A DNA stretch of 43,724 bases. It comes from Plantactinospora alkalitolerans. GTDB lineage: Bacteria; Actinomycetota; Actinomycetes; Mycobacteriales; Micromonosporaceae. Made by a program: the position numbers and the translations under genes. Under the pieces are notes generated by a model that worked only from the letters and a program-made list of their open reading frames with translations, ran no database searches and was not told where the DNA came from. Of the stretch, positions 1 to 43,724 are shown in pieces. The DNA lies in assembly GCF_015690345.1 (NCBI RefSeq), contig NZ_JADPUN010000059.1, forward strand, positions 1-43,724, written 5' to 3'. The first letter of the stretch is position 1, and every line of letters begins with the position of its first letter.

Positions 1-509
1 GAGGAGATGGGGTGGGAGGAGGTGGGGCGGCGGTTGGGGTGGGGGGTGGTCAGTGCCAGTAGGGCTAGGAGGGCGAGGGCGATGCCGATGGCGTAGGTGA
101 TCCGGCCGGAGACGAGGTTGCCGGCTATGCAGGCGGCGCCGACCAGCGCACCGGCCAGCGGGCGGCGGGCGGCGGTTCGGACCAGGAGCAGCGCCAGCGC
201 GGCCGCCGAGACGAGCAGGGCCAGGGCCCCCGCCAGGCGGGGGCCGAGCGAGTCCCCGCCGAGCCAGTGCATCAGCGGCGGGGTGAAGAGGCTGTACCCG
301 TACGGCGACACACCCGCGTACCAGCCGAGGTCGAGCGGCGCGAAGCCGTGCCGGGCGAAGAAGTTGGCCCGGGCGACCTGTGCGGACAGGTCGGTCCCCA
401 GCGGCGGGGCGAGCAGGAACGTCACCGCCAGTAGCGTCGCCAGCCCGACCGCGCCGAGCACGGTGCGGGCCGGGCCGGCCGGCAACGCCGTCCGGTGCCG
501 GTCAGGCAT
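1..509 (-). CDS. Integral membrane protein, partial (C-terminus outside window)
   Basis: An open frame runs from the ATG at 509 to the window edge without a stop, giving 169 residues of a longer protein. A hydrophobic segment (about residues 18-33) is followed by an extracytoplasmic-looking loop with TDLSAQVARANFFARHG and a GVSPYGYSLFTPPLMHWLGG stretch, then two further hydrophobic helices. A first membrane helix followed by a loop with a conserved Asp resembles GT-C type polyprenol-linked glycosyltransferases, but with only the N-terminus visible this is a guess. The start overlaps the glnE stop by 8 bases (ATGCCTGA), so it is probably co-translated with glnE. Confidence 0.7.
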   Translation of the reverse strand, partial: MPDRHRTALPAGPARTVLGAVGLATLLAVTFLLAPPLGTDLSAQVARANFFARHGFAPLDLGWYAGVSPYGYSLFTPPLMHWLGGDSLGPRLAGALALLVSAAALALLLVRTAARRPLAGALVGAACIAGNLVSGRITYAIGIALALLALLALTTPHPNRRPTSSHPIS

Positions 510-3500
510 TGAGTACGCGTTCCGCAGCGGCCCGGCTGCGCCGTGCGGTCCGCAGGTATTCGTCGAGGAACTCGCCCGGATCCTCCGCACCGAGCAGCCG
601 CACCACCCCGGCGAGTTCGACCCCGTGCCGGGGCAACTGGTCGCCGGCCCGGCCGCGCACCAGCATCAACGCGTTGCGTACCTGCGCCGCCATGGTCCAG
701 CCGGCGGCCATCGCGGCGGCATCGGCGGCATCGACGACGTCGGCGTCCCGGGCGGCGGCCAGCGCGTCGAGGGTACGCGTGCAGCGCAGCTCCGGCAGCG
801 AGCCGGCGTGCCGGAGCTGCATCAACTGCACCGCCCACTCCACGTCGGCCAGCCCGCCCCGGCCCAGCTTGGTATGGGTCGCCGGGTCGGCGTTCCGGGG
901 CAGCCGCTCGGTCTCCACCCGGGCCTTGATCCGCCGGATCTCCACCACCTGTTCGCGGGTAAGTCCCCGCTCCGGATAGCGCACCGGGTCGGCGACGGCC
1001 TCGAACTCGGTGCCGAGGTCGGCGTCGCCGCAGACGTACCGGGCGCGCAGCAGGGCCTGTGCCTCCCAGACCTTCGACCAGCGGGCGTAGTACTGCGCGT
1101 ACGCGGCCAGGCTGCGGACCAGCGGCCCCTGCCGTCCCTCGGGACGCAGGTCGGCGTCGACTCCGAGCGGTGGATCGGGTGCCGGCATTCCGAGCAGCCG
1201 GCGCAGTTCCTCGGCGATCCCCCGGGCCGCCGTGCTCGCCACGTCCTCGGCGACTCCGGGCGGGGGGTCGTAGACGAACAGCACGTCGGCGTCGGAGAGG
1301 TAGTTCATCTCGTACCCGCCGAGCCGGCCGACGCCGATGACCGCGAACCGGAGTCCGGGCACCGTCGGCTGGGTCGCCCGGGCCACCCGCAGCGCCGCCC
1401 CGAGGGTGGCGTCGGTGACGGCGGAGAGCGCCGCGCCGACCGCGGTGACGTCGAACATCGCGGCACCTGCCGTACCCGATTCCGGGCGGACGGGCGGCAC
1501 CGGTCTGGTTGGTCCGCCCGGGGTACGCCCGCTCGGGATTGGGCCGCTCGGGATTGGTCCGCTCGGGATTGGTCCGCTCGGGATTGGGCCGCTCGGCCGG
1601 CCCGGGGTCAGTGAACCGGCCTGGTGGAGCACGTCGGCACAGGCGACCCGGATCAGTTCACGGCTGCGCAGCGCCCGGACGGCCCGGATCGCCTCGGTCG
1701 GGTTGGCCGGCTGCGGCCCCCGGCCACCGAGGTGCCGGTCGGCCGCGGCGGCGAGGCCGTCGCGCAGTACGTCGGTGTCGCGTGGGGTCAGTTCGGCGTC
1801 CTCGGCGAGCAGCCGGAGCGCCTCCGGGTCCCGGGCCAGCAGGTCCGCCACGTAGCGGGAACCGGCGAGGATCCGGGCCAGCCGGCGGGCCACCGGCCCC
1901 TCGTCGCGCAGCAGTCGCAGGTACCAGGGGGTGCCGCCGAGCTTGTCGGAGACCGTCCGGTAGTTGAGCAGGCCCCGGTCCGGCTCCGGCGCGTCGGCGA
2001 ACTCCTGGAGCAGCACCGGAAGCAGGGTGCGCTGGATCGCCGCCGTCCGGGTCAGCCCGCCGGTCAGGGCCTCCAGGTGGCGCAGCGCCCTGGCCGGATC
2101 GCCGAATCCGAGGATCTCCAGCCGTTTCCGGGCCGCCTCCGGGGTCATCCGCAGTCCGTCGGCCGGCACCCGGGCGACCGCCTCCAGCAGCGGCCGGTAG
2201 AGCAGTTTGGCGTGCAGCCGCCGTACCTCGGTGGCGTGCCCGACCCAGTCGGCCCGGAACGCCTCGACGGCGCTCTGGCCCGGCAGTGCGGTGTAGCCGA
2301 GCGCGTGGGCCAGCCAGCGCAGCGCGGGCGGGTCCGCCGGCACGGTGTGGGTACGCCGCAGGCCCTGCAACTGGAGCCGGTGTTCGACGCCGCGCAGGAA
2401 CCGGTACCCGCGCAGCAGCGCCTCGCCGTCGGCCCGGCCGACGTAGCCGCCCGCGACCAGCGCCCGCAGCGCCGGCAGCGTGCCCCGGGACCGCAGCGAC
2501 TCGTCGACCCGCCCGTGTACGAGTTGGAGGAGCTGCACGGCGAACTCGATGTCCCGTAGCCCGCCCGGACCACGCTTGATCTCGCGCTCCAGCTCCTTGG
2601 GCGGGATGTTGTCGATGATCTTCCGGCGCATGGCCCGGACGTCCTCGACCGCCTCCGGGCGTTCCGCCGCCCGCCAGACCAGCGGGGCGAGCTGGTCGAT
2701 CCACTCCCCGGCCAGCTCGGTGTCCCCGGCCGCCGGACGGGCCTTGAGCAGCGCCTGGAACTCCCACGTCCGGGCCCACCGCCGGTAGTAGGCGAGATGA
2801 CTGGCGAGGGTACGCACCAGCGGGCCACGGTTGCCCTCGGGCCGCAGAGCGGCGTCGACCGGCCAGGCCACCAGTCCGCAGATGTGGATCAGCCGGGTAG
2901 CCACCTGGGTGGCGGCGGGCAGGTCCTCGTCCGTCGCGGCCACGAAGATGACGTCGACGTCGGAGACGTAGTTCAGCTCCTCGCCCCCGCACTTGCCCAT
3001 CGCTAGCACGGCGAGCCGGGGCGCCGGGGTGCCGTCCGGCAACTCGTCGACCGCGATGTCGTACGCGGCACCCAGGGTGGCGTCGGCCAGTGCGGAGATC
3101 GCCGCCATGGTCTGCTCCAGGCCGCGCCCGCCGGTCAGGTCGGCGGCCGCGATCCGCAGCAGGGCCAGCCGGTACGCCTGCCGCAACGCGGCCTCCGGCG
3201 GCAGGCGCCCAGGGGTGCCCGGCCCGGTGGCGTCGCTGGGCGCGGGGCCCCCGGCGACCTCGGGACGCAGCATTCCCTCGGCGACCTCGGGGTGCAGCAT
3301 TCCCTCGGCGAGCTCGGGGTGCAGCATTCCCTCGGCGCTGGGCGGTAGCCCGTCCGTCCCGGTGGACAGGGCCTGCCACTGTTCCGGGTTCGCCACCAGA
3401 TGGTCGCCGAGCGCCGACGAGGCCCCGAGGACGGCGACCATCCTGCGTCGCAGCCCCGGATCGGCGTGCATCGCCGTGATCAGGGCCGAACTGTCCGGGT

Positions 3501-3765
3501 CTGCGGCGGAACGACGCTCCGCCTCCACGATCCGGTGCAGTTGACGCAGCGCCAGGTCGGGGTCGGCGGCCCGGGACAGCGCGGTGAGCAGTTGGCCGGC
3601 CGGTTCGTCGACCGGTTCCAGGGCGACGACGTCCCACAGCCCGAGCCCGTCCGGCCCGAGCAGTTCGGTGGCCCGCCCGGCACCGTTGCCGGCGACACCA
3701 CCGCCGTCGCCCACGCCGAAGCCGTACCGGGCGAGCCGGCCGGGTGCGCTGGTCGGTCTGCTCAT
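502..3765 (-). CDS. glnE: Bifunctional glutamine synthetase adenylyltransferase / adenylyl-removing enzyme
   Basis: GlnE attaches or removes AMP on a tyrosine of GlnA-type glutamine synthetase, tuning ammonium assimilation. Two nucleotidyltransferase domains are visible: the N-terminal adenylyl-removing core with MGKCGGEELNYVSDVDVIFV (about residues 256-275) and the C-terminal adenylylating core with GVGRLGGYEMNYLSDADVLF (about 809-828). At 1087 residues it is longer than mycobacterial GlnE (about 990). Part of the excess is two repeat-encoded linkers: three 9-residue units ending EGML (DNA 3257-3335) and four IPSGP units (DNA 1527-1600). The ATG at 3765 has TAGGAGG upstream, overlapping the stop of the amidotransferase gene, so the two are an operon. 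Its substrate is presumably a GlnA1 elsewhere, because the GlnA2-type enzyme in this window lacks the target tyrosine. Confidence 0.97.
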   Translation of the reverse strand: MSRPTSAPGRLARYGFGVGDGGGVAGNGAGRATELLGPDGLGLWDVVALEPVDEPAGQLLTALSRAADPDLALRQLHRIVEAERRSAADPDSSALITAMHADPGLRRRMVAVLGASSALGDHLVANPEQWQALSTGTDGLPPSAEGMLHPELAEGMLHPEVAEGMLRPEVAGGPAPSDATGPGTPGRLPPEAALRQAYRLALLRIAAADLTGGRGLEQTMAAISALADATLGAAYDIAVDELPDGTPAPRLAVLAMGKCGGEELNYVSDVDVIFVAATDEDLPAATQVATRLIHICGLVAWPVDAALRPEGNRGPLVRTLASHLAYYRRWARTWEFQALLKARPAAGDTELAGEWIDQLAPLVWRAAERPEAVEDVRAMRRKIIDNIPPKELEREIKRGPGGLRDIEFAVQLLQLVHGRVDESLRSRGTLPALRALVAGGYVGRADGEALLRGYRFLRGVEHRLQLQGLRRTHTVPADPPALRWLAHALGYTALPGQSAVEAFRADWVGHATEVRRLHAKLLYRPLLEAVARVPADGLRMTPEAARKRLEILGFGDPARALRHLEALTGGLTRTAAIQRTLLPVLLQEFADAPEPDRGLLNYRTVSDKLGGTPWYLRLLRDEGPVARRLARILAGSRYVADLLARDPEALRLLAEDAELTPRDTDVLRDGLAAAADRHLGGRGPQPANPTEAIRAVRALRSRELIRVACADVLHQAGSLTPGRPSGPIPSGPIPSGPIPSGPIPSGRTPGGPTRPVPPVRPESGTAGAAMFDVTAVGAALSAVTDATLGAALRVARATQPTVPGLRFAVIGVGRLGGYEMNYLSDADVLFVYDPPPGVAEDVASTAARGIAEELRRLLGMPAPDPPLGVDADLRPEGRQGPLVRSLAAYAQYYARWSKVWEAQALLRARYVCGDADLGTEFEAVADPVRYPERGLTREQVVEIRRIKARVETERLPRNADPATHTKLGRGGLADVEWAVQLMQLRHAGSLPELRCTRTLDALAAARDADVVDAADAAAMAAGWTMAAQVRNALMLVRGRAGDQLPRHGVELAGVVRLLGAEDPGEFLDEYLRTARRSRAAAERVLNA
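1527..1600 (-). repeat. 15-bp tandem repeat inside glnE, (IPSGP)n linker
   Basis: Four near-identical copies of the unit CCGCTCGGGATTGGT lie in tandem, differing at the last base or two. In glnE frame they encode repeated Ile-Pro-Ser-Gly-Pro between the two catalytic halves. The length keeps frame in multiples of five residues, as expected for a slippage-prone flexible linker. Confidence 0.9.
3257..3335 (-). repeat. 27-bp tandem repeat inside glnE
   Basis: Three imperfect copies of a 27-bp unit built on CTCGGGGTGCAGCATTCCCT encode three copies of a 9-residue motif of the form H-P-E-V-A-E-G-M-L. It sits N-terminal to the first catalytic core in a region that is normally variable. Confidence 0.85.
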
Positions 3766-3777
3766 CGCCGGCGCCTC

Positions 3778-4581
3778 CTAATGTCCGAGGAGCGGCAGCG
3801 TCCGCCGGGGCTCCGCGTCCGGCAGCCGGCCCTGGGCCAGCGCCGCGAACCGGGCGGCGAACGGCTGCCACACCTCCTCCACGTCCGGCAGTATCTCGGC
3901 GCAGGCGGCCACCACCAGCTCGGGGTCGTAGTCCAGTTCGGCCAGTACCGCCGAGTCGCTCGCCCAGTCGGCGATCATGTCGGTGTCGCACTCGATGTGG
4001 AACTGAAGTCCCCAGGCCCGGTCGCCGAGCCGGAACGCCTGGTGCGGGTAGCGGGTCGAGGCGGCCAGCAGGGTCGCCCCGTGCGGCAACTCGGTGATCT
4101 CGTCGACGTGCCACTGGAGCACGTCGGGGATCATCGGCACGTACCTGAACAGCGGGTCGCCGTCGGCCGCGTCCCGCTTGCCCACCACGGTCGGCCCGAT
4201 CTCCGGCCCGGCCTCGCTCCGCTGCACCGTGCCGGCGTGGGCGGTGGCCAGGAGTTGGGCGCCGAGACAGATCGCCAGGGTGGGCACCCGGTACCGGACC
4301 GCCTTGCGGAGCAGCCCCTCCAGGGCCGGGAACCAACCGGCGCCGGGAGTGCCGTCGGGCGCCGGGTAGGGCTGCTGGTAGCCGCCGAGCACCACCAGCG
4401 CGTCGTATCCGGTCAGGTCCTCGGGGAGGGCGTCCCCGGCGTACGGCCGCAGCACCCGCAGTTCGAGACCGGCCTCGGTGAGCCACTCCCCCAGCCGGCG
4501 GGCGCCGTTCGTCGGGTCGTTCTCGATCACCAGCGCGATCGCGGTCGCGGTCACACTCTCGGTTCCGGTCTCGGTTGCCAC
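3778..4581 (-). CDS. Class I glutamine amidotransferase-like protein
   Basis: Type 1 glutamine amidotransferases hydrolyse glutamine to ammonia with a Cys-His-Glu triad. Visible motifs are ALVVLGGYQQPYPAPDG (oxyanion region), TLAICLGAQLLATAHAG with the nucleophile Cys, and LQFHIECDTDMIADW with the His-x-Glu pair. It is 267 residues, a stand-alone domain with no synthetase partner fused. The frame opens at GTG 4581. A second GTG at 4554 (VTATAIALVIEND) fits the start of related proteins better, and neither has a strong ribosome site. The stop is 12 bases upstream of glnE, which suggests a nitrogen-related role, but the acceptor of the ammonia is unknown. Confidence 0.9.
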   Translation of the reverse strand: MATETGTESVTATAIALVIENDPTNGARRLGEWLTEAGLELRVLRPYAGDALPEDLTGYDALVVLGGYQQPYPAPDGTPGAGWFPALEGLLRKAVRYRVPTLAICLGAQLLATAHAGTVQRSEAGPEIGPTVVGKRDAADGDPLFRYVPMIPDVLQWHVDEITELPHGATLLAASTRYPHQAFRLGDRAWGLQFHIECDTDMIADWASDSAVLAELDYDPELVVAACAEILPDVEEVWQPFAARFAALAQGRLPDAEPRRTLPLLGH

Positions 4582-4650
4582 GGTGTTGAGGCTATCCGGT
4601 GGCCCCGTCCGGCACCGATAGGCTCTGGGCCGAGTGGAGGAGGAGGCACG

Positions 4651-5595
4651 GTGCCCGACGATCAGGCCGTACGGCCACCGGCGCTACGTCCCGGGGACAC
4701 AGTGTTGCTGGTGTCACCCTCGGGGCCGACCCGACCGGAACGAGTTGCCCGGGGCGTCGAACTCCTCACCGGTTGGGGCCTGCGTCCGGTCCTGGCCCCG
4801 AACGCGTACGCCCGGCGCGGCTACCTGGCCGGGGACGACGCACTTCGGGCCGCCGACCTCAACGCCGCCTTCGCCGACCCGTCGGTACGCGGCGTCCTCT
4901 GCACCCGGGGCGGCTACGGTGCGCAGCGCGTCGTCGACGCCCTCGACATGGCGGCGGTCCGCCACGACCCGAAGGTGGTGGCCGGGTTCTCCGACATCAC
5001 CGCGCTGCAACTCGCGCTCTGGCGCGGCGCCCGGCTGGCCACCGTACACGGCCCCGGGGCCGCCTGGCTGGACGAGCGCACCCCGCCGGCCTCGGCCGAG
5101 TCGCTGCGCGCCGCGCTGATGAGCACCGAACCGGTGGTGGTGCACCGGCTGCCGACCGAGGAGACCGCCCCGGTGCTGGTCCCCGGTACGGCCACCGGCC
5201 CGCTGATCGGCGGGAACCTCTGCCTGATCGTGTCGTCCCTGGGAACTCCGGACATGCCGGACCTGACCGGGGCGATCCTGTTGATCGAGGACGTCGGGGA
5301 GCCGCCGTACAAGGTCGACCGGATGCTCACCCACCTGCGCCGGGCGGGAGTGCTGGCCGGGGTGGCCGGGGTGGCGGTGGGCCAGTTCACCGACTGCGCC
5401 GACAACTGGGCGATCGGTGTGGCCGACGTGCTCGCCGAGCGGCTGGGTGACCTCGGGGTGCCGGTGCTCGGCGGACTGCCGATCGGGCACGGGGTCGGCC
5501 AGCTCACCGTGCCGGTCGGCGTACCGGCGACCCTGGATGCCACCGCCGGCACCCTTACCGTCTCCCCCGCCGTACGCCGCTGGACGTCGAGCTAG
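4651..5595 (+). CDS. LD-carboxypeptidase, peptidase family S66
   Basis: S66 enzymes (LdcA, MccF) cleave an L-D peptide bond, either in murein tetrapeptides during peptidoglycan recycling or in microcin C-like toxins. The 314-residue protein shows the family features: LLVSPSGP at the N-terminus, TRGGYGAQR, the nucleophile Ser114 in GFSDIT, Glu213 in LLIEDVGEPPYKVDRML and His280 in PIGHG, a complete Ser-Glu-His triad. No signal peptide is seen, so it acts in the cytoplasm. The GTG start at 4651 is preceded by AGGAGGAGG at the right distance. It is divergent from the amidotransferase gene. Confidence 0.94.
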   Translation: MPDDQAVRPPALRPGDTVLLVSPSGPTRPERVARGVELLTGWGLRPVLAPNAYARRGYLAGDDALRAADLNAAFADPSVRGVLCTRGGYGAQRVVDALDMAAVRHDPKVVAGFSDITALQLALWRGARLATVHGPGAAWLDERTPPASAESLRAALMSTEPVVVHRLPTEETAPVLVPGTATGPLIGGNLCLIVSSLGTPDMPDLTGAILLIEDVGEPPYKVDRMLTHLRRAGVLAGVAGVAVGQFTDCADNWAIGVADVLAERLGDLGVPVLGGLPIGHGVGQLTVPVGVPATLDATAGTLTVSPAVRRWTSS

Positions 5596-5636
5596 TTCGC
5601 TGGGTAGCGCGCGACCGGCGGCTGCCCGACGCGTCG

Positions 5637-8600
5637 TCAGTCTGCGGCACCTTCCAAGGTCCGGTCGTACCGGGCGCGTAGCTCCGGATCCGCATTCACG
5701 GACGCGACCACAGCTGCGAGGAACGGTTCCGAAACGCCGCCAGCGGCCCCGGCCTCGGCCAACTGGACGAACACCTCGGCGGCGATTTGCAGGTCGGCAG
5801 CGGAGGACTCGTTCAGGGCCCCGGCCCGCAACAGTTCTCCCAGGAGCTTGTCGACGGCCCGGTCGCGGCCGAGAAAGACCCGGGCACACCGGAGCAACGC
5901 ATCGGCCAGCCTGCTCTCGGTGATCAGGTACCAGGGCAACGATCCCACGACCTGGTAGGCCATGTCGGCCGGCAGTCCCGGGTCATTCGCGAGCCGATCG
6001 AGGACGAGTGCGGCCAGCCGGTGCACCACGTACGCGTTGTCGAACGTGGTCAGCGTCGCGACGACCCGCAGGAAGCCGTGCAGACGTTCGTCCGCGCCGC
6101 GGTCATCCGACGGGAACATCACGAACGCGAGCACGTCGTGCAGGGTGGACGCGGCCCCGCCCTGCGAATTGAGGCGGAAGTGGTTGATTCCCTCCGGAAG
6201 GACCGCCACCGCCGGTTCGAGCGCGTGGATCAGCACATCGTCGTCGATCGCACACCGCAGGTACGCCCGGCGGGCGAGCTGTGCCCAGGACTGGCCCGAC
6301 CGGACGAAGCTCTGCGATCGCTCCGGCGACAGGTCGTACGTCCACAGCGGATCGACCGGGCGGGGCCGCCACGTGGCCGGATCGGTGGTGATCCGCAGCT
6401 CGATGTCCCGGGTGCCGTCGGCGGACCGCAGCCGATCGAGGACCAGCGTCTCCACCAGGCTGGTCCAGTCCTGGGTACCGAGCTGGGACTGCCACAGCAG
6501 GGTTTCCCGGTGCCAACAGGCCACCACGTTGCGGCCCGGATAGAGCCGGCCGCCACGCAGGGTGCCACCGGCGCAGATAGCCAGTAGCAGCAGATTCGCG
6601 CTGTACGCGGCGTGTCGGGCCGGCAGCGGCAGCGGACGGGGTTGGTACGACTCGTACCGGCGGGACGGCCGGGCATGGTGAGCCTTCTGGAAAAGCCCGA
6701 CCAGCAACGTCGTCAGTCCCGCCGACCCGCCGCCCGATCCGCCGCCCGATCCGCCGGACATCAGCCCGGTCAGGAATCCGAGGATCGGAGTGCGCCCGCT
6801 CAGCGCCGCGTACGACAGCAGGGCGTGCAGCAGGTCGTCGTCGGGCGGTCCGCTACCGAACGACATCGTCGCGGCGGCTTCTCTGGCCGCGATGTTCGTC
6901 AGCACCTGCCAGGCGAACCGGGCGACCAGGAACTCGCCGAAGGTGGCGTGCAGGAACTCGTACGTCTCCAACGGGCTGTTGTCGCGCTCCGCCCTGGCCC
7001 GGTGCACGAAGAAGAACCGGCCGAGCACGATCTCGGCATGCCCCAGCGGCGCGCGCAGGTCGGCGGCGGTGCCGGACGGCGATGCGGCGCCGAGCAGGGC
7101 CAGCAGATCGGTCTCCAACTGGGCTTCGGTGACCCACTGGGCGTTGCGGTTGAACATCGCGAAGGCGACCACCGACAACCGGCGCAGTTCCCCCTCGACG
7201 GCCTGGTCGACCTCCCCGTTCGGCAGTCCCCGGCGGTGCTTGACCACCTCCCGGTGGGCGAACCGGCGCAGCAGGCGCTCGTAGAGTTCGTCCTTGCGCA
7301 GCGCCCCGGCCGAGCGCAGCGCATTGCCGTCGGCGTCGTACAGCGCCAGCATCAGCAGCAGCAGTGGCTGCTCGGCCAGCTCGCGGTGGGCCAGCACGGT
7401 CGGCAGGTCCAGCGGGGCCACCCCGCGGGCCACGAACTCGTCGGCGTTGACCCTGTTCCAGGCGGCCAGCCAGGTGGCGACCCGTTCCTGGTCGAACGGC
7501 TCCAGCCGCAACCCGACGGTCCCCTCCGGCGGCCGGGCCCGGTCGGCGACGCTGGTCCGGCTGGTCACCAGGACCACGACCGGTCGGCCCTGGTCGGCCT
7601 CGCGACGCTGGAACGCCGCGACCTTGAGCAGGTAGTCGGTCTGGCTCACCCCGGTCGCCTGGAGCAGTTCGTCGAAGCCGTCGAGGAGCACCACCGGCAG
7701 GGCGTCACCGGCGGAACGGGCCAGCGCCGGCCAGTCCAGCCGCTCGCCGGTCGCCGCACGCACCGCGTACTCGATCTGATCCTGAAGATCGGCGGCGGCC
7801 GGCACGTCGCGAAGCACCACCCGGACCGGCAGGAAGTCCGCTGCCGGCAACTGGGCCGCCAGCACCCGGGTGAGTACGGACTTGCCGGAACCGGGCTGTC
7901 CGAGCACCAGCAGCGGCGCCTCGACCGCGCCCGGAGTGGTGAGGTAGCCGGTGAGGAACTCGGACAGGTCCCGCCGGACCGGCTGCTCCAGCCACCACGA
8001 CTCGTCGCTGGGCCGGGCGTCCGGGCCCAGTGCGGCCACCCGGCACAACGGTGGCACGTACGCCGCACCGAGGGTCGGCACTTTGATCCCGGCCGGTACG
8101 TCCCCGGACTCGACGATCGACCGATCCAGCCCCCTGGCGTACGTCCCGGCCAGTGCGGCCCGGCGCTCGTCCGGTGCCCGTCCGGTCGAGATCTGGCAAA
8201 GGATCTGTTCGAGGTCGCCGAGTGCGGCGGAGAGCTGGCGGAGCTCGTTCCGGGTCGCGGCGTGCTCCCGGAGCCCGGCCCAGAAGGCCACCTCGGGAAA
8301 ATCGCCAGCCAACCGGCCGAGCAGTTCCTGGTGCCGGTCCACCGCACTGGTCGGCAGGACATTCAGGAGGGCGTCGAACCGCTGCTGCTCGCCGAGACCC
8401 AGCCACTCCCAGGCGGCCAGTCCGACCACGAACCGCCGCAGCCGGTCGACGACCTCCTGGTAGTAGCCGTCCAGTGCCGCCCGGAAGTCCCGGTACGCCT
8501 GCTCCGGGCCGGGCGCCGGAACCCCGTCGCCGAAGAACGCCCGCAACAGCGGCCCGTGGTCGGCGCCGTGCGCCCCGGCCACCGCGACCTGTTCCCGCTC

Positions 8601-8933
8601 GGTCAGCTCCAGGTCACCGAACCGGAACGGGAGGTCGGCCTCGGTCAGCGCCTCGAAGAACGCGGTCACCACGAGCACCCGGTGTGCCGCCGCCAGCCGC
8701 TCGGTCCGGTCGTACCGGGTCAGGCCGGCACGCCGCTCCGAGACGGTACGGACAAGTTCATGGCTGAGCCGGACGAACTCGGCCTTGGCGTCGAAGAGCG
8801 CCAGCACCGCCGGCACCGCGACGGCCGTGCCGAGCAGGGCGCCTCCGGCGATGGTGTCGAGCGCGCTCACCACCCGGCCACGGTCGCCGCCGAGCAGCCG
8901 TGCGGCGGCGGCGTAAGAAAGCGTCCGGGGCAC
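5637..8933 (-). CDS. NACHT-domain STAND NTPase with N-terminal helical domain
   Basis: A 1098-residue signalling NTPase. The N-terminus (RTLSYAAAARLLGG, then LFDAKAEF and a long helical region) resembles the actinobacterial NACHT N-terminal helical domain of the NNH7 type. The ATPase core has Walker A LVLGQPGSGKS (about residues 341-351) and Walker B VVLLDGFDELLQ (about 411-421). These are followed by the SRTS sensor region and the winged-helix part with FLHATFGEFLVARF. A Gly/Ser linker (GGSGGGSGGG) separates this from a roughly 350-residue C-terminal region of unknown fold, probably the sensor. I chose GTG 8933 because AGGAG lies 7 bases upstream and the family starts there; the frame extends to a GTG at 9023 without a good ribosome site. 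Several bacterial NACHT proteins are antiphage defences. That role here is inference, and no effector gene is adjacent. Confidence 0.92.
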   Translation of the reverse strand: MPRTLSYAAAARLLGGDRGRVVSALDTIAGGALLGTAVAVPAVLALFDAKAEFVRLSHELVRTVSERRAGLTRYDRTERLAAAHRVLVVTAFFEALTEADLPFRFGDLELTEREQVAVAGAHGADHGPLLRAFFGDGVPAPGPEQAYRDFRAALDGYYQEVVDRLRRFVVGLAAWEWLGLGEQQRFDALLNVLPTSAVDRHQELLGRLAGDFPEVAFWAGLREHAATRNELRQLSAALGDLEQILCQISTGRAPDERRAALAGTYARGLDRSIVESGDVPAGIKVPTLGAAYVPPLCRVAALGPDARPSDESWWLEQPVRRDLSEFLTGYLTTPGAVEAPLLVLGQPGSGKSVLTRVLAAQLPAADFLPVRVVLRDVPAAADLQDQIEYAVRAATGERLDWPALARSAGDALPVVLLDGFDELLQATGVSQTDYLLKVAAFQRREADQGRPVVVLVTSRTSVADRARPPEGTVGLRLEPFDQERVATWLAAWNRVNADEFVARGVAPLDLPTVLAHRELAEQPLLLLMLALYDADGNALRSAGALRKDELYERLLRRFAHREVVKHRRGLPNGEVDQAVEGELRRLSVVAFAMFNRNAQWVTEAQLETDLLALLGAASPSGTAADLRAPLGHAEIVLGRFFFVHRARAERDNSPLETYEFLHATFGEFLVARFAWQVLTNIAAREAAATMSFGSGPPDDDLLHALLSYAALSGRTPILGFLTGLMSGGSGGGSGGGSAGLTTLLVGLFQKAHHARPSRRYESYQPRPLPLPARHAAYSANLLLLAICAGGTLRGGRLYPGRNVVACWHRETLLWQSQLGTQDWTSLVETLVLDRLRSADGTRDIELRITTDPATWRPRPVDPLWTYDLSPERSQSFVRSGQSWAQLARRAYLRCAIDDDVLIHALEPAVAVLPEGINHFRLNSQGGAASTLHDVLAFVMFPSDDRGADERLHGFLRVVATLTTFDNAYVVHRLAALVLDRLANDPGLPADMAYQVVGSLPWYLITESRLADALLRCARVFLGRDRAVDKLLGELLRAGALNESSAADLQIAAEVFVQLAEAGAAGGVSEPFLAAVVASVNADPELRARYDRTLEGAAD

Positions 8934-9152
8934 CCGGCTACTCCTGTCGATCGAGACTCCCGGCCCAAGCATGGCCGTACCGGACAACCGACGGTAGTGG
9001 GCCAGGACCGCCCGGTCGAGCACGGACCGGGGCGGAGATCGGGGGTTCGGCCATGATTCTCAGCCCTCTGCCAGGTCGGCTACGGCCGCCACACAGGGTG
9101 ATGCGGCAGTCTGGACGACTGCAGACCGCTTCGCCGACGAGAGGAAAACCAG
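8934..9152. promoter_or_regulatory. Divergent promoter region, NACHT gene / secreted protein gene
   Basis: A 219-base spacer separates the two divergent starts. I see the ribosome site AGAGGA before the ATG at 9153 and AGGAG before the GTG at 8933. No convincing -10/-35 pair or operator stands out. Confidence 0.4.
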
Positions 9153-9701
9153 ATGAACAGCCTGCCTTCCCGACCCTCCCGGAAGAGGATCCTCGGCGGC
9201 CTGGTCGCCGCCGGAGTACTCACGGTGGGCATCGCCGCCCCCGCCGTGGCGTTCGCCGAGGACGGCACGTCGCCCAAGCCGTCCCCGTCGACATCCTCCG
9301 ACAGCGGGGCGGCTCCGCACGGTCAGGACAAGCGTGCGTTGGACCGGCGCGACAAGCTCGCCGAGGAACTCGCCACCGAGTTGGGTGTTCCGCAGGACAA
9401 GGTCGAGGCGGCGCTGGCGAAGATCAGGCAGCAGCACCAGGCCGAGCGGAAGGACCGGGGCCAGGACAAGCCCGATGGGAAGTCGAACGCGGATCGGGAG
9501 GCGTGGCTGAAGACCCGACTCGACAAGGCGGTGTCGGACGGCAAACTGACCCGGGAGCAGGCCGACGCCATCATCAAGGCGTTCCAGGCGGGCGTGCTGC
9601 CGGCCTGGGGCGGCGGCCCGGGACACGGCGGCGGCTGGGGCGGCTGGAAGCACGACGGTACGAAGCACGACGGCCGGACGGGCGGCGCGGCGGACGAGTG
9701 A
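9153..9701 (+). CDS. Small secreted helical protein of unknown function
   Basis: A 182-residue protein with an N-terminal signal peptide: a basic RPSRKR segment, then a hydrophobic stretch GGLVAAGVLTVGIAAPAVAFA with probable cleavage near AFA-ED. The mature part has a Ser/Pro-rich linker, then two helical blocks. One is LAEELATELGVPQDKVEAAL, the other LDKAVSDGKLTREQADAIIK, a pattern common in secreted actinobacterial proteins. The tail is rich in Gly, Trp and His (GGGPGHGGGWGGW), which could bind metal. No enzymatic motif is seen. The ribosome site AGAGGA precedes the ATG. Confidence 0.88.
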   Translation: MNSLPSRPSRKRILGGLVAAGVLTVGIAAPAVAFAEDGTSPKPSPSTSSDSGAAPHGQDKRALDRRDKLAEELATELGVPQDKVEAALAKIRQQHQAERKDRGQDKPDGKSNADREAWLKTRLDKAVSDGKLTREQADAIIKAFQAGVLPAWGGGPGHGGGWGGWKHDGTKHDGRTGGAADE

Positions 9702-9774
9702 TCAGAGCGACACCCCGGCCACTCTGAAAACGACCAGGGAATCAGGTCGAACGAGGTAGCACCCCGAACCGGTG

Positions 9775-9868
9775 CGCGCCTCGTCCTGCCGCGCCTCGTC
9801 CTGCCGCGCCTCGTCCTGCGCGCCTCGTCCTGCGCGCCTCCCCCTGCGCGCCTCCCCCTGCGCGTCCC
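9775..9868. repeat. Tandem GCGCCTCGTCCTGC repeats in an intergenic region
   Basis: Four copies of a 14-15 bp unit (GCGCCTCGTCCTGC with or without an extra C) are followed by two variant copies (GCGCCTCCCCCTGC) and a partial unit. It lies in the 283-base gap between the convergent secreted-protein and DUF350 genes. No gene is visible in this gap. Confidence 0.9.
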
Positions 9869-9984
9869 GAGCATCGTGCCCACCGCCGTCCGGAACGGAC
9901 CGGTGGGACGGTACGCGGCAGGCGCGCGGTGCGGGCGGCGGGCGGCGGGCCACACCGTCATCCCGCCGCCGGCCGGGGACGGGA

Positions 9985-10410
9985 TCAGGCGATGCAGGCG
10001 CAGACGATCAGGGCGGCCCCGAAGTGCGTCGCCGCGCTCACCCGGGCGGCCGGATGCGGCTCCTCGGAGCAGATCACCTCACCGAGCTTGCCCGGGGTCA
10101 GCCAGTCCAGCACCAGGAACGCCAGCGCCATGATGCCGATCCCGATGACACCGAACAGGACGGTCGAGGCCAGCCCCTTGGCGAAGTCGGTGTAGCTGGT
10201 CAGGATCGCGGTGAAGACGATGCCGGCGATGCCGAGCTGGTTGGCCAGCAGCAGCAACGAGGCGTTGGAATTGCGCTGCACCCAGATCAGCTCGCGCAGC
10301 TTTCCCGGGGTGAGGGCGTCGACCAGCCCGAATCCGGCCGCCATCAGCGCAATGCCGACCACACCGAACACGATGCTCTGCCAGGCTCCCGCGAACAGAT
10401 CCTCGACCAC
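9985..10410 (-). CDS. DUF350 family membrane protein
   Basis: A 141-residue inner-membrane protein with four predicted helices arranged as an internal duplication. The first half has SIVFGVVGIALMAAGFGLVD ending LTPGKLREL. The second has STVLFGVIGIGIMALAFLVL ending LTPGKLGEV. This twofold repeat with LTPGKL is typical of DUF350 (UPF0719), whose function is unknown. GTG 10410 is chosen because GGGAGG lies 7 bases upstream; the frame stays open for 30 more codons without a ribosome site. It lies downstream of the GlnA2-type gene, separated by a hairpin. Confidence 0.9.
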   Translation of the reverse strand: MVEDLFAGAWQSIVFGVVGIALMAAGFGLVDALTPGKLRELIWVQRNSNASLLLLANQLGIAGIVFTAILTSYTDFAKGLASTVLFGVIGIGIMALAFLVLDWLTPGKLGEVICSEEPHPAARVSAATHFGAALIVCACIA

Positions 10411-10515
10411 CGACTGCCTCCCAACGGGTGTGGACGGCCGCCGGAGGGGGCCGCGTTCGTCAGGACGATAGCGTGCGGCGGCAAGGCCAGACAGCCCCAC
10501 ACCACCCGCACGGCT

Positions 10516-10568
10516 GTAAGGAAGGGCCCCTTCTTATCGCTTTCTGTATAAGAAGGGGCCCTTCCTAA
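10516..10568. repeat. Palindromic dispersed element, copy 1 (terminator-like)
   Basis: Perfect 19-base arms (10519-10537 and 10548-10566) enclose the 10-base loop CGCTTTCTGT. The arms contain the core GAAGGGGCCCTTC. It lies 12 bases after the stop of the glutamine synthetase gene and can act as a transcription terminator. A second copy in inverted orientation lies at 12188-12241, upstream of the same gene. Confidence 0.93.
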
Positions 10569-10578
10569 CATCTGATCG

Positions 10579-11931
10579 TCAGAGCAGCCCCAGGTAACGC
10601 TGGCGCTCGTACGGGGTGACCTCGCGGCGGTACTGCTCCCACTCGGCGCGCTTGTTGCGGAGGAAGAAGTCGAAGACGTGCTCGCCGAGCACCTCGGCGA
10701 CCAGCTCCGACCCCGCCATCACGTCGATCGCCTCGGAGAGGTTCTCCGGCAGGGACTCGTACCCCATCGCCTTGCGCTCGGCGTTGGACAGCGACCAGAC
10801 GTCGTCCTCGGCGCCCGGCGGCAGTTCGTAGCCTTCCTCGATGCCCTTCATGCCGGCACCGAGCAGCACCGCGAAGGCGAGGTACGGGTTCGTGGCCGAG
10901 TCCGGCGAGCGGACCTCGATCCGGGCGGAGTTCGGCTTGCCGTACGCCGGCACCCGGACCAGCGCGGACCGGTTGAGGTGCCCCCAGCAGACGTACGCCG
11001 GGGACTCGGTGATCCGGTCCGGCAACGCCTGCGGGAACAGCCGCTTGTACGAGTTGACCCACTGGTTGGTGACCGCCGTGTACTCCCGGGCGTGGGTGAG
11101 CAGCCCGGCGATGAAGGCGCGGCCGACCTTGGAGAGCTTCATCGGGTCACTCGCGTCGTGGAACGCGTTGCGCTCCCCCTCGAAGAGGGAGAGATGGGTG
11201 TGCATCCCGCTGCCCGGCTGGTCGGTGAACGGCTTGGGCATGAAGCTGGCGCGTACCCCGGTGGAGAGCGCGACCTCCTTGACCATGTGCCGGAACGTCA
11301 TGATGTTGTCTGCCGTGGTGAGCGCGTCGGCGTAGCGCAGGTCGATCTCCTGCTGGCCCGGCGCGACCTCGTGGTGGCTGAACTCGACCGAGATGCCGAT
11401 CCGTTCCAGGGCCAGTACCGCCTGCCGGCGGAAGTCCCTGGCCACCGCGTGGGTGGTGTGCTCGAAGTAGCCGCCCGAGTCGACCGGCACCGGCACCGAG
11501 CCGTCGGCGGGACCGTTCTCGAGCAGGAAGAACTCGATCTCGGGGTGGGTGTAGAAGGTAAAGCCCTTCTCCGCCGCCCGGGACAGCGCCCGGCGCAGCA
11601 CGTGCCGGGGATCGGCCCAGGACGGGCCGCCGTCGGGCAGCAGGATGTCGCAGAACATCCGGGCGCTCTCGCCGCTGACCCCACCCTCGAAGGGAAAGAC
11701 CTGGAAGGTCGTCGGATCGGGCATGGCGACCATGTCCGACTCGAAGACCCGGGCGAAGCCCTCGATCGCGGAGCCGTCGAAGCCGATCCCTTCGTCGAAG
11801 GCGGCCTCCAGCTCTGCGGGCGCCACCGACACGCTCTTGAGCGTTCCGAGCACGTCGGTGAACCACAACCGGACGAAACGGATGTCACGCTCTTCCAGCG
11901 TACGGAGCACGAACTCCTGCTGACGGTCCAC
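10579..11931 (-). CDS. glnA2: Type I glutamine synthetase, GlnA2 class
   Basis: A 450-residue GS-I family ligase. Motifs include the beta-grasp region RLWFTDVLGTLKSVSVAPAE, the metal-binding PEIEFFLLE, SVEFSHHEVAPGQQEID, GSGMHTHLSLFE and RIEVRSPDSATNPYLAFAVL. It resembles mycobacterial GlnA2 more than GlnA1. At the position of the adenylylated tyrosine (NLYDLP in GlnA1) it has DVWSLS, so Trp replaces Tyr and GlnE should not modify it. In Streptomyces, GlnA2-class enzymes have been linked to gamma-glutamylation of polyamines, so glutamine may not be the only product. GTG 11931 is chosen by the family start (VDRQQEFVLRTLEERDIRF) and upstream AGGGG. The longer frame upstream is repeat-encoded and unlikely to be translated. 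Confidence 0.94.
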   Translation of the reverse strand: MDRQQEFVLRTLEERDIRFVRLWFTDVLGTLKSVSVAPAELEAAFDEGIGFDGSAIEGFARVFESDMVAMPDPTTFQVFPFEGGVSGESARMFCDILLPDGGPSWADPRHVLRRALSRAAEKGFTFYTHPEIEFFLLENGPADGSVPVPVDSGGYFEHTTHAVARDFRRQAVLALERIGISVEFSHHEVAPGQQEIDLRYADALTTADNIMTFRHMVKEVALSTGVRASFMPKPFTDQPGSGMHTHLSLFEGERNAFHDASDPMKLSKVGRAFIAGLLTHAREYTAVTNQWVNSYKRLFPQALPDRITESPAYVCWGHLNRSALVRVPAYGKPNSARIEVRSPDSATNPYLAFAVLLGAGMKGIEEGYELPPGAEDDVWSLSNAERKAMGYESLPENLSEAIDVMAGSELVAEVLGEHVFDFFLRNKRAEWEQYRREVTPYERQRYLGLL

Positions 11932-11999
11932 CTCAACCCCTCGCACACTTTGTTCGGACCGGCCCAGCCGGCGCACGCCCGGCAGTCCAGTCTTCCCCG

Positions 12000-12020
12000 G
12001 TTTCGTTACACGGACGTTAC
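12000..12020 (-). promoter_or_regulatory. Candidate GlnR box upstream of glnA2
   Basis: On the glnA2 strand the sequence reads GTAAC, six bases, GTAAC, then directly GAAAC. The known actinomycete GlnR consensus is gTnAc-n6-GaAAc. The first GTAAC plus the second repeat matches with one mismatch. It lies about 70 bases upstream of the glnA2 start, a usual operator position. This suggests nitrogen control. Confidence 0.5.
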
Positions 12021-12131
12021 GTGAGCTAGACCGCAACGGATGCGCGGGGTAGCCCACCCTGCCCGCATGTTGGGCGTTCATACCAAACATAGCGGGAACG
12101 ACCGTTCCGCCGCTCCCCGCGCAAGGGCCTG

Positions 12132-12192
12132 CGTCAAGGGCGAGGCCGGCGTTAAAGCGAGTGCCGGCGTTAAAGCGAGGGCCGGCGTTAAG
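12132..12192. repeat. 18-bp tandem repeat next to palindromic copy 2
   Basis: Three copies of GCCGGCGTTAAAGCGAG(G/T), the last truncated, run directly into the palindromic element. They lie in the 359-base spacer between the glnA2 and nadE starts. Outside this repeat, the palindrome and the GlnR-like box, I see nothing in the spacer. Confidence 0.85.
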
Positions 12193-12241
12193 AAGGGGCC
12201 CTTCTTCTACAGAAAGCGATAACAAGGGGCCCTTCCTTACA
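12188..12241. repeat. Palindromic dispersed element, copy 2 (inverted relative to copy 1)
   Basis: Its reverse complement matches copy 1 (10516-10568) almost base for base, including the loop TATCGCTTTCTGTA and both GAAGGGGCCCTT arms. Its own arms are imperfect by a few bases. It lies about 50 bases upstream of the nadE start. Confidence 0.93.
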
Positions 12242-12290
12242 ACCAGGAGTGGGGCGCGCCCCCGCGCGGCGGCTGGGGCAAGATGGAGGT

Positions 12291-14075
12291 ATGCCGACCT
12301 TGCGCATCGCCCTGGCCCAGGTCAATCCGACCGTCGGCGACATCGCCGGCAACGCGGCGATCGTCCGGGACCGGTCCCGGGCCGCCGCCGGGGCCGGGGC
12401 GCAGCTCGTGGTGTTCCCCGAGATGATGCTGACCGGATATCCGGTGGAGGACCTGGTCTTCCGGGACTCCTTCGTCGTCGCCTCCAGGGCGGCCCTCGAG
12501 CAGCTCGCCGTCGACCTGGCCGGGGACGACCTCGGAAGAATTCCGGTGGTCGTCGGCTACCTCGACGCCGACGGCCCGGCCACCGTCAACGCCAACGCCA
12601 CCCCGCGTCGGGGGCCGCGCAACGCCCTCGCCGTACTGCACGACGGGCGGGTCGTGGCCCGCTACTTCAAGCACCATTTGCCCAACTACGGCGTCTTCGA
12701 CGAGGACCGCTACTTCGTCCCCGGTGACACCCTGACCGTGGTCCGGATCGGCGGGGTCGACGTCGCGCTCACCATCTGCGAGGACCTCTGGCAGGCCGGC
12801 GGCCCGTTCCAGGTCGCCCGCCGGGCCGGCGTCGGCCTGGTCGTCAACATCAACGGCTCGCCGTACGAGCTGAACAAGGACGACGTACGGCTGCCGCTGA
12901 TCCGCCGCCGGGCCGCCGAGGCCGACGCCACGGTGGCGTACGTCAACACGGTGGGCGCCCAGGACGAACTGGTATTCGACGGCGACTCGATGATCGTCGC
13001 GCCGGACGGCACCCTGCTGACCCGGGCCTCGCAGTTCGTCGAGCGGCTGTTGCTGCACGACCTGGAGCTGCCCGCCGCCCGCGTGGACGCGCCGACCGGC
13101 ACCGAGCCCGCGCAGCCGGCTCCGGCGGACGCCCCGGAGGACATGTCCATCACCCGGATCCGGATCAGCGACACGTTGCCCGCGCCGGCCGGTCCGCCGG
13201 CTGTCGGCGGCATCACCGAACCGGTCGTCGATTCCGGTGAGGTGTGGCAGGCGCTGGTGCTGGGGCTGCGCGACTACGTCGACAAGAACGGCTTCCGCTC
13301 GGTGGTGCTCGGTCTCTCCGGCGGGATCGACTCGTCGGTGGTCGCCGTGATCGCGGTGGACGCGCTCGGACCGGAGCGGGTGGTCGGGGTGTCGATGCCC
13401 AGCCAGCACTCCTCCGAGCACTCCCGGGACGACGCCGCCGACCTGGCCAAGCGGACCGGGCTCGACTACCGGGTCGAGGCGATCCAGCCGATGGTCGACG
13501 GTTTTCTGGCCAACCTGTCGCTGTCCGGGATGGCGGTGGAGAACCTCCAGGCGCGGGTCCGCGGGGTGATCCTGATGGCGCTGTCGAACCAGGAGGGCCA
13601 CCTCGTCCTGACCACCGGCAACAAGAGCGAGTTGGCGGTCGGCTACTCCACCCTCTACGGCGACTCCGTCGGCGGGTTCAATCCGCTCAAGGACGTCTGG
13701 AAGAGCCTGGTGTGGAAGCTGGCGAGCTGGCGCAACGCGGAGGCGATCCGACGTGGCGAGACCCCGCCGATTCCGGAGAACTCGATCCGCAAGCCGCCGA
13801 GCGCGGAGCTGAGCCCGGGGCAACTGGACAGCGACACCCTGCCCGACTACTCCGTACTCGACGCGATCCTGGTCGGCTATGTCGACGGCGACCAGGGCCG
13901 GGACGACATCGTCGCCGCCGGGCATGATCCGGAGGTGGTGGACAGGGTGCTGCGGATGGTCGACATCGCCGAGTACAAGCGCCGGCAGTCCGCCCCCGGC
14001 TCGAAGATCTCGATCAAGGCGTTCGGCCGGGACCGCCGCCTGCCGATCACCAACCGCTGGCGCGAACGCGGATAA
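12291..14075 (+). CDS. nadE: Glutamine-dependent NAD+ synthetase
   Basis: Converts deamido-NAD+ to NAD+ using ammonia channelled from glutamine. The 594-residue protein has an N-terminal nitrilase-type glutaminase with Glu44 (VVFPEMMLTGYP), Lys127 (YFKHHLPNYGVFDEDRYF) and the nucleophile Cys163 (TICEDLW). The C-terminal ATP-pyrophosphatase synthetase domain has the P-loop LGLSGGIDSSVVAVIAVDAL (about residue 340 on) and TTGNKSELAVGYSTLYGD. The ATG at 12291 fits the family start (MPTLRIALAQVNPTVGD). GGAGGT abuts it with no spacer, so initiation may be weak or use the upstream in-frame GTG at 12249. Confidence 0.97.
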   Translation: MPTLRIALAQVNPTVGDIAGNAAIVRDRSRAAAGAGAQLVVFPEMMLTGYPVEDLVFRDSFVVASRAALEQLAVDLAGDDLGRIPVVVGYLDADGPATVNANATPRRGPRNALAVLHDGRVVARYFKHHLPNYGVFDEDRYFVPGDTLTVVRIGGVDVALTICEDLWQAGGPFQVARRAGVGLVVNINGSPYELNKDDVRLPLIRRRAAEADATVAYVNTVGAQDELVFDGDSMIVAPDGTLLTRASQFVERLLLHDLELPAARVDAPTGTEPAQPAPADAPEDMSITRIRISDTLPAPAGPPAVGGITEPVVDSGEVWQALVLGLRDYVDKNGFRSVVLGLSGGIDSSVVAVIAVDALGPERVVGVSMPSQHSSEHSRDDAADLAKRTGLDYRVEAIQPMVDGFLANLSLSGMAVENLQARVRGVILMALSNQEGHLVLTTGNKSELAVGYSTLYGDSVGGFNPLKDVWKSLVWKLASWRNAEAIRRGETPPIPENSIRKPPSAELSPGQLDSDTLPDYSVLDAILVGYVDGDQGRDDIVAAGHDPEVVDRVLRMVDIAEYKRRQSAPGSKISIKAFGRDRRLPITNRWRERG

Positions 14076-14203
14076 GCCGCCAGCGGGCTGGTCGGTTGGT
14101 GTGACAACCTGCACTCTTCTCTGCCGGCGCCCCCGGAAACGGTGGGACGATCGGAAGCGACCCGGGGACCGTGGACGCGGCCTCGAGGCGGAAGGAGACG
14201 AAG

Positions 14204-15061
14204 ATGTCTGAGCAAGGGATGGAGTCCGCTCCAGCCGAGGTGGCGACGCTCTACGGCGGTCCGGCGACCCGGCGGGTACGGGCCCGTGACCTGATCGCCG
14301 CCAAGGAACGCGGCGAGCGCTGGCCGATGCTCACCTCGTACGACCAGTACACGGCGGCGATCTTCGACCAGGCCGGAATTCCGGTGCTGCTGGTCGGTGA
14401 CTCCGCGGCGAACAACGTCTTCGGCTACCCGACGACGGTACCGATCACGGTCGACGACCTGCTTCCCCTGGTACGGGCGGTGGTACGGGCGACCGACTAT
14501 CCGCTGGTCGTCGGTGACCTGCCGTTCGGCTCGTACGAGGAGGGGCCGACCCAGGCGCTGCGCACCGCCGTACGGTTCATGAAGGAGGGCGGCTGCCACG
14601 CGGTGAAGCTGGAGGGCGGCCGGCAGGTGGCCGAGCAGATCCGGGCGATCACCGGTGCCGGCATCCCGCTGATGGCGCACATCGGGTTCACGCCGCAGCG
14701 GGAGCACACGATCGGCGGCTACCGGGTACAGGGCCGCGGCGACGCCGCCGACGACGTACTGGCGGACGCGCTCGCGGTGGCCGAGGCCGGCGCGTTCGCG
14801 GTCGTCCTGGAGATGGTCCCGGGCGAGGTGGCCAAGCGGATCACCCACGAGCTGGCGATCCCCACCATCGGGATCGGGGCGGGCCCGGACACGGACGCCC
14901 AGGTGCTGGTCTGGCAGGACATGGCGGGCCTGCGGTCCGGCCGGATGCCACGGTTCGTGAAGCGCTACGCCGACCTGGCCGGCACGCTGGCCGAAGCTAC
15001 CCAGCGGTTCGCCGCCGAGGTCCGCGACGGCGAGTTCCCGACCGCCGAGCACACCTTCTAG
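14204..15061 (+). CDS. panB: 3-methyl-2-oxobutanoate hydroxymethyltransferase
   Basis: First committed step of pantothenate synthesis: transfers a hydroxymethyl group from 5,10-methylene-tetrahydrofolate to 2-oxoisovalerate, giving ketopantoate. The 285-residue protein shows the family signature blocks [74 protein letters not shown] and [16 protein letters not shown]. The conserved Asp and Glu residues of the Mg2+ site are present. The ATG at 14204 has GGAAGGAG upstream. It follows nadE by 128 bases, so two cofactor genes sit together. Confidence 0.97.
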
Positions 15062-15117
15062 TTCCGCCCGCCGAGCGCGACGGCCGCCGGACCGCGCCGG
15101 CCCCGGTGTGGGTCGGA

Positions 15118-15223
15118 CGGTCCGGCGGTACGCGGGCCAGGCGGTCCGGCGGTACGCGGGCCAGGCGGTATGCGGGGGGCGGTCCGGCGAGTCGGCGGTC
15201 CGGCGGTACGCGGGTCGGTCAGA
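15118..15223. repeat. 24-bp tandem repeat downstream of panB
   Basis: Two intact copies of a unit built on GGTCCGGCGGTACGCGGGCC are followed by two decayed copies and a last near-intact copy that reaches the 3' end of npdG. No gene is seen between 15062 and 15218. Confidence 0.85.
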
Positions 15224-15917
15224 GGTCGGTGACGCGGAGTCCGGCGTGCGCCTTGTAGCGCTTGTTGATCGCGATCAGGTTGGCGGTGAACGCCTCGACC
15301 TGGTGCGCGTTGCGGAGCCGGCCGGCGTAGATGCCACGCATGCCCGGGATCCGCGCGGCGAGGGCGGCGACCAGTCCGACCAGCTCCCGTTCCTCGGTGC
15401 AGATCAGTACGTCCAGGTCGATCCGGTCGATGCCCGGATCGGCGAGCAGCGGGGCGCTGACGTGGTTGAAGGCCGAGCAGACCCGGGACTCCGGCAACAG
15501 CGCCGCGGCCTGCTGCACGGCACTGCCCTCCTCGACCCGCAGCGGGTACGGCCCCTGCTTGTCGAAGCCGAGCGGGTTGACGCAGTCGATGACCACCTTG
15601 CCGGCCAGCGGCTCACGCAGTGCGGCGACCGTGTCCCGGTGTCCGTCCCACGGCACCGCGATGATGACCACGTCCGAGCGGCTCGACACCTCGGCGTTGT
15701 CACCGCCGGACACCGTCGGGTCGGCGGGCAGGCCGGGCAGGGCGGCGATCTCCTCCGCCACCTGGCTGGCCCGTGCCGCCGAGCGGGAGCCGATGAGTAC
15801 GCGCTGACCCGCCCGAGCGAGCCGGTAGGCCAACCCTCGCCCCTGGTCGCCCGTGCCACCGATGATTCCTACGGTCAGTCCGGAAACGTCGGGCAGGGCG
15901 CTCGCGTCATATGCCAT
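15219..15917 (-). CDS. npdG: NADPH-dependent F420 reductase
   Basis: Transfers hydride between reduced coenzyme F420 and NADP+. The 232-residue protein opens with a Rossmann motif VGIIGGTGDQGRGLAYRLARAG and an NADPH-phosphate-binding loop LIGSRSAARAS. It continues with VVIIAVPWDGHRDTVAALRE, DCVNPLGFD and SRVCSAFNHVSAPLLADP, all typical of the F420H2:NADP oxidoreductase family. The ATG at 15917 has GAGGA upstream. Its presence implies that the host makes F420, as mycobacteria and many actinomycetes do. Confidence 0.93.
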   Translation of the reverse strand: MAYDASALPDVSGLTVGIIGGTGDQGRGLAYRLARAGQRVLIGSRSAARASQVAEEIAALPGLPADPTVSGGDNAEVSSRSDVVIIAVPWDGHRDTVAALREPLAGKVVIDCVNPLGFDKQGPYPLRVEEGSAVQQAAALLPESRVCSAFNHVSAPLLADPGIDRIDLDVLICTEERELVGLVAALAARIPGMRGIYAGRLRNAHQVEAFTANLIAINKRYKAHAGLRVTDL

Positions 15918-16054
15918 GCCGGCATCCTCGCAAACCCGACGTCACGGCGGAGGCGCCGGGCCGGATGCGGGATGTCACATCCGCCCGGCGCCGCCTCCGT
16001 TGCCCCCGCCGACGCGCGTCACCGCCGACACCTGTCACCGCCGACGCGCGTACC

Positions 16055-16090
16055 GCACCGGAACGCCCCCGCTCCGGGGCGTTCCGGTGC
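16055..16090 (-). terminator. Hairpin terminator after the histone H1-like gene
   Basis: Perfect 15-base arms GCACCGGAACGCCCC and its complement (16055-16069, 16076-16090) with a 6-base loop, 5 bases beyond the stop on the minus strand. There is no U tract, which is common in actinobacterial terminators. Confidence 0.85.
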
Positions 16091-16095
16091 GCAAC

Positions 16096-16851
16096 TCAAC
16101 CCACCATCTTCTGGGCGGACGACCTGGTGGCCTTCCGCGCCGGTGCCTTGGCCGGCGCCTTGCGGGCCGCAGCCTGCTTACTCGGCGCCTTCCGGGCGGT
16201 GATCTTCTTGGCCGGCGTGGCGGTGGTGCGCTTCGCCGCCGCGGTTCCCCGCTTCGCCGGAGCCTTCGTCGCCGTAGCCCGCTTTGCCGTGGCCCGCTTC
16301 GCCGGAGCCTTCTTGGCGGTGGCTCGCTTCGCCGGAGCCGTTGTCGCCGTCGTCCGCTTCGTCGTGGCCTTCTTCGCCGGAGCCTTCTTCGCGGGAGCCT
16401 TCCGGGCGGTGACCTTCTGCACCGCCGTCGAGGTGGTCCGCTTGGCCGTCGCGCCCGTCTTCCGGGCCGCCGCCGTCGTCTTCTTCGCCGCCGCGGTGGT
16501 GGTCCGCTTCGCCGTCGTCGTCTTCTTCGCCGCCGTCGTCTTCTTCGCGGCCGTCGTACGCTTCGCCGTGCCGGGGCGGCTCGCTGCCGCCCGCGTACCC
16601 GTCGTCTTCCTCGCGGTGGCCTTCTTCGCCGGCGCCCGCTTCGCTGTCGCCTTCTTCGCCGGCGCCTTCTTCGCCGCCGTCGCGCGCTTGGCCGGGGCCT
16701 TCTTCGCCGGCGCCTTCTTGGCTACCGACGAACTGGCGGTCCGCCGGGCCGCGGTGCCCTTGCTGGCACCCACCGTCCGGCTCCGCGCCGCAGTCTTCTT
16801 CCCGGCGGCACTTCGCGCCACCGGGCGGCTGGCCCTGGTTGCTTCGGCCAT
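16096..16851 (-). CDS. Histone H1-like Lys/Ala/Pro-rich nucleoid protein
   Basis: A 251-residue, extremely basic low-complexity protein made almost entirely of KAPAKKA, KRATA and KKTTA repeats, resembling the C-terminal tails of eukaryotic histone H1 and of actinobacterial HupS/Hlp proteins. No globular HU domain is present, so it is the tail alone. The likely role is non-specific DNA binding and compaction, perhaps with developmental regulation. It ends SSAQKMVG. AAGGAGG lies before the ATG at 16851. The repeats make its length likely to vary between strains. Confidence 0.9.
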   Translation of the reverse strand: MAEATRASRPVARSAAGKKTAARSRTVGASKGTAARRTASSSVAKKAPAKKAPAKRATAAKKAPAKKATAKRAPAKKATARKTTGTRAAASRPGTAKRTTAAKKTTAAKKTTTAKRTTTAAAKKTTAAARKTGATAKRTTSTAVQKVTARKAPAKKAPAKKATTKRTTATTAPAKRATAKKAPAKRATAKRATATKAPAKRGTAAAKRTTATPAKKITARKAPSKQAAARKAPAKAPARKATRSSAQKMVG

Positions 16852-16938
16852 CTGTGTTCCTCCTTGCGGGACATGCTCTCGGGGGTCTCCTCGCGGAGCA
16901 CCACGGAGTTTCTCGACGCGGACTGTCGCCGCGCCGGT

Positions 16939-17142
16939 CTAGCGCTCCTCCCCGGCCCAGCGGGCATCCTCGGCATCCCACTCTTCGTTGCGTTGCCGTA
17001 CACGCTGCAACGCCTGCTCCGCGTCGGCGGCCGAGGCATAAGGACCGAGCACGTACCTCGCAGGGCACACGTCAGCACCGGTCTCTGTCCGGTGATGGCG
17101 GATGCACCAGAAGTACTGCACATCACTCCCGCTGTCGCTCAT
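16939..17142 (-). CDS. Conserved small hypothetical protein
   Basis: A 67-residue protein: QYFWCIRHHRTETGADVCPA with two cysteines, then LGPYASAADAEQALQRVRQR, a pattern in which the second half looks like a small SPOR-like beta-alpha unit, and an acidic tail EEWDAEDARWAGEER. The frame extends upstream to 17385, but that part does not look coding. ATG 17142 is the sensible start, although no strong ribosome site is seen. Function unknown. Confidence 0.75.
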   Translation of the reverse strand: MSDSGSDVQYFWCIRHHRTETGADVCPARYVLGPYASAADAEQALQRVRQRNEEWDAEDARWAGEER

Positions 17143-17433
17143 GGGATTACTGTGCACGGCAAACCGACCAGGCGCTACCGTTTCACGCAAAAAGACGGGA
17201 GGACTTCCACAGTAGACCCCATCGGATAACCCCGGTCGTGGAATCGGCAAACTGTGGTCGTACTCCGGAAAGGCTTTCTGCGGCAAGGGATTCACCACCG
17301 TCAGCGACGTGCGGACCCGTCGGCGACGCACTCCGCCAGGCGTGGGAAAAAAATCCCCGCCGGTACGCTCCGCCGACCGCCTCATCGCCTTGACCTGGCA
17401 CTTGGCGGCGAAGAATGGAGCACAATTCGCAGT

Positions 17434-18006
17434 GTGAGCATGGTGCGGCGGGCGGATGGGACAGGGCGGCTTCCCCGGGTGCTGTCAATCGTCGTGCTGG
17501 CCATTCTGCTGCTGCTCGTCGCCAGCGTCGGGCACACCATTCTGACCATCACGACAGAGCCCTCGATCGAGGAACGGGCGCATAGCGAAGCGGAACGGCG
17601 GGCCGCCGTGATCGGTGACGCACTGGTGCACGGCGTCGCCGACGACGCGGCCGGACTCGGCCAGAGCGCGGCCCGCAACGATCGCGTCGACGTGTTGACG
17701 GTCGACGGCACCGACCGACGCCACTCCCCCGGCGTACGGGTCGTCTTCCGGGTGCACGTGACGATGTCCCAACCCCTGATGGCCGGCCGGGCGTCGACCG
17801 AGATGCGGGTCTGTTTCCGCCAGGTCCTCGACCAGGAACGCCGCGACTTCTCCCGGAGCCAGGTGCCGTGCCCGGACAACGCCCCGCCCGACGGAACACC
17901 GACACCGGAGCCCGCGCGGTCGTCCACCGCGCCCGCACCGCCGCCGATGTCAGGACCGGAACCGACGACAGTCCCTGGCACGCTCCCGCCGGTTCCGGCC
18001 CGCTGA
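17434..18006 (+). CDS. Single-pass membrane protein of unknown function
   Basis: 190 residues with one N-terminal transmembrane helix (VLSIVVLAILLLLVASVGHTIL) and a predicted extracytoplasmic domain (about 120 residues) with IGDALVHGVADDAA and a MRVCFRQVLDQERRD segment. It ends in a Pro/Thr-rich tail. No known family is recognised. The GTG at 17434 is preferred because GGAG lies 13 bases upstream; ATG 17440 is in frame and equally possible. The spacer 17143-17433 holds only this promoter region as far as I can see. Confidence 0.75.
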   Translation: MSMVRRADGTGRLPRVLSIVVLAILLLLVASVGHTILTITTEPSIEERAHSEAERRAAVIGDALVHGVADDAAGLGQSAARNDRVDVLTVDGTDRRHSPGVRVVFRVHVTMSQPLMAGRASTEMRVCFRQVLDQERRDFSRSQVPCPDNAPPDGTPTPEPARSSTAPAPPPMSGPEPTTVPGTLPPVPAR

Positions 18007-18040
18007 ACCGGCCCGCCCGAACGCTGACTATCGTCCTGGC

Positions 18041-18553
18041 ATGACCGTCCCCGAGTACGTGACCCGGCTGCGCAAGGCGGTCGGACACGACCTTCTCTGG
18101 CTGCCCAGCGTCAGCGCGGTGGTGCTGAACGACGCCGGAGAACTACTGCTCGGCAAGCGTGCCGACGACGGGCGCTGGTCGGTTCTCAGCGGTTTCGTGG
18201 AGCCCGACGAGCAACCCGCACAGACCGTGGTCCGGGAGGTCTACGAGGAGGCGGGCGTACGGGTGACCCCCGAGCGGGTGTCGAGCGTGCTGGCGCATCC
18301 GCACACCTACCCCAACGGCGACCAGTGCCAGTTCCTGAACATCGGCTTCCGCTGCCGGTACGTCGACGGCGTGGCACGGGTCAACGACGACGAGTCGGTC
18401 GCCGTCGAGTGGTTCCCGCCGGACGAGTTGCCGCCGCTGGACGAGCATGCCCGGATCACCATCACGCAGGCGCTCGCCCCGGCCGGCACCGGTACCTGGT
18501 TCGCCACCGACGCCGCCACCGACGCCTCCGCCGCCTCCGTTTTCCGCTCCTGA
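18041..18553 (+). CDS. Nudix hydrolase
   Basis: A 170-residue Nudix-family pyrophosphohydrolase. The Nudix box GFVEPDEQPAQTVVREVYEE continuing AGV matches G-x5-E-x7-RE-U-x-EE-x-G-U fully, so it should bind divalent metal and cleave a nucleoside-diphosphate-linked substrate. The region upstream (VSAVVLNDAGELLLGKRADD) and the later FLNIGFRCRYVDG strand fit the fold. The substrate cannot be read from the sequence. The ATG start follows the preceding stop by 34 bases. Confidence 0.92.
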   Translation: MTVPEYVTRLRKAVGHDLLWLPSVSAVVLNDAGELLLGKRADDGRWSVLSGFVEPDEQPAQTVVREVYEEAGVRVTPERVSSVLAHPHTYPNGDQCQFLNIGFRCRYVDGVARVNDDESVAVEWFPPDELPPLDEHARITITQALAPAGTGTWFATDAATDASAASVFRS

Positions 18554-18687
18554 TCGGGGACGTACCACCTCCGCAGGAGGGCAGCTCGGCGGTCAGCAGG
18601 TGCCAACACCAGGAACGGCTGCGGCGCCATGGATCAGTACCTGGCAGGGCGGGGTCGACGCCACGTCGTCCGTACCCGTCACGACCG

Positions 18688-19065
18688 TTACTCGCGCGAA
18701 CTCCGTGACCCCGGACCGACCACACCGGGTGGCAGGCGCCCCGGTACCTCCGGGTCGACCGTCAGACCCAGGTCGGGCTGGCCCAGCCAGTCCAGCCGGA
18801 CAGATGCCGTCTCGGCTCGCTCCGCCAGCTTCAGCCGCAGCGCGTACACGGACAGCAGCAGGGCCTGCAAGGAGTCGACGCCGAAGGATGCCCGCACGGC
18901 CTCGTCGCCCAGGCCCAGAATCTGGTGCGGGCAGTACCAGTCCCCGCCGGGCAGGGCGTCCGGCAGCGGATTGCCGATCCTCAGAACCACCGGGGTACGG
19001 CTGCCGTCCTCGGCGATCGCGTCCACCTGCCGCTCGGCCACGATGTCACCGAGTTGATAGATCAT
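18688..19065 (-). CDS. DUF6968-like protein
   Basis: 125 residues beginning MIYQLGDIVAERQVDAIAED, then VVLRIGNPLPD, DWYCPHQILGLG and ASFGVDSLQALLLSVYALRL. The order 'VAER ... RIG.P ... WYCP.QI.GLG ... GVDS.QAL' matches my memory of the DUF6968 family, which has no known function. The start is ATG 19065 or the GTG one codon earlier (19068). It lies 28 bases after a VOC gene on the same strand, probably in one transcript. Confidence 0.75.
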   Translation of the reverse strand: MIYQLGDIVAERQVDAIAEDGSRTPVVLRIGNPLPDALPGGDWYCPHQILGLGDEAVRASFGVDSLQALLLSVYALRLKLAERAETASVRLDWLGQPDLGLTVDPEVPGRLPPGVVGPGSRSSRE

Positions 19066-19093
19066 CACCTGGGTTCCCACTCCGCGTCGGTGG

Positions 19094-19435
19094 TCACAGT
19101 GGGGCGCCGCCGAAACCGATCTCGTTCCCGTCGGGGTCGTGGTAGGTGGCCTTGCGTACACCGTTCGAGTAGGTCTCCCGCTTCGAGGGCTCCACTCCCC
19201 GGTCGGCTGCCCGGGCGACGAGTGCGTCAAGATCGTCGACGAAGATTGTGTGCATGGCGTGACCGGCATGCTCGGGCCGCCGCTCGATGAACACCGACCG
19301 ATGCTGGGCGAGTTCCCACACGGCCTCCGTGTCGCTCGCGACGAACGTCGGCGGTTTGCCGAGGAGTCGTTCGTACCAGGCCAACGCCGCCGGGTAGTCG
19401 TCGACCGGGATTCCCGCGTACAGGTCAAGGGCCAT
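19094..19435 (-). CDS. VOC (glyoxalase/bleomycin-resistance fold) protein
   Basis: A 113-residue single VOC module: LYAGIPVDDYPAALAWYERL at the N-terminus, HTIFVDDLDALVARAADRGV in the middle and TYHDPDGNEIGFGG at the end, the usual beta-alpha-beta-beta-beta markers. Members act as metal-dependent lyases, dioxygenases or drug-binding proteins. Candidate metal ligands His and Glu are present, but the substrate is unknown. It pairs with the downstream DUF6968-like gene. Confidence 0.88.
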   Translation of the reverse strand: MALDLYAGIPVDDYPAALAWYERLLGKPPTFVASDTEAVWELAQHRSVFIERRPEHAGHAMHTIFVDDLDALVARAADRGVEPSKRETYSNGVRKATYHDPDGNEIGFGGAPL

Positions 19436-19507
19436 GCCGCCATGCTAATTGGCTACCGGTCGATGGCGTCCAATGGCGGCGAGCCGGCCGGGGCCGTCGT
19501 CTGATGT

Positions 19508-19567
19508 GGAATCGACGTCAGGAGACGTCAGGAGACGTCAGGAGACATCAGGAGACATCAGGAGACA
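19508..19567. repeat. 10-bp tandem repeat overlapping the WYL gene stop codon
   Basis: Six tandem copies of AGGAGAC(G/A)TC, three with G then three with A. The WYL gene's last codons and TGA stop (19558-19560) lie inside the repeat, so copy number changes would alter its 3' flank. Confidence 0.92.
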
Positions 19568-20535
19568 TCAGGACCGGAGTGGTCCGCCAGGGCGGCAGCG
19601 AAACGCGCGGCGAGCGTCTCCATCGCGGCACGGAGTTCCGGCCCACCGTCGACGCGGAAGGCGAACGGCACATTCGCCAACCATTCCTGCGCGTACATCG
19701 TCGGATTGCTCGTGCTGCCGACGAGCACGCATCCGTCCCCCGACGCTTCGAGCCGGCCCATGGGCGGCCGGATCCACGGGGCGACCTCGGCCAGTGGGGC
19801 GTCGAACAGCACCCGGGTGGGAAACTCCCACCCGGTGCCCAGGTTCTCCTCCAGCGCCGCCACCGGGTCGAGGTCCTCGGGCGGCTCGAACTCGTACGCG
19901 ATCTGCTGGACCGCGCGGATCCGGTCGACCCGGTAGGTGCGGATCGCCTCCGCGCGATGAGAGTGGCACAGGAGGTACCAGCGCCCGTGGCGGACGACGA
20001 CCGCCCAGGGATCCACCTCGGCCTCCCACTCCTTGCCGGACTCGCTCCGATACGTGACCAGCACGCGACGGCGGACGGCGACAGCGGCGACGAGCGCGCT
20101 GGTGGTGGCGGGATCTGGCCGGGCCGAGTACCGGTCGGGCGCGGTCCACGCGTGCTCTCGCAGCGCACCCGCCTGCCGGCCCACGCTCTCGGGGAGGGCC
20201 TGGATGACCTTGGCCAGGGCGGAACCGACGAGGTCCTCGACGTCGGCGGCGGCCGGCTGGCCGTCGAGTACCGCCATGACCAGACCGAGCGCCTCCGCCT
20301 GCGTGAAGACGACCGGGGGCAGTTTCGTGCCGCGCCGAAGCCGGTACCCGCCATGGGGACCCCGAGCCGACTCGACGGGGATGCCGGCCTCCCGGAGGAT
20401 CCCGACATATCGCCGCGCGGCCCGCTCCGTCACACCCAGTCTCTCGCCAAGCTCGTCTGCCGTCGTGCCGGGCCGGGTCTGGAGGATTTCGATGGCACGC
20501 AGCGCTCGCGCGGTGGGGCTGAGATCGGTCGACAC
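19558..20535 (-). CDS. HTH-WYL-WCX transcriptional regulator
   Basis: 325 residues. An N-terminal winged helix-turn-helix (RALRAIEILQTRPGTTADEL, GVTERAARRYVGILREAGIP) is followed by a WYL domain (VLVTYRSESGKEWEAEVDPW, then GRWYLLCHSHRAEAIRTYRV) and a C-terminal WCX extension. WYL domains sense ligands, often nucleic acids or nucleotides, and such regulators control DNA repair, phage defence or metabolism. The start is GTG 20535. It is divergent from the pentapeptide/DinB gene, the likely target. The C-terminus ends inside a tandem repeat. Confidence 0.93.
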   Translation of the reverse strand: MSTDLSPTARALRAIEILQTRPGTTADELGERLGVTERAARRYVGILREAGIPVESARGPHGGYRLRRGTKLPPVVFTQAEALGLVMAVLDGQPAAADVEDLVGSALAKVIQALPESVGRQAGALREHAWTAPDRYSARPDPATTSALVAAVAVRRRVLVTYRSESGKEWEAEVDPWAVVVRHGRWYLLCHSHRAEAIRTYRVDRIRAVQQIAYEFEPPEDLDPVAALEENLGTGWEFPTRVLFDAPLAEVAPWIRPPMGRLEASGDGCVLVGSTSNPTMYAQEWLANVPFAFRVDGGPELRAAMETLAARFAAALADHSGPDVS

Positions 20536-20561
20536 CCGAGCAGATTAAGGGAGACACGAGA

Positions 20562-20594
20562 AGAACCGGAAGTAGATCGTCCGGAATTGGTTCT
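20562..20594. promoter_or_regulatory. Candidate operator between the WYL and pentapeptide/DinB genes
   Basis: An AGAACC...GGTTCT inverted repeat (20562-20567, 20589-20594) encloses two direct copies of CCGGAA (20566, 20581) 15 bases apart. It lies in the 72-base divergent spacer just upstream of the plus-strand ATG, where the WYL regulator would be expected to bind. Confidence 0.4.
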
Positions 20595-20607
20595 AGCGTG
20601 ATGGCCC

Positions 20608-21408
20608 ATGACCGAGTTTCACGAGCAGGACCTTGCCGGAGCCCACTTCGAGCGCGTGAGCCTCCGGGGCGCCACCTTCGACCACGTACGCCTCAACGAC
20701 GCCACCATGCAGGCGGTCGACTTCACCGGAGTCCGGATCCGGGGCGCCCTGTTCGGCGAGAGCCGCATGCGCGGCGTCGGGTTGATCGACGTCGAGATCA
20801 GCGGCGAGCTACGGAACGTCGTGGTGAACGGTGTCGACATCGCGCCGCTCGTCGAGGCCGAACTGAACCGTCGCATGCCCGAGCGGGCGAAAATGGCGCC
20901 CGACGATTCTGACGGGTTCCGTGAGGCGTGGGCGATCCTGGAGCGGCTGTGGGACGGCACAATCGCGAGGGCGAGGACATTCCCCGAGGTGACGCTGCAC
21001 CGCAGCGTCGACGACGAGTGGTCCTTCATCCAGACGTTGCGGCACCTCAACCTCGTCAGCGCCGGTTGGGTGGACCGGATGGTCCTCGGCAACGCCTCGC
21101 CGTGGCACCCGTTGGACCTGCCGTGGGACGAGGCGCCGGGGTGGGACGATATCCCGTGGGACCGCGAGGCACAGCCCTCGCTCGACGAGGTGCTCACGGT
21201 CCGGCGCGAACGCCAGGCGATGGTCCGCCGCGTCATGGAGTCACTCACCGACGAGCAACTCGGCACCGAGGTGACGCGCAGCGAACCCGGCTGGCCTCGG
21301 ATGGAGGACTTTCCGTTCAAGGAATGTCTCCGCATCGTCCTCAACGAGGAATGGGAGCACCGCCTCTATGCCGAACGTGATCTGACCTTACTGGAGAAGG
21401 AAAACTGA
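20608..21408 (+). CDS. Pentapeptide-repeat / DinB-like fusion protein
   Basis: 266 residues. Residues 1-65 form A(D/N)LxX-type pentapeptide repeats (DLAGAHFERVSLRGATFDHVR and onward). Residues from about 90 form a four-helix DinB_2-type domain with conserved His residues (TLRHLNLVSAGWVDRMVLG and EEWEHRLYAERDL). DinB/YfiT proteins are thiol-dependent or metal-dependent transferases, and the pentapeptide part is a right-handed beta-helix that may mediate binding. It is followed after 2 bases by a hydrolase gene, so the two are translationally coupled. Confidence 0.9.
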   Translation: MTEFHEQDLAGAHFERVSLRGATFDHVRLNDATMQAVDFTGVRIRGALFGESRMRGVGLIDVEISGELRNVVVNGVDIAPLVEAELNRRMPERAKMAPDDSDGFREAWAILERLWDGTIARARTFPEVTLHRSVDDEWSFIQTLRHLNLVSAGWVDRMVLGNASPWHPLDLPWDEAPGWDDIPWDREAQPSLDEVLTVRRERQAMVRRVMESLTDEQLGTEVTRSEPGWPRMEDFPFKECLRIVLNEEWEHRLYAERDLTLLEKEN

Positions 21409-21410
21409 TT

Positions 21411-22097
21411 ATGGAAATCCTGCTTATTGCCGGCCTCTGGCTCGACGGGACGGCGTGGGACGATGTCGTGCCCGCCCTCGAGGCACTCGGCCACCGCCCC
21501 GTGCCGCTCACCCTCCCCGGTCAGGGTGACGGATCCGCGTCCGCGACCCTCGACGACCAGGTGGCAGCGGTGCTCGCCGCCGTAGACTCGGCGTCCGAGA
21601 AAACCATGGTGGTAGGGCATTCCGCCGCCTGCACTCTGGCGTGGCTGGCCGCCGACTTGCGGCCGGAGAAGGTGGCCAGGGTCGCCCTCATCGGCGGCTT
21701 CCCCAACGGCGACGGGCAGCCCTACGCCGACTTCTTCCCGATACAGGACGGCACCATGCCCTTCCCCGGCTGGGGCCCGTTCGAGGGACCCGACTCCGCC
21801 GACCTCGACGAGGAGGCAAGGCGCGGCTTCTCGTCCGCCGCCATCCCCGTCCCCGAAGCGGTGGCCAGGGGCACGGTACGTCTGACGGACGAGCGACGGT
21901 TCGACGTACCTGTCGTACTCGTGTGCCCCGAGTTCACGCCCGCTCAGGCCAAGGAGTGGGTCGCGGCCGGCGAACTGCCCGAACTCGCCAGGGTCAAGCA
22001 CCTCGACTACGTCGACATCGACTCGGGCCACTGGCCGATGGTCACCAGGCCCGTCGAACTCGCCCAGCTCCTCGCGGCGGCGACTGCCGAGAACTGA
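21411..22097 (+). CDS. Alpha/beta hydrolase
   Basis: 228 residues with the alpha/beta-hydrolase core: ILLIAGLWLDGTAWDDVVP, the nucleophile elbow VVGHSAACTLAWLAADL (Ser), and a C-terminal IDSGHWPMVTRP with the catalytic His. The acid is probably in VVLVCPEFTP. No signal peptide is seen. The ATG lies 2 bases after the preceding TGA. Substrate unknown; co-regulation by the WYL regulator is likely. Confidence 0.9.
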   Translation: MEILLIAGLWLDGTAWDDVVPALEALGHRPVPLTLPGQGDGSASATLDDQVAAVLAAVDSASEKTMVVGHSAACTLAWLAADLRPEKVARVALIGGFPNGDGQPYADFFPIQDGTMPFPGWGPFEGPDSADLDEEARRGFSSAAIPVPEAVARGTVRLTDERRFDVPVVLVCPEFTPAQAKEWVAAGELPELARVKHLDYVDIDSGHWPMVTRPVELAQLLAAATAEN

Positions 22098-22148
22098 CAC
22101 GTCACCCGGCCAGATCCCTGGTCAAGGTGAGCACCTTCTGTGTTGCGG

Positions 22149-22733
22149 TCAGTCGTCCGCCTCCTCGTCCTCGTCGCCGGGAGTGGTCAGATCCTGCTCG
22201 CCGAGGAAGCCCCACCACTCGTCGTCGTCGAAGCCGATCTCGCCGTACCCGGCGCCGAAGACGTAGTAGGCGAGGAACGAGTCGAGGTCCGGCGCGACTT
22301 CGAGGAACAGCTCACGCATGAACCACTCGTCGGTGGTCTCCGCCGGGAGGTACCAGACCGCGCCGGTGTCGCGCCGGATCAGCAACGGCTCCTCGTTCAG
22401 CGTGCCGAAGACGAGCCATTCGGCGGGTTCGTCGGCGACGCCGGTGAACTCGGGCATGTGCTCGAGGTAGTACTGGATGTTGTCCAGCTGCTTCACTCCA
22501 CGCAGGTCGAACGCGCTGGCGCGGATACCGTCGGCGGTCTCCAGCAGCTCCCGGACCTGCTGCGGCAGCTCGACGGGGATCTTGTCGGCCGGAGCGCCCT
22601 CGTTGATCTGGGCCCAGACCAGCGTCGCGGGCTGGTCCGCCTCCAGGTCGGTACGCAGCTCCGCGATGAGTTCCGACAGCTCGGTATTCAATCCACCACC
22701 TCTATTCGGATCGATGATGCTCAGGACGCGCAT
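22149..22733 (-). CDS. SMI1/KNR4 (SUKH)-like protein
   Basis: 194 residues. The pattern LPQQVRELLETADGIRASAF, then EWLVFGTLNEEPLLIRRDTGAVWYLP and a C-terminal FLEVAPDLDSFLAYYVFG, fits the SUKH superfamily, members of which include immunity proteins of contact-dependent toxins. The tail is acidic (DDDEWWGFLGEQD, GDEDEEADD). ATG 22733 lacks a good ribosome site. TTG 22691 (LNTELSELIAELRTDL) has AGAGG upstream and may be the real start. No toxin gene is adjacent, so an immunity role is unproven. Confidence 0.8.
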   Translation of the reverse strand: MRVLSIIDPNRGGGLNTELSELIAELRTDLEADQPATLVWAQINEGAPADKIPVELPQQVRELLETADGIRASAFDLRGVKQLDNIQYYLEHMPEFTGVADEPAEWLVFGTLNEEPLLIRRDTGAVWYLPAETTDEWFMRELFLEVAPDLDSFLAYYVFGAGYGEIGFDDDEWWGFLGEQDLTTPGDEDEEADD

Positions 22734-22762
22734 GGGCGACAGTCCGCCCGCTGGCCTTCCAA

Positions 22763-22816
22763 CCGGACCGCTGCGCCGCCGGGGGAAGGCCACCGACAAC
22801 CGCCGGGATGTCGCCC
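22763..22816 (+). repeat. GC-rich dispersed repeat, left copy
   Basis: About 55 bases matching 33002-33057 with a few differences; the shared core is GAAGGCCACCGAC with CCGGACCGCT before it and CCGCCGGG after it. It is a direct repeat some 10.2 kb from the right copy. The rest of the gap 22734-23063 shows no recognisable gene. Confidence 0.75.
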
Positions 22817-23063
22817 CCATGGCCGTTAGACATGGGCTCGTCTCCCGGGACCGCCATGCGTGCAAACCGGGAAGGCTACATCGTTGCGGTGCTGGGGTCC
22901 CGTGCCCAACTGCTGCACAAGCACGGCCATGGCCATCGACGGCCCGTCATCGACGAAGCCATGCGTGAGGATAGCTGGATGTCCTGCACTATTCGGGGCT
23001 GTCTGTATCAGGGCACCGAGCAGAGTGGCACGGTCACCGGCGGAAGCTGCCGCCCCCAGACGT

Positions 23064-23501
23064 CTAGCGGGCGAACCCGCCGAGGGCCCGAGTGTTGTGC
23101 TGGTCGACGCCCCGCGCCGCGAGGAGTGGCCCGACGACCAGGTACGCGATCCAGGTGAGCGGCATCGTAACGATCCCGATGACCACGAAGATCAGGAAGA
23201 AGTTGACCCAGAACAGTCCCCAGAAGGAGACCATCAGGAGAAGTCCGGCGGCGACGCGGCCCGCGTACAGGTTGCCGATCCCGAAGATTCCGAAGAGGCC
23301 GAGGACCAGTTCGAGGACGACGGCGGCACCGGCGGACTTCTGCGGCACGAGCACCGGGACGGGGACCGGCGGTAGCGGTGCCATCGGGACCGGCAGCGCC
23401 AGGGTCGGCGGCAGCGGCGCCGGCACGACGTCACCCGAAAAGGCGAGCTCACGCCCAGGCGGTTGAGGGTTCCACTCCTGGTGGGGATTCGGGTACGTCA
23501 T
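23064..23501 (-). CDS. TM2-domain-like membrane protein
   Basis: 145 residues. A Pro-rich cytoplasmic N-terminus (APLPPTLALPVPMAPLPPVP) precedes two hydrophobic segments: LELVLGLFGIFGIGNLYAGR, with the G-x-x-x-x-G-LYAG turn of TM2-type proteins, and VNFFLIFVVIGIVTMPLTWI. A third hydrophobic piece (IAYLVVGPLLAARG) follows. Function unknown. ATG 23501 is preferred to the GTG two codons upstream. Confidence 0.85.
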   Translation of the reverse strand: MTYPNPHQEWNPQPPGRELAFSGDVVPAPLPPTLALPVPMAPLPPVPVPVLVPQKSAGAAVVLELVLGLFGIFGIGNLYAGRVAAGLLLMVSFWGLFWVNFFLIFVVIGIVTMPLTWIAYLVVGPLLAARGVDQHNTRALGGFAR

Positions 23502-23600
23502 GCCCACAGTGTTGTCTCACGGTATTCGACCGTCACCGGCCGTTCAGTCCGTCCACGTCGCTGCAACGACCAGCCCGGGCGGAACGTCTAGCCTCGACAA

Positions 23601-23810
23601 ATGGACTGTCTGTCCCGTCGCAACAATGATCGGTTCGATGCGTTGCCCGTGAGCGGGTGGCCGAGGACGCGTACTGGCGGGTCGTGCATGCGTTCGACAG
23701 CTCGCTGCCGGACTGGCTCGTGCTGATACCGCGTCGGCACGTCACCTCGATCGCCGGCCTCACCGATGCCGAGGCGGCGGCGCTCGGCGACCGGCAGGTT
23801 CGGCTGCACT
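23601..23810 (+). pseudogene. HIT-family hydrolase remnant, frameshifted and truncated
   Basis: The ATG at 23601 opens MDCLSRRNNDRFDALPV. About four bases then seem to be missing near 23652, and the HIT-like reading resumes in another frame: RVAEDAYWRVVHAFDSSLPD and LVLIPRRHVTSIAGLTDAEA. The first block resembles the Zn-binding start of HIT proteins, with the second Cys replaced by Arg. The catalytic His-x-His-x-His part is absent because the sequence changes to an unrelated fragment near 23810. Confidence 0.7.
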
Positions 23811-24000
23811 TGCGCCACCTTGTCGCGTCCGACGGCCTCGCGGCGCAGCCGGTCCAGCGCCTTGCGCCAGCCTGTGGTGACCAGCCAACCGGTGGGCCTC
23901 GCCGGCACACCCTCGTCGGGCCAGCGCTTGAGCGCCTCGGCCCGCGCGTCCGACAGCGCCTCAGCGTCGCCGCCTGCCCCACCGGAACGCCGACTGCTCT
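23806..24000 (-). pseudogene. ECF sigma factor fragment (region 2)
   Basis: Reading the minus strand gives DAEALSDARAEALKRWPDEG, then VPARPTGWLVTTGWRKALDR and LRREAVGRDKVAQV. This is the region-2 signature of the large ECF sigma group that carries a C-terminal extension (ECF41/42-like). Neither the start region nor region 4 is present. It is joined directly to the HIT remnant on the other strand. Confidence 0.65.
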
Positions 24001-24111
24001 GCTTCCTTGGCCAAGGTGAGCCGACGATGCGGCAGGAGCGGCCCTTCAACGCGATCAAGCCGGCATGGGCCGACGGTCCGGTGGCGCGGTTGTGTCGGCG
24101 ATACTGGGCCG

Positions 24112-24729
24112 GTGCAGAGTGAGGGGCTCGCTCGCGGCGTGACCGCGTTACTGGAACCGGGCGAGGGCTTCCTGGCCCTGGCCAGGATCAGTCTGGCCGA
24201 CGGCGTCGAGCCGCCGGACCCACCGAATCCACCTCCGCTGCCCACCCAGCAGCCACCGAGCCACGGGTTCCTCGCCCTCGGTCTCGTGCTATCAGTGCTC
24301 TCCCCGACCATCGTCATCGGTCCGCTGGAACGGCTCGTGGACGCCATCGTCTTCGGAAGGGCGGGACGCGGGTCGGCCGGTTCGCACGCCTCGTGGCTAC
24401 AGTTCGCCGCGCACCGCGCCCGGCTCGGTCCCGGTCTCCGAAGCTCCGTCCTCGTCGTCACCGACCGGCGCTTCCTGGTCTGTTTCACCGCTCCGACCAA
24501 GCTGTGGTCGCTCGCCGACGACCGGGCCGCGGCCGAGAATCTCGAGCCAGTCTGGCAAGTGGCACGCCGGGTGGTGACCGGGGCCTGGGTCGGATGGCAC
24601 CGGCTCAACCCGAAGCGGCTGCGGATCGAATTTGAGGACGGTTCGTGGACAGCGTTCACGATGCCGCTCGCCGAGTCGGCCGAACCGGCCCGACAGGTCG
24701 CGGCAGCACTGGCCCCGGTCACGACCTGA
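24112..24729 (+). CDS. Hypothetical protein with PH-like C-terminal domain
   Basis: 205 residues from GTG 24112. There is a proline-rich stretch (EPPDPPNPPPLPTQQPP), a hydrophobic segment (GFLALGLVLSVLSPTIVIG), and a C-terminal beta-rich region with LVVTDRRFLVCF, VARRVVTGAWVGWHRLN and LRIEFEDGSWTAFTMPL. That last pattern suits a bacterial PH-like or GRAM-like fold, but I do not recognise the family. It ends 11 bases inside the convergent Pra-like pseudogene. Confidence 0.7.
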   Translation: MQSEGLARGVTALLEPGEGFLALARISLADGVEPPDPPNPPPLPTQQPPSHGFLALGLVLSVLSPTIVIGPLERLVDAIVFGRAGRGSAGSHASWLQFAAHRARLGPGLRSSVLVVTDRRFLVCFTAPTKLWSLADDRAAAENLEPVWQVARRVVTGAWVGWHRLNPKRLRIEFEDGSWTAFTMPLAESAEPARQVAAALAPVTT

Positions 24730-25219
24730 GCGGCCGGTCCAGCAGCGCCTCCCCAGGCCCACCGACCAGGAACCACCGCCCCCGGGATCGGGCGGCTGGC
24801 GAATACGCTCCCGGGAACAGTCGGACCTCGAACCGCATCCATATCCCGCCTGCCAGGGGCAGCCTCGTGGAAGCCCGCAGCGAGCACGCTATCCGGGCCG
24901 TTGTTCGCCACGTATGGCGTGGCCGTCGTGCCCTCGAACTCCACCGCCTCGAACGGCGCACCGGTCGGCGGGAAGGGCTGATAATCAGCCGAGATCTTCA
25001 CCGTCGTCTCCCGCGAGCGCTTCCCAAGCTCCGGGTCCAGGTCCATCACCCGCACCTGCCACACCCGCTGACCGGTCAGCTTGTCCTTCGCCGGAGAGCG
25101 CCGGCCGGTCTTCTCGTCGTAGTCCTCCACCTCGCCCAGCGACTCGGGCACCAACGCGCACCCCGCCGGGAACACGTCCTCACAACGCACGGCGAACTCG
25201 TACCGTCACGCAGAGCCAT
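24719..25219 (-). pseudogene. Pra-like replication/integration/excision activator, frameshifted
   Basis: AICE activators such as Pra of pSAM2 switch on replication and excision of the element. The ATG at 25219 has GGAGGT 7 bases upstream and reads MALRDG. A one-base loss near 25201 shifts the frame, after which FAVRCEDVFPAGCALVPESL, GQRVWQVRVMDLDPELGKR, ISADYQPFPPTGAPFEAVEF and TTATPYVANNG follow as in intact relatives. One extra C near 24911 shifts it again into RIACSLRAS. Two shifts in a short gene indicate decay rather than one sequencing error. It is divergent from a GntR repressor gene, as pra is from korSA-type genes. Confidence 0.7.
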
Positions 25220-25252
25220 CGCTCAGACCTCCACCTGTCTCCCTGGGCATCT

Positions 25253-25341
25253 TGACTAGCCAGGTGATGTGGATCAAAGGTAGGCCGACATGGCTAGTCA
25301 TGTCAATGACAGTTGGGGCACTTTGCTAGCTTGGCTAGTCA
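25253..25341. promoter_or_regulatory. Three operator-like 10-mers between the GntR gene and the Pra-like relic
   Basis: TGACTAGCCA occurs at 25253-25262, and its exact complement TGGCTAGTCA at 25291-25300 and 25332-25341, with an additional TTGCTAGC half at 25323-25330. They lie in the divergent spacer. They are likely binding sites for the adjacent GntR-family repressor, which would control both its own gene and the activator gene. Confidence 0.75.
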
Positions 25342-25357
25342 GCAGTAGTGTTCGTTC

Positions 25358-26200
25358 ATGAGTCTTGACCCTGATGACCCGCGCACTCCGTCGCAGCAGA
25401 TCGCCGCCGCGCTCCGCGCCGAGATCAAAACCGGCAAGTTCGCCCCAGGCGAGAAACTGCCGTCGCAACACGATCTCGTCGAACGTTTCAGCGTCGCCCG
25501 CGAGACGATCAAGGCAGCGCTACGCAAGCTGCAAGAGGAACGGTTGATCGTCACCCGCCAGGGCAGCGGCACCTTCGTCCGCGCCAACACCGAACGACCC
25601 GTCGGACTACGCCCCCACGTCGAACGCGCCTTCGAGGCTACGAACGTCACGATCGACTTCGCCGGCTTCTCCGGAGAGACCCTGTACAACGCCATCCAGG
25701 AAACCCTGGACAAGGTACGGATCGGCCGACTCACCCCGGAGTCGATCCGAGTGCGGGTGTTGATCTCCGACATGACCGCCCCGATGGCGATCCCGTGCCG
25801 CGCCGAGGACCAGGCCGACGACCCCGCCATCCGCGACCGAGCCCGCCGGATCACCGACCGGTCGATTCACGCCGTGACCGACGCCGTACAGGAACTCGCA
25901 GACCTCGGCCTGGTCAAGACCGCCACCGCCGACGTACGGGTCCACAACGCCGCCCCGCTGTTCAAGCTGTTCATCATCAACGAGCAGGAAGCGTTCTTCG
26001 GCTTCTACCCGGTCGTCGAACACACGGTGATGATCGACGGCAAGCCGATGGCGATCTACGACGCCATGGGCAAGGACGCGATCCTGTTCCCGTTCACGCC
26101 CAGCGACGAGGACGCCTCCAACGACGCCCTCTACGTGGAGCAGGCCCGCGCCTGGTTCGACAGCATGTGGGGAACCATCGCCCGCGAGTACACGTCGTGA
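25358..26200 (+). CDS. GntR-family transcriptional regulator (KorSA-like)
   Basis: 280 residues. The N-terminal winged HTH is classic GntR: QIAAALRAEIKTGKFAPGEK, LPSQHDLVERFSVARETIKA, ALRKLQEERLIVTRQGSGTF. The C-terminal domain (from about residue 85) is not FadR- or UTRA-like in any way I can name; it holds AVTDAVQELADLGLVKTATA and FFGFYPVVEHTVMIDGKPMA. GntR repressors such as KorSA keep AICEs quiescent by blocking the pra activator. The ATG has no ribosome site, so the mRNA may be leaderless. Its stop overlaps the HAD gene start (GTGA). Confidence 0.9.
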   Translation: MSLDPDDPRTPSQQIAAALRAEIKTGKFAPGEKLPSQHDLVERFSVARETIKAALRKLQEERLIVTRQGSGTFVRANTERPVGLRPHVERAFEATNVTIDFAGFSGETLYNAIQETLDKVRIGRLTPESIRVRVLISDMTAPMAIPCRAEDQADDPAIRDRARRITDRSIHAVTDAVQELADLGLVKTATADVRVHNAAPLFKLFIINEQEAFFGFYPVVEHTVMIDGKPMAIYDAMGKDAILFPFTPSDEDASNDALYVEQARAWFDSMWGTIAREYTS

Positions 26201-26886
26201 GCCGCGCCGACCTCGCCGCCGTCGTCGGCCGCGCCCGCGTCATCCTGCTCGATTTCGACGGACCGGTGTGCAGCATCTTCGCCCAGCACCCCGCGTCGAC
26301 CGTCGCCCACGAGCTGCGCCGCCTGCTCGTCGACCAGGCCGTGACGCTGCCCGTCGAGATCCTGCACGAGCCCGACCCGTTGGCCGTTCTGCGCTTCACC
26401 GCCACGTTGGGTCGACCCGCCGTCGTCCGCCAGGTCGAAGAGGCGCTGTGCCGCGAGGAGCTCACCGCGGCCCGTACCGCCGAACCGACCCCGTACGGCC
26501 GTGAAGTCATCGTGGCCGCGCACCAGACTGGCCGACGCGTCGCCGTGGTGTCGAACAACTCCGCTGGCTCCGTTCACGCTTACCTGAGCGGGCGCCGGCT
26601 CACCAGCTACGTACACCCGGTCATCGGCCGTGCCCCCGCCAACCCGGACCGGATGAAGCCGAACCCGGCCCCGGTCCTGAACGCCGTCCGGGAGCTGCAC
26701 GCCGATCCGGGGCATTGCGTCCTGATCGGCGACTCGCTCAGCGACATCGAAGCGGCCCACGCCGCCGGGGTCGCCGCCATCGGGTACGCCAACAAGCCCG
26801 GCAAACGCGAGCGGTTCGCCGCAGCGGACGCGGTCATCGACAGCATGGCCGAACTGGTAGCCGCCTTCGCCGTCGACGAGTTGTAG
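26197..26886 (+). CDS. HAD-superfamily phosphatase
   Basis: 229 residues with all four HAD motifs: motif I ILLDFDGPVC (nucleophile Asp and acid Asp), motif II VVSNNS, motif III Lys in DRMKPNPAPV, motif IV LIGDSLSDIEAA. The alpha-helical cap between motifs I and II (about residues 25-95) is of the C1 type, as in phosphoglycolate phosphatase-like enzymes. The GTG start overlaps the GntR stop by 4 bases, so the pair is translated together. Substrate unknown. Confidence 0.9.
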   Translation: MSRADLAAVVGRARVILLDFDGPVCSIFAQHPASTVAHELRRLLVDQAVTLPVEILHEPDPLAVLRFTATLGRPAVVRQVEEALCREELTAARTAEPTPYGREVIVAAHQTGRRVAVVSNNSAGSVHAYLSGRRLTSYVHPVIGRAPANPDRMKPNPAPVLNAVRELHADPGHCVLIGDSLSDIEAAHAAGVAAIGYANKPGKRERFAAADAVIDSMAELVAAFAVDEL

Positions 26887-26945
26887 CAACCACCACCCCG
26901 CACACGAGCGCCCCGGTCGATCATTCCCGGGCGTTACTCGTGCCC

Positions 26946-27413
26946 TCAATCGACGTGCGGCACCCGACCCGCGAGGTAGTCCGCGATCTGCCGCCGCATC
27001 GTCGGATGGATGTCCAGACCCGCCAGCTCATCCGGCAGGAACCAGGCGACGTCGCTCGCCTCATCATTCGCCGCCGGACTCCCACCAACCGGCCGGGCCA
27101 GCAACGTCACCTCATACTCCTGACGAACCTCACCATCGGAATACGCCACGATGTGCCCGGGATCGGAATAGACGCCAACGATGCCGGTCACCTCGACCTC
27201 GACCCCGGTCTCTTCCAGGGTTTCCCGGACCGCACACTCTGACGGAGTCTCGCCGATCTCCATCTTGCCCATCGGCAAAGCCCACTGCCCGGTGTCGCGC
27301 CGCCGTTGCAGCAGGATCGCGCCCTGGTCGTCGACCGCCAGCACCCCGCAGGCAGGAACGAGCGTGTTCGCCTTCGGCGCGTCCGGATCGTTCCAGTGCT
27401 CGACGCGACCCAT
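26946..27413 (-). CDS. Nudix hydrolase of the element module (Pif-like by context)
   Basis: 155 residues with a perfect Nudix box, GKMEIGETPSECAVRETLEE then TGV. CGVLAVDDQGAILLQRRRDT lies upstream and DVAWFLPDELAGLDIHPTMR downstream. In pSAM2 a Nudix-motif protein, Pif, gives immunity against redundant transfer between cells carrying the element. The company of GntR and Pra-like genes makes a similar role possible, though sequence similarity to Pif was not tested. ATG 27413 is preceded by GGAGGTCTGAGG and follows the HTH gene stop by 2 bases. Confidence 0.88.
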   Translation of the reverse strand: MGRVEHWNDPDAPKANTLVPACGVLAVDDQGAILLQRRRDTGQWALPMGKMEIGETPSECAVRETLEETGVEVEVTGIVGVYSDPGHIVAYSDGEVRQEYEVTLLARPVGGSPAANDEASDVAWFLPDELAGLDIHPTMRRQIADYLAGRVPHVD

Positions 27414-27415
27414 CC

Positions 27416-28171
27416 TCAGACCTCCGTCCCCAGCCACGGCACCGCCGTAGCCCACACCCGGTCGAAGCTGGCCGTGTAGTGGTCGAACAGCCCGCCACCG
27501 TCGACCTTACGGAGATGAAACGTCGGATTGGCGGACGCTGCCTCACCGTACGCGTGCGGGTTGGTCAGGATCTCGTCGTCGTACCGGAACAGGCTCGCGT
27601 AGAGCGTGGTCGGATGAAGCCGAACCTCGCACCCGTCCACGCCCGCCAGCTCCCGGTAGTACGTCAACGACGCCCGGATCTTCGCCGCCAGCGTGCCGCC
27701 AAGTCCCTCCTCCCGGTCCCGGACCGCTACCGCGTCACTGGTCGGATCGCCGAAGCACAGCCGGACCTGCACCCCGGCCGCCAGCCGATCGGCAAGCATG
27801 CGCGCCACCCGAGGCTGTGTCTGGGCGAAGAACGTCCCGGAGAACACCAGCAGGTCAATCCGCTCCTGGGCCTCCGTCAGCAGCCGTAGCCACGTCTCAC
27901 GCGGCACCGACGCCCGGTCCGGGAAGACCTCGATCAATTCAGCGCGGCTGGCTTCCTCGCGCTTGCCGGCGACCGAGGCGAGCACGGCAGGCCAGAGATA
28001 CGCCTCTTCCGCACCCAACCGCCGCGCCGTGGCCCACCGATGCCGCCGATGCGGAACGCGACCGAGGCTGATCCACCGTTCCACCGTCTTCGGATCAACA
28101 CCGCACTCGTCGGCCAGGTCCTCAACCCGTACGCCACGACGAACCATCACCGTCCGCAGACGTTCGTTCAT
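27416..28171 (-). CDS. HTH regulator with DUF5919 (phospholipase D-like) domain
   Basis: 251 residues. The N-terminus is an HTH (MNERLRTVMVRRGVRVEDLA, DECGVDPKTVERWI, with the later VPHRRHRWATARRLGAEEAY). The C-terminal half is a PLD-like fold: LVFSGTFFAQTQPRVARMLA, VRLCFGDPTSDAVAVRDREE, GCEVRLHPTTLYASLFRYDD, FHLRKVDGGGLFDHYTASFD. This matches DUF5919-type proteins, in which the domain may sense rather than cleave, because no full HKD motif is evident. It is transcribed together with the Nudix gene. ATG 28171 is chosen by the HTH start; the frame extends upstream into the operator region. Confidence 0.85.
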   Translation of the reverse strand: MNERLRTVMVRRGVRVEDLADECGVDPKTVERWISLGRVPHRRHRWATARRLGAEEAYLWPAVLASVAGKREEASRAELIEVFPDRASVPRETWLRLLTEAQERIDLLVFSGTFFAQTQPRVARMLADRLAAGVQVRLCFGDPTSDAVAVRDREEGLGGTLAAKIRASLTYYRELAGVDGCEVRLHPTTLYASLFRYDDEILTNPHAYGEAASANPTFHLRKVDGGGLFDHYTASFDRVWATAVPWLGTEV

Positions 28172-28180
28172 CTCCCCATT

Positions 28181-28245
28181 GGACGTCTCCACTACAGGAC
28201 GTTTCAAGCCCGTCACAGGACGTTTCCCAACGCCCCCAGACGTCG
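28181..28245. promoter_or_regulatory. Iterated GACGT boxes upstream of the HTH-DUF5919 gene
   Basis: CAGGACGTTTC occurs at 28195-28205 and again at 28216-28226, exactly 21 bases (two helical turns) apart. Related boxes GGACGTCTCC (28181) and CAGACGTC (28237) flank them. The array sits directly upstream of the HTH gene start, suggesting autoregulation. Confidence 0.6.
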
Positions 28246-28440
28246 GGCGGCAGTCCGCCAGGGCGGATGCAACGTACCCGCCACCAGCCGTTGACTACAC
28301 ACCGTCGTACGGAATTGTCCCTGTCTTCGTGCCCGCCGCAATGGCCGCGAGGGCAGGTGAGTACGACACCAACGGTCGGGGTGCGGGGCATCACCCTCTA
28401 GCCCGCGCCCCGACCTCCGGGACCGATAGGAGAACAGGAC

Positions 28441-28779
28441 GTGTCCGGACGCCGACGCCCCAGAGAGTGGCCACCCCGAAACTCGATCAGCCCTCGGGCA
28501 AGCCAACATCCAGCATGGGTGACAGAGCCGGCCGAGCAGGAAGAGCGGTTCGTCCTTCACATACCCTTCCGGGCCGCAGACGTACGCGCAGCTTTCGAGC
28601 GATCGGGATTAGTAGCCGACATCTTCCTGTTCCTCCCCGACTTCGACCGAGGCGAAAGCACCGTCACATACGAAGGCCACCCCTTCAACCACTACCCCGT
28701 GATCTGCGACCGGCCGCTACCCGACGGAACCCGCTGCCCCCTCCACAGTTACCACTCCGGCGAATGCCGTTCCGCCTAA
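28441..28779 (+). CDS. Hypothetical protein with C-terminal Cys/His cluster
   Basis: 112 residues from GTG 28441, with AGGAGAACAGGAC upstream. The middle (FVLHIPFRAADVRAAFERSG, LVADIFLFLPDFDRGESTVT) looks like a small alpha/beta fold. The end has CDRPLPDGTRCPLHSYHSGE-C, with two Cys, two His and a final Cys that could bind zinc. Function unknown. It stands alone between the regulator module and the AT-richer operon, on the opposite strand. Confidence 0.7.
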   Translation: MSGRRRPREWPPRNSISPRASQHPAWVTEPAEQEERFVLHIPFRAADVRAAFERSGLVADIFLFLPDFDRGESTVTYEGHPFNHYPVICDRPLPDGTRCPLHSYHSGECRSA

Positions 28780-28855
28780 AGATTTGAATCGTCATCCTGA
28801 TTCGTGTCCGGCAGACCTTCTCCATGCCCAGGCCGCCCGACAAACGGGCCGACAA

Positions 28856-29032
28856 TCAAACTACAAAAATGGCGAGCGCGACCCCGGCGACAACGAAAAG
28901 GAAGACACTTATCCAACCAACGACAGCCATAAAGGAGAGCCTGCGGTTCTTGCCCCCTAGCCACTCGAAAAAACTAAGAATCACAACTACTAGAGTCGCG
29001 AATAGGAGCCCCAAGTAAAGCGCGGGCGTCAC
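28856..29032 (-). CDS. 58-residue two-helix membrane peptide, last gene of the four-gene operon
   Basis: GTG 29032 to TGA 28856 encodes VTPALYLGLLFATLVVVILS, FFEWLGGKNRRLSFMAVVGW and ISVFLFVVAGVALAIFVV. There are two hydrophobic helices with a short basic loop (GGKNRRLS) between, so both ends lie on the same side of the membrane. It starts 28 bases after the SPFH-like gene stop, on the same strand. GGGAGAGG lies upstream. Base composition is AT-rich like the rest of the operon. It could be a membrane effector or an anchor. Confidence 0.7.
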   Translation of the reverse strand: MTPALYLGLLFATLVVVILSFFEWLGGKNRRLSFMAVVGWISVFLFVVAGVALAIFVV

Positions 29033-29060
29033 GGGAGGAACCTCTCCCGATAGTCAGCCT

Positions 29061-29795
29061 TCATACCTCCTCGCCACGGCGCTCTGCTTCTACCTCGAAG
29101 ATCTCAAGCTTTGTCACAGCCTCCTTCCGATCGTATCGATCAAGCCAGACCTTCAGAACCTTCACACTGTCCCGGCGTTCGTCAGGGGTGAGATCACGAA
29201 GGAACTCCAACAACAGCTCGGCGACTTGAATCCAAAATGTTTCGCGATCATATTTCGCAACCTGTCGCGATATTTCTTCGAGATTACTATAAGATGCCTT
29301 GTCTGCAGATCCCTTATTCTCCAAAAAGTAGTAGGTGAGCGCCATATCAGGCTTGCTCAGTACTCGCCTTCTAAATGCTTCAACTCGCTGTATCTGATGC
29401 TCTTGCGCTTCCGCTTGTAGTTGCATCTCTTGTCGGCGCTGAACTCGATGAAGGGCCGCCGAGAGAGTTACCTGATCCACGGTAGCTTTCACCTGGACCC
29501 AGAGGATCTCAACGCCGATCCCCTTCAACTCGACAGGCAGTCCAAATGCACTGTTCATTCTGTCTTGCAGAAGGAGAGCTTCAGTTACGGGCAGACAAGA
29601 GGCGAGTTGTCCGCACATATATTGGATGTAACTACGTATTCCAGAGGTCGGGTCTTTATGCACTACACCAAAGGACAGTTGTTTCCATTCAAGATCGCAT
29701 ATGATCTTAAAGCACAGGTCGACTTCGACGCTGCTTACATCGGCTTCAAAGCTGTGCTGTACCACGGAGGGGCGCCGTCTCCACCATCTACCCAT
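29061..29795 (-). CDS. SPFH/band-7-like protein of the four-gene operon
   Basis: 244 residues. The first half is beta-rich (SVEVDLCFKIICDLEWKQLS, GIRSYIQYMCGQLASCLPVT). Then comes LPVELKGIGVEILWVQVKAT and a charged helix RVQRRQEMQLQAEAQEHQIQ, the arrangement of an SPFH (stomatin/flotillin/prohibitin) domain followed by its coiled coil. A C-terminal helical part (LLEFLRDLTPDERRDSVKVL) follows. There is no N-terminal membrane helix, unlike classical SPFH proteins; the next gene's two-helix peptide may supply one. The ATG overlaps the NTPase stop (ATGGGTAG), so translation is coupled. The SPFH assignment comes from pattern only. Confidence 0.75.
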   Translation of the reverse strand: MGRWWRRRPSVVQHSFEADVSSVEVDLCFKIICDLEWKQLSFGVVHKDPTSGIRSYIQYMCGQLASCLPVTEALLLQDRMNSAFGLPVELKGIGVEILWVQVKATVDQVTLSAALHRVQRRQEMQLQAEAQEHQIQRVEAFRRRVLSKPDMALTYYFLENKGSADKASYSNLEEISRQVAKYDRETFWIQVAELLLEFLRDLTPDERRDSVKVLKVWLDRYDRKEAVTKLEIFEVEAERRGEEV

Positions 29796-32139
29796 CCCAT
29801 TGCCCTGCTTGCAGATCAGGTGATGACGGGGAGGGCAATAATGGGTCAAAGCTCGATGCGAGCATGATGAGATCGTCGCGCAGGGCATGACGATGACTAA
29901 AGCGATTGTCAGGTGAACTCGGCTGCCACCGGAAGGCCAGGTTATCCAAGGCAACTCTGCGTGTGGCATGGAATCTGCCGTCGACCGGGTCATGTAGAGC
30001 TTCGACGAACACATTTAGTAAGAATGCTTGACACTGAGGATAGCTAAGGGCGGTTTCGAGGAAGAGAGTAAATGCTTCCCCTACCTCGGCTTCAACATGC
30101 CGTTGATTTAGTAGCGCTCGCCATCCTCGAACCAGGAACGCCCGGTCACGGGGGAGCGCGTCAACGACATTCTGGCCAGCTTGCGACAACAGGGACGGCA
30201 ACCCACTTTGCGAATCCGATAGACATGCGAGCGCGAGGAACATACGTCGACCCGCAGCCCGTTCGAGATCATTAGATGAATCCAACCACTTAGTAATCCC
30301 TACTCTAATCCGCTCTCTTAACTCGACATGTGCCCACAATGAGGCCGTTGCGGCGCCGACCTCGCCCCTCAATTGACTATCTGCCGTCTTCGCAAGATAA
30401 CCCAATCGATACAGCATCAGTTTCGGGTAAATCAGGCCAATCGGTCCACCGCATACGTTCGCTACAACAGACTTAACGGGGAGGTCCTCGGCAGACTCGC
30501 TCTTCGCCCAAGACAACATCTTGATACGCATTTTCGAACCCAGGCTGGTGTCCAAGGCCGCAGCCGTCATGAGAGCTACAGCAGCATTGTAGATATGATT
30601 ATGCCTTGACCAGATAGAAATAGTGCCCTCGATCAATGTCAAGTCGTCTTGGTTAATGCCCCATCTGAGTAGATATTGCCCGACGCGTTCGGCCGTGTTT
30701 TGAGCGGCCAACCCTTGCTGATCGACTGGCAAGCGGGTTGCCCAGTCCATGAACCGATCTCGAAGGTGAATGCGGTCAAGCCAGAAATAATCTAATACCG
30801 CGTCCGCGAATCCTATTCGCCTATAAGATATGGTCTCGCTCTTGGTTAGATCCGCTTGCACATCGTCCAGCAGTTCCAGCAGACCCGGTCCAGTCTGACC
30901 TGGCGATGAAGTCTCCCCCTCACCAAGTGCAAATGCCAACTGCTCCGCACCGATGAAGATGCTCGGCGCAGAAGAACCCTCTAACAGGGCTGCTGTCAAA
31001 AGGAAATTTCGCTGTCGACTATCACGGTTCTGTCGGTGCCACCGAAGAAGCTCCGAACGCCAGTTGTTTTGTGAGTCAATTACATTCTTAACCTTGGATC
31101 TGAATATGTCATCTTCGGTGACGTCTCCGTCAAACGTTGCCGGTGCAAGGTGCTCATATCTGATAGCTTCTGCCCACTCCACCGCATCTGGAGGCCCGAG
31201 GTCTGTAATGCGATTTCGGATCTCCGGGAACTGCGTCCACTTTTGGACGTCATGAAGCGGGAGTGGTGGATGTCCGTACTGTAGCCTACGCTCCACTACC
31301 GCGACGGCACCAGGTAGCCCTAGCTCAACCTTTAGATGTTCGCCACCGGCCCCCGTCTGACGCCAAAGGTCCCTCCGGATTACTACGACAAGGTAAGACC
31401 TGGCAGTCTCGAGCGATTCACTGCTGGTTGCAAGGGTTCTGCCAAAATTCCCGGAAATATCGTCGGTACGTCCACGCAAATCCAGGATCCATCCGGTTGG
31501 GCGTCGCGACACAAGATTCTCCGGGACAAATCCGTCGCCAGGGTCGCGTCTCACCTCTCGGAGCTCCAAGCCACCCTGATTATTCAGGAGCCATACGGCC
31601 GCACTGTGCCGGCCTGACTCCGGTTCGCCGACGAGGACAACTACGCGGTGATCGCGAAGTTTTCCGACGGCGTCGCCGATATGGACAGGAGCCGCAAATA
31701 GAGATACGACGCGCTGCACGTAATCTGGCGGTAGATCGTGTGAGTCCATCATCCGCCGCACGGTCTGATGAAGGACTCCGACTACAGTGCCTTGGTTTTG
31801 CAGAATGTCTTGTCGGATCGACACCGTAGCGTCATTCACCACATCGTGTGGCGCAACTTCCTCCTGAAGCCCCACCTCGAAGCCGTCGAAGCTTCCCAGA
31901 CCGCCCGACGCGTTTCCCGCAGGCGGCGATGCAGAACCCTCGGCTTGGTCACTGACGGCTTCGGCGTCGACTTCAATCTGGTTGCCTGATGCTTGCTCAT
32001 CCGTCACTTGGCTGTCCGAGTTTTCAGTAAGAGTCTGTCGTTGTTCGTCCCGACCTATATTGTCAGCCAGCCAGTCGCGATCGGGGCCCGTCCGCATCGG
32101 CTGATGATTTCCACTGGGAACGTCCGAGCCATGATTCAT
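29788..32139 (-). CDS. Large P-loop (STAND-like) NTPase with N-terminal signalling-type motif
   Basis: 783 residues. Residues 1-90 are acidic and disordered. Residues 101-127 carry a short motif (TVSIRQDILQNQGTVVGVLH) similar to the C-terminal motifs of the upstream gene's product. Residues 165-180 hold VVVLVGEPESGRHSAAVWLL, a Walker A in which Arg replaces the usual Lys (GEPESGRHS, 171-179). WILDLRG (about 218-224) is a possible Walker B-like strand. The remaining 500 residues are alpha-helical without recognised repeats. Atypical P-loops of the form GEPGTGRR are common in actinobacterial STAND-like proteins, so nucleotide binding is plausible. Codon use is AT-richer than the flanks. Function unknown; a sensor/switch role in a conflict system is inferred. 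Confidence 0.85.
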   Translation of the reverse strand: MNHGSDVPSGNHQPMRTGPDRDWLADNIGRDEQRQTLTENSDSQVTDEQASGNQIEVDAEAVSDQAEGSASPPAGNASGGLGSFDGFEVGLQEEVAPHDVVNDATVSIRQDILQNQGTVVGVLHQTVRRMMDSHDLPPDYVQRVVSLFAAPVHIGDAVGKLRDHRVVVLVGEPESGRHSAAVWLLNNQGGLELREVRRDPGDGFVPENLVSRRPTGWILDLRGRTDDISGNFGRTLATSSESLETARSYLVVVIRRDLWRQTGAGGEHLKVELGLPGAVAVVERRLQYGHPPLPLHDVQKWTQFPEIRNRITDLGPPDAVEWAEAIRYEHLAPATFDGDVTEDDIFRSKVKNVIDSQNNWRSELLRWHRQNRDSRQRNFLLTAALLEGSSAPSIFIGAEQLAFALGEGETSSPGQTGPGLLELLDDVQADLTKSETISYRRIGFADAVLDYFWLDRIHLRDRFMDWATRLPVDQQGLAAQNTAERVGQYLLRWGINQDDLTLIEGTISIWSRHNHIYNAAVALMTAAALDTSLGSKMRIKMLSWAKSESAEDLPVKSVVANVCGGPIGLIYPKLMLYRLGYLAKTADSQLRGEVGAATASLWAHVELRERIRVGITKWLDSSNDLERAAGRRMFLALACLSDSQSGLPSLLSQAGQNVVDALPRDRAFLVRGWRALLNQRHVEAEVGEAFTLFLETALSYPQCQAFLLNVFVEALHDPVDGRFHATRRVALDNLAFRWQPSSPDNRFSHRHALRDDLIMLASSFDPLLPSPSSPDLQAGQWDG

Positions 32140-32181
32140 GCCATTGTGGCCCTTCGCTAAGGTCGTTCCGGTCTGGGCGGC

Positions 32182-32706
32182 CTAACCGAGCCTCCTGATT
32201 CGCGCCCCAATAATGGTGGCTTCCGGTCCGGTATGCTCGGCGTCCTGCGCGATGTCCACCCGCGCTTCCCCTCCCACGGTCTCTGCGTCTAAGCCGACCA
32301 GACCGCCCTCAGCTTCTTTCACCCGCTGTCGAATCTGGACACCGGACGTCGGCCGTGATTCGCCCTCAAACGCGAAGTGCTGGCCATACACTTCTTCGAG
32401 GAGACCTCTGAGATGCGCCAAACTCCTCATGAGCCGCCCGTCGTCATGGCGCACCGTTTCGCGCTGATCGACATACGCACCCAGAATATCCGCCAAGGAC
32501 TCGAGTTCTGATCTTCTTTGTTCGACAATCTCTTGGTTCGCTTCTAAACTCGCAATATCGCCCTCGAATGCCCCCGGCACCTCTGCGAGTTCAGATCCTG
32601 GCTGTTGGCGTCGATCAAGAACTGCGTTGAGTCGCCCGAATAGGAATGACAAAGTTTGCGTAAGCGCCGTTCCGGTGAGTGCGGGAAAATCTAGAAAATC
32701 TGCCAC
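32182..32706 (-). CDS. Coiled-coil protein with duplicated C-terminal motif, first gene of the operon
   Basis: 174 residues from GTG 32706, which has TGGAGG just upstream; the frame stays open to a GTG at 32808 without a ribosome site. The N-terminal FLDFPALTGTALTQTLSFLF is followed by a helical, Glu-rich middle (SLEANQEIVEQRRSELESLA) and HLRGLLEEVYGQHFAFEGE. The last 50 residues are two beta-like repeats, VQIRQRVKEAEGGLVGLDAE and ARVDIAQDAEHTGPEATIIG, that resemble residues 101-127 of the NTPase encoded 42 bases downstream. No enzymatic motif is visible. It could be an adaptor or sensor that recruits the NTPase by homotypic contact. Confidence 0.75.
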   Translation of the reverse strand: MADFLDFPALTGTALTQTLSFLFGRLNAVLDRRQQPGSELAEVPGAFEGDIASLEANQEIVEQRRSELESLADILGAYVDQRETVRHDDGRLMRSLAHLRGLLEEVYGQHFAFEGESRPTSGVQIRQRVKEAEGGLVGLDAETVGGEARVDIAQDAEHTGPEATIIGARIRRLG

Positions 32707-32954
32707 TGGGCCTCCAGGACGAAGATCGTTACAGAAAGTGGCCACAAGCCTCCTCAGAGTATCAAGGGCGAATGCGGTGAGAGTGTCGGAAACATGACGG
32801 ACAGTCACGTCTGTCTTTGTTGCGCTACAGGTTCACACTCAGGTACCAGGCAGCCATCCCGTGATCTGTTCGGCTCAACCGACGTCGATGGCCTGGCCAG
32901 GGCTTGGTTTGGCTTGGTTTGACAATTGCCGAATCGCGCTATTTCTGATCAAGA

Positions 32955-33026
32955 GCGCCGCTGCGCGGCGCGGGCGGTAGACCGCCCGGCGGCGAGCCGC
33001 CCCGGACCGCTACGCGGCCGGGGCGG
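32955..33026. terminator. Three consecutive GC-rich hairpins
   Basis: GCGCCGC-TGC-GCGGCGC (32955-32971), GGGCGG-TAGA-CCGCCC (32972-32987) and CCGCCCCGG...CCGGGGCGG (32997-33005, 33018-33026) stand side by side. They lie after the 33086-33451 gene on the minus strand and could terminate it. The last hairpin overlaps the dispersed repeat. The rest of 32809-33085 shows no gene; tandem GGCTTGGTTT sits at about 32904-32922. Confidence 0.7.
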
Positions 33027-33057
33027 AAGGCCACCGACTGCCGCCGGGCAGCCGCCC
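33002..33057 (+). repeat. GC-rich dispersed repeat, right copy
   Basis: Direct repeat of 22763-22816 (roughly 85 percent alike by eye), sharing CCGGACCGCT, GAAGGCCACCGAC and CCGCCGGG in the same order. The two copies bracket the accessory region. Confidence 0.75.
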
Positions 33058-33085
33058 GCGTGCCGAGATGGGAAAGTCCACCGAA

Positions 33086-33451
33086 CTACGGGCGTGCAGC
33101 CTCTCCCTCAGCCTGGTGGACTGCGACGCAGGCGACGACACGAGAGCCGTCAGGCGTGAGGAAGAGCTGGAAGAACCAGACTGTCCCCGCACCGCCAACC
33201 TGACCGAGCAGCGCCTCTCCCGGCCCTTCGGCCGAGGCCAGCCGATCCACCGCTTGGACAAACCCGAGCGTCCGGATGCCGCGTGCGCGGGTGTGACGCT
33301 CTCGACGCCCGTAGATAGTGATCAGGTTCCTAACCGGCACTGTCCCGTCGAAAATTTTGAAGTCGCAACCCGCCCGTAGAGCGTCGCGACATGCCACGTA
33401 GACGTCGCCTGCCTCAGCGCCGAGAAGGATGATCAGGGTGTCCCGCTCCAC
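33086..33451 (-). CDS. Hypothetical protein
   Basis: 121 residues from GTG 33451, with AGGA 8 bases upstream. It reads LIILLGAEAGDVYVACRDAL, VPVRNLITIYGRRERHTRAR, GIRTLGFVQAVDRLASAEGP, TVWFFQLFLTPDGSRVVACV: a compact alpha/beta protein without a family I can name. GC content is high again, so it belongs to the surrounding genome style rather than to the AT-richer operon. A longer frame to 33514 lacks a ribosome site. Confidence 0.65.
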   Translation of the reverse strand: MERDTLIILLGAEAGDVYVACRDALRAGCDFKIFDGTVPVRNLITIYGRRERHTRARGIRTLGFVQAVDRLASAEGPGEALLGQVGGAGTVWFFQLFLTPDGSRVVACVAVHQAEGEAARP

Positions 33452-33537
33452 CGGGTCATCCTGCCGGGCGGTCGACGTTCGAGCCGAGGAGGGATCAGAC
33501 TCCGACTCTCGCAAGCTCGACTACCGCCAGGCGGTAC

Positions 33538-33610
33538 GGAAGCCGGCGGGGTTGGCCGCCGCCGCGCTCCCGGCTTCCGGCTGCCGCGCCAGTCCAACCC
33601 CGGGACTGGC
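33538..33610. terminator. Two hairpins in the gap upstream of rnpB's 3' end
   Basis: GGAAGCCGG...CCGGCTTCC (33538-33546, 33570-33578) and GCCAGTCC...GGACTGGC (33588-33595, 33603-33610, 7-base loop). They lie in the 455-base stretch 33452-33906, in which I see no convincing gene. A run of four GGGCCGTC-like units occurs at about 33779-33822. Confidence 0.5.
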
Positions 33611-33868
33611 TTGCCACCGGGTCACCGGGTCATGGCACCAGTTCCACCGTCAGGACGTACCCGACCCGTCCGCCGCGTCGCCCGCCGTGAACGAGCACCA
33701 GACCGCCGCAGAGTCCACCAAAGCCATCCGCAGCCGAGATCAACTGATCGGGGAGTCAGCATCTCCCGGGCCGCCTCTGGGCCGTCTCTGGGCCGTCTGG
33801 GCCGTCGCCGGGCCGTCAGACGCCGCCCAACGCTGACCAAGGTCAACCAACGACACCAGACAAAGAAG

Positions 33869-33900
33869 CAGGTCAGAGCCATGATCACGGCTCTGACCTG
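33869..33900 (-). terminator. Rho-independent terminator of rnpB
   Basis: A 12-bp perfect stem, CAGGTCAGAGCC and its complement, with the 8-base loop ATGATCAC. On the minus strand it is followed by the T-rich CTTCTTTGTC. It lies just after the RNA's 3' end. Confidence 0.92.
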
Positions 33901-33906
33901 GGGTAC

Positions 33907-34356
<450 letters not shown>

Positions 34357-34365
34357 GCGTACCCA

Positions 34366-34395
34366 ATAGTAGCGATAATCCGTAAAAGCGATCCA
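34366..34395 (-). promoter_or_regulatory. Probable rnpB promoter
   Basis: On the minus strand, TACTAT (34371-34366) is a good -10 box, 9-10 bases before the predicted RNA start. The -35 region is weak (TGGATC at about 34395-34390, spacing 18). Confidence 0.5.
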
Positions 34396-34435
34396 CCGAC
34401 CCGACCTCGCTGAGCGGCGCACTCGCACCCGGATC

Positions 34436-34478
34436 CCCGGAGCCGGCGGGGGCGATCCGTTCCGCCGCCGGCTCCGGG
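34436..34478 (-). terminator. Hairpin terminator after the sigma-partner membrane gene
   Basis: A perfect 14-bp stem CCCGGAGCCGGCGG and its complement (34436-34449, 34465-34478), 7 bases after the stop codon on the minus strand. It separates this gene from the downstream rnpB promoter. Confidence 0.85.
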
Positions 34479-34484
34479 TACGCC

Positions 34485-35996
34485 TCACCAGTCGGACACG
34501 AACGCCTCGCCGAACATCTGCCGACCGGCCTCGGGCTCGGTCAGGGTGGTGGAGGCGAGCGTCCTGCCCTCCGCGTCGAGGGCCCGTACGGTTGCCCTGG
34601 TACCGAGCGGCACGGTGAGCAGAGCGGCGCCGTACGGTTCCGGTCTCCCGCTGGCCAGTTCCTTCCCCGCCTCGTCGGTCGCCGAGTACGAGACGTCGGT
34701 CGAACGCCCCACCACGAGCAGTCGGTCCGACAGCACCGCCCGTCCGCCGTCCCGTAGCGGGACTCGTACCGCGATCAGGTCTGCGGAGTCGGCGTACCCG
34801 GTGGAGACGAGGGACCACTCCTCCCGGCTGGCGGCGGATGTCGCCGAGTCATCCGGACCCGAATCGTCTCGCCCGGCCAGGGCCAGCATCCCCTTCACTC
34901 CCCAGCCGACCTGCAGGAGCACCGGTCCCGGCACGCTCGAGCTGACCAGTACGGCTGGCGGGGCTCCCTCGTCACCGGTGCTGCCGCTGCCGGCGCCGTC
35001 GTCGTACGGGAGTAGACCGACCCACCGTGCTGCCGGAGCGGGTCCGCTGGTCAGGGAGTCGCCGACTCCGGCTCTGCGGGCCAGTTCCCGGTACGAGCCG
35101 ATCCCGGCCGACACCGTGACCCCGCCGATCGTCGCCCTTTCGGTGGCCGGTGTGGAGGTCGCCGCCACCACCGCTGACCCGGTGATCTCGTCGAGCTGAT
35201 TGTCGAGCGGGGCCCGGTGCCGAAGCGTCCCGGCACAGGTGGCCTGCCAGTAGCCCGGAGCCGGCACCCGCTCGTCGAGCGTGTAGTCACCGCCCGGTGC
35301 CGGTCGCCAGTTTCGCTGGATTCCGTCGTCCGCCGGGCCGATGGTCGCCGTGTCCGACACCTCGACCGCGCAGCCGGCCGGGGCGAGGCCCAGGGTGAAC
35401 CGGGCCGACCAGTCGTCCCCCTGGAGCGCCTCCGATACGACGAGGAACGGTTCGACCCGGCCGTTCATGATGCCCGCCCCCGTGGCCAACTCCTGGACGG
35501 ACGCCCCCCGCCGACCCATTCGGATCACCAGGCTGGCCCGCGATTCGGAGTGGTACGCGACGACGACGGTTCGCGCTGTCGGGAAGTCGTGTACGAAGAG
35601 CACCTTGGCCTCGGGGAGCGCTGCGGCGGCCTGGTGCACCCGGTCGGCCGCGAATACGCGGGTAAGTTCGTCGACCAGTGCCCGGTCGTCGCCGAGATTG
35701 CCCCGGGTTGGGGACTCGATCAGCCGCCAGGTCAGATCCGAGGCGACCGGATAGCCGTTTTCCGACGGCCCGGCGCTGCCTCTTCCGTCACCGGGCCCGG
35801 CCGGGCTCAACCCCACCACCGCGGATCCCAGCAGGGCGGTGGTCAGCAGGGTTGCCAGCCCTCCGCCGATCCCGGCGAATCTGATCCGTCGGCGGCGGCG
35901 CCCGTGCCGGCGCAACAGCAGCGCGTACGGGTCCTCGTCCGGTACGACCGACTCGGCCAGCCGGGCGAACCCGGCGCGCAGCTCGTCCACACTCAT
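34485..35996 (-). CDS. Membrane protein paired with ECF sigma factor (putative anti-sigma)
   Basis: 503 residues. A cytoplasmic N-terminus (MSVDELRAGFARLAESVVPD, EDPYALLLRRHGRRRRRIRF) precedes one transmembrane helix (about residues 43-62, GIGGGLATLLTTALLGSAVV). A large extracytoplasmic domain follows with no recognised enzymatic motif. Its ATG overlaps the sigma gene's stop (ATGA), a tight coupling typical of sigma/anti-sigma pairs. No ZAS zinc motif (His-x3-Cys-x2-Cys) is visible, so if it is an anti-sigma factor it is not of the classical type. Confidence 0.85.
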   Translation of the reverse strand: MSVDELRAGFARLAESVVPDEDPYALLLRRHGRRRRRIRFAGIGGGLATLLTTALLGSAVVGLSPAGPGDGRGSAGPSENGYPVASDLTWRLIESPTRGNLGDDRALVDELTRVFAADRVHQAAAALPEAKVLFVHDFPTARTVVVAYHSESRASLVIRMGRRGASVQELATGAGIMNGRVEPFLVVSEALQGDDWSARFTLGLAPAGCAVEVSDTATIGPADDGIQRNWRPAPGGDYTLDERVPAPGYWQATCAGTLRHRAPLDNQLDEITGSAVVAATSTPATERATIGGVTVSAGIGSYRELARRAGVGDSLTSGPAPAARWVGLLPYDDGAGSGSTGDEGAPPAVLVSSSVPGPVLLQVGWGVKGMLALAGRDDSGPDDSATSAASREEWSLVSTGYADSADLIAVRVPLRDGGRAVLSDRLLVVGRSTDVSYSATDEAGKELASGRPEPYGAALLTVPLGTRATVRALDAEGRTLASTTLTEPEAGRQMFGEAFVSDW

Positions 35997-36622
35997 GCGT
36001 TCCCCCCAACGATCATGTTCCCCGGCGGAACCGGAGGAAGCGGTGGAACCGTAGGAAGCGGTGGAACCGGAGGAAGCGGCTGGAGCGGTCGAACCGGCCG
36101 GGTCGGCGGGACGACCGGCACCGACGACGCGGGACGGTCCCCCGACGAACCGTTCTCCGAGGCCAGCACCTCGCGTAGCCGGGTCAGTCCCCGGGCCGCC
36201 TGGCTCTTTACCGTGCCCACCGAGCAGTTGAGCAGCGCCGCCGTGTCCGCCTCGGACTGGTCCTCCCAGTACCGGAGCACCAGTACCGCCCGCATCCGGG
36301 CGGGCAGCTTCTGCAACGCGGTCATCAGTTCGTCGCGTACCACCACGGCCTCGGCCGCGTCGGGGCGTACCCGGTCCGGCACGGTCGCGGTGAGCAGCTC
36401 GCGGGAACCCATCCGGCGCCATCGGCTGGTGCGTTCGTTCACCAGTATCTTCCGGACGTACGCCACCGGTTCGTCGAGCCGGCGCCACCGACGCATCGCC
36501 TTCAGCAGGGCGGCGTGCAGCAGGTCCTGGGCGGCGTCCCGGGTGCCGGTCAAGAGGTACGCGGTCCGCAGCAGGTCCGCGTACCGGACCTCCACGAACT
36601 CGCGGAACCCGTCGTCATCCAC
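35993..36622 (-). CDS. ECF RNA polymerase sigma factor, SigE-like group
   Basis: 209 residues. Region 2: FREFVEVRYADLLRTAYLLT, DAAQDLLHAALLKAMRRWRR, YVRKILVNERTSRWRR. Region 4: LPARMRAVLVLRYWEDQSEA, DTAALLNCSVGTVKSQAARG, LTRLRE, with a clear HTH. The C-terminus adds a Pro-rich repeat tail (PLPPVPPLPTVPPLPPVPP) encoded by DNA repeats at 36035-36085, unusual for a sigma factor. GTG 36622 is preceded by AAGGGA 6 bases away. It is followed directly by its membrane partner gene. Confidence 0.93.
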   Translation of the reverse strand: MDDDGFREFVEVRYADLLRTAYLLTGTRDAAQDLLHAALLKAMRRWRRLDEPVAYVRKILVNERTSRWRRMGSRELLTATVPDRVRPDAAEAVVVRDELMTALQKLPARMRAVLVLRYWEDQSEADTAALLNCSVGTVKSQAARGLTRLREVLASENGSSGDRPASSVPVVPPTRPVRPLQPLPPVPPLPTVPPLPPVPPGNMIVGGNA

Positions 36623-36751
36623 ATGCCGTCCCTTCTGCTGGCCAGTGTCACCGAACAGAACGCGGCACGCCGCCGGAAAGTTGAGAGACTGGACATGGAG
36701 AAGGGACGGGACGGTGGCCGCCGACCGGCGAGCGGTTAGCCTCGGTGACTT

Positions 36752-37513
36752 ATGGGGCTTTCCGAGATGCTGCTGCTGGTCGCCGCCGGGCTCGCCGCCG
36801 GCACGGTGAACGCGGTGGCCGGTGGCGGCTCGCTCATCACGTTTCCCGCGCTGATCGCGGTCGGGTTGCCCCCGGTGCCGGCGAACGTCTCCAACTCGAT
36901 CGCGGTCTGCCCGGGTTACCTGGCCAGCGTGGTCGGCAGCCGTGCGGACCTGCCGGAACGACGCCGGCTGCTCCGTCTGCTCCCGGGCACCGTGCTGGGC
37001 ACGGCCGCCGGCGGCGCGCTGCTGCTCTCCACGCCCGAGCGGGCGTTCGAGCTGGTCGTGCCGTTCCTGGTGCTGGGCGCGACGGCCGTACTCGCGTTCC
37101 AGGACCAGCTGCGCCGGCTGGTCGGGCATCCCCGGGACCTCGGCCCACGCCGTCGCGGACTCTCCGTACAGCTCATGGTCGTGCTCGGCGCGGTCTACGG
37201 CGGCTATTTCGGCGCCGCGCTCGGCGTCATGCTGATCGCCGGTCTGGCCCTGGTCCTGGACGAGACGCTGGCCCGGGTCAGCGCGATCAAGAATGTGCTG
37301 TCCGCGGTGGTCGGGCTGACCACCACGGCCGTCTTCGCCGCGTTCGGCCCGGTCGACTGGACCGCCGTCGCGCTGGTCGCGCCCGCGACCATCGGTGGCG
37401 GGTACGGCGGTGCGTGGCTGGTCCGTCGGCTGCCGCCCACCGTGCTCAAGTCAGTGATCGTGGTCTTCGGTACGGCGATCGGCCTGCTCCTGCTCTACCG
37501 CGCGCTGTCCTGA
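36752..37513 (+). CDS. TauE/SafE-family sulfite/anion exporter
   Basis: 253 residues, about eight hydrophobic segments, with the family's paired motifs: LAAGTVNAVAGGGSLITFPA near the N-terminus and VLGAVYGGYFGAALGVMLIA in the second half. NVSNSIAVCPGYLASVVGSR is also typical. Members export sulfite, sulfoacetate or related organosulfur anions; the substrate here is unknown. It is divergent from the sigma factor gene. Confidence 0.92.
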   Translation: MGLSEMLLLVAAGLAAGTVNAVAGGGSLITFPALIAVGLPPVPANVSNSIAVCPGYLASVVGSRADLPERRRLLRLLPGTVLGTAAGGALLLSTPERAFELVVPFLVLGATAVLAFQDQLRRLVGHPRDLGPRRRGLSVQLMVVLGAVYGGYFGAALGVMLIAGLALVLDETLARVSAIKNVLSAVVGLTTTAVFAAFGPVDWTAVALVAPATIGGGYGGAWLVRRLPPTVLKSVIVVFGTAIGLLLLYRALS

Positions 37514-37581
37514 CCACAGCCAGTGCGGCCCGACTTCTCCGCGACCCCGGGTCGCGCCGGGTCGTCCCGGGTCAACGCCGG

Positions 37582-37689
37582 TCAGCGGCCCCGCTGGGCG
37601 GGGTACCGCCGGCGGACCTCCCGCAGCATCCAGCCGAAGAATGCCATCTCGCACGCCGCGATCAGGCCGAGGACGATCGTCTCCGCCAT
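37582..37689 (-). CDS. 35-residue putative small membrane protein
   Basis: ATG 37689 to TGA 37582 encodes MAETIVLGLIAACEMAFFGW followed by MLREVRRRYPAQRGR: one hydrophobic helix and a basic cytoplasmic tail. CCGGAGGTGTGATCG upstream is an excellent ribosome site, which is the main argument that it is real. It lies downstream of the transporter pair on the same strand, beyond the terminator hairpin. Confidence 0.55.
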   Translation of the reverse strand: MAETIVLGLIAACEMAFFGWMLREVRRRYPAQRGR

Positions 37690-37765
37690 CGATCACACCT
37701 CCGGTCGGCCGTGCCCTGTCGGTCGATCCCAGGCTACCAAGCCTCGCCGCTCTCCACCCGTGGGC

Positions 37766-37830
37766 GATCCCCGTGACCAGGGAAGCCGTACTCCGGACGG
37801 TGCCGGGACGGTCCCCTGGTCACGGGGATC
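37766..37830 (-). terminator. Large hairpin after the MctP gene
   Basis: Perfect 17-base arms GATCCCCGTGACCAGGG (37766-37782) and complement (37814-37830), with a 31-base GC-rich loop. It lies 33 bases after the transporter stop. Confidence 0.85.
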
Positions 37831-37862
37831 TTCGGGGGGCGAGGTGGTGGTTCGGTTGAGGG

Positions 37863-39539
37863 TCAGACCTTGGGGGCGGGCTCGGCCGGGTCGGCCGCCG
37901 CCATCTCGGCCTCCTCCCGGGGGCTGGGGACGAGCCTCGGGTCGCCCTCGTCGGCGAAGTAGTCGTCCCGCTCGGTGCCGTCGACTCCCTCGGTCACCTT
38001 CGCGGCCCGCAGGACCAGGGTCAGCAGCACCGCGACCAGCAGGTTCACCGCGACCGCGACGAGTCCGACATAGATCGTCTTGGTCGAGCCGTCGAAGCCG
38101 AACTTCTCCAGCGGGAAGGCGGACCCGCCGAAGTGCAGCCGCTTCGTCGCCGGGTTCGGGATCTGGTAGAGCATCCACATTCCCAGGCCCATCCCGGCGG
38201 CCCAGCCGGCGATCAGCGCACCACGGTGGAACCAGCGGGTGTAGAGGCCCAGCGCGACCGCCGGCAACGTCTGCAGGATGATGACGCCGCCGATGAGCTG
38301 GAGGTCGATCGAGAACTGCGGGTCGAGGAAGACGATGCAGGCGACCGCGCCAACCTTGACCACCAGCGAGGTGATCTTGGAGACGTTGGCCTCCTGCGCC
38401 GCCGAGGCGTCCTTGTTCAGGTACTCCTTGTAGATGTTCCGGGTGAACAGGTTCGCGGCGGCGATCGACATGATGGCCGCCGGCACCAGGGCGCCGATCC
38501 CGATCGCCGCGAACGCCACCCCGGCGAACCAGCTCGGGAACTGCTGCTCGAACAGCAGTGGCACCACCGTGTTGTTGTCGACGGTGCCCTCGGTCGAGCC
38601 GGGCAGCGGGGTGACCCCGGCCGCGATGGCGGCGTACCCGAGCAGGGCGATCAACCCGAGCAGCAGGCTGTACGCCGGCAGCGCCGACATGTTCCGCTTG
38701 ATCACGTCCCGGCTCCGGCTGGCCAGTACGCCGGTGATGCTGTGCGGGTACAGGAACAGCGCCAGCGCCGAGCCCAGCGCCAGGGTGACGTACTGCAACT
38801 GGTTGTTGGCGTTGAGCAGGATGCCGTCGTTCGGCGACGGACTCTTGTCGAACTTCGCGTCCGCCGCGTCGAAGATGCTCCCCCAGCCACCCAGCTTGTA
38901 CGGCAGGTAGACGATCGCCACCAGGATCACGATGTAGATCAGCGTGTCCTTGACGAACGCGATGAGCGCCGGTGCCCGCAGCCCGGACTGGTACGTGTAG
39001 GCGGCCAGGATGGCGAACGCGATGATGATCGGCAGGTGCCGGGCGATGGTGCTCTCCCCGGTCACGCCCATCGTCTTGAGCACCGCCTCGATGCCGACCA
39101 ACTGCAACGCGATGTACGGCATCGTGGCGACGATGCCGGTGATCGCGATGATCAGCGCCAGGGTCGGCGAGTCGAACCGCTTCCGGACGAAGTCGGCCGG
39201 GGTGACGAACCCGTGCCGGTGCGAGACCGACCAGAGCCGCACCAGCACCAGGAACACCAGCGGATAGATGATGATCGTGTACGGCACGGCGAAGAACCCG
39301 GCCGCGCCGGCTCCGAACAGCAGCGCCGGTACGGCCACGAAGGTGTACGCGGTGTAGAGGTCGCCGCCGACCAGGAACCAGGTGATCCAGCCGCCGAAGC
39401 TGCGCCCGCCGAGGCCCCACTCGTCGAGATGGGCCATGTCGTTCGGCGCCCGCCATCGGGCCGCCACGAAGCCCATCCCGCTGACCAGCAGGAACAGGAC
39501 CGCGAAGACGATGATCTCAGTGAGATGGTCCCGCCACAC
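37863..39539 (-). CDS. mctP: Sodium:solute symporter, monocarboxylate permease MctP-like
   Basis: 558 residues, about 13 transmembrane segments, SSS family. LGGRSFGGWITWFLVGGDLY is followed by TAYTFVAVPALLFG in helices 2-3, then FVTPADFVRKRFDSPTLALI and GIVATMPYIALQLVGIEAVL. Later come FLYPHSITGVLASRSRDVIK, PAAIMSIAAANLFTRNIYKE and a charged C-terminal tail. MctP imports short monocarboxylates such as lactate, pyruvate, acetate and propionate with a cation; the pairing with a DUF3311 gene supports this. GTG 39539 has GGAGGTGAGCGGC upstream. Confidence 0.92.
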   Translation of the reverse strand: MWRDHLTEIIVFAVLFLLVSGMGFVAARWRAPNDMAHLDEWGLGGRSFGGWITWFLVGGDLYTAYTFVAVPALLFGAGAAGFFAVPYTIIIYPLVFLVLVRLWSVSHRHGFVTPADFVRKRFDSPTLALIIAITGIVATMPYIALQLVGIEAVLKTMGVTGESTIARHLPIIIAFAILAAYTYQSGLRAPALIAFVKDTLIYIVILVAIVYLPYKLGGWGSIFDAADAKFDKSPSPNDGILLNANNQLQYVTLALGSALALFLYPHSITGVLASRSRDVIKRNMSALPAYSLLLGLIALLGYAAIAAGVTPLPGSTEGTVDNNTVVPLLFEQQFPSWFAGVAFAAIGIGALVPAAIMSIAAANLFTRNIYKEYLNKDASAAQEANVSKITSLVVKVGAVACIVFLDPQFSIDLQLIGGVIILQTLPAVALGLYTRWFHRGALIAGWAAGMGLGMWMLYQIPNPATKRLHFGGSAFPLEKFGFDGSTKTIYVGLVAVAVNLLVAVLLTLVLRAAKVTEGVDGTERDDYFADEGDPRLVPSPREEAEMAAADPAEPAPKV

Positions 39540-39545
39540 CGCCGC

Positions 39546-39785
39546 TCACCTCCGCTTCTTCGTCATCTGGTAGACCAGCGTCGTGGTGGTGACCCCGAGC
39601 AGGATGAAGGCCAGCTGCAGCCAGTAGAAGACCGGGAAGCCGAACAGCCGGGGCGAGTCGGCGTTGAACAGCAGCGTGATCAGTGGCACCACGATCGGGA
39701 TGAAGAGCAGCCAGTTCCACGGACTGTGGTCCTTCGCTCTGGACACCGCCGGGACCGGCGCCGCCTGGGTTTCAGGTTCGCTCAT
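39546..39785 (-). CDS. DUF3311 membrane protein, partner of the symporter
   Basis: 79 residues with two helices (WNWLLFIPIVVPLITLLFNA and VFYWLQLAFILLGVTTTTLV) and a basic C-terminus (TKKRR), as in DUF3311 proteins that precede SSS permeases and are thought to assist them. It is 6 bases upstream of mctP. GAGGTGACGGC precedes the ATG, and this ribosome site lies inside a 9-codon mini-ORF (39782-39811) that overlaps the start. Confidence 0.92.
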   Translation of the reverse strand: MSEPETQAAPVPAVSRAKDHSPWNWLLFIPIVVPLITLLFNADSPRLFGFPVFYWLQLAFILLGVTTTTLVYQMTKKRR

Positions 39786-39811
39786 GCCGTCACCTCGCTG
39801 CGCTCGCTCAT
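39782..39811 (-). promoter_or_regulatory. Mini-ORF (MSERSEVTA) coupled to the DUF3311 start
   Basis: ATG AGC GAG CGC AGC GAG GTG ACG GCA TGA ends in an ATGA overlap with the DUF3311 start codon. It may be translated as a coupling leader. The core GAGCGAGCGCAGCGAG is a sequence I associate with recurrent actinobacterial intergenic motifs. The remaining stretch up to 40049 has no gene. Confidence 0.45.
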
Positions 39812-39873
39812 ACCGGAACTCCTCCGGGGCTGTCCGTCATGGATCCACACGTGCCGCCGGAGGCTAGGACAGA

Positions 39874-39887
39874 GTGACGGGCGTCAC
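39874..39887. promoter_or_regulatory. Palindrome GTGACG-GG-CGTCAC upstream of the transporter pair
   Basis: A perfect 6-bp inverted repeat with a 2-base centre, 89 bases upstream of the DUF3311 ATG. It has the size of a regulator half-site pair, but no regulator gene is adjacent. Confidence 0.35.
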
Positions 39888-40049
39888 GTGGCCGCGCCGG
39901 GGCCGTTGCGCCAAACGGCGAGCACGGTGCGCCGAATGGTGACCAACAGGACCGACAAGGCCCGCAGCGCAGACCGTTCGGGTCGAAGAACGGATCGAGG
40001 GTCGGCGATAAGCCTTGATCGCCGGACGGGAGGTTGCCATGCTGGCCGG

Positions 40050-40943
40050 GTGCCGCGATTTCGCTCGTACGACACCACCGAACTGGCGTACCACGTGCTC
40101 GGCTCGGGGCCGCCGCTGGTCTGTCTGCCCGGCGGGCCAGCCCGGGCCTCGAGCTACCTCGGTGACCTGGGTGGACTGGGCCGGGACCGCACCCTGCTCC
40201 GGCTCGATCTGCGGGGCAGCGGCGAGTCGGCGGTCCCGGAGGATTCCGCGAGCTACCGGTGCGACCGGCTCGTGGACGACGTCGAAGCGTTTCGGCTCCA
40301 CCTCGGACTGGACCGGATGGACCTGCTCGCCCACTCCGCCGGCGGAAACCTCGCGGAGTTGTACGCGGCCCGGTTCCCCGACCGGCTGACCCGGCTCGTA
40401 CTGGTCACGCCCGGCCTGCGGTCGGTCGGAGTGGAGACGGTCGGCTTCGACGAGGCCATCGTCGCCCGATCCACCGAGTGGTGGTACCCGGAAGCGAAGG
40501 CGGCGATGGAAGCCTGGCAGGAGGCGGCGGCCCGGGGCGCCGCACCGGACGAGGTGGCGGTGCTGCGCACCCGCGCCGCCCCGTTCGCCTACGGGCGGTG
40601 GGACGAACGGGCCCGCGCGCATGTCGAGGCCGAACAGTGGGAGTGGTCCGGTCCGGCCGCCGCCGGGTACTACGCCGGCTTCGCCCCGGACGTGCCGGCG
40701 GTCCGTGCGGCACTGGCGGAACTCGACGCCCCGGTGCTGATCGTGGCCGGCGCACTGGATCCCGCGCCGACCCCCGAGGCCGCCGAGGCACTCGCCGCGC
40801 TCTTCCCGAGGACCGAGGTCGCGGTCCAGGAAGCCGCCAGCCACTTCCCCTGGATGGACGACCGGAGCCGGTTCGTCAAGACGGTGCTCACGTTCCTGAC
40901 CGACGAGCGGCTGACTAACGAGCGGCTGACCAACGAGCGGTGA
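40050..40943 (+). CDS. Alpha/beta hydrolase, proline iminopeptidase-like
   Basis: 297 residues. HGGP-like region LVCLPGGPARASSYLGDLGG, then LLRLDLRGSGESAVPEDSAS, the nucleophile elbow LLAHSAGGNLAELYAARFPD (Ser), PVLIVAGALDPAPTPEAAEA (Asp) and AVQEAASHFPWMDDRSRF (His) give a full triad and the order of S33-like peptidases. There is no signal peptide. The C-terminus is a short DNA-repeat-encoded tail (DERLTNERLTNER). GTG 40050 is the only usable start in frame; GGAGG lies 16 bases upstream, which is far. Confidence 0.88.
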   Translation: MPRFRSYDTTELAYHVLGSGPPLVCLPGGPARASSYLGDLGGLGRDRTLLRLDLRGSGESAVPEDSASYRCDRLVDDVEAFRLHLGLDRMDLLAHSAGGNLAELYAARFPDRLTRLVLVTPGLRSVGVETVGFDEAIVARSTEWWYPEAKAAMEAWQEAAARGAAPDEVAVLRTRAAPFAYGRWDERARAHVEAEQWEWSGPAAAGYYAGFAPDVPAVRAALAELDAPVLIVAGALDPAPTPEAAEALAALFPRTEVAVQEAASHFPWMDDRSRFVKTVLTFLTDERLTNERLTNER

Positions 40944-40944
40944 A

Positions 40945-42141
40945 TCAGATCCCGGCCAGGTGGGCGGTGTCGTTGACCGTCCGGACCGCCATCCCGCCGT
41001 CCGGCCAGATATCCATCAGGGAGAGACCGGCCGGGTCGAGGTAGAGCCGGTGCAGGAAGGCGTCCGTCGCGGCGAGCGCGTCGCGCAGCGCGATCTTCAC
41101 CGGCGAGACGTGCGACACCACCACCACCGTCTCCCCCGGGTACGAGGCCAGCAACTTGGCCGTCGCCCGGTTCACCCGAGCGGTGACCTCGACGAAGGAC
41201 TCCCCGCCCGGCGGGGCGACGGCCGGCGAGGCCAGCCAGGCGTCGAGTTCGGCGGGCCACCGCTCGCGTACCTCGGCGAAGGTCCGTCCCTCCCACTCGC
41301 CGAAGTCGCACTCGATCAGGTCCGGCTCGACCACCAGCGGTACGCCGCCGAGCCCACCGGCGATGATCCCCGCCATCGACGTACACCGGGACAACGGTGA
41401 GCTGACCACGGCGGCGACCGAGGAGACCAGCCCGGCCACCCGGCGGGCCGCCGCCCCGGCCTGGGCCAGGCCACGGTCGGAGAGCGGGACGTCGCCCCGG
41501 CCGGAGTACCGGCCCCGCTGGGTGTACTCCGTCTCGCCGTGCCGGAGCAGCAGCAGCCGGGTGGCGGTGTCCGACGGCCGCGGCTCCCAGGAACTCTTCG
41601 CCGTGGACCCCTGGGCTGCGGCCTCGTGGGTCCGGGCCCGCCCGGTCGGATCGGCGGGCGCCCCGGCCCCGTCGGGTTCGGCCGCCCGACCGGCGGCGGC
41701 GCTGTCCCGGTCGATGCCGGGAACCTTGCCCGCGGCGAGGTCCATCGCCGCGTTGGCGAGCGCGTCGGCGTGCCGGTTCCGCTCCCGGGGAATCCAGGTG
41801 TACGACACCGCGTCGAACCGGCGGACCAGCCCGGCGGCCTGGGCGGCGAGTGGTCGGAGCCCGGCGTTCTTGATCTGCCAGCGGCCGGCCATCTGCTCGA
41901 CCACCAACTTGGAGTCCATCCGCACCTCGACCCCGGTCGCCCCCGCCTCGCGGGCTGCCTCCAAGCCGGCGATCAGGCCCCGGTACTCCGCGACGTTGTT
42001 GGTGGCGACGCCGATCGACTCGGACCGCTCGGCCAGCACCTCACCGGTACCAGCGTCCCGGACCACCGCGCCGTAGCCTGCCGGACCGGGATTGCCCCGA
42101 GCGCCGCCGTCCGCCTCCACCACGACCCTACGACCGGGCAC
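40945..42141 (-). CDS. Bifunctional RNase H / phosphoglycerate mutase-like acid phosphatase
   Basis: 398 residues, homologous in architecture to mycobacterial Rv2228c. The N-terminal RNase HI domain has the first Asp in VVVEADGGARGNPGPAGYGA, Glu in NNVAEYRGLIAGLEAA, Asp in VRMDSKLVVEQM and the His-Asp segment ERNRHADALANAAM. After a linker (about 145-195) comes the histidine-phosphatase domain LLLLRHGETEYTQRGRYSGR with later ECDFGEWEGRTFAEV and VVVVSHVSPVKIAL. The second domain may act in cobalamin synthesis (CobC-like). GTG 42141 is preferred for its AAGGGGGA ribosome site; an ATG eight codons upstream (42165) has none. Confidence 0.94.
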   Translation of the reverse strand: MPGRRVVVEADGGARGNPGPAGYGAVVRDAGTGEVLAERSESIGVATNNVAEYRGLIAGLEAAREAGATGVEVRMDSKLVVEQMAGRWQIKNAGLRPLAAQAAGLVRRFDAVSYTWIPRERNRHADALANAAMDLAAGKVPGIDRDSAAAGRAAEPDGAGAPADPTGRARTHEAAAQGSTAKSSWEPRPSDTATRLLLLRHGETEYTQRGRYSGRGDVPLSDRGLAQAGAAARRVAGLVSSVAAVVSSPLSRCTSMAGIIAGGLGGVPLVVEPDLIECDFGEWEGRTFAEVRERWPAELDAWLASPAVAPPGGESFVEVTARVNRATAKLLASYPGETVVVVSHVSPVKIALRDALAATDAFLHRLYLDPAGLSLMDIWPDGGMAVRTVNDTAHLAGI

Positions 42142-42174
42142 CGATCCCCCTTCCGATCCTGCCATCGACTACGG

Positions 42175-42915
42175 TCACAGCCCCGACTCGGCGGTACGCA
42201 CCATGATCCGCCGGCACTCCTCGCAGCGCACGACCTCGTCCGGTGCGGCGGCCCTGATCCGGGCCCGGTCCGCCCCGTACAGATCCAGCCGGCAGCCGCC
42301 GCAGCGCCCACCCTGCATCAGCGCCGCACCGAGCCCACCCGAGGTCTCCCGGATCTTGTCGTAGAGGGTCAGCAGGTCCGCCGGGAGGTCGGCCGCGAGC
42401 GGCTGCCGCGCGCCGGCCTTGAACTCCTCCTCCTTGGTGATCTCGGCGAGGTTCTGGTTCCGCCGCTCCTCGGTCTCGGCCCGCCGCTGGCGGGTCGCCG
42501 TGATCCGCTGCTCGATACCGTCGAGTACGCCCTGCGCGGTCTCCCGCTGCTCCATCAGCTCCAACTCGGCGTCCTCCAGCTCGGTCTGCCGCCGGTTGAG
42601 CGAGACGAGTTCGTGCTGCAACGCCTCCAGTTCCCGGGCCGGTCCGGAGCCGACCGTCAGCCGGGCCTGGTCCCGGTCCTTGCGGATCCGGACCTGTTCC
42701 ACGTCCCGTTCCAGCCGGGCGATGTCACGATCCAGGTCGTCCACCGCCACCTGGGCACGGACCCGCTCGTCCTCCAGCGCGGACAGCTCCCGGGCCTGCG
42801 CCTCCAACTCGGCGTGCTCGGGCAGCGTACGGCGCCGGTGGGCGAGCTGCGCCAGGCCGGTGTCGATCGCCTGTAAGTCGAGCAGACGACGCTGGTCCTT
42901 CGGGTCGGCCTTCAT
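42175..42915 (-). CDS. Coiled-coil zinc-ribbon protein (C4-type, DUF164 family)
   Basis: 246 residues. Residues 1-175 are a long antiparallel coiled-coil hairpin (RRLLDLQAIDTGLAQLAHRR, LDRDIARLERDVEQVRIRKD, QNLAEITKEEEF). The C-terminus is a zinc ribbon with Cys-x2-Cys pairs in GGRCGGCRLDL and VRCEECRRIM. The family (Rv2229c-type) is conserved between the Nif3-like and RNase H genes; a nucleic-acid or ribosome-associated role has been proposed but is not settled. Its ATG overlaps the Nif3-like stop (ATGA). Confidence 0.94.
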   Translation of the reverse strand: MKADPKDQRRLLDLQAIDTGLAQLAHRRRTLPEHAELEAQARELSALEDERVRAQVAVDDLDRDIARLERDVEQVRIRKDRDQARLTVGSGPARELEALQHELVSLNRRQTELEDAELELMEQRETAQGVLDGIEQRITATRQRRAETEERRNQNLAEITKEEEFKAGARQPLAADLPADLLTLYDKIRETSGGLGAALMQGGRCGGCRLDLYGADRARIRAAAPDEVVRCEECRRIMVRTAESGL

Positions 42916-43724
42916 CGGTGGGACTCCTTGTCCACTGGAGATGCGGGGGATGGCATCGGAGATGCGGGATGTACCGCGGGTTCGGCGGAGGCAGCGTGCA
43001 CCGTCCAGGGATCGGTGTCCAGATCGGACACCACGGTCTCGACGGAGTGTCGCGTCCGCAGGTGCTCGGCGACGTCGTCCAGCCAGGGGCGCTCCGTCGC
43101 CCAGTGGGCGGCGTCCAGCAGCGCCGGCCCGCCCCCGGCCAGGTGCTCGCTTACCGGATGGTGGCGCAGGTCCGCGGTGAGGTACGCGTCGACGCCGGCC
43201 CGCTCGGCGTCCGCGAGATAGGAGTCGCCGGCGCCGCCGCTGACCGCCACGGTCCGGATCAGCCGGTCCGGCTCACCGGCGGCGCGTACGCCCCAGGCGG
43301 TGGGCGGCAGCACCCGGCCGGCGTACGCGGTCAGCTCGGCCAGCGTCATCGGGGTCGGCAGCCGGCCGATCCGGCCGATTCCCCGCCCCTGCCCCGCCGC
43401 CGGATCGCCCGGGGCGGGCGGAACCAGTGGCCGCAGGTCGATCAGGCCCAGCCGGGCGGCGAGCGCGTCGGAGACGCCCGGACTGGCGACGTCGGCGTTG
43501 GTGTGCGCGACGTACAGGGCCACGTCGTTCTTGATCAGTTCGTGCACGATCCGGCCCTTGTACGTGGTCGCGGCGACGGACGAGACGCCGCGCAGCAGAA
43601 GCGGATGATGCGCCACGATCAGATCGGCCCGCTGGTCGAACGCTTCGGCGACGGTCTCGGGCACCACGTCGACAACGCAGCAGACCCGACGTACCGGCGC
43701 CCAGGGGTCACCGACCACCAGACC
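42912..43724 (-). CDS. Nif3-like dinuclear metal-centre protein, 5' end outside window
   Basis: 271 codons visible, open to the window edge; about 30 N-terminal residues are missing. Metal-binding motifs are ADLIVAHHPLLLRGV (two His), YVAHTNADVASPGVSDALAA (His, Asp) and a C-terminal DAAHWATERPWLDDVAEHL (His, Glu). It belongs to the hexameric YbgI/Rv2230c family, with a possible GTP cyclohydrolase-like function that is not established. It is the first visible gene of the three-gene operon with the zinc-ribbon and RNase H genes. Confidence 0.93.
   Translation of the reverse strand, partial: GLVVGDPWAPVRRVCCVVDVVPETVAEAFDQRADLIVAHHPLLLRGVSSVAATTYKGRIVHELIKNDVALYVAHTNADVASPGVSDALAARLGLIDLRPLVPPAPGDPAAGQGRGIGRIGRLPTPMTLAELTAYAGRVLPPTAWGVRAAGEPDRLIRTVAVSGGAGDSYLADAERAGVDAYLTADLRHHPVSEHLAGGGPALLDAAHWATERPWLDDVAEHLRTRHSVETVVSDLDTDPWTVHAASAEPAVHPASPMPSPASPVDKESHR

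Follow-up and report, generated by a model that had tools for sequence, protein, structure and literature searches.

Four minus-strand open reading frames (ORFs) lie tightly packed at positions 28856-32706 of the window, the whole stretch of 43,724 nucleotides analysed here, which is contig 346 of a 9.2-Mb genome and belongs to a genus represented by a sample of seven genomes. Gene 1 (G1, 174 aa, 32182..32706) is separated by 42 bases (32139/32182) from gene 2, which encodes a 783-aa NTPase (29788..32139). Genes 2 and 3 overlap by 8 bases (29788-29795), the third encoding a 244-aa SPFH-domain protein (29061..29795), and a further 28 bases (29032/29061) lie between gene 3 and gene 4, the frame of a 58-aa peptide (28856..29032). 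The ORFs, strand and spacing given in the preliminary description of this locus are all exact. The same description called the genes richer in A+T than their surroundings, which holds: the G+C content of the operon is 0.548 as against 0.705 in the rest of the window, and the lowest values among 200 sampled window stretches of operon length are those at the operon.

Direct annotation of the four genes is nearly blank. None of them matches PADLOC, and NCBIfam and PHROGs give nothing useful for them; a PHROGs comparison of eight proteins matched none, and no tRNA is found in the window. The setting had been read as a region of decayed mobile-element genes. That reading is poorly supported, as the flanking ORFs scanned (a part of all flanking ORFs) include GntR, NUDIX and HTH genes and contain no integrase, transposase or PHROG match. 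The GntR regulator (25358-26200), the NUDIX gene and the HTH protein, which has weak DUF5919/PLD-like matches at its C-terminus, adjoin the operon within 25358-28216. A SUKH-4/SMI1-type immunity-like protein with borderline Pfam scores is encoded at 22149-22865.

The base composition raises the question of whether the window copy is a relic, that is, an AT-rich acquired fragment that has gone out of use. Low G+C is no general trait of the family to which the operon belongs, which agrees with such an origin: in 72 relatives the G+C of the NTPase gene departs from that of the flanks by a mean of -0.001, and in 22 of them it is more than 0.03 lower. Speaking for a working copy are the three long intact frames in their tight order and a pair of short motifs, described below, in which the window proteins are still best matched to their own partner. 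Disuse is quite improbable on this evidence.

Proteins encoded by the operon

The GTG start of G1 at 32706 is consistent with the starts of its homologues and is preceded by GGAGG. An AlphaFold2 model built from a 29-row alignment (pLDDT 82.2, pTM 0.70) has a helical N-terminal domain with three main helical stretches (residues 12-30, 58-63/65-80 and 90-107) followed by a C-terminal beta region, in which four strands form two repeats (123-132/135-144 and 150-159/164-173). The first repeat, VQIRQRVKEAEGGLVGLDAETV, covers residues 123-144 (32275..32340, minus strand), and the second, placed from the model, covers residues 147-170 (32197..32268, minus strand). The helix at 12-30 is amphipathic and not transmembrane, with a mean hydropathy of 0.91 and a moment of 1.15. 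The PDB holds no match to the G1 model with E under 0.5, and profile searches of solved structures with G1, the NTPase and the SPFH protein returned nothing convincing. Gene 1 was originally taken to encode a coiled-coil motif protein; this is inexact, and the plain coiled coil has been dropped in favour of a helical domain with two beta repeats.

The NTPase belongs, by Pfam, family profiles and a tree, to an nSTAND3-like family. The match of the window protein to nSTAND3 (PF20720) has E 0.036 and 14.2 bits, under the Pfam gathering score of 27.2, and matches were obtained for 7 of 14 family members (E up to 0.5, best 6.3e-6); HEAT-type Pfam matches occur in a few relatives. The atypical Walker A sequence GEPESGRHS noted earlier is located at 31603..31629 (minus strand) and has Arg at the position of the P-loop Lys, departing from the canonical GxxxxGK[ST]. 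Most of the family shares this substitution, with Arg in 79 and Lys in 6 of 95 aligned members. Because the P-loop Lys is missing, hydrolysis by the NTPase is uncertain. A Walker B-like strand, WILDL, follows at 31477..31491 (minus strand), its Asp being present in 72 of the 95 aligned members. N-terminal to the P-loop, residues 106-127 (31759..31824, minus strand) make up a 22-residue motif, VSIRQDILQNQGTVVGVLHQTV, recognised by motif comparison.

Protein 3 was first described as SPFH-like, and both its predicted structure and its closest structural neighbours bear this out. The model (38 rows, pLDDT 89.1, pTM 0.65) runs in the order beta-beta-alpha-alpha-beta into a 39-residue helix (108-146) and a helical C-terminus. 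In a Foldseek search of the PDB the first 27 matches are SPFH proteins (HflK/C, stomatin, flotillin, QmcA) and the 28th is aquaporin-stomatin; the best E is 3.9e-4, three matches have E at most 0.001, and TM-scores, low when taken over full length, reach 0.56 by target for single SPFH domains. By sequence the relationship is faint: Band_7 matches the window protein with E 0.093 and 13.2 bits, under the Pfam gathering score of 23.6, and matches just 1 of 13 SPFH family members. Hydropathy finds no transmembrane stretch in the window protein (best 19-residue value 1.17). The SPFH/Band 7 protein of locus L045 has two hydrophobic stretches.

A conserved core with an exchangeable front gene

Two of the six other genus genomes contain relatives of protein 2, at 28-29% identity. 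When all seven were searched independently with protein 3, the only matches outside the window (at E 0.001 or better) were genes adjoining these protein 2 relatives. The linkage of genes 2 and 3 is therefore more than chance, the matches themselves being weak (E 1e-4 and 8e-4). A profile built from 14 NTPases finds the family in 60 of 394 genomes of the class, at 82 places; 60 of these were fetched, 6 were already in the set and 16 weaker or partial ones were left out. Protein 2 also matches eight records of a plasmid collection, seven of them from Streptomyces, and the same collection searched with G1 and with protein 3 gave none. No record of the phage collection matches protein 2, and a scan of genome contigs with it gave 41 pattern matches, none of them a relative.

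Seventy-five NTPase loci were typed with profiles built from these same loci. An SPFH gene follows the NTPase gene on the same strand in 64 of them, often with a 4-base overlap (L108 and L129, counted here, match the SPFH model at E about 1e-4 only); in the other 11 no SPFH gene is recognised. The gene in front of the NTPase is variable: it is cyclase-like in 39 loci (with the TIR model matching L087 and L106 as well), TIR in 18, G1 in 3 and untyped in 15, and a search with a G1 profile added 20 loci of the window's type. Neighbouring genes vary with the front gene. A CRP-type gene precedes 37 of the 39 cyclase loci; elsewhere it precedes a single untyped locus, and the 21 TIR or G1 loci all lack it. 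PycTM is found downstream in 8 of the 75 loci, all of the cyclase type. The cyclase assignment rests on one profile search, in which the cyclase profile matches the solved cyclase 3mr7 with E 1.6e-8; the proteins have an invariant Asp18 and Gly64-Asp65, PADLOC PycC matches 1 of 23 of them (E 0.002), and Pfam has no match to those scanned. Other types were checked with Pfam on examples: two TIR loci (TIR_2, E 6e-9) and two PycTM loci (E 1.3e-8 and 1.1e-12) are past the Pfam cut-offs, and in one CRP example Pfam finds a cNMP-binding and an HTH domain. A nucleotidyl cyclase, present in 39 of 75 typed loci, is absent from the window operon by Pfam.

The window's own genome contains a second, cyclase-type member, L137 (G000:C131:3784-14725), with a CRP-type gene, a cyclase, the NTPase and the second of the PycTM genes cited above (E 1.1e-12), and with no SPFH gene recognised. 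In L010 a 114-aa membrane protein takes the last position, and L044 has a gene named Pycsar effector upstream. The cyclase frame of L011 (L011:10181-10783) stops before the NTPase, and the gap contains a separate short ORF (10001-10153) with a stretch like the NTPase N-terminus. Cyclase-type blocks adjoin rpsL and rpsG in seven loci (L006, L007, L078, L079, L082, L084 and L097), six of which have rpoC and an M48-type peptidase gene nearby as well, within the stretch that was fetched; L088 likewise has this second pair of genes. The fixed place of this subgroup beside ribosomal and RNA-polymerase genes suggests a core role there and fits core signalling as well as defence, and it shows that not every family member behaves as a mobile defence gene.

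A search with G1 over the 394 class genomes matched 17: two strongly (L032 and L033, 36% and 40% identity), one fairly (L034), the window's own and 13 weakly. In L032 and L033 the G1 genes lie directly upstream of relatives of the NTPase and SPFH genes. Six weak matches were fetched (L035-L040) and rejected when the G1 profile found no G1 gene there; an iterated model had drawn in L035-L038, and the matched ORF of L036 and L037 reads by eye as a MarR-type regulator rather than G1. A profile of four G1 proteins, run over 372 genomes of one genus, was positive in 28 of them, at 31 places, of which 26 were newly fetched, 2 were already in the set, and a second copy in G822 and two pieces in G817 were left out. 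The NTPase is downstream in 20 of the 26 new loci, and 19 of these 20 also have the SPFH gene (L184 has a split NTPase frame and no SPFH gene). Across the 30 G1 loci examined, the NTPase is present in 23 and the SPFH gene in 22. Six of the 26 new loci lack this NTPase, and in five of the six its place is taken by a frame whose P-loop is canonical (e.g., GEPGAGKT), as in L034; in L191 no G1 partner was seen. Because some loci carry this other frame in place of the NTPase, G1 is a module serving two kinds of STAND-type partner. In L188, L189, L190 and L193 the canonical-P-loop partner carries, after the P-loop, a stretch that by eye resembles the G1 C-terminus in pattern, as in VTVEQHIGVVEAGARAVGIRIDDL of L188.

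A tree of the NTPases (91 rows; L047, L114, L120 and L184 excluded) places all 22 G1-type rows, including the window, in one group with support 99, and the nearest rows outside it are two cyclase-type loci of the window's genus (support 94). With a midpoint root the tree requires 13 changes of front-gene type as compared with 44.9 for shuffled labels. Exchange of the front gene has thus occurred and is infrequent.

Gene 4 had been included as a two-helix membrane peptide. It begins at a GTG start with GGGAGAGG upstream and has two hydrophobic stretches, with a best 19-residue hydropathy mean of 2.8. In 21 other G1 loci scanned, no ORF starting within 200 bases after the SPFH gene has two such stretches. 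L180 has an ORF with a single hydrophobic stretch there, and nine of the 21 (L032, L169, L170, L171, L172, L175, L178, L179 and L181) have an unrelated small protein with a start like RWLLAP, RVVLAP or RWVLDP. Similar RWLLAP-type small proteins are found in L041-L044, in L043 after the NTPase, and L011 has, at a greater distance downstream, an ORF of 50 aa with two hydrophobic stretches. The peptide has been dropped as a core part, having no counterpart beside the SPFH gene in the related loci, and is a doubtful member of the system. These observations bear on an anti-phage abortive-infection reading in which G1 is a sensor or adaptor and killing is done at the membrane by the SPFH protein or the two-helix peptide. 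The strong hydrophobicity of the peptide, its position directly after gene 3, the membrane proteins found last elsewhere (the eight PycTM loci and L010) and the ORF of L011 would all fit it. The scan of the 21 loci speaks against it, as does a motif layout, set out below, that assigns to G1 the effector place of published pairs, and killing by either protein is improbable.

Genes 1-3 keep the same order in other genomes. The preliminary description had named regular occurrence of the NTPase without the other three genes as a refuting result. This outcome holds for gene 1, whose place a cyclase or TIR gene takes in most loci, and for gene 4; the SPFH gene is retained in 64 of the 75 loci. Genes 1-3 form a conserved three-gene system within a widespread actinobacterial operon family, with gene 4 apparently outside it, and in outline the preliminary description is right.

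Matching motifs and a possible death switch

Front protein and NTPase of one locus resemble each other, the former at its C-terminus and the latter at its N-terminus. Among the 60 loci with a typed front gene (the 15 untyped ones being left out), the mean local score of cognate pairs is 62.5 as against 32.6 (SD 1.38) for permuted pairs, and none of 10,000 permutations reaches the cognate value. Clear pairs are found in L116, L117, L119 and L131. When partners are ranked by score, the cognate one comes first for 16 of 39 cyclases, 7 of 18 TIRs and 1 of 3 G1s. In the window the best ungapped match joins VQIRQRVKEAEGGLVGLDAETV of G1 with VSIRQDILQNQGTVVGVLHQTV of the NTPase, with 9 of 22 residues identical; the cognate NTPase has rank 1 of 60 overall and 1 of 21 in the G1 set. 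The window score was reached by 9 of 2000 shuffles in a first gapped test and, in a later test, by 1 of 500 gapped and 0 of 500 ungapped shuffles.

For the G1 group as a whole the match is modest by sequence. With the near-copies L172 and L174 left out, the gapped cognate score is 27.2 as against 24.0 (SD 1.07) for permuted pairs, reached by 44 of 20,000 permutations (131 of 20,000 when ungapped). Of 21 G1 pairs, just 4 (L180, L185, L186 and the window) have a score that no more than 10 of 500 gapped shuffles reach, and in L032 and L033 the own partners rank 39 and 36 of 60, which is no match. The motif site has N-x-G in all 23 G1-type NTPases.

One motif on the NTPase and two on G1 fit the layout of amyloid-motif NLR signalosomes, in which this arrangement would give G1 the place of the effector. 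The chances seem about even that the window operon is a cell-death or defence switch in which the motif is templated from the NTPase to G1 on an SPFH scaffold. In this model the NTPase would sense a trigger through its C-terminal region and oligomerise, so displaying its N-terminal 22-residue motif in multiple copies. The displayed motifs would then serve as templates on which the two C-terminal beta repeats of G1 take up an identical stacked beta structure, with one motif on the receptor and two on the effector as in fungal NWD2/HET-s. The helical N-terminal domains of G1, once clustered, would act in turn, most likely on the inner membrane, and the attack would kill or arrest the infected cell. 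The SPFH protein, placed here by its predicted fold and its linkage, may be a ring-like platform that keeps the complex at the membrane. Defence through membrane disruption, as the preliminary description had it, is plausible, and the presumed targets would be phages. The core of the sister loci is the same, and its partner there is either a cyclase, accompanied by CRP and sometimes by PycTM, or a TIR protein.

TIR and PycTM proteins are effectors of cell-suicide systems. The death-switch model gains support from the linkage of the genes, the cognate motif pairing, the N-x-G of the motif site, the two beta repeats of the G1 model, the single tree group of G1-type NTPases, the published precedent for motif-paired genes, and the known effector or messenger types (TIR, PycTM, cyclase) that hold the front or last position of the operon. 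It is weakened because the G1 helix is amphipathic rather than transmembrane and the G1 model is without a PDB match, because the NTPase has no P-loop Lys, because seven cyclase-type loci adjoin rpsL and rpsG, because the four genes have no PADLOC match and protein 2 none in the phage records, because 11 of the 75 loci are without a recognised SPFH gene, and because the motif match in the G1 group is modest.

The motif evidence could also be read in another way. The motifs may be ordinary docking tags that pair by homotypic beta-strand contact within a regulated stress or development signalling complex that contains no death switch; a cognate match requires pairing only and no polymerisation. 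The cyclase-type loci agree with this: seven adjoin rpsL and rpsG, rpoC and the M48-type peptidase gene accompany six of these and also L088, and the CRP-type genes at 37 of 39 cyclase loci point to gene control. Ordinary docking fits less well with a two-to-one repeat layout that resembles published amyloid signalling motifs, with partners (TIR and PycTM) of the cell-suicide type, and with the patchy distribution of G1 (28 of 372 genomes of one genus) and of the NTPase (60 of 394 class genomes). Docking of this kind is somewhat unlikely.

The death-switch model has a wider form, which is a real possibility if short of an even chance: a distinct class of signalosome, in which a core of an Arg-P-loop STAND relative and an SPFH protein fires any front gene that carries a matching self-templating motif. 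Were it true, amyloid-type signalling would be organised on SPFH platforms in about one-seventh of the sampled class genomes, by the distribution of the NTPase, and a single core would have three exchangeable outputs (a cyclase, a TIR protein and a new helical killer). It would also join motif-templated (amyloid) death signalling with SPFH membrane scaffolds, a pairing not met before in the literature searched. The specificity of the motif is approachable by swapping 22 residues between loci, and, with Arg replacing the P-loop Lys in most members, it may be asked whether the switch works without hydrolysis.

Comparison with known systems

The preliminary description could name no system with this combination of genes, and the literature searched likewise describes none. 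No description of an operon of NTPase, SPFH and front gene was found in the open-licence literature searched, and this absence is no proof of novelty. Amyloid NLR signalosomes of the BASS/BELL kind in filamentous bacteria are said to have been described by Dyrka et al. 2020. Motif-paired NLR and effector genes of filamentous bacteria are reported in two papers (PMC7889193, PMC8086366): actinobacteria and cyanobacteria have adjacent NLR and effector genes with a common amyloid-like motif, the effector being the small helical domain BELL and less often TIR or CHAT (PMC7889193), and for BASS4 a repeated motif on the effector side, of the kind known from HET-s, is described as relatively frequent, the r0, r1 and r2 motifs of HET-s/NWD2 being mentioned as well (PMC8086366).

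The present family resembles these pairs in several ways. In the window and the family a STAND-type gene adjoins the front gene (with G1 as the putative effector), and a matching short motif lies at the effector C-terminus and the receptor N-terminus, more weakly in the G1 group. G1 has by its model a small helical domain, possibly comparable to BELL, in which the helix at 12-30 is amphipathic and not transmembrane. TIR effectors occur in both, and repetition of the effector-side motif is reported for BASS4. In contrast, the NTPase of this family is nSTAND3-like and has an Arg P-loop, the core includes an SPFH gene, and the sister loci have cyclase front genes, CRP and PycTM.

In HET-s/NWD2 of fungi, the effector has two repeats and the receptor one, and the two are encoded by adjacent genes. 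The two repeats of G1, the single motif of the NTPase and the adjacency of their genes repeat this arrangement; no sequence relation is claimed, and G1 has no HeLo-like match in the PDB. Pycsar consists of a cyclase with PycTM or PycTIR. The sister loci similarly encode a class III type cyclase, and some also PycTM, whereas the window has neither cyclase nor PycTM, and the cyclase of the sister loci differs in carrying a motif that matches an NTPase with an SPFH partner.

The NTP-dependent conflict systems of Kaur et al. 2020/2021 are described as STAND NTPases whose exchangeable effector modules are brought in through homotypic adaptors (PMC7159879, PMC8195603). Mention is also made of CRP-like factors in other systems and of a cNMP cyclase linked to Band 7 domains within vWA proteins (PMC7159879); the main text of PMC8195603 contains no SPFH. 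These systems are likewise actinobacterial and place exchangeable effectors on a STAND NTPase, and cyclase, TIR, CRP-like and Band 7 components are mentioned there in other settings. The window's four genes differ from them in having no vWA or MoxR Pfam match, in using a short beta motif as the adaptor, and in having Band 7 as a separate gene adjoining the NTPase. What differs from the known motif-coupled STAND signalosomes is the NTPase family, the SPFH core gene and the cyclase branch with CRP and PycTM.
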